Positions 1-64,000 of a stretch of 64,000 nt of DNA are shown here, one piece after another (positions within the stretch are counted from its first letter, which is position 1; each line of letters begins with the position of its first letter). The translations under genes and the position numbers were made by a program. The notes below the pieces were generated by a model, which was given only the letters and a program-made list of their open reading frames with translations, had not been told where the DNA came from and did no database searches. The stretch lies in NCBI RefSeq assembly GCF_019704315.1, contig NZ_AP024597.1, positions 372,001 to 436,000 of the forward strand. Direction: 5' to 3'. Origin of the DNA: Stygiolobus caldivivus (GTDB taxonomy: Archaea > Thermoproteota > Thermoprotei_A > Sulfolobales > Sulfolobaceae).

Positions 1-2928
1 AGGGATCAGACCTAGCACTAACCTCTTTTTATCCCATACTACTTTCATTAAGACTTCTGCCATAGCTGTATAATAGTTATCCCTTATCCTGCTCACTATT
101 TCATCCAGACTCTTCCTATCTCCATAAATTGAGGCATTAATCAACTCAACCAATAGTCTTTCAAGAGAATCTAACGGGTTTTTTTCTACAACTTGTTTAG
201 CTATAACGTTAAAGAAAGGTTGCTTATTATCATAGCCTAAAAGTATTAGACTACCTAGATATATAGCCAGGTCGATAGAAGTCCCTGATATTATTGTTTC
301 CTCTAGGTTATTATAGAGGATTACGTTAGCTAAGTTACAAACTATATCAATTGCCCCCTTAATATCAGAACTCTTGACTTGTGAGCATAAGCCCCTCAGT
401 TCCATGGCGTCCCGTAGTATTGTCTTGTACTCATATTTTTCACCCTTAGCAATGCTTTTCATAATTCTAAGTTGGTACATCTTTAAGAGGTCCATACAGT
501 CCTCATCAACGTATTCACCCTTCTTTACGTTGCTCATTACTTCATTGAACCAGTCGTTACTTAACTTCTCTACCAGCTCGATAGTAGTCTTTACAGACTC
601 TGACTTGGGGTGAGTTAACAATAATGTATAACCGATTCCTGCATCAAGCCTCCTTTTCAGCGAGGCCAAGTATTTATAAATTACTGCTACATTGGACGTC
701 GGTATCGTCATCAAAAAGTCCGAGAGAATTAACGCCTCTTCCTTACTAATTTCCACTTCCTTTACTCTGACAGCATTTCTCCTGAATTTCTCGTACAGTA
801 AAGCCAACTTTACCACGTCTTTATTAGAGAGGGCATAGTCTGCTAATATCCCATATACTAGGGTAGCCTTTAACGGGTCTCGGATTTCTAAACTCTCCAG
901 ACCCCCTTTCTTGTACTTAACTATTGAAAGCGGGAAAATAGCGTACTCGTCGTTGAGTTGCCTCAGTACCTCTTCTACTTGTTCGTCATCTTCGTCCATA
1001 AGGTAGTAAAATGATACGACTGAAAATAGGTGGGAGAACAGCTTGTTCTCTCTAGCTCTCTTAACTAAATCAGGTATTATACTCTTTATCCAATCAGTCC
1101 TACCTCCTTTAGAAGCGGAAACTGCTATCTGCACGGCAGACTCTACACAGTCTTGCGGGGAGTTCTCATTACTTAGTATAATTTTAATGTCAGATAAGAG
1201 CTTATAAGGGGCTAAAAGCGCGTCTTCGATAACCTCGTCTACCTCACCGCTATTAACCTTGTCCCTGAAGACCGATAATCTCGTCTTTAGTGATAAACAT
1301 GTTTTTTCTACTTCTCCTGCCGTATTTTCCAATAGAACCGGCATCAATTCTTCTAATACTTCCTTAATTAACTTGTTTACTCTTTTCCTAGACACTAAAT
1401 AGTCCTTTAGGTCTCCAAGGTCTGGGAGCTCTGCAAAAGTTAAGTTAACTAAGGAGTAGTAATACAGTTCAATGAGTGACTTTGCTAGTTGAGGAGTCAG
1501 CCGTGACGTTATCACTTCTTTCAATTTATTTTTTATTTTAGGTATCTCTACTGTGTCAATTAGGTCTGTGCCGTATTCGAGACCTATTTTAAACTTTATT
1601 TCGTTCTTAATGGTAGAGAACCACTTGATTACTAGGTCTTTTTCCAGGTCTACTTTCCTCCCGTAGGACTCCAATGCCAAATATCCTAGTTTTTCGGGGA
1701 TCGGTACACCGTAATCTTTTGCTATTTTTAACAATGGGAGATACCAGAGTACTTTATTTGGGTCTGCGTCAAAAATTACGTTAAACATATACTCGAAAAA
1801 ATAGTCGTCGTACGGTGTACCGTTGGAAGTCAATAGAAAACTCAGAGGGGTGTCGGACGACGAGTTATCAAACTTTAAGGCTAGGTTTTTCCTCTCTGCT
1901 AAAGCCGAGATAACCCTATTACCAGGTTTTAATATAAGGCCGCCTTTTATTGATAAGACCCTATATAAGTCATTCGTAAGTACAGCTACTACATTGCTTT
2001 TTGTCCCGATTTCTCTAGCAATTCTCTCTATATATTTAAAACCTTCAGAGTCATGATAGTCTACTACTTCTAAGTCAAAGCCTAACTGTTTAGCCCTCTT
2101 ATTTATGATAGAGGAAAGAGTAGTTTTACCTGACCTTAGGTTTCCCACTACATATACGCTCTTACCGTTAAGTGCATTTCTCAGACCTAAATCAACTAAG
2201 TCTATATACTCAGGAAATTCTATAAGATCTAGATCTACCAGACTAGGTGAAGAATAGTTAGGGATGTCTGATAGTCGCCTTTTACTTTCACCTGGTAGGA
2301 GTCCAAGTGAAGAGTCTAGATAATAATAGATCACTTCCCTCCAAAACGTAGAGAGCCTTTCCCAGTCTTCTCTTAGGTTTAGACCTCTATATGACCCCTT
2401 TAGTGCTTCAATGGGCTCTTTTGCTGAGGGGGTTTTATATAACAATAACTTGAACCTATTAACTACTTTGACTTGTTCGTCTAATTTTCCCTCCCTTTCA
2501 AGTCTAATAGCTTCTCTCAGTAGTACTGGGATATAAGAAGTACAGTTATCGAAAGGCAATGAGGAATATTCAAGCACTTTAGACTTATTTTTGACATTAT
2601 ACTTATCAAGAATTTTTATCGCCCTCTTGTAGTCCAAGACTAATACGTTCCCTCTAAGCCTTGTAGAAGGTTTGCCCAATTTAACTTTTCCACGTATTAA
2701 GTCTATAACATATCCGCGACCTATGATTATTCCCTTATCCTTATTCCTTATGTCACTGACGTAACTTTCAAACTCAGATAAGCTATTAAATTCATTTGGA
2801 GCAACAATTATTTTACTGTTAGTTGGAATTTTCTTAAAAAGCCTCTCTAACAAGGGGGGTGTAGAAATATAGACTAATCTTTGTGATAAAAGCTCTTCCA
2901 ATTTCCCGAGGGATGTAATTTTTTTCAT
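1..2928 (-). CDS. Large P-loop ATPase, C-terminus cut by window edge
   Basis: One uninterrupted frame of 976 codons runs from an ATG at 2928 to the left edge without a stop, so the 3' end is missing. A Walker A motif GNLRSGKT lies at about residues 262-269, after a roughly 250-residue N-terminal domain with no motif I recognise. The long remainder is helical and leucine/lysine rich, as in STAND-type or AAA-type ATPases with helical repeat tails. I see no membrane segment or signal peptide. I do not recognise a characterised family; a regulatory or defence-type NTPase is possible but is only inference. The gene stands alone, about 100 bases from the sulfur genes, which are on the same strand. 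Confidence 0.7.
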   Translation of the reverse strand, partial: MKKITSLGKLEELLSQRLVYISTPPLLERLFKKIPTNSKIIVAPNEFNSLSEFESYVSDIRNKDKGIIIGRGYVIDLIRGKVKLGKPSTRLRGNVLVLDYKRAIKILDKYNVKNKSKVLEYSSLPFDNCTSYIPVLLREAIRLEREGKLDEQVKVVNRFKLLLYKTPSAKEPIEALKGSYRGLNLREDWERLSTFWREVIYYYLDSSLGLLPGESKRRLSDIPNYSSPSLVDLDLIEFPEYIDLVDLGLRNALNGKSVYVVGNLRSGKTTLSSIINKRAKQLGFDLEVVDYHDSEGFKYIERIAREIGTKSNVVAVLTNDLYRVLSIKGGLILKPGNRVISALAERKNLALKFDNSSSDTPLSFLLTSNGTPYDDYFFEYMFNVIFDADPNKVLWYLPLLKIAKDYGVPIPEKLGYLALESYGRKVDLEKDLVIKWFSTIKNEIKFKIGLEYGTDLIDTVEIPKIKNKLKEVITSRLTPQLAKSLIELYYYSLVNLTFAELPDLGDLKDYLVSRKRVNKLIKEVLEELMPVLLENTAGEVEKTCLSLKTRLSVFRDKVNSGEVDEVIEDALLAPYKLLSDIKIILSNENSPQDCVESAVQIAVSASKGGRTDWIKSIIPDLVKRARENKLFSHLFSVVSFYYLMDEDDEQVEEVLRQLNDEYAIFPLSIVKYKKGGLESLEIRDPLKATLVYGILADYALSNKDVVKLALLYEKFRRNAVRVKEVEISKEEALILSDFLMTIPTSNVAVIYKYLASLKRRLDAGIGYTLLLTHPKSESVKTTIELVEKLSNDWFNEVMSNVKKGEYVDEDCMDLLKMYQLRIMKSIAKGEKYEYKTILRDAMELRGLCSQVKSSDIKGAIDIVCNLANVILYNNLEETIISGTSIDLAIYLGSLILLGYDNKQPFFNVIAKQVVEKNPLDSLERLLVELINASIYGDRKSLDEIVSRIRDNYYTAMAEVLMKVVWDKKRLVLGLIP

Positions 2929-3029
2929 CTTCACATAAACAAACGTGACGTTAGTATTTAACAGTTAGCCAAACTGAATGAGAAAAAAGGAAAAATAAGA
3001 CAGAAGAAAACATATTAAAGGTTAGACCT

Positions 3030-3383
3030 CTAGAACACAAGTACTATCTTAGCTTCTCCGCTTTTGAGGGCAAATTCCGATACTCCTCCTATCTTAACAG
3101 GGTAAGCTAACTTTTCAATTCCCTTAACTTTCATACCTAGTTCACATGCTGTGATCTCTAGATCTTCACCAGCCATGTCCATTAAATTTTCTAAATAGTA
3201 TTTTAGTGGCTTAGCGTTAGGTAGTACTATTTTTTCATTCTCTTCAGTAAGAGCCCTCAACGCGTCCATTGTAAAGAACATGTAAATCTTGTTCCCGCTC
3301 GCTGCATATCCTATAGCAGTAACAATCCCCATATACATCTTTTCGTAGTCTCCGGAGACCATCATAATTGCTACATCAACCAT
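3030..3383 (-). CDS. DsrE-family sulfurtransferase
   Basis: A 117-residue protein of the DsrE/DsrF-like fold: hydrophobic first strand, a glycine-rich turn, and a single cysteine at position 80 in the context ITACELGM. That is where DsrE-type persulfide carriers hold their active cysteine. Its start overlaps the end of the small membrane protein upstream by 8 bases, so it is the last gene of the tusA-transporter-2TM-dsrE operon. By family analogy it would receive or pass on sulfane sulfur with TusA in the cytoplasm. Partner and direction of transfer are inferred. It is one of four DsrE-related proteins in the window. Confidence 0.82.
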   Translation of the reverse strand: MVDVAIMMVSGDYEKMYMGIVTAIGYAASGNKIYMFFTMDALRALTEENEKIVLPNAKPLKYYLENLMDMAGEDLEITACELGMKVKGIEKLAYPVKIGGVSEFALKSGEAKIVLVF

Positions 3384-3648
3384 TTTTCTCCTTCACCTCC
3401 ACAATTTTTACTAGATTATACCAGAACAAGGCGAGACCTACATAAACCACCGTATAGCATATGAACCTTGCGGCTGTGAGGTAACCCTCGAACTGCTGTT
3501 GCTGTACGTACACGGCAAAGTTCGCGGTGTTTAAAGCTATCTGGTTCGCGTGTGCTAAAGTAACCTCGCTGAACCTATACCACCCAATTGCAAATAAAGA
3601 TAAGACCAGAGGGGCTAATAACCTTCTTAAATATTTAGCCTCTAACAT
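3376..3648 (-). CDS. Small two-helix membrane protein of the sulfur operon
   Basis: A 90-residue protein with two hydrophobic segments, at about residues 9-28 and 62-82, separated by a polar loop rich in Q and A. There are no signature residues and I do not recognise a family. It lies 3 bases after the YeeE/YedE-type transporter and overlaps the dsrE start, so translation is probably coupled. A role as accessory subunit of the transporter, or as a membrane docking point for DsrE, is inferred from position only. Confidence 0.6.
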   Translation of the reverse strand: MLEAKYLRRLLAPLVLSLFAIGWYRFSEVTLAHANQIALNTANFAVYVQQQQFEGYLTAARFICYTVVYVGLALFWYNLVKIVEVKEKNG

Positions 3649-3651
3649 TGC

Positions 3652-4896
3652 TCATAACCTCTCCTGGACTTTTACTGCTAAATAGACACCGCCTAGCATC
3701 CCGAATAGGAATATTATGCCGTCGTAACCTAGTTGGGCAAAGTTAGTCCACATTAGGCCCACATTACACCCTAGAGCCATCCTTACGCCTATTCCCACTA
3801 GCATCCCACCGACAAAGCCTATCAGGAGTCTCTTCTTCTCCCTAGGAATCCTTATCTTGAAGTCCCCACTAAGGAAAGACGCCGCAAAAGCCCCTACACA
3901 CAGCATCACTACCATTAGAGTGCTTGGGTCAACTATCGGTAACGAGTCATTAAACCATGGGGTGTTCGTAAATAAGTTTACTCCAAATATCATGAGGATG
4001 TACTCAAAGAACCTACCGCCGTCTGAAGAAGTGATCACTAGATAATTGAAGGTATACCCTGCACCTGCAATGAAGACCAATAAGATATCTAATGCCAGCA
4101 GTATTGTAGCTAGGTTAGTGCCGTAAGGCTTCTTCAAAAGTAATAAGTCCTTAACTTCCTTCTTCCAGTCGGTTTTAGTCTTTTCTGCACTAATTGCTTC
4201 TTGAGAGGGATTAGTCGTCATCGATATTGGTAGACCCGGTGGCGTCATCCTAAGGTTAGCTAGCCACTTCTTCTTGGTATACTGCTGTAAGTATATGCCT
4301 AGAAATACTAGAGGCAAACCTATCATCAAAGTAGTAGCGTATATTGCCATTGGTGATACGGAGTGAAATATATCGTAAGGTAAATACTCCACATATCCTC
4401 CCATTGTAGTAGAGAAAATACCTTTCTCCATAGTATACTGTTGGAATGGCCATATACCGATAGCAAAAACATATGTACCTATCATCATACCGAACAGCTC
4501 TATCCAGTTTTGTACATAACCGCTTGCGGCTCTGTAGAGCATTGATAAATTACATCCGCCTGCCAATGCAGCGCCGAATCCAAATATGAAAGAGCCTACA
4601 AGTATATACCAACCACCGAAGTAATTAAAATAGTACTGGTCTACCGCGGGGATTAAACCAAAGGCTACTAATAACCCACAACCTAAGGCAGAAAGACCAA
4701 ATAATATAAGGAGTGCACCAAAACGTTCAAAACTCCTAGTCGTAAAAATTGAGGTCATAGCGTTTACAAAACAATAGTTTCCCCTCTGAGCTACCCACCC
4801 TAAAATAAAACCACCAAGTGCAAAAAATGCATAAACTTCAGCCCAGCTCTCAGAAAAAACTGGGCTTAAAACCATAGTGGGGTTTGCCACTTTCAC
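3652..4896 (-). CDS. YeeE/YedE (TsuA-like) sulfur-compound transporter
   Basis: A 414-residue polytopic membrane protein with about ten hydrophobic segments. It carries the three cysteine motifs of the YeeE/YedE family: RGNYCF (Cys42), GGCNLSM (Cys115) and LGCNVGL (about Cys377). In the studied bacterial TsuA these cysteines line the thiosulfate path, so thiosulfate or another reduced sulfur compound is the likely substrate. The start ATG overlaps the stop of tusA by 4 bases, a pairing of sulfur importer and TusA also common in bacteria. The short charged stretch near residues 210-245 is a cytoplasmic or external loop dividing the two halves. Confidence 0.88.
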
Positions 4897-5144
4897 TTCA
4901 CCTTTAGGATCCTCACCTTATACGCCTCTCCGTCCTTTATTACGGTAAATGGGTACCCCAAGTTTTTAGCTAATGAAGGCAAAGTCACATCTACTGCTGG
5001 TTGGTGATCTGTGACTACTTCTAACACTTGCCCTGCTTTCATCTTTTTAAGTTTCTTACTTGCCTCCATCTCAGGTACTGGACACGACTCGCCCCTTACG
5101 TCTAGTACTACATCTGGGTTTTTGGACTTTAGTTCTTCACTCAT
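4893..5144 (-). CDS. tusA: TusA sulfur carrier protein
   Basis: A TusA/SirA-fold protein of 83 residues with the persulfide-carrying motif CPVPEM (Cys21) after a DVRG strand. I chose the ATG at 5144 over an in-frame start nine codons earlier because MSEELK fits family N-termini and a GAGGG stretch lies just before it. It leads the tusA-transporter-2TM-dsrE operon, with a strong TATA box near 5195-5203. TusA accepts sulfur as a protein persulfide in the cytoplasm; here it probably takes sulfur delivered by the adjacent transporter or made by the DoxD/propeller group. It is one of five TusA-type domains in this window. Confidence 0.88.
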
Positions 5145-5190
5145 CTTTACAACCCTCAATATATGATTCAAATGAATGCATAAAAAAATA

Positions 5191-5203
5191 ATTGATTTAT
5201 AAA
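5191..5203 (-). promoter_or_regulatory. Probable promoter of the tusA operon (TATA element)
   Basis: Read on the minus strand the site is TTTATAAATCAAT, with the TATA core about 52-59 bases before the chosen tusA ATG. That predicts a leader of roughly 25-30 bases carrying the GAGGG motif. The same 13 bases recur before the propeller operon at 7946-7958 at similar spacing. Confidence 0.55.
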
Positions 5204-5216
5204 GGTTTTAATTATT

Positions 5217-5777
5217 TTATGTGAAATAAAGGTAAAGAACTACCGATAAATAGAATATAGTACCTACAATAAACCAGAGCTTCCAGTCGTTTATTTTCCT
5301 CAATTTCTTGCTAATTAAAGAGTCTACCGAAGGGCCTGCTATACCGTTGAAGACTATATACAGATCAAGGATCATCATCATGAGGTTTATACCGTATTCT
5401 TCCGTATCAGCCCAATATGCTGAAAGGAAATATATCAAGTTCTGGTAGAACGCAACAGTATTAACGAAACGTGACATAGTACCGGTAAGGGTAAATACAC
5501 CGAAGCATATCTCCGCAATCATGACGAGGAGCCCTACCAAGTAGACATGAGGTAGCACCACAGCTTCTAAGAAACCCCTCATAAGAGGGCCCTGCATTAG
5601 GACTTGTATTGTTACCCCGACATAGGAAGTTGAAGCAGGGTTGAGGTAACCTGGTTTTAAGAGCTTCTCAAAGACCCCAGCATATATCCATGTTGTAGCC
5701 AACGCTATCCTAACCATGATCGGAAATACTTTGTTAAAGGGTGTTACTTTCTCCTCTCTTACCCTCCTCCTGCTCAT
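5217..5777 (-). CDS. DoxD-like membrane protein (thiosulfate:quinone oxidoreductase type)
   Basis: A 186-residue protein with four to five membrane segments: a helix with WIYAGVFEKLL near residues 30-45, central helices, and a C-terminal helix. The length and the AGVFEK/NPAS pattern match the DoxD domain of thiosulfate:quinone oxidoreductase, which in Acidianus oxidises thiosulfate to tetrathionate and passes electrons to caldariella quinone. No DoxA-like partner is adjacent, so the complex may use another subunit, perhaps the propeller protein or the polytopic protein upstream. The start overlaps the upstream gene's stop (ATGA) and is preceded by GGTGA. DoxX-family relatives without TQO activity are the main alternative. 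Confidence 0.75.
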   Translation of the reverse strand: MSRRRVREEKVTPFNKVFPIMVRIALATTWIYAGVFEKLLKPGYLNPASTSYVGVTIQVLMQGPLMRGFLEAVVLPHVYLVGLLVMIAEICFGVFTLTGTMSRFVNTVAFYQNLIYFLSAYWADTEEYGINLMMMILDLYIVFNGIAGPSVDSLISKKLRKINDWKLWFIVGTIFYLSVVLYLYFT

Positions 5778-6694
5778 AATCTCACCTTATTAGCAATCAT
5801 ATTAGAGATCTTATACACCTCGAATGCACTTATCCCTATAAGGATCATTCCCAGTATGACCGGAGAACTTAAGAGGATTGCTTGGAGTATACCCCCAGTC
5901 CAGGCTCCTAATATAAAGGTTCCATACTTCCACAACAGCCCTTTCGTCACAGCAGGGTAAGAAGATGAAATAAGGAAGAGTAAAGAGTTAACTGCAGTCG
6001 GGGTAAGACAACATATGCCGGCAATTGTCCCTAGAGCTGGCACTGAGGCGGTTAAAAAACCTCCCACGTTATTGGTTAAAGCTAGCCTAAAGCCGCTTGG
6101 GACTTTCCATTCGAAAGCATTCAGGGATACATATATCAGGGACATTATATAATACCCTAAGGTTAAAGCCACGGCTAACACCATATCGTTGACTACACCT
6201 AGAACTACTAGCCATTCGTTCATAGCGAAATACGAGCCAAAAAACGGTAATGGATATACTTGAATTCCGCTTCCTTGGTACGTCTCTACGGTTAGACAAA
6301 TGAAGTAAGAGCTCACGTTAACGTTAGGTAATAGCCACAGACCAGATACGATCAAAAAGGACAGAAAATAGCCTATAAGGAACGATAACACCATGTATCT
6401 GCCAAATTTGTCCTTTAACGTAGCTTTAACCACATTCCTAATCCTCATCGGTCCTGAAACGAGGATAAACCTCCCCTTCTTAAGCCTAAAGATAACGTAC
6501 CCTACTATTACACTTACTATTAGGTACGAGAGTATAAAGAGTAGAAAGGGGTCTAAAAAAGTAGATTGCCCGGTATCGGCTAAGGGTGAATACCATAGAA
6601 CGTAAACTCTTAAGCCCGCTATTACTATAGGAAGAAAAATTGTAAAATTAAAAAAGGCAAAAACATAGAAAAAAGGATTTATTTTCAATGTCAC
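5774..6694 (-). CDS. Polytopic membrane protein of unknown function, sulfur operon
   Basis: About 306 residues with some eight hydrophobic segments and short loops. A Cys-Cys pair in GICCLTPTAVN, near residue 230, sits at the edge of a membrane helix, with further single cysteines. I do not recognise the family. I prefer the GTG at 6694 because GAGGTGA lies five bases upstream, although an in-frame GTG at 6703 is possible. It lies between the propeller gene and doxD with almost no spacing. A quinone-interacting or transport partner for the extracytoplasmic propeller is a reasonable but unproven role. Confidence 0.65.
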   Translation of the reverse strand: MTLKINPFFYVFAFFNFTIFLPIVIAGLRVYVLWYSPLADTGQSTFLDPFLLFILSYLIVSVIVGYVIFRLKKGRFILVSGPMRIRNVVKATLKDKFGRYMVLSFLIGYFLSFLIVSGLWLLPNVNVSSYFICLTVETYQGSGIQVYPLPFFGSYFAMNEWLVVLGVVNDMVLAVALTLGYYIMSLIYVSLNAFEWKVPSGFRLALTNNVGGFLTASVPALGTIAGICCLTPTAVNSLLFLISSSYPAVTKGLLWKYGTFILGAWTGGILQAILLSSPVILGMILIGISAFEVYKISNMIANKVRL

Positions 6695-6704
6695 TTGGTT
6701 CACC

Positions 6705-7904
6705 TCAACAGTGGAGGCCAGTTATCGGGGGTAACATTACATTATCTACCAGATAGCTACCCGTCGAGACGCTTATTGGTAGGGCAAACGAAGGTGCAGT
6801 AGTCAAGGGCACTTCATATGCAACGCTCATAGAGCTTAAGCTAATTAAGACGATCATCCCTCCGCTGGTAACGGAACCGTGGATTACTACATAAGCATAG
6901 CTCCCTCCGGGTGTTATGCCTATTTCAGCTAGACCAGCGGGTGAGATGCTGGGTAAGGTAATAGTGTTTACCACACTATACGTCGAAGTTGAAATAACTA
7001 CTACTTCGTTCTTATTTGCCGGTGCCTCTAGGTAGTACTTACCGTCAGGTGTAAAAGTGCCCCTCTGGGGCGTTACTCCGCTGGGCATAGCTACCATCCC
7101 CATGTACTGTAAACTAGGTAATGAATAAAACCCTACTGAGTTATTCCCCGCATACTCCACTGCTAGCATTGTACCCTGCATATTAGGAGAGACCATGTAA
7201 GGTTGTGAACCAGGCGAAGCTGTTAGCACAGTCATCACTTTACCAGACATTGCGTTCAGAGTGTCTACACTGTTATTGAACCTTAAGGGGACAATCAGAT
7301 ACTGACCATCAGGGGCCCACCTCACATCACAAGGGTAATAAGTCCTCCCTGTAGGTGACAAAAATTGTTCCTTCCATACTACCTGCAGACTGCTTAAGTT
7401 TATGACTTCTACTACACCTGAAGGTCCGTCAGCGATAGCCGCGTATTGACCATTAGGGGAGATCGCTATACCTATGAACCCTGCTTTGTCCCCTACCGTA
7501 AAGTCTTGGACTACCTTCATAGTCGATGAGTCTATAACGTATACTGTCCCGTTGTTAACTGGGACTAAAATATACTTACCTGAAAACATTTGTTCAGCCG
7601 GAACCTCGTCCCAATAATATACTTGCTGCGGTACATTTATTGAAATATTCACTACGTGGAGGAATCCTAAGAACTGCGCGCTTGTTGAAAACGGGTTTAT
7701 AACTTGGGCTATTCCCTTTTGCGTAAAGACTAAGAAATAGAAGTTGTTGTTTGCTGGGCTTGACGGGGACGTACTCGGCGAAACAACAGAACTAGCTGGG
7801 GATGTCGTAGTAGATGAGGGACTCCTCATCATTATGTACGCAGCGCCTACACCTATAAGGATGATTATTAGAAACCCTGCTAATAGCCATACCTTATACG
7901 ACAT
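6705..7904 (-). CDS. Membrane-anchored YncE/YVTN-type beta-propeller
   Basis: A 399-residue protein: N-terminal hydrophobic anchor at residues 5-27, a Ser/Thr/Pro-rich linker to about 52, then repeated blades with strands such as [31 protein letters not shown] and NEVVVIST, typical of YncE/YVTN propellers. The protein ends in ITGLHC with a terminal cysteine. Topology implies that the propeller is outside the cell. It is the first gene of an operon with an unknown polytopic protein and doxD, so a part in extracellular sulfur-compound oxidation or binding is likely. Tetrathionate hydrolases of this group are also propellers, but I see no evidence that this is one. Confidence 0.75.
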
Positions 7905-7945
7905 ATCTATCGTGGTTAAATAGAATAACAGTAAATAAAAGAATT

Positions 7946-7958
7946 ATTGATTTATAAA
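7946..7958 (-). promoter_or_regulatory. Probable promoter of the propeller-doxD operon
   Basis: The minus strand reads TTTATAAATCAAT, identical to the tusA operon promoter and followed by a nearly identical A/T run. It sits 42-54 bases before the ATG at 7904. Confidence 0.5.
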
Positions 7959-7996
7959 CCCTTTATACACTAATTAAAAAATTTACGAAAAAATAG

Positions 7997-8332
7997 CTAA
8001 ATAGTTATAATTAAGTCAACTTTATCAAGAACCTCTTTATAAAAGTCTGGGAAACAACCGACCCTAGCCGACTTTATTATTTTATCAGCTAGGTTCCTCA
8101 TATATACGCATTGGTCACAAGCTTGGAGGTATATCCCCTTCTCCTTACTTAGTTTTTCTAGCCTCTCTGCCATAGGGTTCCCTTCCATTAATAAGTAAAC
8201 GTTATCGTGAATGAAAAACATACCCATCACTTTTGCGCCGTGTCTATCTTCCTCTAACTGTGGGATTACCATGTTGCCCAGTATATAAGAGCCTAAGTTA
8301 GACTCAACTATGTAAGCTACGCTTTTAGCCAT
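7997..8332 (-). CDS. DsrE-related SaoD-like protein
   Basis: A 111-residue protein from the ATG at 8332. Family features are the strand GMFFIHDNVYLL, the pair CDQC near residue 76 and the ending GCFPDFYKEVLDKV. These match the DsrE-related SaoD family as I remember it; the biochemical role is not known to me, and a selenium or sulfur transfer link is only a family label. The start is fixed by an 8-base overlap (ATGGCTAA) with the upstream gene, whose stop lies inside it. A longer frame from 8371 exists but ignores this coupling. The CxxC plus a third cysteine suggests thiol chemistry. Confidence 0.7.
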   Translation of the reverse strand: MAKSVAYIVESNLGSYILGNMVIPQLEEDRHGAKVMGMFFIHDNVYLLMEGNPMAERLEKLSKEKGIYLQACDQCVYMRNLADKIIKSARVGCFPDFYKEVLDKVDLIITI

Positions 8333-8681
8333 TCGAGAGGCACCCGGTAAACTCGTCAACAACCCTTTCAACCAGAGTATTGATCTGAAGGCCCTTAATT
8401 ACCCTCAGTTTTTGTAAGGCGATATCCCGGGATATTAAACCCCTATTCTCTTCATAAGCTTCACATAACGCTTCAAGGCAGATTATTACTAGGGGACATT
8501 CAGACGACTTATATGTTACTACCTTTTCTGCCGGGGAATAATACAGCCTAAACCATCTAGAAGTATCAATCTTTTTGTTACATATCTCTTTTCCTTTCCC
8601 AGAACTGTATAGCCTTTTAATTAAGTAATCCGATGCGTACTTCCTTTCTACAATACAACCACATGAGTCTTTCTTTAGCAT
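8325..8681 (-). CDS. Cysteine-containing protein paired with the SaoD-like gene
   Basis: A 118-residue soluble protein with about eight cysteines: CGC near the N-terminus (SCGCIVERKY), one in KEICNKK, ECPLVIICLEALC in the middle and one near the C-terminus. I do not recognise the family. Its 3' end overlaps the SaoD-like gene by 8 bases, implying coupled translation and joint function. The cysteine pattern would suit metal or persulfide binding, but no complete known cluster motif is visible. Confidence 0.55.
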   Translation of the reverse strand: MLKKDSCGCIVERKYASDYLIKRLYSSGKGKEICNKKIDTSRWFRLYYSPAEKVVTYKSSECPLVIICLEALCEAYEENRGLISRDIALQKLRVIKGLQINTLVERVVDEFTGCLSNG

Positions 8682-8736
8682 ATGTTACTAATCCTTTAGT
8701 TTTTTATTAAATTTTTCGCATATTTAAAGTTTATTT

Positions 8737-9696
8737 CTAATTATTATGAGACAAATAAAATATATTAACCTCTCCTTCTTTGGGTAGCCTTGCAAGTGCC
8801 TCTTCCCCGAAATAAACCCCTTCATCCGTATCCAGTCTTATTGCTAAGATCTTTTCTTTGTCAGCTATCGCGGTTAGTAGCCAGCCCCTCCCAATAGGTG
8901 CTGCTGATATTAGTCCGAACCCTTCATGTTTAAGGTATTCCCTCTTAATACCGTAGCACGACATGTTTTTTACAATCTTATCGAAATAGACATAAAGAAA
9001 TGCTCTAAATTCACCTTCTTTAAGTAACTCCTTCATCTTTTCTACATCTAACGACTCTATCGCCTCTACATAATCGGTTCTGGTTGGCGTAGCAGATAAT
9101 TTGTAAAACACAAATGATACGTAATCCCCCATATTAAATACTTCATACCTACAGTTGAATAATTTAGCTACTTCAGGCAACGTTATTTCAACCGCGGCTG
9201 GGTTATCAACTAATACCTCTAGACTTTCTCCGATTCTAATCTCCATTAACTTTTTCTTAGCTTCTATCTCTGGAGCTGGGCATACTAGCCCCCTAAGGTC
9301 TAATAAGTGGTCTCCCACGCTCTTCATAAAAACGGTTCTTTTACGCTTTGAAGAATTATCAATAGAAGTAACTTGCGATATAACGTCTTTATATTTTTCG
9401 ATATTTTTCTCTAACCTAAGCTTTAATGTCTCTTTTAATAAGATGTTTGATGTCTCTACATCTACTGTTACAAGGTTGTCATTTACACTAATTTTGATTA
9501 TAAATTTTCCGTTTTTTTCTACTATTTTTAGGTCTTTCCCTTTCAAATATACCAAACACTTGAAACTTAGAAACCTTGTAAGGGTCAGTTCGGCTTCATA
9601 ACCCCAGTCTAGTTTTTTAATATTCTTAAGTAAATAAAGCCGTGAGAATTTCTCGACATCTAGGATCTTGTCAGCTCCATTAACCTTGAGCTCCAT
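8737..9696 (-). CDS. TusA domain embedded in a larger three-part protein
   Basis: A 319-residue protein. Residues about 1-125 form a beta-rich, lysine-rich domain that I do not recognise. Residues about 128-200 are a clear TusA domain: DLRGLVCPAPEIEAKKKL, then NPAAVEITLPEVAK. Residues about 205-319 form a third, mixed alpha/beta domain (VEAIESLDVEKMKELLKEG ... SAAPIGRGWLLTAI). TusA is normally about 75-85 residues and free-standing. Fusion to two extra domains suggests a dedicated acceptor or enzyme that keeps its sulfur carrier attached. It has its own promoter region and is divergent from the small TusA-like gene at 9762. TusA assignment is firm; overall function is unknown. Confidence 0.75.
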   Translation of the reverse strand: MELKVNGADKILDVEKFSRLYLLKNIKKLDWGYEAELTLTRFLSFKCLVYLKGKDLKIVEKNGKFIIKISVNDNLVTVDVETSNILLKETLKLRLEKNIEKYKDVISQVTSIDNSSKRKRTVFMKSVGDHLLDLRGLVCPAPEIEAKKKLMEIRIGESLEVLVDNPAAVEITLPEVAKLFNCRYEVFNMGDYVSFVFYKLSATPTRTDYVEAIESLDVEKMKELLKEGEFRAFLYVYFDKIVKNMSCYGIKREYLKHEGFGLISAAPIGRGWLLTAIADKEKILAIRLDTDEGVYFGEEALARLPKEGEVNIFYLSHNN

Positions 9697-9761
9697 AAAT
9701 TATAATTACAATAATCAGCTTAATTAACTTTTATTTTCATATTTTAAAATAAGTGATAGAG

Positions 9762-9980
9762 ATGAGATCTGAAGTAAACTTAGTAGGATTATGTTGCTCT
9801 GTACCTCATTTAATCGTATATAACAAACTGAGAAAAATGAGTAAGGGTGATACCTTGCTGGTTATTACCGATGATGCCACTGTAGTTCAAAGGGATATTA
9901 TACCGCTAGCTGAGAAATTCGGTTGTAAGACAACTATAACAAAAGACGAAGACTTATTCAAGATAGAGTTAACAATATAG
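9762..9980 (+). CDS. Small TusA-like protein with altered motif
   Basis: About 72 residues with the TusA pattern: a first strand, GLCCSVPHL, a helix with YNKLRKMSKGDTLLV, then a second helix and a final strand. The usual CPxP reads CCSVP, so the proline after the cysteine is missing and a second cysteine is added. An ATG at 9762 and a GTG at 9753 are both possible; TATA-like ACTTTTATT lies about 30 bases upstream of the ATG. Diverges from the TusA fusion gene, sharing a region of about 65 bases. It may be a persulfide carrier with changed reactivity or a regulator. Confidence 0.65.
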   Translation: MRSEVNLVGLCCSVPHLIVYNKLRKMSKGDTLLVITDDATVVQRDIIPLAEKFGCKTTITKDEDLFKIELTI

Positions 9981-10036
9981 CTCTTGTATACATTTGTATA
10001 GAACTATTTTTAAGCTGGAGTATTACTGTCATCTAT

Positions 10037-10219
10037 ATGAGACTGTCTTTAGTATCATTTGGTTTATCTTTCTCGATCTCGTCTATACTAGTAGGAGATA
10101 TGTTTGCAAGTCAAGGCTACGTGAGGCTTGACAAGGAAATTATAATGTCGGCAGGGATAATGACATTAGCACTGTGGCTGGGCTTTTACTTAAGTTTCAA
10201 AAAAGTGTTTCATTTTTAA
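10037..10219 (+). CDS. Small membrane protein, 60 residues
   Basis: Two hydrophobic stretches, at residues 3-25 and about 36-54, with a lysine/phenylalanine-rich end. A TATA-like ATTTTTAAG sits about 25 bases before the ATG, as for leaderless genes. No family recognised. Placement after the small TusA suggests, but does not prove, a link to sulfur handling. Confidence 0.45.
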   Translation: MRLSLVSFGLSFSISSILVGDMFASQGYVRLDKEIIMSAGIMTLALWLGFYLSFKKVFHF

Positions 10220-10419
10220 TTATGCATAACTATAACAACAAAATTTCTGATTTTATACTGCTCATTACCGTAAGAATTTCTAACTGCTAAATTTCCTAAA
10301 TTGTGCAAGTTTTCATAAATATTTTAAATAATATAAACTTAGGTTCAGATGTTAATACCTATTTATACTTTAGAGATTACTTTTTAAATGTTTAAAGCTA
10401 AGTATAAATCTGACCTAAT

Positions 10420-10578
10420 ATGATAAACGTGGTAAAGTCACATAAGAAGAAAAACGCCGAAACACCTTTATACGACTTAAGTACCCTGCCTGAGGAATAT
10501 CTCAAGAACGAATATCCTGAAGTATATAATAGCTTGAGGAAGAGAAAATATGACTTAGCTACCCCATATTTCCCGTAA
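10420..10578 (+). CDS. Small protein, 52 residues
   Basis: An ATG at 10420 opens a 52-codon frame ending in TAA at 10576-10578. CTTTTTAAATG lies 30-40 bases upstream, which fits a leaderless or near-leaderless transcript. The protein is basic at the start (HKKKN) and continues with TPLYDLSTLPEEYLKNEYPE and a basic RKRK stretch. Charge and aromatic pattern look like a real small protein, not chance, but no family is recognised. Confidence 0.45.
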   Translation: MINVVKSHKKKNAETPLYDLSTLPEEYLKNEYPEVYNSLRKRKYDLATPYFP

Positions 10579-10661
10579 AAAACAATTTTTATGTATAAAG
10601 TAATAGTAAGTTTTCAAAATTCCTCCACAAACGGTTCATCTTAAATCAAGTTGTAAAATAT

Positions 10662-10850
10662 TTACGTTGTCATTTGGACTGGATGTAAAATTGACTCGTC
10701 CTCTTGCTTTGAAGGAGAATTAAAGAGATTCGATGTTTATATCCGGAGGTTCGCTATCTTATCTAAGGCTTCAAAGTGCAATCTATTCTCCACATGAAAC
10801 TTTTTAAGTAACTTTAGAGATATTGCGGTTAAACTATGACGGAGTATAGC
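10662..10850 (-). pseudogene. Decayed coding remnant in a gene-poor gap
   Basis: In the roughly 470-base gap between the 52-codon gene and sixA, the minus strand holds a protein-like frame of about 63 codons with one internal TAA at 10737-10739. It includes KFHVENRLHFEALDKIANLR and, after the stop, NSPSKQEDESILHPVQMTT. There is no start codon with a promoter. It resembles repeated, degraded open-frame fragments that I associate with Sulfolobales genomes, possibly from a mobile element; I cannot confirm that here. The rest of the gap shows nothing else I can support. Confidence 0.35.
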
Positions 10851-11050
10851 TTAAAGTTACGTCTCCTCATAATTCTAGTACAAATTATATTTCCTCTTAT
10901 AGTGGATTAAAGGAAGCGAGTTTTACGTTACGTGAAAGTTAGAAGAGACTTAACTTAATAACAAGTTTAGAAGTTTTCTATATATGGAATATATAACTAT
11001 AGTGCCTAAATAGTATTATATATAAGCCACGTGTAAATACTTATTAACTT

Positions 11051-11554
11051 ATGTGGAGTAAACCGCATATGTTACATTTAATAATCGTCAGACATGGGGA
11101 AGCCGAACCAAAGGTAGAAAATATACCAGATAAAGATAGAAAACTTATTAAAAAAGGACTAAAACAGATGAGGAGAGTAGCGAATTTTATAGACAACATG
11201 AGCTACAAGATAGACAAGGTATTCTCCAGCCCCTACATAAGGGCTTATCAGTCTGCTGAAGCCGTCTTGGAGGAACTAGACGAAGACTTAAAGATAGAGA
11301 CCATCCGCGAACTAGAGCCTGACCAAGACGTAAGTGCACTCGTTGAAAAACTAAAGGAGTTAAACTCAGCACAAACAGAAATGACGATAATGCTGGTAGG
11401 ACATGAACCACATCTGTCAACATTTATTAAAGCCATAACGGGAGGAGAGGTAGAATTAAAAAAGGGAGGAGTTGCAGTAGTGGAGTTTGACCCTACGAAC
11501 GCTAAAGGTAAACTTACTATACTCCTAACACAGAAAATAATGAAGAGACTATGA
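11051..11554 (+). CDS. sixA: SixA-type histidine phosphatase
   Basis: A 167-residue protein of the histidine phosphatase (RHG) superfamily: IIVRHGEAEP at residues 11-20, SSPYIRAYQSA in the middle, and a second catalytic histidine in LVGHEPHLS. The length and motifs match SixA phosphohistidine phosphatases. A TATA box near 11015-11024 supports a leaderless start at the ATG at 11051; another ATG lies six codons in. It opens a five-gene operon (SixA, Ppx, two kinase-fold proteins, CHAD) with overlapping genes. In that setting the substrate may be a phosphorylated protein or small phosphate compound tied to polyphosphate metabolism, which is inference. Confidence 0.82.
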   Translation: MWSKPHMLHLIIVRHGEAEPKVENIPDKDRKLIKKGLKQMRRVANFIDNMSYKIDKVFSSPYIRAYQSAEAVLEELDEDLKIETIRELEPDQDVSALVEKLKELNSAQTEMTIMLVGHEPHLSTFIKAITGGEVELKKGGVAVVEFDPTNAKGKLTILLTQKIMKRL

Positions 11555-12807
11555 ACTATAAGGCCGTAATAGACGCGGGATATAACTCTTTTAGGCTTTC
11601 CCTTTACACGGTCTTCCCTAATAATTCTTTTAGGCTTACGGCTTCACTAAAAGACTACGTAAGGTTAGGATTAGGAGTAAGTGAAGGGAAGCCGATTCCA
11701 GAAGAAAACGTAAAAAGGGCTGAAATAACTCTTCGTAAGTTTAGGGAGTTTTTAGACAAGAAGGGTATTAAAGAAGTAAAAGTACTAGGGACGAGCGCCT
11801 TCAGGTACGCACAGAACGGACCGGAGGTCTCTGAGAGGTTATCTAAAACAATCGACATACCAATTACAGTGTTATCCGGAGAGGAAGAAGGTAGGTACTC
11901 GGCCCTAGCTGTAATAAACACTCTACCGATAGATGAGGGAGTAGTATTTGATATCGGAGGGGGCTCCTTAGAAATTGCTTATTTTTCCCAGAGAAAAATA
12001 AGGGAAATCTACCAGTTTCCGCTAGGCGGTCTGAGGCTTATGGATAAAAGCCCTGAGGAGATAAGAAAGGAAGTTAGGATAGCTTTAGCCTCGTTACCGT
12101 CATCAAAAGGGGTCCTTGTAGGTAGTGGGGGTAACTTAAGGGCGATAGCTAAAATGGACTTAAAACTCGAGGGGGTAAAACTGAACCAAATACACGGGTA
12201 CACAGTGAGTTATGAGAGGATAAGTAAGTACTCTAAAATCTTACCTTCAATGAGCATTAGTGAAAGGTCGCAACTACCCGGTATTGATACGGAAAGGGCA
12301 TTAACGATACACTCTGCTGCAATAGTCATAAAGGAGTTAATGGAAATCCTCGGAAAGGACAGCATAATAACTTCAGCTTTTGGGCTCCGTGAAGGAGTTT
12401 TAATGGAGTCTGAAATTGATACTGTAGAAAAATTAAGGGAATTTTGGTTAGAAGGTCTATCATACCAGTTTAATGTTGAACCGCTCACCTCGTCATTCGA
12501 AAACGTCTTAGCAGAGACTAATGACATTATAGTGGCTACAGCATTCTATTTTTTACAGATAATGAAAGCGTCCAATTTCATCGACCCATACATGGCCTGC
12601 TATAAGGTATTAAGAGAACTCACATTACCTGGATACAGAGCGGACGAGATAAATTTGGTAACTACTATCTGTGCAATAGCTAAGAAATTTAAGAAAAAGT
12701 ATTATAACAAAGTTAAAAAACTCATAGATAAAGATACTCTGCTTATCAAAGCAAAGAAAGTTAAGGAAATAACGGACTCCTATGAACTCGGGGTCAGGAA
12801 ATGGTAG
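11551..12807 (+). CDS. ppx: Ppx/GppA-family exopolyphosphatase
   Basis: A 418-residue protein of the ASKHA-fold Ppx/GppA family. Seen: DAGYNSFRL at residues 8-16, GTSAFRYA near 80-87, [10 protein letters not shown] near 109-117, and the phosphate-binding DIGGGS at 134-139. After about residue 300 there is a helical region like the C-terminal domain of Ppx. It releases terminal phosphate from polyphosphate, or cleaves pppGpp in bacterial relatives; Sulfolobales are known to hold polyphosphate and a Ppx. The start overlaps the sixA stop by 4 bases (ATGA). The neighbouring CHAD protein strongly favours polyphosphate over guanosine nucleotides. Confidence 0.88.
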
Positions 12808-13445
12808 GGCATATTATAGCTTTTGAGGGGATTGATGGTTCTGGTAAATCTAGCCAAGCTAAGCTACTTAAGGACTGGTTAGAGGCTAAAGGGGTACCAG
12901 TGTATTTAACTGAGTGGAACTCTTCAGAGTGGTTACATGAAATAATAAAGGAGGCTAAAAAGAAGAACCTACTTACACCTTTAACATATAGCCTCATCCA
13001 CGCCACAGACTTCGCCGATAGATATGAAAAGTATATTCTGCCGATGTATAGGGCGGGGTACGTGGTGATTTCAGATAGATATATATACACAGCGTATGCG
13101 AGGGACTCTGTAAGAGGGCTAAGTATAGATTGGGTAGCAAAACTCTACTCTTTCGCAATAAAGCCTGATATAGTGTTTTTTATCAGGGTCACTGCTGAAG
13201 AGGCGTTAAGGCGTTTAAGAGAAAACAGGAGGAAAATCAAACCTAATGAGGCAGGGGTAGACGTTTTTCCAGATTTGAAGCCTGAAGATGGGTTTATAAA
13301 GTATCAGGGAGCCGTGCTCTCTGTTTACGATAAACTTTCAAAGAGTGAAAACTTTTACGTTATAGACGGAGAGAAAGACCCTAAATCGATACAGATGGAA
13401 ATCAGAGAAAAAGTAGGTGAAATATTGTGGAAAGAGGAATCTTAA
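12801..13445 (+). CDS. Thymidylate kinase-family protein 1
   Basis: A 214-residue P-loop kinase: GIDGSGKSS at residues 10-18, DRY at 92-94 followed by IYTAYARD, and a basic [10 protein letters not shown] lid region. These fit dTMP kinase. It overlaps the ppx stop by 7 bases and the next gene by 19 bases. The location in a polyphosphate operon raises another possibility: PPK2-type polyphosphate kinases share the thymidylate-kinase fold, and crenarchaea are thought to lack standard ppk genes. dTMP kinase remains the simplest call; a polyphosphate-linked activity is a hypothesis from context. Confidence 0.78.
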
Positions 13446-14062
13446 TAGCTATTGAAGGAGTAGAAGGGTCTGGGAGGAGCACCCACCTCCAAGGAGTGAA
13501 GAAATACCTTGAGGAAGAAGGGTATGGTGTAACCATAATAGGGCTCCAGTCCAGCCAACTACTGGGTGCTAAACTCAGCCAAGTTAAGAGGGACTTAGTG
13601 TTCCAGAGGATAACCTTATTCCTAGCATACGCTACAGATCTAGCGGATCAAATAGAATATACTGTAAAAGAAGCACTTAATTCGGGATTTGTAGTATTAG
13701 CCGACGGGTATGTATACACTTTGATGGCATGGGGGTTAACTAGGGGCCTTGATAAAAACTGGATAAACGACGTCTTGTCCTTTGCATTAAAGCCAGACCT
13801 CGCTATAGCCTTGGTAGCACCAGTGAGTACTATCAGCAGGAGGGTAATTATGAAGAACGGGAAGATAGACCCGTTAACCTCCTCAATAGATTTGTGTATA
13901 AATAAGGACCTTTATACTTCGTTCCGCTATCACGTTAGAACCTTTCAGAGGTATCTCCTCGAGATTTCTAGGGAATATGACCTAAAGGTAGTAAGGACTA
14001 ATAGAAACTACGAGGAAGTACATAAGGAAATAATTAACTACGTTAGAGGTGAGCTCAAGTGA
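13427..14062 (+). CDS. Thymidylate kinase-like protein 2 with altered P-loop
   Basis: A 211-residue paralog of the preceding gene with the same layout, but Walker A reads GVEGSGRST, an Arg at residue 17 replacing the ATP-binding Lys, and the DRY motif reads DGY (93-95). The basic lid is also reduced. It may be a pseudokinase or regulatory partner forming a heterodimer with protein 1, or an enzyme with another phosphate donor. GTG start with GGTGA upstream; the 19-base overlap with protein 1 implies coupled synthesis in similar amounts. Both changes are read directly; loss of activity is inferred. Confidence 0.72.
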
Positions 14063-14670
14063 GACCTGAGGTCTATGCAAATAAGAACCTGAGAAAAGCT
14101 CTTGAATTCAACCCCTCACCTAAGTCGGTTCATGACACTAGAGTAGCCTTAAGGAAATACCTTACCTTAGCTTTAACTCTGAGTAGGTTATATTATAGCC
14201 CACATTGTATATATTATTCAAAGGAAGCTGTAAAGATCTTAGGCAAAATAAGGGATTCCGATATTTCACAATGTATGCCTATAGATAGAGAGCATATGGT
14301 ATCTGAGGTAACAAAAATATTGCCAAGAGTATCTTCTTGTTACCTCCCTAAACTCTATGGGAGTAGACTCGTGGTATTTGAAAAGATAAGGGATTATTAT
14401 GGGTCTCTAAAGGTAGAAGATTTCCACGAGTTCAGAAAAAAAGTTAGGGCTTTATATTACCTGGTAGAAAGCGTAGGAGAAAACGCTGGGTCTTTAAAAG
14501 AAGTAAGTAAAAAATTAGGTGATATGAGAGATGAATACCTAAAAGAATCTTGTAATTCACCCACATCGAGAAAGTTAAGTTACGACCCTAGCCTAGTAGA
14601 GGAAGTTAAAGCTATTACCAGACAAGTAATAATGAGGAGCGAGTTCGACCACCTGAAGGTTTTTGAGTGA
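14059..14670 (+). CDS. CHAD-domain protein (polyphosphate-associated)
   Basis: A 203-residue helical protein with CHAD signatures: VHDTRVALRK near residue 25, FHEFRKKVRALYYLVE in the second half, and LGDMRDEYLKE. CHAD domains use conserved histidines and basic residues to bind polyphosphate, and are often next to ppx or ppk. It starts with GTG overlapping the preceding stop (GTGA) and has AGAGGTGAG as ribosome binding site. As the last gene of the sixA-ppx-kinase-kinase operon it gives the best evidence that the operon acts on polyphosphate granules. Confidence 0.83.
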   Translation: MRPEVYANKNLRKALEFNPSPKSVHDTRVALRKYLTLALTLSRLYYSPHCIYYSKEAVKILGKIRDSDISQCMPIDREHMVSEVTKILPRVSSCYLPKLYGSRLVVFEKIRDYYGSLKVEDFHEFRKKVRALYYLVESVGENAGSLKEVSKKLGDMRDEYLKESCNSPTSRKLSYDPSLVEEVKAITRQVIMRSEFDHLKVFE

Positions 14671-14716
14671 TTTTTAAGGGAAAGTATTAAACTTCGGAGA
14701 AAGAGTAATCTAAAGC

Positions 14717-17215
14717 TTGCGAGAATTCACAGCTGACCTAAAAGACAGAAAATTTTCCGAAGTAAAGATTGTCGTTGATACGGATAGAGTAGTTGTTGGA
14801 AAAGAGAGATTGTATGAATTAAGCAAAATTGAAGACGTAAGGTTAGTAGAGGGGCTAGGATATAATTATATCGAGATAAAATATCAAGGGGATTGGAGAT
14901 TACTCTGTGAATTTACGAACAAGAAAAAGGAGGAAATGCTAGACTTATATGAGATCCTTAAAGGTAAGGAAGTACCGGAAAGCAGGAAGGAGGATAAAAG
15001 GGTAAAAGTTACAGACTTTTTAGGAACATTATTATCTCCTTATAAATGGCGTATAGTCGGAGGGATTATCGCCTCATCATCGCTGGTAGTGATTACTTTA
15101 ATACCACCCTACCTTCTCAAGTTGCTAATTAACGACGTGTTTCAGAAGAAGAATATTACTCTTTTTCCTGAGTTAATACTCCTCCTTTTCATTTTAAACG
15201 TAGGCAACGTATTCCTGTCTTCACTCCAAAACTTATTACTTAATATGAACGGGCAGAAAATTATTAATGATTTGAGACTTAGGCTTTACGCCCATGTGTT
15301 AGGGATGTCCTCAAGTTTTATAGACCGATATAACACTGGAAGGATTTTGTCCAGGTTGACTACAGATATCAATAATACTTTATGGTTCGTAACTTGGGGG
15401 ATACCTTCACTAGTCACTACCATGGGTACTATAGTGGGGGTAGGAGTGGCGTTGTTTTTAGTCCTGCCTTCTTTAGGTGTATACGCGTTAATCCCCCTAC
15501 CGGTGATAATCTTCGGTACAATTGGCTATAGGAGGATGTCAAAGATCGCCTATCATAAACTCTGGAGGAGGAGTGCTGATATATCATCTCTGATTACAGA
15601 TACTATTCCGAATATAGACAGTATAAAGTCGTATACCTCAGAGAACTTCGAAATATCTAGGTTATCTAAACTAAGCAAAGAAGTAGTAGATGCCCAGCTA
15701 AGAGTAATAAAGACTAATTTGAAGTGGTTCCCATTGATTTCTATTACAATATCTACGGTCACTGTCCTTATCTGGTATATAGGCGGGTTATCTGTACTCA
15801 ATGGTACACTACAGCTCGGGACCTTAGTAGCTTTTGTGACCTATACCTCAATGTTTTATCAACCCGTTCAAAACTTAATTACTTCAGTCATACCTTTTAC
15901 ACAACAGTCTCTAACTTCAATGGAAAGGATAGTAGAAGTATTAAACACTAAGAGTGAAATAAGGGAAATTGAAAGGCCTATATCAATAAAAGTTAAGGGA
16001 AGTTTCGAATTCAAAGACGTAAGTTTTTCTTACGAAGGAGCAAAAAAAGTAGTTGATAATATCTCACTAAAAATCAATCAAGGGGAAAGAATTGCGATAG
16101 TAGGGAGGAGCGGTTCAGGGAAGTCTACGATTATTAAGTTATTACTGAGGTTTTATGACCCGAGCGAAGGTGAGATTTTAGTGGACGGTTTCCCGCTTAA
16201 ACACCTTGAATTAAAGTCGTATAGGAACCAAATAGGATTAATAAGGGCCGAGCCCACTATATTTTACGGCACTGTAGAATACAATATAAGGTACGGGAAA
16301 ACTGACGCTAAGCCTTGGGAGATTATAGCAGCAGCTTTAGCTAGCGGAGCTCATGAGTTCATTATGGAACTACCTTTTGCCTATGACACCCACCTAGGTG
16401 AAAGAGGTAATAAGATCTCCAGCGGGCAGCGGCAGATGATAGAAACGGCTAGGTTATTCCTAAAACGACCTAATGTTATTATACTCGATGAGGCGACTGC
16501 CTCAGTGGATAGTTTAACTGAATCGATAATAATGGAGAGAATAATCAGGGAATTTAAAGACAAAACTATTATAATTGTTGCCCATAGGGCTTCCACACTC
16601 CAATACGTTAACAGGATTATTGTACTAAAGGAGGGTAAAATAGTAGAAGAAGGGACTATTACCTCACTAGTAAATAAAAGAGGTGAATTTTATTCTATAT
16701 TTGAAAACCAGCTTAAGTATTTTCAAGCTAGCATAGAAAAACATGGGGAAGAAGAATTGTCTTCATTCTCTGACTATTTACAGATGTTAGAGCCGGTAAA
16801 AGAAGTCGAATTCATGGACGAGAGGAGGGCTAAGATAAACGGGATAACCTACGAGGTAGAGATATCTAAACCCTTCCCACTATCTAACCCTGATTTACTA
16901 CTTTTAAAAACTAAGGAAGGCAATATCTTTACCGCGTTTAGACCTAAAGGTTATGAAATAATTTCCGGCTATTTAGAGAGGAAATACTTCATACCTAAGG
17001 TCTTAAGAATAGATAAAATAACGACTACGGGAGACGAGTTTACTTGGTATATCGAGACTGACCGAGGTTATACTAAAATAAGGACACGGGGAAGGGGAAG
17101 TATTATTAAAATAGACGGAAGGCTTTTTATAATCGATACCAGTGATGACGTCTTCGAGATTAATTTAAATAGACTTGATAAAAAAAGTATAAAGTTGATA
17201 GATTCCATAGTATAA
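14717..17215 (+). CDS. ABC exporter with extra N-terminal domain and DUF1854-like tail
   Basis: An 832-residue half-transporter. Residues 1-100 form a beta-rich domain; about 105-410 are six membrane helices; the nucleotide-binding domain has Walker A GRSGSGKST near 463-471, signature ISSGQRQM near 567, Walker B VIILDEAT and the H-loop VAHRAS. Residues about 695-832 match my memory of DUF1854 (VETDRG-like ETDRGYTKIRTRG, then FIIDTSDDVFEINLNRLDKKS). Two oddities: the Q-loop position reads RAEPTIF instead of xQEPxLF, and the signature is SSGQ rather than SGGQ. A TTG start at 14717 is used. The substrate is unknown; relatives with this tail occur near cyanophycin genes in bacteria. Confidence 0.78.
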   Translation: MREFTADLKDRKFSEVKIVVDTDRVVVGKERLYELSKIEDVRLVEGLGYNYIEIKYQGDWRLLCEFTNKKKEEMLDLYEILKGKEVPESRKEDKRVKVTDFLGTLLSPYKWRIVGGIIASSSLVVITLIPPYLLKLLINDVFQKKNITLFPELILLLFILNVGNVFLSSLQNLLLNMNGQKIINDLRLRLYAHVLGMSSSFIDRYNTGRILSRLTTDINNTLWFVTWGIPSLVTTMGTIVGVGVALFLVLPSLGVYALIPLPVIIFGTIGYRRMSKIAYHKLWRRSADISSLITDTIPNIDSIKSYTSENFEISRLSKLSKEVVDAQLRVIKTNLKWFPLISITISTVTVLIWYIGGLSVLNGTLQLGTLVAFVTYTSMFYQPVQNLITSVIPFTQQSLTSMERIVEVLNTKSEIREIERPISIKVKGSFEFKDVSFSYEGAKKVVDNISLKINQGERIAIVGRSGSGKSTIIKLLLRFYDPSEGEILVDGFPLKHLELKSYRNQIGLIRAEPTIFYGTVEYNIRYGKTDAKPWEIIAAALASGAHEFIMELPFAYDTHLGERGNKISSGQRQMIETARLFLKRPNVIILDEATASVDSLTESIIMERIIREFKDKTIIIVAHRASTLQYVNRIIVLKEGKIVEEGTITSLVNKRGEFYSIFENQLKYFQASIEKHGEEELSSFSDYLQMLEPVKEVEFMDERRAKINGITYEVEISKPFPLSNPDLLLLKTKEGNIFTAFRPKGYEIISGYLERKYFIPKVLRIDKITTTGDEFTWYIETDRGYTKIRTRGRGSIIKIDGRLFIIDTSDDVFEINLNRLDKKSIKLIDSIV

Positions 17216-17282
17216 AGGGCTTTCTGTAGTCCTATCTACGATTGATTTTATATATAAGTAAGAATTATACAATATTACATTC

Positions 17283-18041
17283 ATGGAAATTCCTTGGAAT
17301 GTAATATCTGATAATAATATTTCATTAAGCAGAAATGAATTCAATGAAACTATAAAAAACCTAAAACCGTTATATGAAGACCCTAGAGAAATAGTTGACA
17401 ATTATCGAAAGGTCAAGAGAAAAATTTATTATAGAATAATTTTAATACTATCTCTGTTTATAGCCCTAGTAATCATTTCATATAAATTCTACCCTTATCT
17501 TATATTGCTGTCCTTACCTATAACTTATATTTTAGGTTCTATTCTCACGTGGGTGTTAAATCCTAGACAATTTGCAATATCATGTATCTTGTTTATCGTC
17601 CTATTTTTTATAAGTCCAAACGACCTCATTAAATACTCTCTAATAGCATCACTAATTCCTTTTATATGGGGGTATTTCGCAAATTTAAAACAAAAGATTT
17701 TCTTAGGTTGGTCATCTTATGCTTCTAATTTGGTGGCTAGTTGGGAAGACGTAGAATATATGGACTCAGAGTTTACAATAAAGTTAAAAAAAGGGAATGC
17801 AAGGCTAACCCCGTACAGGGCTGATATTGAGTTTACCATTATTATGGGTGGGTTCAAGGCTATGGTTAATAGTTCGATCTTCGCGTTAAGGAAAGGTAGA
17901 ATTGGATATATCGTGGTTGTGAAAGTAAATAAATACCACTTGTTTAATGATAAGTTTTTACCTATAACCCCACTAATGATGGGAAAAATAAGAGAATTCC
18001 TTTATACTAACTTTAATAAGAAGGAGTGGGAACTCGGTTAA
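17283..18041 (+). CDS. Membrane protein of unknown function
   Basis: A 252-residue protein: polar N-terminus to about residue 54, four hydrophobic segments between about 55 and 140, then a soluble, beta-rich C-terminal domain with KLKKGNARLTPYRADIEF. No family recognised. It follows the ABC exporter by 67 bases on the same strand with its own A/T-rich upstream region (TATATAAG about 30 bases before the ATG). A link to the transporter is positional only. Confidence 0.6.
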   Translation: MEIPWNVISDNNISLSRNEFNETIKNLKPLYEDPREIVDNYRKVKRKIYYRIILILSLFIALVIISYKFYPYLILLSLPITYILGSILTWVLNPRQFAISCILFIVLFFISPNDLIKYSLIASLIPFIWGYFANLKQKIFLGWSSYASNLVASWEDVEYMDSEFTIKLKKGNARLTPYRADIEFTIIMGGFKAMVNSSIFALRKGRIGYIVVVKVNKYHLFNDKFLPITPLMMGKIREFLYTNFNKKEWELG

Positions 18042-18620
18042 CAAGGTATTTACACCCTGTCAGTTAATAAAGGGCAAGAGTAATCTTAATATAAGGGCCA
18101 CTAGCTAAGTGCGAGTCGCTACATGACGTGCCTCCGACACACTTAAGTTTGCAACTGTGGGAGGAAAAGGACTTACCCATAGTATCTGACTAGGTATAAA
18201 TATTAAAGTTTAAAGTTATCTAATTATTTCCTGAGACTTAGACTACAACATAACCACGTTAGTGCATTGAATTACTCAGGAAACTCCGTTAAAGTTATGA
18301 CTGAGATCTGGTATAAACTCAGTGCTAAACCCATCGAATGGGTTAGTTTAGTAATAGTTAAAGCTCCGATAATCAGAACTCAAAAGGGACTCATTTTATC
18401 AGTCTTAAGGACAAATAGTTCATTGTATTCAGATGTTTACTTATTACTACAAAACAAATTCTACTTCACGAACCTCGTGTATTACCTTAAATTAACGTGG
18501 ATAAAGTCGTCCGATTATTTTTATTAAATTTAATATATACTAACTTTAACTAAATTTTACTTAATAGTATTAATATTGGATATAATAAGGTTTATAAGTT
18601 ATTTAATCCAATAGTACAAT
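18042..18620. other. Intergenic region with repeat-like and hairpin sequence
   Basis: No convincing gene in 579 bases. Bases 18054-18082 resemble 54431-54459. Bases about 18085-18190 share actagc, tgtggga, aaggactta and a final tctga in the same order with 52997-53056. An inverted pair TTTCCTGAG (18227-18235) and CTCAGGAAA (18275-18283) and a palindromic AACCCAT/ATGGGTT near 18328 suggest secondary structure. A 76-codon frame from an ATG at 18297 lacks a promoter at the right distance and looks unreliable. The right end holds the thiC promoter. Confidence 0.4.
18591..18598 (+). promoter_or_regulatory. thiC TATA box
   Basis: TTTATAAG ends 22 bases before the thiC ATG and its centre is about 26 bases upstream, predicting a leaderless transcript. 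No thiamine riboswitch can therefore lie in a leader. Confidence 0.6.
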
Positions 18621-19910
18621 ATGCCGATAATTGAAGACGCACGTAAGGGTATCATCACAGATGAGATAAAATCAATAGGCAAATTAGAGAAGATCCCTCC
18701 TGAGAAGGTAAGGAAAAGAATAGCTGAAGGCAAAATAATTCTGATAAGAAATATAAAAAGACCCAGCAAAAGGCTCATCGCTGTAGGAAAGGGCGTTACT
18801 ACTAAAGTCAACGTTAATATAGGGACGTCAAGTGAAGTAGTAAACCTCGAAATGGAGCTAGAGAAAGTGAAAGTAGCCAACAAATGGGGAGATACATTAA
18901 TGGACTTATCAACGGGCGGTGATATAGATGAAATTAGGAGGGAAATTATCCGACATAGCGAACTCCCAGTAGGAACTGTGCCGGTTTATCAGGTGTTTAT
19001 AGAGTCATTTAAGAAAAAATCAGGTGGAGCGTACTTTACTGAAGATGATTTGGTTACTGCTATTGAAAAACAGTTAAAGGACGGCGTAGCTTTTATGACA
19101 ATACACGCCGGTATTACAAAAGACTTAGCGGTTAGAGCATTGAAAAGTAGTAGAGTAATACCAATAGTTTCCAGAGGGGGAGACATGATAGCAGGGTGGA
19201 TGATACACAATGATTCGGAAAACCCATATAGGAAGAACTGGGACTACCTCTTAGAGCTTTTCAGGGAATACGATGCTACAATCTCACTGGGTGACGCGCT
19301 CAGACCCGGAGCGACGGCTGACGCACATGATGAATTTCAAGTCGGAGAATTACTCGAGACTGCCAGGCTAGTGAAGGACGCGCTAAGTAAAGGAGTACAA
19401 GTAATGGTAGAAGGCCCTGGTCATATGCCCCTAGACGAGGTGGCATGGGATGTTAAATTGATGAAAAAATTGACCGGAGGAGTCCCATACTACGTATTAG
19501 GGCCTCTACCAACCGATATAGCTGCACCATATGACCACATAGCTTCAGCAATAGGTGCGGGACTCGCTGCTTCAGCCGGCGCGGATTTACTCTGTTATCT
19601 AACGCCCGCAGAACACTTAGGGCTACCTACGGTTAATCAGGTAGAAGAGGGTGCTATAGCATACAAAATAGCTGCACACGTAGGTGATATAGTAAAATTA
19701 GGTAAAAAGGCTAGAAAGTGGGACGATGAAGTGAGTACCTACAGAGGTAAGTTAGAGTGGGATAAGATGATATCTCAACTGATCGACCCTGAAAATGCCT
19801 ATAAGGTATATACTCAGTTTGGTAAACCGAAAGTTAAGGCTTGTACAATGTGCGGTGGGTATTGCCCCATGATGTGGGCGATAGAACAAGTAAGAAAAAT
19901 TAAAGGATAG
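18621..19910 (+). CDS. thiC: Phosphomethylpyrimidine synthase ThiC
   Basis: A 429-residue protein matching ThiC throughout. This radical SAM enzyme turns aminoimidazole ribotide into hydroxymethylpyrimidine phosphate for thiamine. Visible: [62 protein letters not shown] and the C-terminal cluster motif CTMCGGYC (CX2CX3C), which holds the 4Fe-4S cluster. Shorter than bacterial ThiC, as is usual for archaea. Stands alone with its own promoter; no other thiamine gene is near. Confidence 0.95.
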
Positions 19911-19955
19911 AATGATGAAACAAAATTAAATAAAGAGGAAAGGAAAAACTATTTT

Positions 19956-21413
19956 TTACTCTCTTAATAATTCCCTGTTAGTACTCTGTCCTAGCCTTAT
20001 GTTCTTTGACGTTAATGAGAGGCCTGCCATAACAATCGCAATACCCATCGCTACCAGATAGTTTAGGGAAAAGCTGAAGTCTGAGGGGACGGTGATTGGC
20101 ATATAGCTTATTTGCCCGTTAATGACTAGTGGGTATACTATACTGGTCTCAAAAGTGCTCATAATTGCCCCAGCTACAGCAGGACCTATCGTCCCTCCCA
20201 ATAACCTAAATACGGTATTGAGAGAAGTAGCTATGCCCATATATTGTCTCTCTACAGAGAAAACAAGGATATTTATTAACGACACATTAAGTAGTGCTGC
20301 AGCCAAATTAGCAACTGATGCAAATAATATTATTGTACCCAGACCGGCATTACCTATTAAGAGCGAGAGTATTAAGTAAGCTGGGATAAGTAAGAAAGAG
20401 CCGAAGATTAGCACCGGTCTAGGGCCTTTCTTCGAAATAAACCTACCGGCTGTTACACTACCTGCCATCTGAACCAAGGCTAAAGGTATTAACCAGAGGC
20501 CAGTTGAGAGTATATCTAAGTCAAAACCTACAGGCTTAGGTTCCTCTAATAAATAAGTCAGAGTCTGGTAGGCCATAAACAGAGCGAAACCCGCTACAAT
20601 AGCCGCTATATTCGCTACTAACACGTTTCTCCTCTTCATTAGCCCTAAAGGCATTAAGGGTGATGGAGAAATCTTCTCTTCGTAGAAGAAGGCTACGAAT
20701 ATGACAAGTGATACTAGGAGAGAGCCTAGCGTGGTGGCTGAAGTCCAACCATACGTAGGGGCTTCTGTAAACCCGAATATCAACGTGCCTAGGGCTGAAC
20801 CTAATAGGGCAACTCCTATGTAATCGATTTTAGCCTTTAACCTGATCCTAGATTCCCTGATAAAGAAGTGGATGAGAATAGCTAGTGTGATGACTATTGG
20901 TATTACAGTATGATACGTATATTGCCAGCCGAAGTTCTGTGCGATATAACCACCTAAAGGCAGTGCTATAGCACTTCCTACTCCAAACATCGCGCTTACT
21001 AACCCTTGGGCTTTGGGGACTAGGTTGGGAGGGAACTCTTCTCTGATTAAGCTGAAGGCTAAAGGGAACATAGCTAAGCCTAGTCCTTGGATCGCCCTAA
21101 AGACTAAGAGAGATGGAAAATTGGGAGAGAAACCTGTAAGGGTAACTCCTATTGCATAGATCCAGATCACTAACTCTAAAACCCTCTTTTTACCAAAGAT
21201 ATCCCCTAGTTTTCCGGCAATGGGGTTCATAATAGTCCCTGTCAGCAAGTATATTGAGAGCACCCAACTGACTGTAGCTGACGAAACGCCAAATTGGCTC
21301 GCTATTGAAGGTAAAGCTGGGATCAACATGCCTTCAGTATACATTACGGCTACCGCTAGTGGGGCTAGGATCACCAAAGCTTTATAAGCATACTTTAGGT
21401 CGTACTCCGACAT
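19956..21413 (-). CDS. MFS drug-exporter type permease (DHA2/EmrB-like)
   Basis: A 485-residue protein with about 14 hydrophobic segments and MFS motif A GKLGDIFGKKR near residues 65-75. This layout is typical of the DHA2 proton-coupled drug exporter family. The substrate cannot be read from sequence. Convergent with thiC. A 14-base palindrome lies 3 bases before its ATG and could be an operator. Confidence 0.82.
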   Translation of the reverse strand: MSEYDLKYAYKALVILAPLAVAVMYTEGMLIPALPSIASQFGVSSATVSWVLSIYLLTGTIMNPIAGKLGDIFGKKRVLELVIWIYAIGVTLTGFSPNFPSLLVFRAIQGLGLAMFPLAFSLIREEFPPNLVPKAQGLVSAMFGVGSAIALPLGGYIAQNFGWQYTYHTVIPIVITLAILIHFFIRESRIRLKAKIDYIGVALLGSALGTLIFGFTEAPTYGWTSATTLGSLLVSLVIFVAFFYEEKISPSPLMPLGLMKRRNVLVANIAAIVAGFALFMAYQTLTYLLEEPKPVGFDLDILSTGLWLIPLALVQMAGSVTAGRFISKKGPRPVLIFGSFLLIPAYLILSLLIGNAGLGTIILFASVANLAAALLNVSLINILVFSVERQYMGIATSLNTVFRLLGGTIGPAVAGAIMSTFETSIVYPLVINGQISYMPITVPSDFSFSLNYLVAMGIAIVMAGLSLTSKNIRLGQSTNRELLRE

Positions 21414-21415
21414 AC

Positions 21416-21429
21416 TTAGATATATCTAA
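21416..21429. promoter_or_regulatory. Palindrome before the MFS gene, possible operator
   Basis: TTAGATATATCTAA is a perfect 14-base palindrome two bases upstream of the MFS start codon, between the TATA region and the ATG. A shorter copy of the same core, TAGATATATCTA, lies before the surface protein gene at 63812-63823. A/T richness makes chance occurrence possible. Confidence 0.35.
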
Positions 21430-21548
21430 ATATACCGCTTATAAAATTAAGTTAGTGTGTTTCTTGCATAAGAACTGTTTATAAATCCTAAGAGAAAGTT
21501 TAAAGTTACGAATAGTTAAAGGTGATCACAGTGGTATCTAGTAACCCG

Positions 21549-21779
21549 TTAGTCCTTTTTACTCTTCCTGCACTCCTGGACCGCATCAAAGAGCTCGGTT
21601 ATTTCAACACCTAGTATATAGACGTTACACTCTCTATTACCGTTTGCCAGACACTTCTCTAGTTTTTCTAAATCTTCTTCTGATGTAAAGAAATCCCCTG
21701 TCACCTCTACTTTATCACTATAAACACGGAGTACAACTGTCTTGCCTTGTTTAGACCGGAATGAGACCTCGCAGACCAT
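21549..21779 (-). CDS. lplB: Lipoate-protein ligase small subunit LplB
   Basis: A 76-residue protein equivalent to the C-terminal domain of bacterial LplA, encoded separately as in Thermoplasma and other archaea. Seen: QGKTVVLRVYSDKVEVTGDFF and a following helix. In the studied split ligases LplB is needed to form lipoyl-AMP with LplA. It starts 1 base after the LplA stop, with GTGAGGT as ribosome binding site. The pair uses free lipoate to modify target lysines in the cytoplasm. Confidence 0.8.
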   Translation of the reverse strand: MVCEVSFRSKQGKTVVLRVYSDKVEVTGDFFTSEEDLEKLEKCLANGNRECNVYILGVEITELFDAVQECRKSKKD

Positions 21780-21780
21780 C

Positions 21781-22503
21781 TTACCTCACGTAGTTCCACT
21801 TAGGGTTATTGTATTTCCACCTGAGCTGGTTTGATACCTCGTACTCGAGCTCCGTAAGTCCACCGTCTTCCAGATTAAACACTTCAGAAAACCCTTTAAG
21901 AAGAGCACCTAAAGCTTTTTCCCGGCTTACCTTTTCACCTAAAATAGCAGATATTGTCGTAATCCTTGTCTTAGGCTTCCCCCTCTCTTTTTCTTTAACC
22001 GGCGGGCTCTTTATCACTTCCATCAAATCCACGTTAGTATCGAACATAAAAGTCCCGTGTACAATGACTGCGTTCTTCTTCATCGCACCCGCCATTCCTA
22101 CTACCTTCTTACCTTCAATTACAACGTCATTGATAGGGGTGAATTCACCTTTTAGCCCAAACTCCCTAATTGCCAAGATCAACCCCTCCGCTATTACCCT
22201 ATAGGCTTTCATCATATCATCAACTTTTAATGCAACAGTCCAAGTTATCTCGCCATTCTCATCATGAAGAGCTGGCCCCCCTCCGGTAAACCTCCTGACT
22301 AGGGGAATAGAATATTTAGCCAGAAGGTCTTCATTTACCCAATCCTTTACAGCTAAAAACCGTCCTATTGAGAGTGTCGTAGGACTAAAATTCCAGAGCC
22401 TAACGGTCTCGGGTATGATATCTTTATCCAGTAGTATTAACATCGTCTCGTCAAGGGCCATTTGCCTATCAGCTGGATTTCCACCTTCTCTAATGAGCCT
22501 CAT
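21781..22503 (-). CDS. lplA: Lipoate-protein ligase large subunit LplA
   Basis: A 240-residue ligase of the LplA/BirA fold: VRRFTGGGPALHD at about residues 68-80, and the NDVVIEGKKVVG region with the lysine that contacts the lipoyl-adenylate. The short length, without the C-terminal domain, fits the split archaeal LplA/LplB. Divergent from lpd with only 35 bases between the two start codons, so both promoters must lie in or beside that gap. It belongs to the first lipoate locus, distinct from the sHdr-linked ligases at 45.1 and 49.7 kb. Confidence 0.9.
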   Translation of the reverse strand: MRLIREGGNPADRQMALDETMLILLDKDIIPETVRLWNFSPTTLSIGRFLAVKDWVNEDLLAKYSIPLVRRFTGGGPALHDENGEITWTVALKVDDMMKAYRVIAEGLILAIREFGLKGEFTPINDVVIEGKKVVGMAGAMKKNAVIVHGTFMFDTNVDLMEVIKSPPVKEKERGKPKTRITTISAILGEKVSREKALGALLKGFSEVFNLEDGGLTELEYEVSNQLRWKYNNPKWNYVR

Positions 22504-22538
22504 ATAAGTTATTTTAGTTTTGGAATGATTATTAAATC

Positions 22539-23771
22539 ATGATAACAGTAGTAGGATCGGGACCTGCAGGGTTTTACGCTGCCATTACCGCGTCTGCGCT
22601 AGGGGAAAAAGTGACTTTAGTAGAAGAAAAGGACAAGCTAGGCGGTACATGTGTACTATTCGGCTGTATTCCGTCTAAAGCAATGTTACACCCGTTAGTC
22701 CTAAGTTATACCATATCGAGAGTAGGGAAGACAATTAATTTCACATATGAAGAACTCACGAAACTTGCTAAAGACGCAGTAAATAGGGTTTCAAAAGGTG
22801 AAGAATACGCGTTGGAGAGCCACGAGGTTAAGGTAATTCACGGGAAAGCTAAGTTAAAGGGCAGGGAAATTGAAGTAGGCGGGCAAGCCCTAAATTCGGA
22901 TAAGGTTATCGTAGCTACCGGGACGCTAAAACCCATAGGCGCCCTAGCGTCGGACGACCTGCCTTACTTAAGTAGAGATTTTAATAAAGTGGTAGTGGTC
23001 GGTGGGGGAGTAGGAGGAGTAGAATACGGCTGGTTACTGAGAATGGTAGGTAAGGAAGTCCACGTAGTTGAGAAGGAAGACTTACTCCTCCCTAAACACG
23101 ATATAGATTTAAGAAAAAGCGTAACGAACCACTTCTTAAAACTGGGGTTTAAGCTACATATGGGGGTCGAGGCCAAGATCGAGGGGAACACCGTAATTAC
23201 GTCAAAAGGCGAAAGAATAGAGGGAGACCTAGTCCTCTTGAGCTTTGGTAGGAAACCCAACCTTGAGGGGTTTGAAGAGTTAAGAGGAGAAAGGTGGTTA
23301 AAAGTAAACGAGTTCTTAGAAACACCTATGCAAGGAGTTTATGGTGCAGGAGACGTAACAGGGTCTTTTACCGCCCATGAGGCTATCCACAAAGGTGTAA
23401 CAGCTTCCCTAAATGCGGCCGGAAATAAAAGGCCGTACAACGGGTCGGCCGTACCTAAGGTGATATACACTATACCACAGATAGCTTATGTGGGGAGGAC
23501 TGAAGGTGATTGTAAAAAAATAGACATGGTCTCATTACCGAGGGCAATAGCAGAAAAGGAAACGGAAGGGTTTGTGAAAATATGTCAAGAAAACGGAAGA
23601 GTTATAGGAGGAGTAGCGTTCTCTGATAGGGCTGAGGAGATAATTACACTATTAGCAATGGCAATAAGGTATAACATCGATGTTAGATCCCTATTTGACT
23701 TTCCTTTCCCTCATCCCTCATACCTCGAATCGATATGGGAAGTGGTGAGAGAGTTTGAAGGAATTGTGTGA
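22539..23771 (+). CDS. lpd: Dihydrolipoamide dehydrogenase-like flavoprotein
   Basis: A 410-residue pyridine nucleotide-disulfide oxidoreductase: FAD site GSGPAGFYA (residues 7-15), redox pair in GTCVLFGCIPSK (Cys38/Cys43), NAD site VGGGVGGVEYG, FAD site GAGDVTG, and the C-terminal PHPSYLES with the catalytic His. It reoxidises dihydrolipoyl groups with NAD(P). Somewhat shorter than the usual 450-470 residues. It sits in the first lipoate locus with LplA/B, an aldo/keto reductase and LipS1/S2, suggesting service to glycine cleavage or 2-oxoacid dehydrogenase carriers elsewhere. Confidence 0.85.
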   Translation: MITVVGSGPAGFYAAITASALGEKVTLVEEKDKLGGTCVLFGCIPSKAMLHPLVLSYTISRVGKTINFTYEELTKLAKDAVNRVSKGEEYALESHEVKVIHGKAKLKGREIEVGGQALNSDKVIVATGTLKPIGALASDDLPYLSRDFNKVVVVGGGVGGVEYGWLLRMVGKEVHVVEKEDLLLPKHDIDLRKSVTNHFLKLGFKLHMGVEAKIEGNTVITSKGERIEGDLVLLSFGRKPNLEGFEELRGERWLKVNEFLETPMQGVYGAGDVTGSFTAHEAIHKGVTASLNAAGNKRPYNGSAVPKVIYTIPQIAYVGRTEGDCKKIDMVSLPRAIAEKETEGFVKICQENGRVIGGVAFSDRAEEIITLLAMAIRYNIDVRSLFDFPFPHPSYLESIWEVVREFEGIV

Positions 23772-24564
23772 AAAAAAGGTAAGCGAAATAGGTTTGGGGA
23801 CGTGGAGAATGGGCGGGGGTTTTTGGACTCCCGATTATTCTAATGACGGTAAATTCATTGAGGCAATATCTTATGCCATAACAAAAGGGATAAACGTAAT
23901 AGATACGGCAGAGATGTATGGGGGTGGACATACAGAAGAATTAGTAGGTAAAGCTGTCTCAAGTTTTAACAGAGATGACGTATTCATAATAACTAAGGTA
24001 TGGAGTAACCACCTGAAATACGATGACGTAATAAAATCTGCTGTGAATAGTGCTAAGCGCCTAAACGTTAAGTATATCGACTTATACCTTATCCACTGGC
24101 CTAACCCTAGCGTTAAACTGAGTGAGACCATATCGGCTATGGAGGAGCTAGTAGATAAAGGGATTATTAGGTGCATCGGTGTCAGTAATTTTGACGTAGA
24201 ATTACTGAAGGAAGCTATTGCGACCGCAAAGAAATATGAAATAGTTGCAGATGAAATCGAGTACAGTATATACAACCTTTCTCCTGAGAGAGACCTCATC
24301 CCGTTTGCAAAAAAACAGGGTTTAGAAGTAATAGCTTATTCTCCCCTAGGTCAAGGCCAGATAAAGGCTGAAGACAGACTGGCGGACATAGCAAGGAAAT
24401 ATGGGAAAAGCCAAGCACAAGTAGCTTTAGCATACGTAAAGAAGGACGCCATCCCAATACCTAAGTCTGAAGATAAAAAGCACATAGACGAAATAGCCGA
24501 AGTCCTGAAGTTTGATTTAACGGATGACGATATACGAGAGATAAGGAGGAGGTTTTCAAGTTGA
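23755..24564 (+). CDS. Aldo/keto reductase
   Basis: A 269-residue protein of the AKR family: IDTAEMYGGGHTEELVG with the catalytic Asp and Tyr, IITKVW with the Lys, YLIHWPNP with the His, then VSNFDVE and IPIPKSEDKKHI for NADP binding. Substrate unknown. TTG starts at 23755 or 23764 both overlap the lpd stop, with GAAGGA just before the second. Its place between lpd and the lipoate synthase pair is notable but may be incidental. Confidence 0.82.
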   Translation: MKELCEKKVSEIGLGTWRMGGGFWTPDYSNDGKFIEAISYAITKGINVIDTAEMYGGGHTEELVGKAVSSFNRDDVFIITKVWSNHLKYDDVIKSAVNSAKRLNVKYIDLYLIHWPNPSVKLSETISAMEELVDKGIIRCIGVSNFDVELLKEAIATAKKYEIVADEIEYSIYNLSPERDLIPFAKKQGLEVIAYSPLGQGQIKAEDRLADIARKYGKSQAQVALAYVKKDAIPIPKSEDKKHIDEIAEVLKFDLTDDDIREIRRRFSS

Positions 24565-25367
24565 AAGTACTGGTTTCAGCTGGGACTTACTATTTTATCA
24601 AAAAGCAAATAAAAATAAGTAATACGGCTTATCTACTCCAGACTGGTGGGTGTAGAGCTTCATGTAAGTTCTGCACACAGTCGGCCCTGAGTACAGCTGA
24701 CAAGACTTATTTATCTAGAGTTAAGTGGTACCCTTTAGAACTAGAGGAAATAAAGGACTATTTATCCACGTTCGACAGGGTATGTTTACAGACAGTTATT
24801 AAAGAAGGGTTTGAGGATGAAGTAATAAAGGTACTGTCTAAAATAAACTCCCGCCATAAATCAGTGACTATAACCCCTGTAAGCGATGCACTACTACTTA
24901 AGTTGAAAGAATTAGGAGTAGACTACTTAGGTGTTGGTCTTGACACGGTGAAAAGCCTCTGGAAAGAAGTGGGGAAACCTTATTCTTTTGACTATTATAT
25001 GGACTTTATAAAGAGGGCTGTAAAAGTATTCGGGGCAAGACACGTTTACGTCCATTTAATAGTAGGTTTAGGAGAGAGTGAAGGAGAGTTAGTCAATACT
25101 ATGGAGGAACTTTACAGTATAGGGGCTGAAGTGGCACTCTTTGCTTTTACGCCGGTAAAGGGGACTCCCTTTGAGAGTAAGCAAAGACCTCCTCTGGAGT
25201 ATTATCGTAAAATACAGAAGATCAGGTATAGATTATCAACAGGCAAAGACAGTGAAATTGCGTTCCTTACATCAGGGTGTCCTTCATGTGATAGGCCTTA
25301 CTATAATGAAAGCCCTTTAGACAGAACCCTTTACAATATACCTTTGAGGGATTTTAAATGGTCCTAG
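24561..25367 (+). CDS. lipS2: Radical SAM lipoate synthase subunit, LipS2 type
   Basis: A 268-residue radical SAM protein with GGCRASCKFC (CX3CX2C) near residues 29-38 and a C-terminal SGCPSCDRPYYNESP that probably helps bind a second cluster. This arrangement and the pairing with the next gene match the archaeal two-protein lipoate synthase LipS1/LipS2, in which two enzymes together insert both sulfur atoms. TTG start overlapping the previous stop (TTGA), with GGAGGAGG upstream. A paralog lies at 43203-44261. The S1/S2 naming is from memory of gene order and C-terminal motif. Confidence 0.75.
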   Translation: MKVLVSAGTYYFIKKQIKISNTAYLLQTGGCRASCKFCTQSALSTADKTYLSRVKWYPLELEEIKDYLSTFDRVCLQTVIKEGFEDEVIKVLSKINSRHKSVTITPVSDALLLKLKELGVDYLGVGLDTVKSLWKEVGKPYSFDYYMDFIKRAVKVFGARHVYVHLIVGLGESEGELVNTMEELYSIGAEVALFAFTPVKGTPFESKQRPPLEYYRKIQKIRYRLSTGKDSEIAFLTSGCPSCDRPYYNESPLDRTLYNIPLRDFKWS

Positions 25368-26206
25368 GATTTATGACAATGAAAAAATTTGCAGTATTGA
25401 GCCTGACTGGAGGAACCTGTTCCCTTAATTGCTTCTACTGTTCATCAAAATATATTAGTTCAATGGAAGGAGCTATAAACCCTGAAGAGCTTTATAAATA
25501 TGTTAAAAAAAGATATGAAACCGGTACTCGCGGGTTCTTAATCAGCGGAGGGTTTAACAAAAAGGGAGAGCTGGAAGTAAGGCCATATATACCCGTCCTC
25601 AAGGACTTAAAAAGAGAATACGGGGATAGCATTGTCTTCAACATACATCCTGGGCTCTTAGATAAACAGACTATTGAAGAACTTAGAGACGCCGTAGACA
25701 TAGTAGATTTCGAATTTGCATACTCACCTAAGGCCTTTCAGTCTAAAGGATTAACAGGAAGAACTAGAGAGGACTACGTAAAGACTTTAGAATTATTGAT
25801 AGATTACGGACCTAGGTATATTGTACCTCATATAATGCTCGGACTACCTAATGATAACGTCGAAGAGAGTATAAGAGTTGCTTCAAGTTTTAAACCATAT
25901 TTACTTAACTTCTTAGTGCTAATCCCCACTAAAGGGACTCCTTCGCAATTCCTTAGTACGCCGAGTACACCTGAAATAATTAAGCTAATACAGCAAGGGA
26001 GCGAACTAATGCAGGGCAAAGTCAGCTTAGGATGTATGAGACCACATAAAACTAAGGAAGAGTTAGATAAAGAAGTTATTAGGAGAGGCTTAGTGGAGAG
26101 AATTGCAAACCCATCACCTAAAGTATTAAAAGAGTTCGCCCTCCCACTTTACGACGCATGTTGTAGTTTACCAAGCGAATATTTAGATAATTTTAAGATA
26201 AAGTAG
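25358..26206 (+). CDS. lipS1: Radical SAM lipoate synthase subunit, LipS1 type
   Basis: A 282-residue radical SAM protein: GGTCSLNCFYCSSKY (CX3CX2C) near residues 18-32, a glycine-rich FLISGGFNKKG strand, VLIPTKGTPSQF, LGCMRP, and a C-terminal DACCSLP cysteine pair. Overlaps the LipS2-type gene by 10 bases with GAGGG before the ATG at 25358; ATGs at 25373 and 25379 are alternatives. Together they should turn octanoylated carrier protein into lipoylated protein. Its closest relative in the window is the sHdr-linked 44262-45152. Confidence 0.75.
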   Translation: MVLGFMTMKKFAVLSLTGGTCSLNCFYCSSKYISSMEGAINPEELYKYVKKRYETGTRGFLISGGFNKKGELEVRPYIPVLKDLKREYGDSIVFNIHPGLLDKQTIEELRDAVDIVDFEFAYSPKAFQSKGLTGRTREDYVKTLELLIDYGPRYIVPHIMLGLPNDNVEESIRVASSFKPYLLNFLVLIPTKGTPSQFLSTPSTPEIIKLIQQGSELMQGKVSLGCMRPHKTKEELDKEVIRRGLVERIANPSPKVLKEFALPLYDACCSLPSEYLDNFKIK

Positions 26207-26325
26207 ACAAGAGCCTTATTTTTATTCATTTGAACCTAGGGATTACGGTCTTTTTATTGGTTTCTCTCCTTATTTTATTTCTATCTCGACCGAGCCATAA
26301 ATTTCATTCTAAATAGTTAAGATAT

Positions 26326-26475
26326 ATGTTCGAGGACACTTTCATCATACCTTTCATTCGTAGCTCAGAAACGCCTACGTTCAAAAAACGGAAAGTAATC
26401 TTACGGGCTGGAGACAAGGGCACCATACTTAAGGTTATGAAAGCAGGTTTGTCCGAGGATTATATGGTGCTTTAG
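26326..26475 (+). CDS. Small protein, 49 residues
   Basis: An ATG at 26326 opens 49 codons ending in TAG at 26473-26475. CATAAATTT at 26296-26304 is centred about 26 bases upstream, the leaderless spacing. The C-terminal half, VILRAGDKGTILKV and SEDYMVL, has the look of a small SH3-like barrel. No family recognised. The flanks to the neighbouring genes hold nothing else I can support. An imperfect inverted repeat (26404-26489) overlaps the 3' half. Confidence 0.5.
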   Translation: MFEDTFIIPFIRSSETPTFKKRKVILRAGDKGTILKVMKAGLSEDYMVL

Positions 26476-26508
26476 AACTAGCCCGTGGGCCAGAAGTTAT
26501 CCCCCTTT

Positions 26509-27450
26509 TCATGTAGGGATCAAGATATTCTCTTTATCAAGCTCAGCTAGGAACTTCGCATTTTCTATCAGCTCATTTTGGTCAAAAGCTAAGTCAGAGA
26601 CTATTTCCTTGAACACAGAACAGTCAAATACAGTCCCTGAGTATTTCAATAACTGGCGCACGTCTGAAGGGAGAGCTACTTTAGCCATGAATGTCGGAAT
26701 CTTTACCCTAATAGCTTTCTTATTTAAAGCTTGTGAGTATACCTCAAAGATCTTTGAAATTTTAATAGGCTCGCATTCTGTTACATAGAAGTAGTTTTTA
26801 GATGGTCTCTTACCTTCTATAATTGCCTTAACCCCCCGCGCTATATATTTAGCACTAACAGGCATGAAAGAAATATTTAAATCTGGTAAAAGTCCTCTTT
26901 TAACTAATTTATACATAGTTACAAATTGTATATGGGCGGCAAACCTACCGTAAACCAAGGTAGGTCTAAATATAAAAGCGTGATCCCCTAAGATCTTGTA
27001 CACAGATAGTTCGCCCTCCAGTTTTGACTTTTCAAATTCTGTTCCAGGCTTCAACCCATCTCCTAGTTGATCCTCGACTTTAACAAATCCGGTAATACCG
27101 TAAGTAGAGGCACTAGTATGTATCATTATTTTTCCTTGTTGCTTAACAACTTCGGCTATTTTGGTAGGGATCTCTACGTTCGAACGTCTTAAATTTCCAG
27201 GGGTACCGCTTATCTCACCTATAAAGTTTACCACGATATCGAAGTCCTTAATTACTTCCTTGAGTCTAGATTCCTCTTCCACAATATCCAATTGGACATT
27301 TTTTACCCCTTTTTCTGTCAAGATTTTTAGATATACCTCTTTCACGGGGTTTAAATTTCTATATGTTACAGTCACATCGTAATCCGAAGCTAGGTAATAA
27401 GCACTGTTAGTAGCAATAAAACCTAGGCCCGTTATAAGTATACTTTTCAT
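26509..27450 (-). CDS. Extended SDR / NAD-dependent epimerase-like protein
   Basis: A 313-residue Rossmann protein: nucleotide motif GLGFIATNSA near residue 8, VNFIGEISG, HTSASTYGITG, then FEKSKLEGE where catalytic SDRs have YxxxK. The tyrosine is replaced by phenylalanine, as in atypical SDRs related to complex I subunit NDUFA9, which bind nucleotide without typical catalysis. A redox chaperone or lipid/quinone role is possible. Same strand as the HTH regulator upstream, with about 45 bases between. Confidence 0.7.
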   Translation of the reverse strand: MKSILITGLGFIATNSAYYLASDYDVTVTYRNLNPVKEVYLKILTEKGVKNVQLDIVEEESRLKEVIKDFDIVVNFIGEISGTPGNLRRSNVEIPTKIAEVVKQQGKIMIHTSASTYGITGFVKVEDQLGDGLKPGTEFEKSKLEGELSVYKILGDHAFIFRPTLVYGRFAAHIQFVTMYKLVKRGLLPDLNISFMPVSAKYIARGVKAIIEGKRPSKNYFYVTECEPIKISKIFEVYSQALNKKAIRVKIPTFMAKVALPSDVRQLLKYSGTVFDCSVFKEIVSDLAFDQNELIENAKFLAELDKENILIPT

Positions 27451-27496
27451 AAGAGAAAAACGGACATAGGAAATAAATTGATTTGTCTTAAAGTGT

Positions 27497-27871
27497 TTAA
27501 CTCTCTAACTCTTTAGGTAATACACTGCTAAAAAGCTCTGCACACTTCCTAAAATCATTCGTGATCTTATCTATTAGTCTATCGGCTGAGATGGCCTTAT
27601 AAATATATCTAGGTCTTCCTCCCTTAGAGGAAGAATCTTTCATCCTCTCTACAAAACCTAAAGAGACTAATTTATTAACGCTCCTATTAATAGAAGCTTT
27701 TGACAGTTTTAGTTGCTCCGCCAACATGTCCTCATTCTTACCATCACTGTTGAGTAATGATTTGAGTACCTGAAAGTCTGTGTCTGATAGGTCATAACAA
27801 AAACTCAGTGCCTCTACGAGACCTACCTCCTTCCCTGATGGTAACCTAACTCTACTTATTTCCAATTCCAT
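27497..27871 (-). CDS. HTH regulator with two conserved cysteines, paralog A
   Basis: A 124-residue winged-helix protein: LPSGKEV strand, a helix with SFCYD (Cys25), recognition helix in [21 protein letters not shown], wing [11 protein letters not shown], and a C-terminal helix with KCAELF (Cys110). Its sister at 46728-47114, inside the sHdr region, has both cysteines at exactly the same positions. Two cysteines in a sulfur-metabolism regulator suggest thiol or persulfide sensing, as for bacterial sHdrR-type repressors, but this is a different HTH subfamily. ATTATATAAT at 27882-27891 is a possible operator near its own start. Confidence 0.75.
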
Positions 27872-27947
27872 ACTTTATCACATTATATAATTAAAATACA
27901 CATATTTAAATCTTTGTATTTTAAGTAAATAGCTGATAGAGTGATAA

Positions 27948-29516
27948 TTACCTTTTGATTATATTTCTTAAAATAAACAATATAATCCCGATAATTAGCA
28001 GGAGAAGAATAATCAGTGTTAAAGTATGAAAGTGGCTCGAAGGGCCTCTGATAGCAGTACTTGTACCAGAAGAATTCCCCGTAGAGTACGTCATATTAAG
28101 ATACACGGTTTTACTTGAAGTCAAATTTACAGCGTAGTTCAACCCGTGATAACCTATAATGTAGTAACCTACGGGTAGGATTATCCTTTGACTGTGAGAG
28201 GTCATGGTTAGATGTAGACTGAACCTAAAGTTACCTAGAGGGGAGTATACCAGTGTTATTGTTATGTTACTAGGCACTAAGGGGGTTTCTACCCATAAAC
28301 TCACATAGATCTGCTTAAAGTAAACCGTATCATTTTTATATAAAGCAACGAAGTACGGAAGCACAGAAAAAAATGAAGGTGTATCGGTTAAATTATAAAC
28401 ACGTAACGTACTTGAAGTAGAATAATATATTATGCCACTATAGTTAGCAACCCAAAGGGTACCTTTAGGGAGACCCTTTTCAGTTATGAGTAAAGACGAT
28501 AAGTTATTAGGCAGTATCTCGTCCAGCTTATCGCTGATCGCTATTCCCTCATAGTAATATATAGGTGTGAAATTGTATTGTTGAGATACTCTGGTCAAAC
28601 TTAACGTATACACTGAGTCATTTATTATAATGTATTTGTCGTTTAGAAAACTAAAGTTATATCCAATATATATAAGCTTATTATTTTCTAATACAAAACC
28701 GTTCGTGAAAAATATGTAATAGGTATTATTAAGCATATAAACCTTATCTATATCAGACGAGAAATTCAGGGCAATTAACTTCACGCCGTTCTCATATAAC
28801 GTATTATTTGATATGTAAAAATATTGTCCACCATAAAAGTAAATGGAAGAAATATTTTGGACTTTAAGGTGGTAATAAGAAGGGTATAACACATCTCCCT
28901 TATCATCAAATATTACGTTATTGAAGACAGTAGAGTTTTTGTATACAGTATAATTCTCCGAATTGCTAGAGAGGTTCAGGGAGAATATAATAGAATTAGC
29001 TAGGCTGACTAGTATTACTTCTGACGTGTTGTATAACACCAAATAATTGTTAATTATTTTACCTTCCATAGTGGGGTATAGAGGAGAAATATAGATTATC
29101 TTCTTTGAAGTAATTGGAAACTGCTGGGATGCTAAGTACGTTAAATTAGATGAATTCAAGACTAGAATAGGCGAATAAAAACTGGGCAAAACCAAACCAT
29201 AATAGCCAGAATTGTTCATAAATATTAGCAACTTGTGCTGAAAACTTGACGGGATCTGCTTGTACCCCCAAGGAAATACAAGAGACCCGGAAACACCTAT
29301 TATCTTAGTGTAGTTTATCTGAGCCATAAACAAGACCTGCCAAAAGGGTGTTTCGATAACAATAGTGCCGTTTGAAAATCCTACCAAAAGGTTAGGACCA
29401 AATTGCTTAACAAAAGACACAGTAGCGTTACTCCCGTTGATAAATCCAGTAACTATAACAGAGTTAAGGGCTATTAGTAAGACGACCACAAAGGCCGGGA
29501 TAAACGAAATCTTCAT
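27948..29516 (-). CDS. Surface protein with signal peptide and C-terminal anchor
   Basis: About 522 residues from the ATG at 29516. N-terminal signal sequence (ISFIPAFVVVLLIALN), a long Asn/Ser/Thr/Tyr-rich extracellular part with many N-x-S/T sites, a LPKGTLWVANYSG segment like domains seen in archaeal surface proteins, and a C-terminal helix (LIILLLLIIGIILFILR) followed by RNIIKR. Function unknown; S-layer associated or cell-surface binding is likely. Confidence 0.65.
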   Translation of the reverse strand: MKISFIPAFVVVLLIALNSVIVTGFINGSNATVSFVKQFGPNLLVGFSNGTIVIETPFWQVLFMAQINYTKIIGVSGSLVFPWGYKQIPSSFQHKLLIFMNNSGYYGLVLPSFYSPILVLNSSNLTYLASQQFPITSKKIIYISPLYPTMEGKIINNYLVLYNTSEVILVSLANSIIFSLNLSSNSENYTVYKNSTVFNNVIFDDKGDVLYPSYYHLKVQNISSIYFYGGQYFYISNNTLYENGVKLIALNFSSDIDKVYMLNNTYYIFFTNGFVLENNKLIYIGYNFSFLNDKYIIINDSVYTLSLTRVSQQYNFTPIYYYEGIAISDKLDEILPNNLSSLLITEKGLPKGTLWVANYSGIIYYSTSSTLRVYNLTDTPSFFSVLPYFVALYKNDTVYFKQIYVSLWVETPLVPSNITITLVYSPLGNFRFSLHLTMTSHSQRIILPVGYYIIGYHGLNYAVNLTSSKTVYLNMTYSTGNSSGTSTAIRGPSSHFHTLTLIILLLLIIGIILFILRNIIKR

Positions 29517-29540
29517 ATCCAATTATTCACATTAGAAATT

Positions 29541-29990
29541 GTGGAGTTTAAAGGTATCCTAATTGAAGAACAAGAGTTATTGCGAAAAGGTAAGTTAAAT
29601 GATGAATACAAGAAAAAACTTGAAAGAGAAGGGTTTAAAATAGTGAAGAAAAAAGGCAATGAAAACGTTATCACTACTTTCGAAGATGACAAAATAACTC
29701 TGGTCTGCGATAAAGAGGAAATAATTTTTAGGCTATTATTACTCTCATCTACCATAACTAGAATAATAATAACAGATAAAATGACTACAGTAGTAATCTT
29801 TTCAGGAAGAAGAAGTATAACACAGTCGTTCAAAATTACTAGGCAGACTTCTTTAGAAGGACTTAGAAAATCATATATCGCGTCTAAGTCTTCACAAGAC
29901 TTCTTACAAAAATACCTTACATTCTTAAGTGAAAATAACGATGATGCTGTAATAGGATGGCTTAAGGAATTCATGAAAAATAAAAGTTGA
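29541..29990 (+). CDS. Hypothetical protein, 149 residues
   Basis: Charged, soluble protein starting with GTG at 29541: N-terminal helix rich in E/K, a central beta region (NVITTFEDDKITLVCDKEE, IIITDKMTTVVIFSG) and a C-terminal helix. No family recognised. The frame's charge pattern is far more protein-like than the antisense frame over the same bases. It diverges from the surface protein gene with only about 24 bases between starts. Confidence 0.5.
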   Translation: MEFKGILIEEQELLRKGKLNDEYKKKLEREGFKIVKKKGNENVITTFEDDKITLVCDKEEIIFRLLLLSSTITRIIITDKMTTVVIFSGRRSITQSFKITRQTSLEGLRKSYIASKSSQDFLQKYLTFLSENNDDAVIGWLKEFMKNKS

Positions 29991-30017
29991 GAGAGTAAAA
30001 AAGGAAAAAAGAAAATA

Positions 30018-30941
30018 TTACATAAATCTCTTGAGTATTTGCATGGGATTAGTTATGTTAGCAGTCAGCAACGCTTCGTCCGGAGAGTGACCAAAAGCGA
30101 AAGCCAATAACTGGCTGAAGTATACTATAGGCATCCTCAGATCCTCTCCGTATCTCGACGCTATCTTATTCATATTAGTCTCTAGTGCTACACCGCCTAA
30201 TGGGCAGTCAACAACCAACATTTCAGCACCGTTCCTCCTAGCTTCCTTTAGTATCCTAGCTTCTAAGTTAAGTGCTACATCTAGGTCAGAGTATACGTGA
30301 GGACCTCCACAGCACATAGTCTTAGCTTCGAAAGGTACTACTTCAGCCCCAACAGCTTTTAACAACTCGTCCATGAAGAAAGGCCTTTCTGGGTCGTCCT
30401 TTATCTTCATATAACCGGTTAAGATATATTGTTTAGGTCTTGCGTATAAGCATCCGTAATAAGGTGCTACTTTTAAGCCATTTAATGGTCTCTTGACCAG
30501 GCTTTTAACACCTTCTGGACCCGCTGTGTTGTAAATGAACTCTACAGCATGAATCATCAATAACTGAAGGTCGTATCCTTTTTCACCCATCTTCTCGAGG
30601 TACATGTTAACCTTTTCTCTAAGCTTAGGGTACTTGGTCATGTAATAGTGGGTCCTCGAAAGCGAGTAATGACAGCCTGGACAAGCAGACATTACAGCAT
30701 CTGCACCCATTTCCCTGGCTAAGGACAGATTTCTTGCGGGGAGCAACAACCCTGCCATAGTATTTACGTTTTTAACCTCTAAAGCACCACAGCAGTTATA
30801 GTCCTCTATCTTCTCGTAGTGAAGACCTAGGTCTTTTGCTACCAGTGCTAGTGACACCTCGTAAGACTTACCTAAACCGTCTAATGAACAGCCTGGATAA
30901 AACGCTACTTTTCCGTATGGGTTATTTAGCCTCATGGTCAT
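30018..30941 (-). CDS. hdrB2: sHdrB2, CCG-domain subunit of the sulfur-oxidising Hdr-like complex
   Basis: A 307-residue protein with two CCG modules. The first is complete: [20 protein letters not shown]. The second reads YYGC, TMCCGGP, DCPLGG, so its last cysteine is missing. In methanogen HdrB the CCG modules hold noncubane 4Fe-4S clusters that act on disulfides; in sHdr they are thought to work on lipoyl-bound sulfur. It is the last gene of the core cluster; its start overlaps the hdrC2 stop (ATGA) behind GGAGGTGAGG. Confidence 0.87.
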
Positions 30942-31630
30942 TCTGGCCTCACCTCCTCCTTCATTGCCTCCTCCAATACCTTCTTAACCCTATCCCAGTT
31001 TTTAACTTTGCTGGGCTTCATTAACTCCTTGATTAACCCAGACCTTAACATGGCTCCGCTCATCATGATAAGATCCTTTACCCCTAAAGAGACGAAACCG
31101 GCTTTCGCTGACGCAGCACCAAGAGTCAACTCTGAGATCCTCCCACCATTCTTCATTACAGTTTCCAAGAACAATTCATCGAAGATCGTACCGGGGTCTT
31201 TCTTTACAAGGCCGTGCTTATGCAAGTAATTATGGATTGCGTGCACCACCTCTTCTACCAATACTCCTTTTGGACACCTATGAGTACATTTCTGGCAAGA
31301 TACACACCTCCAAATGCTATTTTGTAGCTCTATTAACCCTTGCTTATCACCTTTTCTGGCTAGGTCAATGAACTTCCTAGGACCGTAATTCGGATCATAT
31401 TCTCTCATAGTACATCCAGAAGTACATGTCCCGCATTGCCAACAAGCACTTATCGTATACCCTTCTAGCGTATTTGCAATCTCGTCCCATACTGTAGGAT
31501 CGTATCCTGTCTGCGTCCTCTCCATTAAAAAGGCGTTCCAAGTTCCATCTATTTCTACTCCATCTACTACTACTTTATCTTTTTGAATTACACCTTTTAT
31601 TATAGATTTTTCTAACTCAGGAATGGGCAT
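30938..31630 (-). CDS. hdrC2: sHdrC2, ferredoxin-like electron-transfer subunit
   Basis: A 230-residue protein with two 4Fe-4S motifs: [11 protein letters not shown] near residue 59 and [14 protein letters not shown] near residue 98, then a helical C-terminal part. Typical of HdrC subunits, which wire the HdrB site to HdrA. GGTGAT precedes the ATG at 31630, and its start overlaps the upstream hypothetical by 14 bases. Confidence 0.88.
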
Positions 31631-32300
31631 GTTTTATCACCTTTAAGAAGGGTTTTAACCCTAAAACTAATGCGGTCGTGGAAAGATGTGTAGGGAGTAA
31701 CCCCGCCACTTTTTTATCTATGGCGAGGTGTGTAGTATAGTCTAGATATCTTACATACGAATAAACCAAAAAAATCGTAGTAGGATAATAGTTTGAGGTA
31801 TCGAACCCAAAAATAGATAAGATAGTTTTTAACTCATTTATGGCAGAAAAGAAGTCCGCCTTACTCTTTAATATAACGTTATCTTTAAGGATATAAGTTA
31901 TAGAACCTGAGTTCTTCTCTTCATTCCATACCCATCTGTTCCAAAGAGGAAAATCTGATGGCTGTATATAATGGAGAATCTCTCTCGCCATATCCCTTGA
32001 ATCTTTAGGCTCCATACCCTTTACAGTATTTACAAATATGCTGACCCTTTCATCATAAGATAAGGACGAATCTTTTAATTTAGAATATACTGAGGAAAAT
32101 TCAGACAAAGGAGTGCTCTCGGCTACTTGTGAGTAAAACTTCCTATGGTGAAAGAATATTTCAAATAGGTTCTTACGGTCCTCCTCCCTCTTAATCTCGA
32201 GCCGAGAGAGAAAATCAGACTTCATTTTCATAGAATCTAATATTACGGAGAAGGATTTTTTCGGATCAGTATAAGTATTATTTATATCTTTATCTAACAT
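31617..32300 (-). CDS. Conserved sHdr-cluster hypothetical (hdrH position)
   Basis: A 227-residue, mostly helical, soluble protein with no cysteine motif. Sits between hdrA and hdrC2, the place held by the uncharacterised 'hyp' gene in sHdr clusters of bacteria and archaea. Contains [20 protein letters not shown] near the middle. Overlaps hdrC2 by 14 bases. Role unknown; conserved position implies assembly or structural support of the complex. Confidence 0.7.
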
Positions 32301-32346
32301 AGCATTAAAAATATCTCTTACATAATCAGGGTTTAAAAAAATAGTG

Positions 32347-33435
32347 TTAATGATGAGCCACCTCTACTTTTACGGGCTCTTCCCACACTCCCTTAGTTAT
32401 ATACTCATACGCTTTCATCGCTGCAGCATAACCTTCGGTTATTGCATCAGATATAGTCTTTGGACCAGTTAAGGCACCGGCTAAGAAGATACCCTTCTTA
32501 GTAGACTGCACCGGCATCCTATACTCATCTAAGGGCTTTATAAACCCATGTTCTTCTAGCTCTAAACCTAATACTTTTGCTACTTGTTTCGAGCCTAGTC
32601 CTAACTCCATACCGTTTGCCAGAATGACCATATCATACGGGACTACTAATGCCCTGTTTAGGTTCATAGTATCTTCTCCCTTAATAATTACAGTGTCGTT
32701 TGGACCTCTCATAAATTCTGATATCCTACCCCTTATGAACCCTACTCTGTAATCTAACTGTGCCTTCCAATACAGTTTATCCTCCATCAAGCCGTAAGTC
32801 CTTATATCCATGTAGTAAATGTGGACTGTCGCATCAGGTACCCTCTGCTTTATCTCCATAGCTTGCTTAATTGATACTGCACAGCAGACCCTAGAACAGT
32901 ATGTGTTACCTACTGTAGCATCCCTTGAACCTACGCATAATAATATCGCCACCCTCTTGGGTGGAGTCCCCTTAGTGGTTACAAGCTTATTTTCAGATAA
33001 CATCTTTTCTATATCGGATATCTGATATATGTTGGGTACTATACCATACCCGTATTCATACTTCCTCCTTGAATCAAAGTGTTCAAAACCGGAAGCTGCA
33101 ATTATCGCATTGACTTTCTCGGTAGTCGTTTTACCAGACTTGTCTTTAATACTAACCGTAAATCCGTTACCTTCTTGCTTTACACTGTCTACTATACTTT
33201 CTGTATAGATCTTTATATTTTTGTTACTCTCGACCGACTTTATCAATGGGTCTATTACCTGCTCTGAGGGAACTAGATCGGGGAATAATAGGCTATACTT
33301 AAGTTTTTTAGGAGTACCACCCAAATAAGACTCTCTCTCAACTAAAACTACGTTCACTCCGAGGTTAGCCAGCTCCTTAGCCGCTGAAAGACCAGCAGGA
33401 CCAGCTCCTATAACAAGAACTTTCTCTCCAGCCAT
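32347..33435 (-). CDS. hdrA: sHdrA, FAD-binding subunit
   Basis: A 362-residue flavoprotein: IGAGPAGLSAA near residues 9-19, VERESYLGG, an Fe-S region LLCVGSRD ... YCSRVCC around 165-185, and a closing FAD motif IFLAGALTGPKTISDA. It is much shorter than bifurcating methanogen HdrA and lacks added ferredoxin domains, as known for the sulfur-oxidising type. TAGGTGAT precedes the ATG and a separate TATA-like element lies in the 56-base gap after hdrB1. Confidence 0.9.
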   Translation of the reverse strand: MAGEKVLVIGAGPAGLSAAKELANLGVNVVLVERESYLGGTPKKLKYSLLFPDLVPSEQVIDPLIKSVESNKNIKIYTESIVDSVKQEGNGFTVSIKDKSGKTTTEKVNAIIAASGFEHFDSRRKYEYGYGIVPNIYQISDIEKMLSENKLVTTKGTPPKRVAILLCVGSRDATVGNTYCSRVCCAVSIKQAMEIKQRVPDATVHIYYMDIRTYGLMEDKLYWKAQLDYRVGFIRGRISEFMRGPNDTVIIKGEDTMNLNRALVVPYDMVILANGMELGLGSKQVAKVLGLELEEHGFIKPLDEYRMPVQSTKKGIFLAGALTGPKTISDAITEGYAAAMKAYEYITKGVWEEPVKVEVAHH

Positions 33436-33491
33436 TTAATCACCTATTCCTAACATTTATTAAATAAAATTAATTTAAAAAATTTTGCTTT

Positions 33492-34811
33492 TCACTTTTG
33501 TACAGCTTTTTCTCCCTTGTACCACTTTACTCTTTCAGGTAGAGTTAAGTAGAAGTCAATCTTCCTGTGCGGAGTGTATAGGTATTCGGGCTGAGCCTTT
33601 CCTTCTCTAAGGTCAGCTAAGTACTGTAAGAACTTCTCCTTATAGTCCTCAACCGGCACACCTATCTTCCTTAAGAAGCCCTCTACATCTGTAGCATGCC
33701 AGTGTATCTGGGCAATCTTGTATGGGTCTGCGCCCATTGCAATTGCAGCGAACTGTGCATCTGCTAATACTGGTAAGTTATAGTTAAACCCGTGAGCCTT
33801 ACCTGCCCACTGGCTCTTATCGAGAGTAGTTACACACCCAGTATCAGATGTTACAAACACATCAGCATGCCCTTCTTCTACAGCAGGAATTACTTTCTTG
33901 AATAGAGCGAAGCTCCTACTAAATTCCCTCTCTGTTAAGATGTGCCTAAAGCCGAATCCACAGCAGTCCCACCATGTTGAGTAATCTACTATTTTAGCAC
34001 CGAAGTTCATGACCGTGCCAGTAGGTGCAGCTGGCCTTCTTCCTTCAAATACCTTGGGATCGTAGACAGTGTCATCAGGGACTAACTTATAGACGTGGCA
34101 TGGTGTGTGGACTGCAGCTTTAACATTGCTTAGATCATATTTCTTTTGTTGGGATAATTGTTTGCTCATCACATAAAGCCACTCTGAATAGTGGACTACT
34201 TCTTCGGGTATTACTATGTCCATCCCCAACTTTCTCATGATTGGTCTCAGTTTGTCTCTAATCTCCTTGTGGAGGACTAACATATTCCTGATCTCCTTGT
34301 AGTGCCCAAAAGACGTCCCACAGTGTATTAGCGGGAAGTAGTCTGTTTCGTATGCTCTCCACATGTTTCTTACGTATACTCCTGCTAGTGCAACAGGGTT
34401 TGACGCACCGGATGCGTGGTAGTTCCAGCCAGTGCAAGAGGTCTGGTGGGGTTCGTCTAGGTAGTCTATTTCAGCTTTGTTCATCATCCAAAATACTGAT
34501 GTTGGATATCCGGGGATGTGACCACATTGCCCACAGCTTTTGTGGTTCCATAGTTTATTCGTGGGGATTTTCTTTGGTAGACCGTTTATCGTCTGTACTT
34601 CCACTGGATTATTATAGGGCTTTATATGGTGTACTATTACTTCGCCCTCATCTTCTAGTTTCTCTAATTCCTCTTTAATGTGCTGTATACCATGTGGAGT
34701 ACTGTACTTGTAAATAATTCTCTGATATACCTCGTTCCAATCTACATCGTCGGCATAAGGAAAAGCCTCTTTTATTGCCTCATGCATCTTTTTTTCTTCT
34801 TGAGAAACCAT
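33492..34811 (-). CDS. hdrB1: sHdrB1, degenerate/extended CCG subunit
   Basis: A 439-residue protein, longer than sHdrB2. The N-terminal 90 residues are helical. The first module is altered (KSCGQCGH, QTSCTGW, IHCGTSF); the second has HTPCHVYK, WWDCCGFGFRH and DTGCVTT, close to a CCG set. A catalytic or electron-transfer role in the sHdr complex follows from family and position. A 172-base gap with a tandem repeat separates it from hdrC1, and it has its own TATA-like element (TTTATATATTATAAAC) about 30-45 bases before the ATG. Confidence 0.85.
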   Translation of the reverse strand: MVSQEEKKMHEAIKEAFPYADDVDWNEVYQRIIYKYSTPHGIQHIKEELEKLEDEGEVIVHHIKPYNNPVEVQTINGLPKKIPTNKLWNHKSCGQCGHIPGYPTSVFWMMNKAEIDYLDEPHQTSCTGWNYHASGASNPVALAGVYVRNMWRAYETDYFPLIHCGTSFGHYKEIRNMLVLHKEIRDKLRPIMRKLGMDIVIPEEVVHYSEWLYVMSKQLSQQKKYDLSNVKAAVHTPCHVYKLVPDDTVYDPKVFEGRRPAAPTGTVMNFGAKIVDYSTWWDCCGFGFRHILTEREFSRSFALFKKVIPAVEEGHADVFVTSDTGCVTTLDKSQWAGKAHGFNYNLPVLADAQFAAIAMGADPYKIAQIHWHATDVEGFLRKIGVPVEDYKEKFLQYLADLREGKAQPEYLYTPHRKIDFYLTLPERVKWYKGEKAVQK

Positions 34812-34869
34812 ACTTTACACCTTTATAGTAATTTATGTAGTTTATAATATATAAACTTTCATTTAAAAC

Positions 34870-34977
34870 ATTTATTCATACATACTAAAAAAGTAAAAAA
34901 TACATAATTTTACACAAATATAATATTTATTCATACATACTAAAAAAGTAAAAAATACATAATTTTACACAAATATA
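34870..34977. repeat. 53-bp perfect tandem repeat between hdrC1 and hdrB1
   Basis: Bases 34870-34922 are repeated exactly at 34925-34977, with a 2-base spacer (55-base period). On the transcribed minus strand each copy holds a T-rich run (TTTTTTACTTTTTTA), like crenarchaeal terminators, directly after the hdrC1 stop and before the hdrB1 promoter. Duplication may change read-through within the operon, or be a recent slippage event. Confidence 0.85.
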
Positions 34978-34983
34978 GGTTTT

Positions 34984-35817
34984 TTATAAGTCCATCCAGT
35001 TATCTGGTAATTCGTCTTCGTTAAGTTCTCCCTTCTCCCACTTCTCCCTTATCTCTTCTAGCTGCTGTTTCCTCTCCTCATATATGTCCATAATCATTTC
35101 ATATAAGTCCTCATCTACCTTCTTTATAGAGTCCATAACACCGGATTCAATAAATATGGTCATTAGCTCAACTGCAGTCTGTAGAGATGATTGCCAGCCT
35201 ATATCAGCCCTCTGCATTAGGTCAACCGGAACTGCTTTTCTGTATACATCCATATTCTTTGATTCTTCTATAGCTTGTGGACCCCAATCTGGGAACGCAT
35301 CGGGCTGTATCATGTTAGGTGTAACCTGGTTACCTGTAGTGATTACCGTGTATAAGACTCTTCTATAAGGAGCTAGGATTTCCTTAGCAGACGGAAGAGC
35401 AAACTGCACAGCGTACTCCCTTAATACCATTATTAATCCCGCAATTTCGTTATTGAATGGGCATCTCATAGAACATGTGTAGCACTGGACGCATGCCCAC
35501 ACTTTCTTATTGGTGAATTCCCATATCTTGTCCGCTGCATCTCTCATCATATATTGTATCATTTCCCTAGGTCCAAAATCGTAGAATTTAGCTGCAGGAC
35601 ACCCTGATGTACATACACCGCAGTTTAGACAACCCCTTAGATACTCATTAAACCTGAAGTCGGACTTTACTGCCTCCCAGAATTTTTTAGCTAATTCTGC
35701 TTCTTCTGATGATAAAGAGCTCTGAAAATTCCTTAATTCTTCTGGAGCTATTTCTTGATCTACATAAGCCATGTCCATTACTCTTGGATCATCTGGTAGT
35801 GGTATAACTTTAGACAT
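34984..35817 (-). CDS. hdrC1: sHdrC1, ferredoxin-like electron-transfer subunit
   Basis: A 277-residue protein with CLNCGVCTSGCP near residue 61 and CVQCYTCSMRCPF near 110, each a 4Fe-4S site, followed by a long helical, acidic C-terminus. It heads the core order C1-B1-A-hyp-C2-B2 known from sHdr clusters. TTTATAAG about 30 bases before the ATG suggests a separate, leaderless transcript from the tusA/dsrE unit upstream. Confidence 0.88.
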   Translation of the reverse strand: MSKVIPLPDDPRVMDMAYVDQEIAPEELRNFQSSLSSEEAELAKKFWEAVKSDFRFNEYLRGCLNCGVCTSGCPAAKFYDFGPREMIQYMMRDAADKIWEFTNKKVWACVQCYTCSMRCPFNNEIAGLIMVLREYAVQFALPSAKEILAPYRRVLYTVITTGNQVTPNMIQPDAFPDWGPQAIEESKNMDVYRKAVPVDLMQRADIGWQSSLQTAVELMTIFIESGVMDSIKKVDEDLYEMIMDIYEERKQQLEEIREKWEKGELNEDELPDNWMDL

Positions 35818-35887
35818 ACCTAATCAAATAAATTAATCGAAAAGTTACTTATAAATTTTGTTAAAAAAATAAATTATTATATTACCT

Positions 35888-36127
35888 TTACTTTACTCTC
35901 TTAATTAGAATTCTGGTTACTCCTCCTTGCTGCTGAATATCAAGGATCTGTTGTCCTGTCCTTCTGGCCCATGCTTCAATATCTGGTTTCGCTGCTGGAT
36001 CTGTAGCTAATACTTCTAGTACTTCACCTACTTGGATTTGTTTGATGGCCTTAGCCGTTTCCATTACCGGCCCGGGGCAGTAGAGCCCTCTAGCGTCTAA
36101 CGTTTTAGCTACTTTGACCTCTGTCAT
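35888..36127 (-). CDS. tusA: TusA of the sHdr cluster
   Basis: About 79 residues with LDARGLYCPGPVM, the TusA persulfide motif, then DPAAKPDIEAWARRTGQ. I chose the ATG at 36127 over the GTG at 36136 because GAGGTGA lies eight bases before it. One base separates the upstream dsrE stop from the GTG codon, so the two are co-expressed. It probably delivers sulfane sulfur to the sHdr-LbpA system. Confidence 0.88.
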   Translation of the reverse strand: MTEVKVAKTLDARGLYCPGPVMETAKAIKQIQVGEVLEVLATDPAAKPDIEAWARRTGQQILDIQQQGGVTRILIKRVK

Positions 36128-36137
36128 CTCTTTCACC

Positions 36138-36560
36138 TCAGATAAATAGTACTGTTCCTCCCTCTGCTCTATCTAAAAATGTAGCAACTCCAACTACATC
36201 ATCAACAAAATTTGCCAGGTCTTCCCTCTTTATCCCGAAGAACTCCATTGTAGTACTGCAAGCATAGACTTTGACTTCACCGACCTCCTTAGCTTGTTCA
36301 ACTAGTTGATACCACATGGGATATTTCATTTCTTGCATTTTCTGCATCATCATTGGACCGAACTTTTCATAGTTCTTATCAATTGGTGCAGGTTGGTTTT
36401 GGATACCTTGTTTAGTAATGTTAGTTAGCCCCCAGAACGTGAAAAACAAGTTTACTTCATACCCTGCTGCAGCAGCTCCAGATGCTAGAATGCCTACGGG
36501 CATTAACTTGTCTATCGTTCCTGAGAAAACGATTATTGAGAGTTTCTTATTCTCTCCCAT
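36138..36560 (-). CDS. dsrE3A: DsrE3A-like sulfurtransferase
   Basis: A 140-residue DsrE2/3-type protein: IVFSGTIDKLMPVGILASGAAA at the start, a methionine-rich MMMQKMQEM segment and the active cysteine in YACSTTMEFFGI. The ATG at 36560 has CTTATATAAT about 31-40 bases upstream, and an earlier TTG is less likely. dsrE3A-tusA pairs next to hdr genes are standard in sulfur oxidisers, where DsrE3A passes sulfur to TusA. Divergent from another dsrE-type gene at 36746. Confidence 0.83.
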   Translation of the reverse strand: MGENKKLSIIVFSGTIDKLMPVGILASGAAAAGYEVNLFFTFWGLTNITKQGIQNQPAPIDKNYEKFGPMMMQKMQEMKYPMWYQLVEQAKEVGEVKVYACSTTMEFFGIKREDLANFVDDVVGVATFLDRAEGGTVLFI

Positions 36561-36745
36561 TTGTGTTCCCAAATATTATTTTTAATTAAAATTATATAAG
36601 CTTTCCTGATATCGAAAATTACTGAAAAATATATCTTTTTTATCTAATACATATCAAATATACTAAATAAATATCGGACGTTCAGTTATTTTGTTTGATA
36701 AAAAATTTAAGTAAGCTATTTTTATTATAAGTGAGGGGAATTATT

Positions 36746-37123
36746 ATGAGTGAAGAACAGAAGAAAAAAGTATTAATTGTAGTAACACATGGACCAGAAG
36801 ACCTAGACAGGACATATGCACCTCTTTTTATGGCTTCTATAGCAGCATCAATGGAATACGACGCACAAGTATTCTACATGATTAAAGGACCTCTACTATT
36901 AAGCAAGAAGTGGCAAGAAGAAGAGAGAAAGAAGGGAGGTAACCCCTTCATACACTTCTTCGATATGGCTAAAGATAACGGTGTAAAGATGTATGTCTGT
37001 GTCCAAAGCCTTAAGGATATGTGCCACATGAACGAAAATGAGGTTGTGGACGGAGTAGAGATAGTAGGCGGGTCTACGCTGATAGATCTATTATTTGATG
37101 CGGACAGAGCACTGTTCTTCTGA
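36746..37123 (+). CDS. DsrE-family protein, divergent gene
   Basis: A 125-residue DsrE-type protein: [35 protein letters not shown], then [14 protein letters not shown] with two cysteines, and a final [18 protein letters not shown]. The ATG at 36746 is preceded by GAGGGG and by TTTATTATAA about 20-25 bases before. It is followed six bases later by the Lpd-like flavoprotein, so sulfur transfer and lipoyl/thiol redox chemistry share a transcript. Confidence 0.78.
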
Positions 37124-37129
37124 TCTGAC

Positions 37130-38449
37130 ATGGATTTTGATGTCGCAGTAATAGGCGGAGGAACAGCAGGCTACGCATCGAGTGTTATACTAGGCAGAAG
37201 AGGTAAAAGAGTAGCCGTAATAGAAAAGGAAAATATAGGCGGGACGTGTGTAAATTACGGCTGTGTACCAAGTATTTTTTTATCAGAATTATCTTTTTTA
37301 TATTCTAGAATAAAAGAAATTGGGAATTATAAAGGTATTAACATATCAGTATCCATTGATGGGTCTAGTTTCTTCAACAAGAGAGATGAGATAGTTAACT
37401 ACCTTAGTTCTGCAGGAGAGAACTTAATTAGATCGTCTGGAGGAGAGATAATAAAAGGAGAGGCTGAAATACTCGGGAAGAACGAAGTCGTTATTAACGG
37501 AGAAAAGGTGACTGCTAAAAATATCATTATAGCTTCAGGAAGTAAGCCAAATCCCCCTCAAATAGAGGGAATTGAAAACGCTGTAAGCGAAGACGAAGCT
37601 GTTAGGATCAAAAAGATACCAAGTTCTATTATAGTAATAGGAGGCGGTGTTGCAGGGACGGAAATAGCCCAGATCTTCGCCAAGTTGGGTAGTGAAGTTA
37701 CCATTTTGTCTAGAGGTAAAGTATTAAAAGAGCTGGAAGAAGACACTAGGAAGATTATACTAGAAGCACTAGAGTTTGATGGAGTGAATGTGATAGAGGG
37801 AGTGGTCCCAGAAAAAATTAAAGAAAATAAGGTGGTTAGTAGCAAAGGAGAACATGAAGGAGAAGTAATTGTATATGCTACCGGAAGGGTTCCGTCTATT
37901 CCCAAGGGCGCATCGATGATAGGTATAGAGAGTACTAGAAACGGTATCATCGTTAATAATAAATTAGAAACATCAATAAAAGGTATTTACGCGGTAGGAG
38001 ACGTTATTGATAAGGAGAAAAGGGTAGCACACTTAGCCTATATTGAAGCTATCATAGCATCGCTTAATATACTAGGTTCGTGCGAAGAGATGGACTATGA
38101 GGGTGTCCCTCAAGTAATATATACAGACCCGGAGATAGGCGTTGTAGGGGATAAAAGGAAGGTAGAAAAATATGTCAAATTTCCATATACGGCAAATACT
38201 AGGGCTATAATCAGGGGTCTGAGGGACGGGTTTTCGCTCATAGGGATAGACAAGAACGGGACTATAGTATATTCTGAAATAATCGGGGATAATGCCGAAG
38301 AGTTAGTTAACCTCATGGCATTGGCGATTAGAAAGAGGCTTACTATAAGGGACTTAGCATTTTCAATATTTGCTCATCCCTCGCTCAGTGAAGTGATGTT
38401 GAATGCAGCTAGGGATCATTTTGACTTAGACGTAGATATTTATAAATAA
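37130..38449 (+). CDS. Lpd-like pyridine nucleotide-disulfide oxidoreductase of the sHdr cluster
   Basis: A 439-residue flavoprotein: GGGTAGYAS at residues 9-17, redox pair GGTCVNYGCVPS (Cys40/Cys45), NAD site IGGGVAGTE, GDVIDKE region, and C-terminal AHPSLSE with the catalytic His. Closely similar in plan to lpd at 22.5 kb, but the lysine after the CxxxxCxPS motif is isoleucine. It may reoxidise dihydrolipoyl LbpA and feed electrons to NAD, or serve a different thiol substrate. Follows dsrE by 6 bases. Confidence 0.83.
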   Translation: MDFDVAVIGGGTAGYASSVILGRRGKRVAVIEKENIGGTCVNYGCVPSIFLSELSFLYSRIKEIGNYKGINISVSIDGSSFFNKRDEIVNYLSSAGENLIRSSGGEIIKGEAEILGKNEVVINGEKVTAKNIIIASGSKPNPPQIEGIENAVSEDEAVRIKKIPSSIIVIGGGVAGTEIAQIFAKLGSEVTILSRGKVLKELEEDTRKIILEALEFDGVNVIEGVVPEKIKENKVVSSKGEHEGEVIVYATGRVPSIPKGASMIGIESTRNGIIVNNKLETSIKGIYAVGDVIDKEKRVAHLAYIEAIIASLNILGSCEEMDYEGVPQVIYTDPEIGVVGDKRKVEKYVKFPYTANTRAIIRGLRDGFSLIGIDKNGTIVYSEIIGDNAEELVNLMALAIRKRLTIRDLAFSIFAHPSLSEVMLNAARDHFDLDVDIYK

Positions 38450-38630
38450 TTTTAAAAAAAAGATATATTATTAACATGATTTAAAACTTTTAAAATGAAA
38501 AATTTACTTAAATACTTACTATTTAATTTTTAAATTAGTATAAAGAACGAATTAAACTAAAATTACTAAAATTGTGGAATTAACCGACTTAGCCAAATTT
38601 TAAATTAGGTTGTAAAATCAATTATGGTAT

Positions 38631-38978
38631 ATGCAATTGTATGATTATCTGAAAAAAAGGGGTTTCGAAATAGAGGAGACGGTAGATAATATTACCGTAA
38701 AGATGGAGAGTTATACGTTCTTTATAGATAAAAAAGGTAATGAAATTATACTACCTATACCGCTACCCACCGGTAAAGAGACCTTAGATGACCTAGTAGA
38801 GATGGGTATAAAATACGCTAGAGGGTCGAGGATAGCACAAGGTTTAGGCTCCCCGCTAGAGTACGAAATAAAAGACTCCAATGTATTATTGAAAAAGAAA
38901 TTTGCGGATACACAAGAATTAGAACAGAAATTAATTAAAGCGCTAGATGGAATAGAGAGTTTGAGGTACTTTTTATGA
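38631..38978 (+). CDS. Hypothetical protein, 115 residues, sHdr region
   Basis: A small acidic alpha/beta protein ([41 protein letters not shown]). No cysteines and no family recognised. TATA-like ATTTTAAATT about 30 bases before the ATG. Overlaps the thioredoxin-fold gene by 4 bases (ATGA), so probably works with it. Confidence 0.6.
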
Positions 38979-39526
38979 GCTATGACAATATTATATCACA
39001 GTATGCTAAATTCGTAAAAGGTCTGACTTTAGAACATTGTAAAGAGGAAGAAGAACTTGTTTATAAATTAAGTAATGAAAATAACGTAATAGAGAAAGAT
39101 GGATGTGATAAGCCCTATATAAAGGTTTTAAAGAACGACAGAGTATACTTCATATACTACGGTGTACCCACTTCTAATGAGCTATGGCCATTCCTTAATG
39201 CTCTCATCAGAGTATCGAATAACGTAGTTCAACTTGATGAAAAAGAAAGGTCTGAAGCAATGAAAATTAAGGGAAATATTAAACTTTTCGTAACGCCAGA
39301 CTGTACCAAATGCCCGATTGCAGCTGAGCTACTTTATCAGTTACCCGTAATAAATGAGAACATAAACTTGGAGATAATAGATGTAACGGAATATGAAGAT
39401 CTTGGTAAAAAATACAGGGTTCTTAACGTACCGAAGATCGTATTAAACGATAGTGCTGAAATACCAGGTGGGTTCCCACCACATATAATATTAAAAATGC
39501 TGATTAAGAGTAGCGAAAAACAGTAA
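38975..39526 (+). CDS. Thioredoxin/glutaredoxin-fold protein (PDO-like)
   Basis: A 183-residue protein. The C-terminal half has a thioredoxin-type active site PDCTKC (Cys110/Cys113) after a strand, with the cis-proline in LNVPKIVL. The N-terminal half has a single Cys22 and looks like a degenerate second thioredoxin fold, as in archaeal protein disulfide oxidoreductases. It may reduce or shuttle disulfides of the sHdr system. Its 3' end overlaps a convergent PIN-like gene by 23 bases. Confidence 0.75.
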
Positions 39527-39827
39527 TTCCCATTTTTTTAGCAATTTTTTCTACATTTTCATCGTCTGTAATTAGATCAGCAGAGAGCTCTTGAGCGACT
39601 AATACAGATTCGGAATCTGCCTCATCCAAACCTGAAATTTTAACCGGTTTGTGAGAATAAGCCCTAATCCAGACATTATTGTCGAGTAAGATTGAGGGAT
39701 CTATACCCCTCTTTAACGCCTTAGAAAAAGTAAGGGTAGTAACTATTAATTTTCTGTCGTAAAACATGTGCTGGAGTTCAACTATCTTACTTATAAGGTT
39801 TATCGTTATAACTGCGTACTTTGCCAT
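39504..39827 (-). CDS. PIN-domain-like protein, compact
   Basis: About 107 residues from MAKYAV. The C-terminal half matches PIN nucleases: [20 protein letters not shown] then [14 protein letters not shown], giving the second and third acidic sites. The N-terminal strand AVITINLI lacks the first conserved Asp, so activity is doubtful. No antitoxin gene is visible beside it. Could be a remnant toxin or an RNA-binding protein. Confidence 0.55.
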
Positions 39828-39864
39828 ATTAAAGTATATAAAATACAAACGATAATAAACTTAA

Positions 39865-42414
<2,550 letters not shown>

Positions 42415-43202
42415 CTTTATCCCCTAAATCTCCGAAATATTTTCTAAAAAACCTTATCCTAGGCTTACCTCCGTACGATAATACAGACTCGAAAAACGCT
42501 TTACCACACACGGGCTCATTAGCGAGGATCTTAAATGAAGCTTGCCTTTCCCACGTCCTTATTAGCCCCTTTTTACCTTCAAAAAGTACTAAATTCTTCC
42601 TTCTAACGTAAACCGCTCTCCCAAGGTTGATACCAAAGAAACTTAATTTACCGTTAAACCCCCCGATAATTCCACCGTAACATGCGTAGGGGTAACTGGT
42701 GTTCAGAAGACCTCCGCAACAACCTACTCCGTTTAATTTACCGGCCGATGCGTAATCTTCTACTTCCACGTCAAAATAGTTTTGTGAAACATTAACCACC
42801 TTACCCTTTCTTGACTCTCGGTAATCTGTAATTTTGCTGAACCTAAAGGTAACACCCTCAATATGAGCATGTAAAAAATCCCCACCAGTGTATGGTGAAT
42901 TCACAAAATACCCTATTTCTTGTCCTTCTACAACTTCATCATCTATATCTATTGTTGGTTCGACATGAAGGACTTTTACCACCTTGCCTTTTATAGAAAA
43001 GCTAAGTATGTAGTCATAAGGTGAGGTAGCATACCTATTTGGCCTGCCGATGAAAAATTTCTCGGCCTTAATCAACTTTCCCTTAAAGGGAGAGAAAAAA
43101 GTCTTACCATCAGGAGAGCTTAAGTCTACTGCCTTCCCTCTTACGTGTGAGGGAAATCCGCTAGAGAAAAAACTTATCAGGGAGCCTTTCTTTATCCACA
43201 TC

Positions 43203-44261
43203 TTACTTACGTTCTAACGCCTTTATTACGTTATCTAACCTTGACTGCCTTAGTGCCTTTAGTGCAGTTTCCCTTGAGGGGTACCACGGGATATTTCTGA
43301 ACTCCATAGTAGGTCTCTCATTAGAGTATGGTCTATTACACCCTGGACAACCAGATGTCATAAAAGCAGGGGCTATATCGTCTATAGTTAGGTCCTTAGG
43401 TATATTAATATCTATTATTCTTTCATCGTCCTTATCAAATATAAAGTCGGAGTAGGTGACTAAGTCATTTTCAATAAGCCATCGTGCTAACTGGACCCTC
43501 CGGTATACATTTACGGGTACAGGCTTCTTTCTCTCCATTAATGTGTTCTGCTCCGGGTAAAACGCAAAGAGAGTAATTTTAGCTCCTCTTTGGTGGGCAT
43601 ACCACATTATATCTACAGCTTCTTTTTCTGTCTCCCCCAACCCTATAATTAAATGAATTCCAGCATTCCCTTTTCCAAACACCTCAACAGCCTCGTCAAT
43701 GCCTTTCAAGTACCTCTCCCAACTATGCATGCTCCTTACAGCCTTACCTCTGGTAATTTCAAAAACTCTCTTGCTTGCCGCATCAATGGCTACATCAATC
43801 ATATCCCCACCAGCTTTTCTCATTTCTTCCATATGGTGCTTGAAAGTATAAGTAGGAGTAACAAGTTCAGATATTGAAAGTTCTATTCCTGCCTCCCTTA
43901 TCCTCCTAGTAATTTCTACTGAATCCTGACCGGCTCTAGGATGGGCTAACTGACCTACGCATATCCTTTGGAGACCAAACCTTGGGTCACCTTGTCTCTC
44001 TTTAATCTTAGTCAATACATCGTCTAACTTTCTCAAAGGCCACTCTACTCTGATGAGAGTTTTACATTCTGGTCCTTGTGAGACTTCTCTAGCCTGCCCA
44101 CAATAAGCACAGTTCGCTTTACACCCGTCCGGATAGTATTGTAGGAGGTTTATAGTAGTATTTAAAGCGTTGTGTAAAAAAACACCTGGACTAAAACCTA
44201 ATACCATATCTGCTCCAAAACTTAACCTAACCCAATCTGGACTGCTTATCATTCTTAGCAT
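43203..44261 (-). CDS. lipS2: sHdr-linked radical SAM lipoate synthase, LipS2 type
   Basis: A 352-residue radical SAM protein: DGCKANCAYC (CX3CX2C) near residues 45-54, HLIIGLGETEKEA, and C-terminal SGCPGCNRPYSNERP, matching its paralog at 24.6 kb but longer. It follows the LipS1-type gene directly (stop and start adjacent, TAAATG). With LipS1 it should make lipoyl groups on LbpA from octanoylated precursor. sHdr clusters in bacteria carry the same pair. Confidence 0.82.
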   Translation of the reverse strand: MLRMISSPDWVRLSFGADMVLGFSPGVFLHNALNTTINLLQYYPDGCKANCAYCGQAREVSQGPECKTLIRVEWPLRKLDDVLTKIKERQGDPRFGLQRICVGQLAHPRAGQDSVEITRRIREAGIELSISELVTPTYTFKHHMEEMRKAGGDMIDVAIDAASKRVFEITRGKAVRSMHSWERYLKGIDEAVEVFGKGNAGIHLIIGLGETEKEAVDIMWYAHQRGAKITLFAFYPEQNTLMERKKPVPVNVYRRVQLARWLIENDLVTYSDFIFDKDDERIIDINIPKDLTIDDIAPAFMTSGCPGCNRPYSNERPTMEFRNIPWYPSRETALKALRQSRLDNVIKALERK

Positions 44262-45152
44262 TTAAACCACCCCCAAAATATCAAAAACTACATTCGCACA
44301 ACACGAACTATTAAAAACGACTTGCCTTTTACTTAAAGCGTAATTTATAGTTTCTTCTTCTGGGAAAGCTATCCCGTCTAACTCATAATCTACTGCAAAT
44401 TTTTCCACCTCCAAATACCTTCTCCCTCTAGGTCTAGCACAACCCAACATTACCGGTACCGAGAAGCTATCCCTAGCTTTCTTCATAACAGTTATCATGT
44501 CCTCCGGCTCAGGTTGCCTAAAAGAGTTGGAAGAAGAAAGGGGCATTAACCCCACTACGATCACTGCATCAGGGCTCACGCCCCTCAGCATATCTAAGGC
44601 ATTAAGTTCACTTTCTATACCTTTTTTGCTCAGCCCGACTATTACATGGGGGACTACCATTAGTCCTGCCTTCTTAAGGAGCTTAAATGAGTTCAGGTAA
44701 TCTTCAACAGTAAAAGGCTGACCTAACGTATCTTTTATAGTATCTTCGTCTCCTACCATGTCCAGTAGAGCGATCTTAACCCCTGCCTCCTTAAATTTCA
44801 TTGCTATTTCTTTGCTTCTTACCACACCAGTATGTGCAATAAAGGTCATTTTATCCTTATATTTTTTCAAAACTGCAGAGAACTTCCATATAGGGACTTC
44901 TCCCCTACCTGTTGAACCGCCGGATAGTATGAGACCCTTATGCCCCTCGCTCAAGGACTTCCTTATTTCCATCTCAAGTTTAACTGGGGTGGAAGCATCT
45001 TCCATACTTTCGAGGATCCTTCTATTGCAATGTTTACAGTTAAACGCACAAGCATTTCCAGTTACAGAGACTATTCTCCAGCCTTGTTCCGACGACATAT
45101 ACTCGGTCTCATATTTTTTCAGAGCAGGAGCATACAAGTATATTGGTCTCAT
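44262..45152 (-). CDS. lipS1: sHdr-linked radical SAM lipoate synthase, LipS1 type
   Basis: A 296-residue radical SAM protein: GNACAFNCKHC (CX3CX2C) near residues 32-42, LILSGGSTGRGE, LGCARPRG, and terminal SSCCANV. Overlaps the ligase stop by 4 bases (ATGA). Same domain plan as 25358-26206. The two loci together give the cell two LipS1/LipS2 pairs, presumably for different carrier proteins. Confidence 0.82.
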   Translation of the reverse strand: MRPIYLYAPALKKYETEYMSSEQGWRIVSVTGNACAFNCKHCNRRILESMEDASTPVKLEMEIRKSLSEGHKGLILSGGSTGRGEVPIWKFSAVLKKYKDKMTFIAHTGVVRSKEIAMKFKEAGVKIALLDMVGDEDTIKDTLGQPFTVEDYLNSFKLLKKAGLMVVPHVIVGLSKKGIESELNALDMLRGVSPDAVIVVGLMPLSSSNSFRQPEPEDMITVMKKARDSFSVPVMLGCARPRGRRYLEVEKFAVDYELDGIAFPEEETINYALSKRQVVFNSSCCANVVFDILGVV

Positions 45153-46183
45153 TTTCTAAGCACCTCATTGAAAAGTGCAAGCAAGTCCTGCTCGGTAATG
45201 CCTAAAATTTTGACACCTTTATACCAGTCTTTTATATTCTCTTCTACTTCATCGACCCTGCTCCACTTTAACCTAGACTCAAGGTCATAAATGGCTCTTC
45301 TGGGCTCTATGAAAAAGTCGCCTGTTAAAAGCACACTCTCTATTATCGACTCGCCTGCCATCTTTACTTGAAGCCTCACAAGTCCACCGGGGAACTTCTT
45401 CTCTATGAATTTGACATCTCCGGCTAACGGTTTTCTTAAGTTATATATCCATTCTGGAGACGCGTATTTTAGCCTCAGTTGAGAGATCAATTTTTTCTCT
45501 TCTTCAGTATATTGACCGTCATCAAGCCTGATACCTAACGCTTCAGAGAAGCTCTCTCTTGCCGTAGTTATTAGTTCACCCATTTCTATTCCATGGCCTA
45601 GTTCTTTACTAATCCACGTTAACCTTTCCTTAAAGTCTTTAGCTAGTTTGTCCTTCAACTTTTCAGATGTAAGCCTTAGAGTGGAGACAAGTGCTTCGGC
45701 ATCGAAATCGAGAAGGATAGTCCCTGTCACAGCAATATATTTTCCTATAGAAAAGGCCCCTATCCCCGATATTTTTTTACCTTTAACTTCTACGTCATTT
45801 TTAGGTCTGAAGTTCGCGTCTATACCTAGTTTCTGTAACGTTTTTATCACGCCCTCTGCGCCTTTTTTAATTGCGTTCTCTGGTGTACCCCCTAAGTAGT
45901 GCCCGTCCGCATAAATTTCCCAGCCTAGTTGGTCTTTCCCCATGATTATAGTACCGCCGCCAGTAGGCCTCCTACCTATATCCCACCCCCTCTTTTTGAC
46001 TTCCTCGAGGTTGACTTCCTGTTCGACAGCTTGGTGGTAGCCTAGCAGCACTGCGGTCGGGTCGAAAATTACGAACCTCAGAATCGGAGGAGCACCATTA
46101 CTCACTGACTCTAGTAGCGCTTCTTCTCCCGCCAATATTAGGTCCTGAGGCCCTCTCTCTACGATAAATCTAAATGAATCCAT
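45149..46183 (-). CDS. sHdr-type lipoate:protein ligase 1 (sLpl)
   Basis: A 344-residue single-chain ligase of the LplA fold: GRRPTGGGTII at about residues 70-80, NDVEVKGKKISGIGAF with the active lysine, and a C-terminal domain (KMAGESIIESVLLTGDFF) equivalent to LplB. One of two fused ligases in the sHdr region, unlike the split LplA/LplB at 21.5 kb. First gene of the five-gene lipoyl operon. Expected to load octanoate or lipoate on LbpA. Confidence 0.85.
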   Translation of the reverse strand: MDSFRFIVERGPQDLILAGEEALLESVSNGAPPILRFVIFDPTAVLLGYHQAVEQEVNLEEVKKRGWDIGRRPTGGGTIIMGKDQLGWEIYADGHYLGGTPENAIKKGAEGVIKTLQKLGIDANFRPKNDVEVKGKKISGIGAFSIGKYIAVTGTILLDFDAEALVSTLRLTSEKLKDKLAKDFKERLTWISKELGHGIEMGELITTARESFSEALGIRLDDGQYTEEEKKLISQLRLKYASPEWIYNLRKPLAGDVKFIEKKFPGGLVRLQVKMAGESIIESVLLTGDFFIEPRRAIYDLESRLKWSRVDEVEENIKDWYKGVKILGITEQDLLALFNEVLRK

Positions 46184-46273
46184 GCTTAGGAAAATAACTT
46201 TTTTAATTTATTTAAATATTTCTTCAAATAGAAAAAAGGGCTATTTATAGTACCTAAAGAAAACTAAAAGTGC

Positions 46274-46531
46274 TTAACATCCGCCTACCTTTACATCCTT
46301 AACCTCTTTGCTAGTACTGGGCTTCTCAATTACCATTGTATAAATACCATCTTTATTAGTATTTTCTATTATCTTACATTCCATTAACTTCACTGCTTCA
46401 GCTATCATGTCTACGCACTTGGGGTCCTTAAATATCACTTTTACGACTCCTTCTTTCATCCCCATTAATTTTGCAACAGTTTTCATAAAAGGTTCAGGGC
46501 ATTCAGCTGAAGTAGCGTCTATGACCTCCAT
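46274..46531 (-). CDS. TusA-family protein with extra cysteines
   Basis: An 85-residue TusA-fold protein with ECPEPFM as the carrier motif, further cysteines in DPKCVDMI and MECKII, and a C-terminal GGC end. A C-terminal Cys tail is unusual for TusA and could allow internal persulfide transfer or a disulfide. It lies upstream of and on the same strand as the sLpl1 operon, but with a 90-base gap. Confidence 0.75.
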   Translation of the reverse strand: MEVIDATSAECPEPFMKTVAKLMGMKEGVVKVIFKDPKCVDMIAEAVKLMECKIIENTNKDGIYTMVIEKPSTSKEVKDVKVGGC

Positions 46532-46585
46532 AGTTTTTATGATTAGGTTAAAAACTTAAAAATATTGTTGAAGTAACTTATTTCC

Positions 46586-46759
46586 ATGAAAGTCGTTTGC
46601 CCAGTGTGCAACAGACTATTTGAAGCCGAATGTTCACCATATAAGGAAAGTTATAATGAAATAGTGTATTATTTCGATACCGAGATGTGTCTGCTAGCCT
46701 TTAGAAGCGAACCCGGAAAATTTGTCTTTAACTGCCAAGGGAAGAAAGGAGTACCTTAG
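46586..46759 (+). CDS. Small TRASH/YHS-like metal-binding protein, 57 residues
   Basis: An ATG at 46586 opens 57 codons ending in TAG at 46757-46759. The protein has CPVC at residues 5-8, then YYFDTEMCLLAFRSEPGKF, which fits the small TRASH/YHS fold that binds metal through cysteines (Cys5, Cys8, Cys35 and possibly Cys50). CTTAAAAATA about 25-35 bases upstream is a fitting TATA. Its 3' end overlaps the convergent HTH gene by 32 bases. Function unknown; metal or sulfur sensing is possible. Confidence 0.65.
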   Translation: MKVVCPVCNRLFEAECSPYKESYNEIVYYFDTEMCLLAFRSEPGKFVFNCQGKKGVP

Positions 46760-47114
46760 GCAATATATTAATAAACATTTGAGAACATTTCTCAAAATCT
46801 TCCCTTATACGTTCTATCAGGATCTGGTTTTCCACGGATCTGTATACATATTTAGGTCTTCCACCTTTAGAAGACTGTAACTTCTCTCTTGAAATAAACC
46901 CTAAGGATACAAGTTTGTTGAGGCTTCTGTTGATTGAAGCCTTAGAAAGCTTCAAAGACTCCACTAACTCGTCTTCAGTAATCGTCTTCTTATCAAGAAC
47001 TGCCTGCAATACCTTATACTCGGTATCTGATATATCATAACAAAATGAAAGAGCATCTAGCAGTTTTACTTCTTTACCTGATGGTAGTACGACTTTTTCA
47101 CTTTCTACTTCCAT
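46728..47114 (-). CDS. HTH regulator with two conserved cysteines, paralog B
   Basis: A 128-residue winged-helix protein that aligns with 27497-27871 along nearly its full length: LPSGKEVKLLDALSFCYD (Cys25), [32 protein letters not shown], and EKCSQMF (Cys110). Its position among lipoyl and LbpA genes makes it the best candidate regulator of the sHdr region. An 18-base perfect palindrome lies 6 bases before its ATG, suggesting autoregulation. Confidence 0.8.
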   Translation of the reverse strand: MEVESEKVVLPSGKEVKLLDALSFCYDISDTEYKVLQAVLDKKTITEDELVESLKLSKASINRSLNKLVSLGFISREKLQSSKGGRPKYVYRSVENQILIERIREDFEKCSQMFINILPKVLLSSLGS

Positions 47115-47120
47115 GATTTA

Positions 47121-47138
47121 ATATCTATTAATAGATAT
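47121..47138. promoter_or_regulatory. 18-bp perfect palindrome, candidate operator
   Basis: ATATCTATTAATAGATAT reads the same on both strands. It lies between the TATA-like ATTTAAATA and the start codon of the HTH gene at 47114, where bound repressor would block transcription. Probably an autoregulatory site of that protein. Confidence 0.5.
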
Positions 47139-47165
47139 ATTTAAATTTTATCAAAAAAACCAAAG

Positions 47166-47522
47166 TTATCCCCATATCCCCTTGTTTATATCTTCAATTT
47201 TAGTATATAGAGAAATCTGAAAATATCTAAATACTTCTACTACAAAATTCTTAGCTTGTTCGTCAGACATCCCAGATATTTTAGTCTGAAGGTCATTTAT
47301 AAACCTTTGAAGGTCATTATAAGTCATCTTATCCATAATACTCTCGTACTGGTGAAGATCTAAAATGTTTTTTATTTCATCTATGGTCTTGGCATTCTTT
47401 AGTTTCTCGTACATAATCATAACAACTCCCCTACCTTGTTTTCCAAATAAGGCGTCTTCAGGCTTTCTTAACCACCTTGCGTAAGTAGCTGCAAGTTTTT
47501 TTGCCTCATTCTCCATTGACAT
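47166..47522 (-). CDS. Hypothetical helical protein, 118 residues
   Basis: An all-helical, charged, soluble protein (YARWLRKPEDALFGKQGRG, then IDEIKNILDLHQYESIMDKM). No cysteine, no family recognised. ATG at 47522, with an in-frame ATG two codons later. Divergent from queC and upstream of the HTH gene. Confidence 0.55.
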   Translation of the reverse strand: MSMENEAKKLAATYARWLRKPEDALFGKQGRGVVMIMYEKLKNAKTIDEIKNILDLHQYESIMDKMTYNDLQRFINDLQTKISGMSDEQAKNFVVEVFRYFQISLYTKIEDINKGIWG

Positions 47523-47556
47523 AAGCTTAATTTTTCACACACTTATTTAAAACATT

Positions 47557-48162
47557 ATGGGAAAATCCCTACTCCTTATGAGCGGAGGACTAGACTCCTC
47601 ATCAGTAGCTTACTACCTATCTAAAAAAGGGTTGGACTTTGACTGCCTTATAATAAATTACGGACAAAGGTCAGCTATAATGCAGTTAAAAGCTAGCAAA
47701 GAAGTCTGCAGGAGACTTAACAAAAAACTCATAAAAATTAATATTGGCAACGTAAGCAGACCGTTCATAGACGGAAACTGGTTGAGGCCTCATGAACCGA
47801 TAGTCCACAGAAACGTCGTTATCATCCCTATCGCTTTAACGCTGGCTAAGGAGAAAGGTTATAAAGAGGTGATATTGGGTACTGTAAAGGAGGACTGTGA
47901 GTTTGAACAGGAAAGGTATTTTGTAATAAGGAAGCTTAAGGAATTAGGAGAGGTCTTAGGAGTTAAGTTATCAACACCTTTCGCCGGCTTTCCAAAATGG
48001 TTACTGCTCAAGTTCGGGCTTTCATCGGGTCTAGATCCAGCAATTACTTACTCGTGTCTTTTAGGCCATAAATATCACTGTGGGCAATGTAGCCAGTGTA
48101 AAAAGAGGATAGAGGCTTTTAAAGCCTTAAAGATAAAAGACCCGACACCATACCTCTCATAA
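47557..48162 (+). CDS. queC: QueC-like 7-cyano-7-deazaguanine synthase
   Basis: A 201-residue PP-loop ATPase: LLMSGGLDSSSVAYYL near residues 6-21, GTVKEDCEFEQE, and C-terminal zinc cysteines SCLLGHKYHCGQCSQC. QueC makes preQ0, the precursor of archaeosine in archaeal tRNA. Some motifs depart slightly from bacterial QueC, so a related ExsB-type use is possible. Its 3' end overlaps the convergent HAD-like gene by 6 bases. No link to sulfur genes is evident. Confidence 0.8.
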   Translation: MGKSLLLMSGGLDSSSVAYYLSKKGLDFDCLIINYGQRSAIMQLKASKEVCRRLNKKLIKINIGNVSRPFIDGNWLRPHEPIVHRNVVIIPIALTLAKEKGYKEVILGTVKEDCEFEQERYFVIRKLKELGEVLGVKLSTPFAGFPKWLLLKFGLSSGLDPAITYSCLLGHKYHCGQCSQCKKRIEAFKALKIKDPTPYLS

Positions 48163-48663
48163 CTTTCTTAACCTTTTCAGTGTCTCGTACAGACTCCCTA
48201 AATTTTCAGCCATTATATAAGGGCTATACCTGGAACAGTCCTGAAACCTCTTTACACAAGCGACCTTTATCCGCGAGTCGTAAAAACGCGCAGACAAGAG
48301 ATCTATGGGCGATGCGCCTATAGTGATCGTCTCCATGGGTTCCCATTTCATAAGTTGAAATAGTACTTGGAATGGAGCCCTACTCGGCTTTGTGACTCCG
48401 CTATCGTTACTAATAAACCTAAACTCTGAGAGCCCTATATTTTCCATGATGTGTCTTGTCGTGTCTTTGTTATAGGGTGAAAGGAAAACTACGTTTTCAA
48501 GCTTTACACTCTCTTTCAGTTTATTCAAGAAATCTGGCCAGTCACAAAAAACATCTCTGGTTATACCTATTTCTTCTATTTTTTCTCCCTTATATTTCCT
48601 ATATAAAACATCAGTTAAATCTATTTTTAAAACTACACCGTCAAGCCAGATAGCGTAATTCAT
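48157..48663 (-). CDS. HAD-like hydrolase, degenerate
   Basis: A 168-residue protein with a HAD-like plan: AIWLDGVVLKID where motif I normally reads DxDGT, FLSPYNKD for motif II, TKPSRAPF with the lysine, and GASPIDLLSA for motif IV. The first motif is altered (WLDGV), so phosphatase activity is uncertain. Confidence 0.5.
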   Translation of the reverse strand: MNYAIWLDGVVLKIDLTDVLYRKYKGEKIEEIGITRDVFCDWPDFLNKLKESVKLENVVFLSPYNKDTTRHIMENIGLSEFRFISNDSGVTKPSRAPFQVLFQLMKWEPMETITIGASPIDLLSARFYDSRIKVACVKRFQDCSRYSPYIMAENLGSLYETLKRLRKL

Positions 48664-48706
48664 AACTTAATGAAAGTTAATAAGTTAATATTTTTGTTTT
48701 ATTCGT

Positions 48707-49117
48707 ATGAATATAAATGGTTTTGAATTTCCTGAAGACCTGCTATACTACCCTGAGGAGCATGTGTGGATAAAAATAGAAGGCGATATAATTACGGTAG
48801 GGATAACTTCGCTAGGACAATATATGGCAGGAAAGATATTTGAAGTTTCTACCAAAAATAAGGGAGAGAAAATAAATTCTAGGAGCGTTATTTTCACATT
48901 AGAATCAGCTAAGTGGGTAGGAAAATTCAGGCTCCCGTTAGAAGGTGAGATAGTAGAAGTCAACGAGGCTGTTATCAAAAACCCCGCACTCCTAAATGAT
49001 AACCCTTATGAGGCGTGGATAGTCAAAGTAAAAGGTGTTTATGACGATAAAAAGCTCAAAAAGATTGACGAAGTATCTAAGTTATTTGAAGCCGAGAGTA
49101 GTAGAGTAGTAAGATAA
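48707..49117 (+). CDS. lbpA: LbpA1, GcvH-like lipoate-binding protein
   Basis: A 136-residue GcvH-fold protein. Seen: HVWIKIEGDIITVGIT, then the lipoylation hairpin TLESAKWVGKF with the target Lys69, and NPYEAWIVKVK. In sHdr organisms LbpA carries the sulfur intermediate on its lipoyl arm; true glycine-cleavage GcvH is separate. It ends with a basic tail ESSRVVR. Its own start lies about 45 bases from the divergent HAD-like gene. It differs from LbpA2 in the region after the hairpin. Confidence 0.85.
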   Translation: MNINGFEFPEDLLYYPEEHVWIKIEGDIITVGITSLGQYMAGKIFEVSTKNKGEKINSRSVIFTLESAKWVGKFRLPLEGEIVEVNEAVIKNPALLNDNPYEAWIVKVKGVYDDKKLKKIDEVSKLFEAESSRVVR

Positions 49118-49225
49118 GGGAATTAAAAAGTAATTTTTTCTCAATTTTTGACTAAAATTACTTTTCCTATATCTAAAGCAAAACATTTTTATTATTTCCA
49201 TGAAAGATAATAAAGAGGGTTTTAT

Positions 49226-49672
49226 ATGGCGAACGTCTCAAATTGTGAGATACCTGAAAACCTGTACTACTTTATTGAGGGGAAAAACACTGTATGGGCT
49301 AAGGCTGAAAGCCCAGATACAATAGTAGTTGGAATAACTGATCTAGCACAAACGATGGCTGGAAAAGTAGTAAAAGTTAGGCTTAAGAAAAAGGGGACTA
49401 AGGTAGAGAAAGGTAAACCAGTAGCGACTATGGAAAGCGGAAAGTGGGCCGGTCCTGTCCCTGCCCCGGTAGCAGGTGAAATTGTCGATGTTAACGCTGA
49501 AGTAGAGAAAAACCCAGTTGTTGTTAACCAAGATCCATACGGTAAAGGTTGGCTCGTTAAAATGAAGGTCAATAACCCTGAAGACCTGAAACAGCTGGCG
49601 ACTGGTTCAGCTGCAGTCTCGAAACTTACAGAATTAATCAATTCCGAAAAGCTACAGTGTAAGAGGCTGTGA
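49226..49672 (+). CDS. lbpA: LbpA2, GcvH-like lipoate-binding protein
   Basis: A 148-residue GcvH-fold protein with TMESGKWAGPV as the lipoylation hairpin (Lys73) and PVAGEIVDVNAEVEKNP after it. N-terminal and C-terminal cysteines (SNCEIP, LQCKRL) are absent from LbpA1. It is followed after one base by a second fused lipoate ligase, an arrangement that suggests dedicated modification. Two different LbpA proteins are known in some sHdr organisms. Confidence 0.87.
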   Translation: MANVSNCEIPENLYYFIEGKNTVWAKAESPDTIVVGITDLAQTMAGKVVKVRLKKKGTKVEKGKPVATMESGKWAGPVPAPVAGEIVDVNAEVEKNPVVVNQDPYGKGWLVKMKVNNPEDLKQLATGSAAVSKLTELINSEKLQCKRL

Positions 49673-49673
49673 A

Positions 49674-50768
49674 ATGAGTTGGCGTTTTGTTTCGTTACCT
49701 CCCCAAGACGGTTACCATATGGTAACCTCTTTTGTTTCTGTAGCCGATTATGTATCTAGGGGAGGTAAAGATACACTCCTTGTTTTTTATGCTGACAAAC
49801 CTTTCGTAAACGTAGGAGTACATCAGGAAGTATGGTTAGAAGTAAACCTGGAATTCACTAAGAAAATGGGTATATCAGTAGTAAGGAGAGATTTAGGAGG
49901 AGGGACAGTAGTAATAACTCCGGGGGAGCATGACTACTTTATTGTAGTCAGAGCCGAGGAGGCACCAAGCACACCCAAAGCACTTTACGAGAAGTATTTA
50001 ACACCGGTAGTCAACGTCCTAAAGTCTTATGGTATTAATGCAGAACTGAGAGACCAAGATATTGTAGTAAACGGGAAAAAAATAAGCGGAAACGGTGCAA
50101 TGACCTATGATAAAGCGGTAGTAGTCACCGGGAATATTCTACTCAGTCTGGATGTAGACTTAATAAGTAAATGCGTAAAGGTCCCCTCAGAGAAGTTTAG
50201 AGATAAGATGGCGAAAGAAATGAGCGATTGGTTAACAAGTGTCGAGAAGGAAATAGGGTATGTACCACCTAGGGAAGAAATAAACAAGAGGCTTAAAGAA
50301 GAATTCGAAAAATGGTTAAACGTAAAATTTGAAGACGCATCATTAACTCCAGAAGAGATACAGCTATGGGAAAAATTAGCCAGAGACAAGATGAACGAAG
50401 AGTGGGTATACTATAAAGACAATAGGCATCCGGAATTAAAAACGGAAAGGTGCGTTAAAATCAATAACGCGGTAGCCCTATGTCATATTGATTATAAGGC
50501 TAGAAAACTACTAAGGATAACAGTAAAAATAGTAAGCAAAAAGATAGATGAAATATCTATTTCAGGCGACTTCTTTGTAATGTCTCCTAAAGGTTTCATA
50601 GAGGAGTTAGAAGATAGTCTAAAGGGTGTGGACGTGGCTAAGTACCAAGAGGTAGTTAAAAAAATGTTTGAGGACAAAAAGCCGGTAATATTCGGTTTTG
50701 CTGCGGATGACCTTATAAAAGCTATAGATGAGCTAATGAAAAAACCCGAGGTCCAAGAAGTCATATAG
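49674..50768 (+). CDS. sHdr-type lipoate:protein ligase 2
   Basis: A 364-residue LplA-fold ligase: VVRRDLGGGTVVIT near residues 69-82, QDIVVNGKKISGNGAM with the active lysine, and a C-terminal domain with ISGDFFVMS. Same overall plan as 45149-46183, but clearly diverged (RRDLGGG against RRPTGGG). Directly after LbpA2, so LbpA2 is its likely target. Convergent 8-base overlap with the CBS gene. Confidence 0.83.
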   Translation: MSWRFVSLPPQDGYHMVTSFVSVADYVSRGGKDTLLVFYADKPFVNVGVHQEVWLEVNLEFTKKMGISVVRRDLGGGTVVITPGEHDYFIVVRAEEAPSTPKALYEKYLTPVVNVLKSYGINAELRDQDIVVNGKKISGNGAMTYDKAVVVTGNILLSLDVDLISKCVKVPSEKFRDKMAKEMSDWLTSVEKEIGYVPPREEINKRLKEEFEKWLNVKFEDASLTPEEIQLWEKLARDKMNEEWVYYKDNRHPELKTERCVKINNAVALCHIDYKARKLLRITVKIVSKKIDEISISGDFFVMSPKGFIEELEDSLKGVDVAKYQEVVKKMFEDKKPVIFGFAADDLIKAIDELMKKPEVQEVI

Positions 50769-51480
50769 ACATAACAGCTAGCAGTTCCCTTTCGCTTATG
50801 CTCCCAAGGAGCGTAACCGGGTCGACCACAGGGAGAAACCCTATATTTTTTTCAGCCATTAAGAGTCTGGCGGTTTCTGCACTTGAGTCCGGAGTGACTT
50901 TGTAAATAGATATAGTCATGAAGTCGTATGCCCTTATACCTTTTAACGTCTTCTTAGCCAAAAGTGCCCTCCCAATATCTTTAGCTGATATCACACCTAT
51001 AGGCTTCTTACCATCAATAATTACAGCATGTCTCTTCCAATACGACTGCATCACTTCTACAATTTCTGAGAGGTCACTATCCGGTGTCGCGATCACTGGG
51101 TCTACGTTCATTACATCCCCTACTCTTACATTTGGTTCTACCTTACAATGCCTGATTAAGTCCCTTTCTGTAACTACTCCCATTATTCTTGCTCCATCGC
51201 CTACAATAAGCGAACCTACTCCTTCAGATGTTACTACCCTACATGCTTCCTTGACTGGAGAAGTAGGAGTTATAAAAAGTAAATCTCTTGACATAACCTT
51301 TTCAACGGGTGCCTTAAGGTCTTTCCAGTTATATACTAAGTCCCTAATTGTAACAATACCATCTTGTTCAACTAATAGCCTTCTTATATTATTTTCTAGC
51401 ATAATTTCCAGAGCCTTTTCTACGGTAGTACTTTTAGAGACCTTTATGACATTCTGTGTCATTATATCTTTTACTAACAT
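50761..51480 (-). CDS. Four-CBS-domain protein
   Basis: A 239-residue protein made of four CBS units (two Bateman modules), with repeated DIMTQNVIKVS, VMSRDLLFITPTS, VMNVDPVIATPDS and FMTISIYKVTPDS starts and GVVTERDLI / GVISAKDIG ends. CBS pairs sense adenine nucleotides or metals and control partner proteins. Its ATG overlaps by one base (TAATG) with the stop of a 46-residue gene upstream, which may be its partner. Confidence 0.85.
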   Translation of the reverse strand: MLVKDIMTQNVIKVSKSTTVEKALEIMLENNIRRLLVEQDGIVTIRDLVYNWKDLKAPVEKVMSRDLLFITPTSPVKEACRVVTSEGVGSLIVGDGARIMGVVTERDLIRHCKVEPNVRVGDVMNVDPVIATPDSDLSEIVEVMQSYWKRHAVIIDGKKPIGVISAKDIGRALLAKKTLKGIRAYDFMTISIYKVTPDSSAETARLLMAEKNIGFLPVVDPVTLLGSISERELLAVMSI

Positions 51481-51620
51481 TACTTAGCACTCTCTGGGTT
51501 AAGGCCGTGAGCTCTAAAGCATTCCTCGACAGTAATGTATTTCCACATAGCCTCGGGTTTATAGCACTCCATTGCCGGATTTTCTCCTTCAACTTTTTGT
51601 TGCATAACCGTCATAGCCAT
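51480..51620 (-). CDS. Small protein, 46 residues, coupled to the CBS gene
   Basis: An ATG at 51620 opens 46 codons whose TAA overlaps the CBS start codon by one base (TAATG), a classic coupling signal. TTTAATATAATTTAT about 15-30 bases upstream is a good TATA region, so the gene is probably leaderless. Two cysteines (AMECYKPE and VEECFRAHG). No family recognised. It is probably the first gene of the CBS transcript. Confidence 0.65.
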   Translation of the reverse strand: MAMTVMQQKVEGENPAMECYKPEAMWKYITVEECFRAHGLNPESAK

Positions 51621-51661
51621 CAAAGATAAATTATATTAAAAAAGAAAAAAATTTTACTCAT

Positions 51662-52108
51662 ATGAAAGTAAAAGTTGGAAATCTCGAATTAGAAGTAGTA
51701 GGAGAGATTGACATTGAGGGAAAGACGTATAAGGTAGTAGAAGTACCTGATTCTACAGAGTTTAAAGGCTTTCCGCCGTCCTGGGAGACAGTTAAGAGCT
51801 CAATGTTAACCTGGAGGCCGTATTTTAAAGGAAAGATGGTTGAAGAAGAAGGAAAGTTTATACCAATCGTAAATGATTACGTACTTTATATGTCACAACA
51901 AATGTATGAGTTGTTAGTGGATATATATTATACGTTTAAAGCCAATAAAGCACCCCTTGAGGTTAATATAAGCACAGTAGTGACAAGAGAAATAGAGAAG
52001 TACGAAGAAAGGCTCGGTAGAAATCTCTCCCCAGAGGAAAAGACCCAAATGTACATCAATTACTCAGTAGACCTAGCAATACTTAGGGATATAGGGATGA
52101 TATCATGA
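51662..52108 (+). CDS. Hypothetical protein, 148 residues, sHdr region
   Basis: A soluble protein: an N-terminal beta part (VKVGNLELEVVGEIDIEGK), then FPPSWETVKSSMLTWRPYF, and a helical end (VTREIEKYEERLGRNLSPEEK). No cysteine and no family recognised. Overlaps the OsmC-family gene by 4 bases (ATGA), so the two are co-translated. Divergent from the 46-residue gene with about 40 bases between. Confidence 0.6.
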   Translation: MKVKVGNLELEVVGEIDIEGKTYKVVEVPDSTEFKGFPPSWETVKSSMLTWRPYFKGKMVEEEGKFIPIVNDYVLYMSQQMYELLVDIYYTFKANKAPLEVNISTVVTREIEKYEERLGRNLSPEEKTQMYINYSVDLAILRDIGMIS

Positions 52109-52515
52109 TGATTTTTACAGCCGAAGGAGAACTTGAAGGGGATCACGTGAAGATAACTAGTGATAATACAGAACTAAATATAGGACTCTTCGGCTCTGAC
52201 TACCCTACTCCAGAAGAAATACTTTTAACCTCTGCGTTATCTTGCTTAATGCTTACCGTTTATTACATCGCTAGAGAAAAGAAATTGAAACTAAACGCGC
52301 TCAAAGGGTATATCGAAGGAACTTTAGACCCTAAGGGTTTTCAAGGAGATCCCAACATACCTCCCGGTTTCTTAGAGATTAAATATGAAGTCGAAGTTAG
52401 TGCAGAAAATAGGGAATTATTAGAAAAAGTCTTAGAAGAATCCGAAAGGAGGTGTCCTCTAAAAGACACTCTCACGAGAAGTATTAAAGTAGATGTTAAA
52501 TGGAAAATAATTTAA
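52105..52515 (+). CDS. OsmC/Ohr-family protein
   Basis: A 136-residue OsmC-fold protein: YPTPEEILLTSALSCLMLTV with Cys47 and RRCPLKDTLTRS with Cys117, the paired cysteines of the family. OsmC proteins reduce organic peroxides or bind hydrophobic thiols, often using lipoyl-linked electrons in bacteria (Ohr uses dihydrolipoamide). A lipoyl link fits this neighbourhood well but is inferred. Confidence 0.82.
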   Translation: MMIFTAEGELEGDHVKITSDNTELNIGLFGSDYPTPEEILLTSALSCLMLTVYYIAREKKLKLNALKGYIEGTLDPKGFQGDPNIPPGFLEIKYEVEVSAENRELLEKVLEESERRCPLKDTLTRSIKVDVKWKII

Positions 52516-52548
52516 ATCTTTTTTAATAAAATCAATTTGCGATGTGAA

Positions 52549-52875
52549 ATGTCTGAAGAGCTAATGAAACCGGGGGAAAGGCAGCTTAAAGAAATGATTC
52601 CTTACATTATGGATTTAATAGACAACCTCAACAACCTGCTGGCTGAAAATGAGGCAATATTAGCCGAGAAAGGAATAGCTAGAAAACTTAGCGTTATATT
52701 ATCTATAATTACTTTACATAGGTACTATCCTGATGTATTTATGAAAGAAGTATGGGACCAATTACTACAGACAATAGACCAACTGAAACAAATACCGGAA
52801 GTCTCAGGCAAGTTGAGTGATATTTTAAACGATATAGAGAAGTTAAACGAATTGAAGAAAGAAGCTGGAATTTAA
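52549..52875 (+). CDS. Hypothetical helical protein, 108 residues
   Basis: An all-helical protein from MSEELMK, with LIDNLNNLLAENEAILAEKG and LSDILNDIEKLNELKKEAG. It resembles the DUF1641 repeat protein in composition, though I cannot show homology. No cysteines after the chosen start. Starts about 33 bases after the OsmC gene. Confidence 0.5.
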   Translation: MSEELMKPGERQLKEMIPYIMDLIDNLNNLLAENEAILAEKGIARKLSVILSIITLHRYYPDVFMKEVWDQLLQTIDQLKQIPEVSGKLSDILNDIEKLNELKKEAGI

Positions 52876-52973
52876 GTTACTAACACTCTACTAAAATTCT
52901 TCTTTTTATTCCTTACTATCTCTTATTTATTTAATCAGTGTATCACATATATCCCTTTTTATTGAGCTATTCC

Positions 52974-53098
52974 ATAGTGTCGTTATTAAGCTACGAACTA
53001 GCACGAAAGGAACCTTACCCCGGAGCTACGGTGTGGGACAAGGACTTAATATGTCTGAAGTAATATAAAGAGACTCTATGGCTTAGTGACGACACTAT
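52974..53098. repeat. 125-bp element with inverted terminal repeats (MITE- or RNA-like)
   Basis: ATAGTGTCGTTATTAAGC at 52974-52991 pairs with GCTTAGTGACGACACTAT at 53081-53098, 16 of 18 bases. Inside, CCTT/AAGG, CCG/CGG and CCC/GGG segments could form a further stem. Part of the interior resembles the 18.1-kb region. No reading frame. A miniature transposable element or a structured RNA are both possible. Confidence 0.5.
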
Positions 53099-53166
53099 AA
53101 GCTGTTTAATTACTTAAATCCTCGAAATAACAAGATTTTTTAACCATTAGAATTATTCTATTTACG

Positions 53167-54372
53167 ATGGGGCGTAAATCAATTACGACAAGTCGTAATT
53201 TAATAAACATGATAAAGTTCTTTGGACCAGCTTGGCTCGTAATGATGGCAGATATGGACGCAAGTAGTACTATAGGTGCAATGGAAACTGGGATAACCTA
53301 CGGCTATAAACTAGTGTGGTTCCTGCTTTTACTTGCAATACCTCTCTACATTATCCAAGAGGTATCAGGAAGAATAGGCGTAGTTACTGGAAAAGGACTG
53401 GGTGAATTAGTGAGGGAAAACTTTAGCAAAACCATATCGATGGCTATCGCGATGCCTATGTTCCTGACTGACGTAGTTACGTATATAATCGAATATATAG
53501 GAGTAGGGATAGGGTTGGCTATCTTAGGAATACCGTTAATCTTAGGCGTGCCTTTGGCCTTTATTTTGCACCTCTTAATTGTTTACAATAGAAAGTACAC
53601 GATAACTGAGAGGATACTTCTTATCATCTCATCTACCTTAATCATAGGTTTTGCTTCCACTTTGCTGATCAGGGGGGTGATCCCGTCCTGTCCATTATTC
53701 TATTTTGAGCCAACCCCAAACTTTCTCTTCTTTCTTGCTGCCAATGCAGGTGCTGTGATAATGCCTTTTATGCTATTTTTTCAAGCATCTGCCACAGCCG
53801 AGAAACTGTCCTTCCTAGGAAAATTCGAAAAAGAGGAAGCTATCAGGGCTATGAAGGTGGAAACTTTGGTAGGCAGTATAGTAACTGAAGTATTAATGGT
53901 GATAGTAGAAATGGCTTCAACCGGGATATCTAGCAATGTTGACATTTACTCACCTTCAAAGCTAGCATACGCTTTCGCTGCTATAGCAGGGCCTTTTTCT
54001 CCTTACTTATTTGGCTTGGGATTAATAGGTGCAGCTTTTCTAGCTCTGGTAGTCATATCTCTTGGGAGTTCATGGGGCACAGCAGAAGCACTGGGAATTC
54101 CAAGAAACAGATCTTTTAGCCTATATTTAATTGAAAGTATCCCAGCTGTAATAATAACTCTTCTCATCCCAAGGGATATGTTAGGAAACGTAGTCCTTAA
54201 CCTTTTATCTCTTTTCGTTATAATTTTGATAGGCCCCGCTATAGTTATGGGAATTTTAGTAAATAATTCGAAGATCATGGGTATATATAAAAACTCGTTA
54301 ATACAGAATTTACTATATTGGACAAGTGTAGTTTTAATATTTGCTTTAGGGGTAATTTCTATTTTCTCGTAA
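53167..54372 (+). CDS. Nramp-related metal transporter without the DPGN motif
   Basis: A 401-residue protein with about 11 hydrophobic segments and the Nramp plan: GPAWLVMMADMDASS in the first helix and GAVIMPFMLFFQAS in the sixth. Canonical Nramp has DPGN and MPHN there; here they are DASS (31-34) and MPFM, so the metal site is changed. Relatives with such changes move Mg or Al ions, or are of unknown use. TTTTTAACC about 30 bases before the ATG. Confidence 0.75.
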   Translation: MGRKSITTSRNLINMIKFFGPAWLVMMADMDASSTIGAMETGITYGYKLVWFLLLLAIPLYIIQEVSGRIGVVTGKGLGELVRENFSKTISMAIAMPMFLTDVVTYIIEYIGVGIGLAILGIPLILGVPLAFILHLLIVYNRKYTITERILLIISSTLIIGFASTLLIRGVIPSCPLFYFEPTPNFLFFLAANAGAVIMPFMLFFQASATAEKLSFLGKFEKEEAIRAMKVETLVGSIVTEVLMVIVEMASTGISSNVDIYSPSKLAYAFAAIAGPFSPYLFGLGLIGAAFLALVVISLGSSWGTAEALGIPRNRSFSLYLIESIPAVIITLLIPRDMLGNVVLNLLSLFVIILIGPAIVMGILVNNSKIMGIYKNSLIQNLLYWTSVVLIFALGVISIFS

Positions 54373-54430
54373 CTAAAAGGACAATTACTATATTAAAACA
54401 AATAGAAATTACAAGGGAATCCTTGATTAT

Positions 54431-54459
54431 ACCCGGTTAGTTAATAAAGGGTGACAATA
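54431..54459. repeat. 29-bp sequence shared with 18054-18082
   Basis: ACCC-GT-AGTTAATAAAGGG is shared, with about 23 of 29 bases matching. Both copies lie just downstream of membrane protein genes and contain a short CCC/GGG stem. Possibly a terminator-linked repeat. Confidence 0.35.
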
Positions 54460-54507
54460 CAGTTAGTCCTTGACAAAGTATGAAAAGAAAAAGAAAAAAT
54501 AAAGAGT

Positions 54508-55980
54508 TTACTTAGCTTTTACCTCCTTATTCTCTTTAGCTATAATTTCTTTACCATGCCTAAGCTTGCCTAAGGGTACTGTTTCAAACATCCTTACTAC
54601 TTCCTCTAAGGACATACCTTTTGTCTCGGGTAAGAATAAAATAACAAACGCTAGAGCTATAACATCTAGTGCTGAAAATACGAACATACTTCCGGATAAG
54701 CCTATCGTTGATAACATTACTGGGAAAACCTCTATAAGGGCAAAATTGGCCAGCCAATCTATTATAGCACCTATAGCAGCCATTCTTCCTCTTACTCTCG
54801 TATCAAAATATTCAGCCTGGATCAACCAACCCGTACCGCCTACTCCATAAGCGAAGAATATTATGAATCCTGCAAATGCTATTAATACACCAAACAAGAA
54901 GTTGGTAAGGACGGAAATCCCACCAATTAAATCAGATATTAACATTCCTATATATGCAGATATGCCTAATGTTCTTCTCCCTATTCTATCTATATATCGG
55001 AACGCAATATATGTAGCAGCTACATTTATAGCAGCTAATACGGTAGACTCCAATACTGATTCAATGATACTGTAAACAGGGTTTGAAGTAGTACCGAAAA
55101 TATGCAACTTAGATAATACTGTAGGCCCGTAGTAGAAAGGAACATTTATCCCAGTTATTTGTTGAAATACTAGCCATAAACCCACTATTAATAATGCTTT
55201 TTTAGTGGCTTTAGATAACCTATAAGTTTCTTTTTTCTCGTTTATAAGTTCATTTCTAATATTCTTTAAATCTGAGTCAGAAATTTCCATCCCAAACTTC
55301 ATGAGATCTTTTTTCAATCTTTCAAATTTTCCATTATATATCATCCACCGGGGTGATTCTGGCATTAAAAATCTAAATAACAGGCCTACTACTGCAGGTA
55401 TAGCTGCTAGACCTAGTAATAACCTCCAGTCAATTGTATATGCCAAGGAGGGAGATATGAACAGAACAAAAGACCCTATAAGATATGAGCCCAATATACC
55501 TATAGTAATCATCCACTGCTGCATAATAGCTAATGTTCCTCGTTTGTCTTTTGGAGCATATTCTGTTATATAAGCAGTAGCTACTGCAGAATCTGCACCT
55601 ATTGCTATTCCTATTATAGTCCTCATTATAAGGAGCATTAGCCCATTTATGGTTAGTGCAGATAGAATAGCAGCTCCAGTATAAATTCCGGCGTCTATAA
55701 TCAAAAGTGACTTCCTTCCGTATCGGTCTGTATAAAAATAAGCTATTAGAGCACCTATCGCTGCTCCTAAAGATGCACTAGCTACTTCATAACCGTATAA
55801 GAGCCCAGAATAATGATAAGGAGTTAAGGGGGCCACTGTACCGATTACAGCGGTATCATACCCAAAGAGGAAGCCGCCAATTGCAGCTAAAATCGTTATT
55901 ATCCAGTAGAATCTATTAACCTTTTTACTGTCTAGCACTCTTAAAACTTCTTCTATTGAATTATAATTTCCGCCTGCCAT
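54508..55980 (-). CDS. MFS sugar-porter-type transporter
   Basis: About 490 residues with 12 hydrophobic segments and sugar-porter signatures: GYDTAVIGTVAPL, DRYGRKSLL, PESPRWMI, QQITGINVPFYYGP and PETKGMSLEE. The ATG at 55980 has TTTATAAAG about 25-30 bases upstream and replaces a less likely TTG 18 bases earlier. In Sulfolobales such proteins move sugars, organic acids or phosphate. Confidence 0.83.
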   Translation of the reverse strand: MAGGNYNSIEEVLRVLDSKKVNRFYWIITILAAIGGFLFGYDTAVIGTVAPLTPYHYSGLLYGYEVASASLGAAIGALIAYFYTDRYGRKSLLIIDAGIYTGAAILSALTINGLMLLIMRTIIGIAIGADSAVATAYITEYAPKDKRGTLAIMQQWMITIGILGSYLIGSFVLFISPSLAYTIDWRLLLGLAAIPAVVGLLFRFLMPESPRWMIYNGKFERLKKDLMKFGMEISDSDLKNIRNELINEKKETYRLSKATKKALLIVGLWLVFQQITGINVPFYYGPTVLSKLHIFGTTSNPVYSIIESVLESTVLAAINVAATYIAFRYIDRIGRRTLGISAYIGMLISDLIGGISVLTNFLFGVLIAFAGFIIFFAYGVGGTGWLIQAEYFDTRVRGRMAAIGAIIDWLANFALIEVFPVMLSTIGLSGSMFVFSALDVIALAFVILFLPETKGMSLEEVVRMFETVPLGKLRHGKEIIAKENKEVKAK

Positions 55981-56085
55981 AATTTTATATATTCTCAAAA
56001 CTTTATAAAATCTCCTTAATAATAAATGTTAATTATAAAAATATAAACTTTTATAATGTTAATCTAAACCAAATATAAGCTATCC

Positions 56086-57846
56086 TTAAATTATATACTT
56101 ATCTAGAATTCGGATTACATCAGTAAGTGAGGGTCTCGCCAAATAGTTTGGTGATACCATTGTTTTTATGAGTTGAAGTATCTCGGGCTCTATATTGAGT
56201 TTAATCCAATCGGTCATTAACATATTTTTAGAAATTTGAATTAAGGATAGTGACTCTGGTACTTTCCCTTTGACATAGTAGTCTATAGCATCATTTAGAG
56301 CTGTTATATCTGGTCTGTTATTATAACCTGATAAAGCCGTATACAAAGTAACCCCCAAGGCAAATACATCCAAACGGGGATCAGCACCTATTCCCTTAAT
56401 CAAAAACTCAAGCTGTTCGGGTGGAGCATATTCTGCGGTAATTTGCGTGATTTTACCCCCTATTTTAACTGCACTGCCTAGGTCACCTAGCTTTACCAGT
56501 CCGGGTAAAGAAGATTTCATCATCTTGTATAACTGTTCGCCCGTCACTGGTAGCTTTTTAGAAAAGAAAATGTTTTGAGGTTTAACGTCTAAATGGACAT
56601 AGCCCTGAGAATGCATGTAATTTAACGCTAACGCAACTTCTCTAATGGTTAAGTATACAATATATTTCCAATATTTACTATTGCTTACTGTAGGATTTTT
56701 TATTAAGTCCATTAAAGTCCCGCCCTCTAGGTATTCCATAACCAGTAGCGGAGGAGAATTAAGATACGCTTCTACATCTCCATTCTCTATCGCTTTTATG
56801 ATGTTAATGTCAGTATTGATAGCATAAAGCTTCACGAGCCTTTCGTCCTTACTTAAATTTATTAAGTTAAAGGCTTCTGCAGTTAAGTCGAGGAAAGAAG
56901 AAATAGGAGATGCGATGGTTGATGAGGGATTTGCACTAGAGAATTTTGGTATCTTAATTGCATAATACACACCGTTCCATTCCCCTTTAAGTACGAATGA
57001 ATTTCCGCCCTGCCCTATAGTATCTATTATTTTATAGTTATATAGATTTTTCCCGATCCAATAACTAGGGTCCCAATTCTTTAAATCTATTTGGATCATA
57101 TTAACTGTCACTACCTCTGATGGTCTAGCTATTCCTTCCCTTCTTTCGGGGACAAGCAAGACACCGTTTCCCTTCTTTACATTTTCTACATACCACTTAA
57201 CAGGTGCATTTGAAACAACAGAAAGCTTACCCTTAACATTATATTGCTTACCATTGACATAGATATTAACGTATACGTCTGAAGGATAAACTACAAAGCT
57301 GATTTGACCGTTCTGTTTCTTTGCGTGTTTTTTCATAGCCCTAGGAAACATGGTTTGTACGCTAGTCGCGTTCCTATCTAAAGATATCAGACTAGATGAA
57401 ATAAAGACGCTACTCCAGGTTAAGGGAAAAGCAGTGTAATTTATAAATATACCGCTGATAAAAGCTAAAAATTCAGGTATAGAAATAATCACTGCTAATA
57501 AGGCTAAAATAATTACGTTTACAACACCTTTACTTCTTAATGAAAGTATTATTGATAAAAAGGGGATTAACAGAAATATAAGAAGAAAAGGATTACTAAT
57601 GTAAGCTAAATATGAATACCCTATTGTAGAGACTATAGCACCAGCCAAAATCAATATTGAAGATATTCTAGTTCTCATATTAAACGTGAAATATGCTCCG
57701 ACCAGATCGTCAACAAGCAAAGAGATAGCGATAATTTTCCCTAGGAGAGAAACTGAGATAAATATCATAAATAGTGAGCCTATGAAACCTAAAAGTAACG
57801 TGAACCCCAAAATAAGCATTGAAATGATGCTATACTTTTTCGACAT
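56086..57846 (-). CDS. Membrane-anchored eukaryotic-type Ser/Thr protein kinase
   Basis: A 586-residue protein. Residues about 8-165 hold four to six hydrophobic segments; 190-265 form a beta-rich domain with VYVNIYVNGKQYNVKGK; the kinase follows: IGQGGNSFV glycine loop near 277, AIKIPK lysine, HLDVKPQN catalytic loop near 416, LGDLGSA in place of DFG, and APPEQLEF. All catalytic residues are present. Membrane topology suggests sensing of an envelope signal. Stands alone; substrate unknown. Confidence 0.85.
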   Translation of the reverse strand: MSKKYSIISMLILGFTLLLGFIGSLFMIFISVSLLGKIIAISLLVDDLVGAYFTFNMRTRISSILILAGAIVSTIGYSYLAYISNPFLLIFLLIPFLSIILSLRSKGVVNVIILALLAVIISIPEFLAFISGIFINYTAFPLTWSSVFISSSLISLDRNATSVQTMFPRAMKKHAKKQNGQISFVVYPSDVYVNIYVNGKQYNVKGKLSVVSNAPVKWYVENVKKGNGVLLVPERREGIARPSEVVTVNMIQIDLKNWDPSYWIGKNLYNYKIIDTIGQGGNSFVLKGEWNGVYYAIKIPKFSSANPSSTIASPISSFLDLTAEAFNLINLSKDERLVKLYAINTDINIIKAIENGDVEAYLNSPPLLVMEYLEGGTLMDLIKNPTVSNSKYWKYIVYLTIREVALALNYMHSQGYVHLDVKPQNIFFSKKLPVTGEQLYKMMKSSLPGLVKLGDLGSAVKIGGKITQITAEYAPPEQLEFLIKGIGADPRLDVFALGVTLYTALSGYNNRPDITALNDAIDYYVKGKVPESLSLIQISKNMLMTDWIKLNIEPEILQLIKTMVSPNYLARPSLTDVIRILDKYII

Positions 57847-57919
57847 ACTACTATCTATACAAGCTTAACGATAAAAATACCTGTTCTTGTTAAGTTTAAC
57901 TTTTATCTAGGTTATCACT

Positions 57920-58654
57920 ATGGTTAATAAGTTGAAGATAGTCTCATGGAACGTCAATGGATTAAAAGCAATAACTAGAAAAGGAGTACTCGAAAAGATT
58001 ATAAAAGAAAATGATGTAATTTTACTACAAGAGATCCGTTCTAACGATATACCACTTGACCTACTTATTTCAGGTCTCAATATCGCAGCTTTTCCAGCCA
58101 AAAAGAAAGGCTATAGCGGTGTTATGAGTATTAGTAAACTAAAACCGCTATCAGTAATTAAGGGCTTAGGTATAGAAGAGTTCGACGCTGAAGGGAGAGT
58201 GCTAACACTGGAGTTTGAAAAATTTTACGTTATTAACACGTACTTTCCGAGAGCTGGTGATGGCCTATCTAGACTGGACTTCAAACTAAAATTCGATAAC
58301 GCTATTGAAATGTTTGCATTAAAACTTAGAGAAACTAAATCAGTTATTATTTGCGGAGACTTCAATGCCGTAAGGAATAAAAGGGATTCAAGTTTTTGGG
58401 ACGAGAACGAGCCTGGTCTTACTCCTCAAGAGAGGGATTGGATTAATAATTTCCTAGAAAAGGGCTTTGTAGACTGTGCAGAGAAGATGTCAAAAATAGA
58501 ATATACGTGGCGGAGCTACAGGTTTAAATGGAAAGCTATGAGGATAGATTATTGTCTAGTTTCAGAAGAACTGGCAGTAAGAGTTTCTAATTTCCAAGTG
58601 TTAAAAGTAGAGGGCTCTGACCACCTACCGATTATGGTCGAATTGTCGGATTAA
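57920..58654 (+). CDS. xthA: Exodeoxyribonuclease III / AP endonuclease
   Basis: A 244-residue ExoIII-family protein: IVSWNVNGLKA, LLQEIRS with the metal-binding Glu, NTYFPRAG, ICGDFNAV, MRIDYCLVS and GSDHLPIMVEL. All catalytic residues are present. Cuts DNA at abasic sites in base-excision repair. Its 3' end overlaps a convergent membrane protein gene by 23 bases. Confidence 0.9.
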   Translation: MVNKLKIVSWNVNGLKAITRKGVLEKIIKENDVILLQEIRSNDIPLDLLISGLNIAAFPAKKKGYSGVMSISKLKPLSVIKGLGIEEFDAEGRVLTLEFEKFYVINTYFPRAGDGLSRLDFKLKFDNAIEMFALKLRETKSVIICGDFNAVRNKRDSSFWDENEPGLTPQERDWINNFLEKGFVDCAEKMSKIEYTWRSYRFKWKAMRIDYCLVSEELAVRVSNFQVLKVEGSDHLPIMVELSD

Positions 58655-59603
58655 AATAAGCATTTTCCAGCATCATAGCGAGCGACTTTAAGTCACTTAT
58701 TATGAGCGGGTCTCTAGAAACTTGGAAATCTGCTTGTACCTTGTTAAACAACGTAGAGACATTAGGGTAGTAGTTAGAAACTACTTGCACGACTCTATAT
58801 AAATCTTCCTTCGAAATGTAGGGTAAGCCCAATTTTACAGCTATAGCGTCGAGCAAATATAAGATCCCAGACCAGTAACTATCTATAGCTGGTTGTATTT
58901 GACCCTCAGCTTCATAAGCTGCCCCTCTATTCCAGCTCTCTTTATAAAGTGAATAAAATTGGTTATAGTAGGGCTGAGACCTACCGAAATCCCAGTAACC
59001 CACTTGAGTAGAAGCTGGCATGCTTATCTTGTCAGCGTATTTCTGTATCTTCTGGTAGAGGAAGTAAATGCCTATTAAGACCGGTATGCTAGCTAACCAC
59101 ATTATAAACGGATCTGGGAGGTAAAATAGGGAGGACTCTATTAGCGCCGCAAAGAACAGTTCTACCGGGACCACTATGTAAGTCAATAAAGACCTTTTCC
59201 AATCCCTCCACCTGATTACCATATAAGTCCCGGCACCCACAGCTATGGCATAAGATGGGAGTTCTACCGCAGAGTGCGGGAGAAGCAATAGGGAGATACC
59301 GGCCAAGATCCCCGGGATACCGTAATGGGTAGAAACTACACTTACGACATAACCAGTATCTGCTATCGACATTCCAAAGAAAGCTATACCTATAATTGGT
59401 ATAAAGTCAATTGTTGCTATGAGCAAATTATGTGGGAATATCGTTAGTACCTTACCTAAATATGTGGTATTTTGGACAGAACTTTCAAGGCTATTATATT
59501 GCTGGAAAGTAGACGGGCTATTAGAGGGTACGGCGCTCACACCTAGGAATATCGCAAGTTCAATAACAAGGTATATTAAGATTAGCTTTGATAGCAACCT
59601 CAT
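58632..59603 (-). CDS. SpoIIM/DUF95-like membrane protein with soluble tail
   Basis: A 323-residue protein with five or six hydrophobic segments and the family's PHSAVELPSYAIAVGAG pattern near residues 110-126. After about residue 200 a soluble helical tail follows (SRDPLIISDLKSLAMMLENA). SpoIIM relatives are widespread in archaea without known function, perhaps membrane remodelling or transport. Confidence 0.72.
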   Translation of the reverse strand: MRLLSKLILIYLVIELAIFLGVSAVPSNSPSTFQQYNSLESSVQNTTYLGKVLTIFPHNLLIATIDFIPIIGIAFFGMSIADTGYVVSVVSTHYGIPGILAGISLLLLPHSAVELPSYAIAVGAGTYMVIRWRDWKRSLLTYIVVPVELFFAALIESSLFYLPDPFIMWLASIPVLIGIYFLYQKIQKYADKISMPASTQVGYWDFGRSQPYYNQFYSLYKESWNRGAAYEAEGQIQPAIDSYWSGILYLLDAIAVKLGLPYISKEDLYRVVQVVSNYYPNVSTLFNKVQADFQVSRDPLIISDLKSLAMMLENAYFNPTIRP

Positions 59604-59650
59604 AAGATTAAAGTATTGAACTCATAAAATAAAAGTTTTCATAAGGAATT

Positions 59651-61846
59651 TCACATTTTCCCTAATAACTTAACTAAAGCACTTCTCATATATTCTTCCG
59701 CTATACGGGGCTTTATATCTAGGTAAAGAGATATATGATACCAACTTTTTCCCTGTAAAGTTCTACTTATTAAAACTGCTTCTTCTATCTGATCAAGGAA
59801 CCGCTCACGTGAGTATGTAAAGTATTTATATAATACATAATGTACGGCATCCGCCACTGCGTTATAGGGTAAATAACCGCTTAGATAAGCCTCTAACTTG
59901 GACTTATACTCTTCAGGTAATGGCTCGCCAGAAGTATCTTTAACTGGCAAAGACCTGAGGATAGTATCTAAAGTTAATGGGTTTACATTAAAATATACTT
60001 GATGCGAGGTCCTAAGTATTTTCTCTCTCAATAATTCTGATGCCCTACCCGATATCTTACTCGCTAACTCCGATAACGGCTTGATAACTATTATCGAATA
60101 ACCGTTTAGACCTTCGTTTTTTCTAGAGGATAAATGAACTGGTATAAACCCGTTTTTAACCCAGAATTGGATCACCCTAATGTCAGAAGAGAATGATGAA
60201 CCTACCCAATCTAGTCCCTCCCCTTCAGCCCTACGGAGTATGTGGTCAAGTAATCTGGACCCATATCCTTTACCCTGATATTCAGGGTGTACCGCTATCC
60301 TCATAACCCGCCAGCCTTTTAATGCACCGAAATCGACTAACCTATCGTATTTTATAAGTCTTTGAGGTATCAAGTCTCCCGAGCTTTCTCCACCGCTCAA
60401 GAACGTATTGATCTCTGATTGTGACAAATTACCTTCTTCTACTATTTGAGCCACACCGATCCCGTTATTAGTGAATATTCGCTGATAATGTAGGTCTCCT
60501 AAGATCATCAGGTCATCAGGTGAATTTCTATAATGTGCTGTTACTAAGATACCGTAAATTTGCCTTAATAACCCTTCGTTTTTAAAGAGTAAACTTCTCT
60601 CTAGTTCTAGCACATTCCCTTGATCTACTGTATTAGTTTTCGGCTCGGCGTCTAAGAGCATCACGTCATAAAGAAACCTTTCTACCGGGTCGCCTTTAGC
60701 GTATCTAACGGGAAAACTCAACGTAATGTGTTTAAATTTATATTTTTGCCTTAGAAAGTTTAAATACTTCAAAAAAGCCTTGCCCGTCCCTTCATAACCG
60801 TGAATGGTAGTCACTAGTATTACCTTTTCCCATTTATTTAAGATATAATTTATAGTATCTAATCCTACTGCAGCGGCCTCATCAACGACTATTAGATCTC
60901 CCTTATAGTCCTTAGCTAGATCGGGGGCTAACCACTTTACCGTAATACCCTTAGAATGTATTTCCATAACCTTTCCGTCTTTAGACTGCAACGCTTTGTA
61001 GCTAATTTTTAGGGCCTTCAGACCTTTAACTAGGAACTTAAACATCTCTTGAGACGACATATAAGTAGGAGAAGTAATAACAATGCTCTCGTATTCACGG
61101 CTCTTAACTAAGAAAGAGAGGAAAAGTCCTACCACAGAACTTTTCCCTCTTCCCCTTGGCGCTGTAATAGCAAGGACTCTCTTACCTTTTCCCTCAGTAA
61201 TAAAACTCATCTCGTCTAAAGATTTATTTTGGTCTTCACTGATGCAAAGTTTGTGAAGCTCGATATCGACCTTTGGGTTTTTAGGTATTAACCTACTCGG
61301 AGCTTTTGCGTTCTGCGTGAAAGGCCTAAACGAGGAACCTTCATCATCTATTACGAGGATGCCTTCATGGTTTTTTGCTAGTGCGAGAAACCTATTTTCA
61401 AAGTAGCTGTCTACTAGACCGCCTTTAACTAGAGAGTTTTTGAACAGCTTATTGTTCATAATATCGTCACTATAAATTATCACTAGGCCACCGCCTCTGA
61501 CTGAATCAGATAGTGCTGAAATATAGTTAGGCCTAAAGTCGTCGACAGTATCTAAAATTACTAGGTCAAAAGTCCTTCCTAAGTATTTATTGTAATCTGA
61601 GTAATCAATGTCTAAAATTTCTTTCACATTATTACCTTTAAATAGCGAAGAGATTTCAAAAAATCTGTCCTTAGCTTCTTTAATCCATGGATGAAACGCA
61701 TAAGCTATACTTAGCTCATTCTTATGTTTTTTATCTAAGAATTCAGATAAAATAGGAAATAAAAATTGCCTCCATTGTTTTGTATTTATAATCGCTAATA
61801 ACCTATAGTATCCTTCCTCTGCCCTTTTTAGTTCACCTTCCAGCAT
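59651..61846 (-). CDS. tmcA: RNA cytidine acetyltransferase TmcA
   Basis: A 731-residue protein with the TmcA/NAT10 plan: N-terminal domain, helicase-like module with APRGRGKSS Walker A near residue 230 and VVDEAAAV Walker B, GNAT acetyltransferase with RIAVHPEYQGKGYGSRLLD near 520, and a C-terminal RNA-binding part. It makes N4-acetylcytidine in tRNA and, in heat-loving archaea, in rRNA. Overlaps the upstream surface protein gene by 14 bases, an odd pairing. Confidence 0.92.
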   Translation of the reverse strand: MLEGELKRAEEGYYRLLAIINTKQWRQFLFPILSEFLDKKHKNELSIAYAFHPWIKEAKDRFFEISSLFKGNNVKEILDIDYSDYNKYLGRTFDLVILDTVDDFRPNYISALSDSVRGGGLVIIYSDDIMNNKLFKNSLVKGGLVDSYFENRFLALAKNHEGILVIDDEGSSFRPFTQNAKAPSRLIPKNPKVDIELHKLCISEDQNKSLDEMSFITEGKGKRVLAITAPRGRGKSSVVGLFLSFLVKSREYESIVITSPTYMSSQEMFKFLVKGLKALKISYKALQSKDGKVMEIHSKGITVKWLAPDLAKDYKGDLIVVDEAAAVGLDTINYILNKWEKVILVTTIHGYEGTGKAFLKYLNFLRQKYKFKHITLSFPVRYAKGDPVERFLYDVMLLDAEPKTNTVDQGNVLELERSLLFKNEGLLRQIYGILVTAHYRNSPDDLMILGDLHYQRIFTNNGIGVAQIVEEGNLSQSEINTFLSGGESSGDLIPQRLIKYDRLVDFGALKGWRVMRIAVHPEYQGKGYGSRLLDHILRRAEGEGLDWVGSSFSSDIRVIQFWVKNGFIPVHLSSRKNEGLNGYSIIVIKPLSELASKISGRASELLREKILRTSHQVYFNVNPLTLDTILRSLPVKDTSGEPLPEEYKSKLEAYLSGYLPYNAVADAVHYVLYKYFTYSRERFLDQIEEAVLISRTLQGKSWYHISLYLDIKPRIAEEYMRSALVKLLGKM

Positions 61847-63803
61847 TAGGTTTTCTCCTCGTAGCTAACCTTACCGCTATTACAACTATTAGTATTATAA
61901 CGATAACTACTATAATAACATATAGCCAACCTACGGTATACTTTGACGTACCGACCTGGAAAGTGATACCCTCATTAACCAGTTGGTCTAAAGATGTAGG
62001 AGTAACTTGAACTGTAAACCGGTCGTTCTGGACAAACGGAAATAATGAGCCGGTCTGGTTCCAGACTAGGGTTAGAGCCATAGAATAATTCCCTACTTGT
62101 GCCCCACTACTAACATCTACTACATAAGTAATATTGACTTCTTGTCCAGGCTTCAGGTCACCTAAATACTCTTCCGATGCTGTCAAACCCATTAGAGGGT
62201 TGGACGAGCTTACATGGGGATATATCACATCACTACTTCCTAAGATAGCTTTTATGTTCTGTGCTGTAATATTTCCCACATTCTTAATAGTTATAGTTAT
62301 AGGGACCTTCGAAGAGCCAGGGTTTATAGAAGGGTAGTACACGTTTACTATCTGGAGGTCAGCTTTGGGGTATACTTGCAATTTGTAGGCTTTTATCAAT
62401 TTACCACCATCATATTTTATGGTAAAATTGACATAGTAATACCCTGGGGAAGTCGAGTTAGGCACGTTTATTAAGAACGTAGTATTTATCGGGTGCCCAG
62501 TAGGTATAGCTCCAAGGTCTACCTCATTAGGTGACACCACTTGAAGGCCAGCAGGTGTTAATATGCCCACACTGACGTTTTCCGCTATTCCAGACCCGTA
62601 GTTTAGAAGTATTGCTTCTACCCTAACGTCATAATAGCCGGGGAATACTTGGGGAGGAATAGTGATGACGTTTACCGTTAAATTAACTGGGTAAATCTCT
62701 ATGGGCACATACTCTTTCATAGATACATTTGAGAAATATTTTAGAATAACTGGTATATAATATATCCCCGCTGAAGCGTTAGGATAAACATTTACAGTAG
62801 TAGTCGCATAATTTTCTTCTCCAGCCGGGATTATACCGACATAAACTGACCTTTGGGATACTACAATTGGGTATTCATTAGGTATAATAATTGAGAAGTT
62901 GAGAGCGTTGACGTCACCCAAATTCCTGATAACGAAAGTAAGCGGGACTTGGACTTCGCCCGCTGATACGGTTATAGGGGACTGTAGAGTCCCCCAGATA
63001 CTGCTTACTGAAAAGTTAACATATCCGTTTATAGCTACCGTTAAATTATCTGTTTCAGTGACGTTATTAAAATACTTAACTATTATTGGTATATTATAGA
63101 CTCCATCTGAAGCATTGGAGTATACACTAGCATAAACCGGTATGCTAACTGGTTGTCCTATTGGTAAATAACCTACCTTTACATAATTCTGCATAAATTT
63201 AATTGGATAATGGTCTTTCAAGACAAGACTTACATTACCAGCAATGACGTTACCGGAGTTAACTAAGACTATAGTTAATGGGGCGTTATTTTCGCCTGGT
63301 GCTACAAGGAGAGGTGATGAGACAGACCCCCACACGGAGCTAGCCGATATTGTTACATAGCCTAGAATGGGTATTTCCGTAGAAAGTTTCTTAGTGATAT
63401 TGCTTCCGTTAGCCAACTTACCAGAAACCTGATAATATAGTTTGTAAACACCGTCAGTAGCGTTAGAGTAGATGTTATAAATAAAAGTTATATTTATCGT
63501 TTGACCTGTTTGGAACACTGGTATGCTTATGTTTTGTGTGCCTTCATAATACGAAAAAGGTTTAAATGGGTATTGGTTTAACGGTGTTATATTTACATCA
63601 TAAAGAGTATTTCCCAAATTAGTTATAGATAAAGTTATGGGAACCTCCGTTTCACCCGGTGCTATTAATTGGCTAATATGGGGTACGGTTATAAATGAGG
63701 TTATAGAGGCTGTCGAAGTTAGTGCAGTAATCCCGCTAAGGATCCCTAAAATAACTGCCAATAACATAAATGGGGTTAAAACTTTTGACGCCATATTTTT
63801 CAT
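61833..63803 (-). CDS. Surface protein with repeated CARDB/NEW3-like domains
   Basis: A 656-residue protein: signal sequence at residues 8-30, about five repeated Ig-like units of roughly 110 residues each marked by LSITNLGN, IVLVNSGN, FVIRNLGD and ITIKNVGN, and a C-terminal helix (VGWLYVIIVVIVIILIVVI) with RLATRRK. This is the archaeal COG1361-type, cell-surface, membrane-anchored design. TAGATATATCTA lies just before its start. Ligand unknown. Confidence 0.8.
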   Translation of the reverse strand: MKNMASKVLTPFMLLAVILGILSGITALTSTASITSFITVPHISQLIAPGETEVPITLSITNLGNTLYDVNITPLNQYPFKPFSYYEGTQNISIPVFQTGQTINITFIYNIYSNATDGVYKLYYQVSGKLANGSNITKKLSTEIPILGYVTISASSVWGSVSSPLLVAPGENNAPLTIVLVNSGNVIAGNVSLVLKDHYPIKFMQNYVKVGYLPIGQPVSIPVYASVYSNASDGVYNIPIIVKYFNNVTETDNLTVAINGYVNFSVSSIWGTLQSPITVSAGEVQVPLTFVIRNLGDVNALNFSIIIPNEYPIVVSQRSVYVGIIPAGEENYATTTVNVYPNASAGIYYIPVILKYFSNVSMKEYVPIEIYPVNLTVNVITIPPQVFPGYYDVRVEAILLNYGSGIAENVSVGILTPAGLQVVSPNEVDLGAIPTGHPINTTFLINVPNSTSPGYYYVNFTIKYDGGKLIKAYKLQVYPKADLQIVNVYYPSINPGSSKVPITITIKNVGNITAQNIKAILGSSDVIYPHVSSSNPLMGLTASEEYLGDLKPGQEVNITYVVDVSSGAQVGNYSMALTLVWNQTGSLFPFVQNDRFTVQVTPTSLDQLVNEGITFQVGTSKYTVGWLYVIIVVIVIILIVVIAVRLATRRKPNAGR

Positions 63804-63811
63804 AGTTGAAA

Positions 63812-63823
63812 TAGATATATCTA
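63812..63823. promoter_or_regulatory. Palindrome before the surface protein gene
   Basis: TAGATATATCTA, a perfect 12-base palindrome, lies 8 bases before the ATG at 63803 and next to the TATA-like ATTTAAAG. Same core as 21416-21429. Confidence 0.35.
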
Positions 63824-63866
63824 AATATTTAAAGTTAACACGCCATTACGTTAATAGACCGACAAA

Positions 63867-63920
63867 AGATCAGAAGGATCCGGCTCATCACTTATCAGGC
63901 CTTGTAAGGCTCATCCTCTA
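63867..63920 (-). ncRNA. C/D box small guide RNA
   Basis: Read on the minus strand: C box AGGATGA (63917-63911), first guide GCCTTACAAGGC, D' box CTGA (63898-63895), three-base spacer, perfect C' box GTGATGA (63891-63885), second guide GCCGGATCCTT (63884-63874), and D box CTGA (63873-63870). Guide lengths of 12 and 11 bases and the AGA/TCT closing stem fit archaeal sRNAs that direct 2'-O-methylation. TTTTTAAATC about 20-30 bases upstream is a suitable TATA. Targets not identified. Confidence 0.72.
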
Positions 63921-63955
63921 AATAATACATATTTATGTAGATTTAAAAAGAAGGC

Positions 63956-64000
63956 TTACTTTTTACTCTCATCTACGATTGACTTTTCAACTACTCTAAT
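63956..64000 (-). CDS. C-terminal end of a gene cut by the window edge
   Basis: The last 14 codons and the stop of a minus-strand gene: the protein ends IRVVEKSIVDESKK before TAA at 63958-63956. Too short to identify. The stop is followed by a T-rich run. Confidence 0.45.
   Translation of the reverse strand: MRVVEKSIVDESKK

Follow-up and report, generated by a model that had tools for sequence, protein, structure and literature searches.

In the genome of Stygiolobus caldivivus, an acidophilic archaeon of hot springs, five overlapping genes encode a SixA-like histidine phosphatase, an exopolyphosphatase (Ppx), two tandem paralogues with the thymidylate kinase (TMK) fold, here named K1 and K2, and a CHAD-domain protein. 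We consider it very probable that these genes make up a polyphosphate (polyP) operon, in which K1 and K2 constitute a polyP kinase of the family 3 type, with K1 as its catalytic subunit and K2 as a degenerate partner. This reading builds on the gene content, the gene order, a separate dTMP kinase, a set of residue changes and a phylogeny, all observed directly in the genomes compared. The features are listed in Table 1, numbered from the first letter of the window, i.e., the whole stretch of 64,000 nucleotides that was analysed (contig NZ_AP024597.1, positions 372,001 to 436,000 of the forward strand).

Table 1. Genes, key residues and putative promoter element of the five-gene unit in the window.
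Feature	Position	Strand	Basis
Putative TATA-box-like A+T stretch tattatatataag	11014..11026	+	Read by eye in the sequence; about 25–30 bases upstream of the SixA start
SixA-like histidine phosphatase (RHG and VGHEPH motifs)	11051..11554	+	TIGR00249, PF00300; first gene of the conserved order
Ppx exopolyphosphatase (Ppx/GppA family)	11551..12807	+	PF02541, 1.6e-45, 156 bits, over the cut-off
K1, kinase with the TMK fold; proposed as the catalytic subunit of a polyP kinase of the family 3 type	12801..13445	+	Thymidylate_kin, 1.8e-26
K1 Walker A GIDGSGKS, intact	12828..12851	+	Lys16 in 32/32 K1
K1 basic cluster KKK, residues 53–55	12957..12965	+	Lys53 and Lys54 K1-specific, 32/32; Lys55 from alignments; absent from canonical TMKs
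K1 Phe71 at the canonical thymine-binding Arg position	13011..13013	+	Phe in 32/32 K1
K1 catalytic DRY, intact	13074..13082	+	Arg93 and Tyr94 in 32/32; Asp92 from alignments
K1 Arg101-Asp102 for the canonical Tyr-Gln	13101..13106	+	Arg-Asp in 32/32 K1; canonical Tyr 35/35, Gln 25/35
K1 insertion after the lid region	13230..13280	+	Alignments; in no canonical TMK
K2, tandem K1 paralogue, proposed catalytically degenerate partner subunit	13427..14062	+	Thymidylate_kin (PF02223), 5.1e-17; sister clade of K1
K2 Arg17 replacing the Walker A lysine	13475..13477	+	Arg in 15/21 Sulfolobaceae K2 and 10/10 K2 of ammonia-oxidising archaea
K2 DG replacing the catalytic DR	13703..13708	+	Gly in 21/21 Sulfolobaceae K2; Arg retained in 10/10 K2 of ammonia-oxidising archaea
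CHAD-domain protein, polyP-binding module	14059..14670	+	CHAD histidine motifs; orthologue matches; S. solfataricus CHAD assay (PMC6537752)

The successive open reading frames overlap by 4, 7, 19 and 4 bases. The initial annotation had described the five genes as overlapping one another in a single unit, and the reading frames, the family scans and the gene order elsewhere bear this out: the window and all 20 other Sulfolobaceae loci that were read and have an intact K1–K2 pair share exactly the order SixA-Ppx-K1-K2-CHAD, which also answers its proposal to check the conservation of that order in the Sulfolobales. The 20 loci comprise those of 14 relatives from the same family, the draft genome Acd1 (flanks included) and five further genomes (G217, G219, G222, G226 and G227); G214, probably the Acd1 assembly, is left out of the count. 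In the 14 relatives and Acd1, all five genes lie on one strand in the same order (15/15). Such a shared order is far beyond chance; the genomes are related, and no P-value is therefore attached to it.

With K2 as its marker, the pair occurs in 26 of the 31 genomes of the family. Ppx is detectable in each of these 26, compared with only two of the five that lack the pair, and this co-occurrence, together with the conserved five-gene order, argues for a polyP operon. One of the two exceptions is a remnant: in G059 (L112:5141-6680), a deletion running from the last part of Ppx into the first part of CHAD has removed K1 and K2 entirely. This genome keeps its canonical dTMP kinase, so the K1–K2 pair is dispensable there. 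The other is G216 (L111:4832-6034), with a Sulfolobaceae Ppx not adjoined by K1, K2 or CHAD; K1–K2 were not found anywhere in this genome, which is 79% complete, and its Ppx counts against the polyP kinase reading. Overall, four of the five pair-less genomes have either no Ppx or a broken one. A frame change has split the Ppx gene in G066 and G011. The locus of G218 (L113:2823-8087) is a decaying module, where Ppx is split into two open reading frames and K2 is broken too, in two pieces some 3 kb apart with a 333-amino-acid reading frame, perhaps an insertion element, in between.

A third protein of the Thymidylate_kin family is encoded outside the operon, at C1:1845196-1845714 of the same genome, and scores better against the family profile than K1 or K2 (150 versus 92 and 61 bits). 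A canonical dTMP kinase is present in 31 of the 31 family genomes, and the five genomes without K1–K2 have exactly one TMK each, implying that K1 and K2 are not needed for the phosphorylation of dTMP. K1 is thereby ruled out as the dTMP kinase of the genome. Hence, both eventualities that the initial annotation had named as fatal to its proposal, K1 as the sole dTMP kinase and an unconserved gene order, are excluded. Profiles for the bacterial polyP kinases PPK1 and PPK2 matched in none of the 31 genomes, while positive controls did match; for PPK2 (PF03976), this holds at an E-value of 0.001, and membership of K1 and K2 in the PPK2 family is ruled out. The absence of PPK1 and PPK2 combined with the ubiquitous dTMP kinase supports a polyP kinase identity for the pair.

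We have searched 398 genomes of the phylum with a K1 profile. The Sulfolobaceae orthologues score above 360 bits and ordinary TMKs at most 110, and a second set of 17 genomes emerges at 241–260 bits, every one of them with a tandem second gene at 140–154 bits. All 17 encode archaeal AmoA, which identifies them as ammonia-oxidising archaea (AOA). A canonical TMK accompanies the pair in 17 of the 17, PPK1 was found in 0 of the 17, and PPK2 in 10, leaving seven without PPK1 and PPK2 alike. At the 10 AOA loci that were read (L101–L110), SixA is near the pair in nine, Ppx in seven and CHAD in four; one of them (L101:4431-8752) has the exact SixA-Ppx-K1-K2-CHAD order, and at two loci the families were confirmed by Pfam. 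The recurrence of the pair in AOA, often near the same partner genes, is further support for the polyP kinase reading.

An alignment of 32 K1, 31 K2 (21 from Sulfolobaceae and 10 from AOA) and 35 canonical TMK sequences reveals what sets the pair apart. In dTMP kinases, an arginine in the A-x-D-R motif binds the thymine base, and a Tyr-Gln pair also has an established role. This arginine is present in 35/35 canonical TMKs versus 0/63 K1 and K2 sequences, and K2 has Leu, Ile or Phe in its place. K1 carries six fixed basic residues without a canonical counterpart (Lys53, Lys54, Arg74, Arg101, Arg105 and Lys147), and, following the lid, K1 and K2 have some 14 extra residues in common that none of the 35 canonical TMKs possesses. 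AOA K1 share the residue signature of Sulfolobaceae K1. Loss of the thymine site, new basic residues and the shared insertion all argue for the polyP kinase reading, and the KKK cluster is a candidate polyP contact. By its residues, K1 looks active, yet not as a thymidylate kinase. K2 looks like a degenerate partner: the Walker A lysine has become arginine in 25 of the 31 sequences. Canonical TMKs are dimers. The decay of K2 and the fixed tandem order of the genes suggest that K1 and K2 associate as a heteromer, and the one-sidedness of that decay predicts a kinase with a division of labour.

In a maximum likelihood phylogeny, the K1 sequences of Sulfolobaceae and AOA are joined (support 98/95), as are the K2 sequences of both (99/95), and K1 plus K2 make up a single clade separate from the canonical TMKs (100/100), in line with the polyP kinase reading. 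The split from the canonical TMKs is stable when the insertion columns or the longest branches are omitted, and the unity of K1 is supported at 83 to 96% in these variants. Since K1s join K1s and K2s join K2s, one duplication older than the divergence of Sulfolobaceae and AOA is implied. The tree does not distinguish vertical descent from a transfer of the entire module between lineages. The canonical dTMP kinases of AOA (L121–L130) are themselves divergent, with NRY for DRY and a long branch in the tree.

We lean, if only slightly, towards an obligate two-subunit polyP kinase of K1 and a Walker-A-degenerate K2 that was fixed by a duplication before the Sulfolobales and AOA copies split and also serves as a PPK1-independent polyP synthase in AOA. 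AOA are the leading nitrifying organisms in soils and the ocean, and, if true, this would be their polyP synthase; the pair in genomes without PPK1 is a direct, testable candidate for the making of polyP in these very abundant organisms. PolyP enzymes have been reported in Ca. N. evergladensis, and the system was called absent from the other Thaumarchaeota then known (PMC4084955). The occurrence of the K1–K2 pair in 17 AOA without PPK1 is possibly new.

The S. tokodaii orthologue of K1 is ST1543 (E-value 4.6e-101; PDB 2plr, 4nzy, 4rzx and 5h70), called a dTMP kinase by its depositors. An AlphaFold model of K1 built from four sequences is mediocre (mean pLDDT 66.5); its best matches are TMKs and served solely to confirm the TMK fold. 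K1 shares this fold, the P-loop and the DRY motif with the canonical dTMP kinase (PF02223; G000:C1:1845196-1845714), whereas K1 and K2 differ from it by the lost thymine Arg and Tyr-Gln, the gained insertion and their separate clade. The PPK2 family, likewise, has a TMK-like P-loop kinase fold, but no protein of the genome matches PF03976, and K1 itself resembles TMKs best in its fold. The initial annotation had suggested comparing the kinases with PPK2 structures: in a Dali search published with an F. tularensis PPK2, ST1543 (2PLR, 4NZY) came out as the closest structure after the PPK2s themselves (PMC4748334). The structural link of ST1543 to PPK2 had thus been published by the time the function was proposed. 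This nearness, and the description of entry 5h70 as ADP-bound, favour a polyP kinase.

In the mechanism that we infer, including kinase activity, heteromeric assembly, direction of the reaction and what K2 and SixA do, the two kinase proteins would jointly form the family-3-type enzyme. K1 would transfer the gamma-phosphate of ATP to the growing polyP chain and, acting reversibly, could convert ADP to ATP at the expense of polyP. K2, whose own P-loop and DR residues are for the most part lost, would pair with K1 and either hold the chain or regulate it. Ppx would degrade the chain to phosphate, the CHAD protein would bind polyP and might anchor the enzymes there, and SixA would take phosphate off a histidine or a similar group.

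K1 could, instead, be a second genuine kinase of dTMP or another nucleoside monophosphate (NMP) lodged in a polyP operon, with K2 as a regulatory relic. Its TMK fold, the retained P-loop and DRY, and the NCBIfam call, where K1 exceeds the dTMP-kinase cut-off (101 versus 83), would suit such an enzyme, and this score, like the depositors' label on ST1543, counts against the polyP kinase reading. However, the thymine-binding Arg and Tyr-Gln are replaced in every K1, every genome has its canonical dTMP kinase, and Ppx is gone or broken in most of the genomes devoid of the pair, which makes a genuine NMP kinase very unlikely. It is also conceivable that K1–K2 only use polyP as a donor, as a polyP:NDP or polyP:NMP phosphotransferase, and that another enzyme makes the polymer. 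The pair is structurally near to PPK2s, the kinetics of which often favour polyP-driven ATP synthesis (PMC4748334), but the family lacks PPK1 and PPK2, and the family 3 enzyme of S. acidocaldarius is most likely the K1–K2 pair; a mere consumer of polyP appears quite improbable.

Within the polyP kinase reading itself, K2 rather than K1 might be the catalytic subunit, or both might be equally active, with the changes in K2 only tuning the enzyme. K2 may indeed not be fully inactive, since 6/21 Sulfolobaceae K2 retain the P-loop lysine and AOA K2 retain DRY. Against this, the Walker A lysine is replaced by arginine in all AOA K2 and in 15 of the 21 from Sulfolobaceae, and DR has become DG in 21/21 Sulfolobaceae K2, whereas all 32 K1 sequences are intact. 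We regard either arrangement as unlikely.

In 2021, archaea were still described as having no identified PPK homologue, though crenarchaea accumulate polyP, and Saci_2018 was used as ppx (PMC7831078). A SixA-PPX-dTMP kinase-CHAD cluster was described in biomining archaea in 2024; it consists of the same genes, the kinase being labelled dTMP kinase, and the article describes the polyP synthase of crenarchaea as still unidentified at that time (PMC10892726). An archaeal family 3 polyphosphate kinase from S. acidocaldarius is cited in PMC11677633 and PMC13318637 (2026, JBC version), with reference to Hofmann et al. (bioRxiv 10.1101/2024.08.28.610084; J Biol Chem 2026, 302:111283). This enzyme is most likely the orthologue of K1–K2 and, so far as the citing texts convey it, supports a polyP kinase function of the pair. 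It reportedly belongs to the TMK family, with its genes beside ppx. This PPK3 stems from the same archaeal order as K1–K2 and is described as distinct from PPK1 and PPK2. K1 and K2 are Sulfolobales TMK-like kinases distinct both from the canonical dTMP kinase and from PPK1/PPK2, which we take to be the defining trait of the published PPK3 family.

Given that identity, the core discovery is already published for a relative. The statement of the initial annotation that crenarchaea lack recognised ppk genes holds for the bacterial types and is outdated as regards family 3, while its proposal of the tandem kinases as the candidate for the missing polyP step gains support from gene order, the separate TMK, the absence of PPK1 and PPK2, and the nearness to PPK2 structures; it made no mention of the degeneracy of the second kinase. 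The present analysis contributes the argument from individual residues, the degeneracy of K2, the cases of natural loss, and the occurrence of the pair in AOA that lack PPK1. Sequence alone supports a polyP kinase identity for “dTMP kinase” genes throughout the Sulfolobaceae, closing the crenarchaeal polyP gap, and the automated dTMP-kinase annotation of K1 needs correcting.

The flanking members of the unit were assigned as follows. The SixA protein scores 102 bits against TIGR00249 (cut-off 74.5), and the Ppx of the operon is the only one in the genome. The window CHAD protein stays below the Pfam cut-off of PF05235 (24.1 versus 25.6 bits); 11 of the 12 aligned orthologues match PF05235, and both CHAD histidine motifs (VHDTRVALRK and FHEFRKKVR) are present in the window protein and conserved among orthologues. 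The polyP binding of the S. solfataricus CHAD protein has been assayed (PMC6537752).

A scan for bacterial promoters and terminators yielded nothing useful, nor did an Rfam scan. The position of the putative TATA-like stretch would fit a leaderless archaeal transcript. Directly after the CHAD gene, the window encodes an ABC transporter with a C-terminal DUF1854 (14717-17215); we rejected it as a member of the operon, since, apart from the window, only genome G108 of the same genus (L034) has it beside CHAD. Upstream, at 8737-9980, two divergent genes resemble TusA-type sulfur carriers, as judged by eye; their products, one of 319 amino acids with a CPAPEIEAKKKL motif and one of 75 amino acids, are likely involved in sulfur metabolism.
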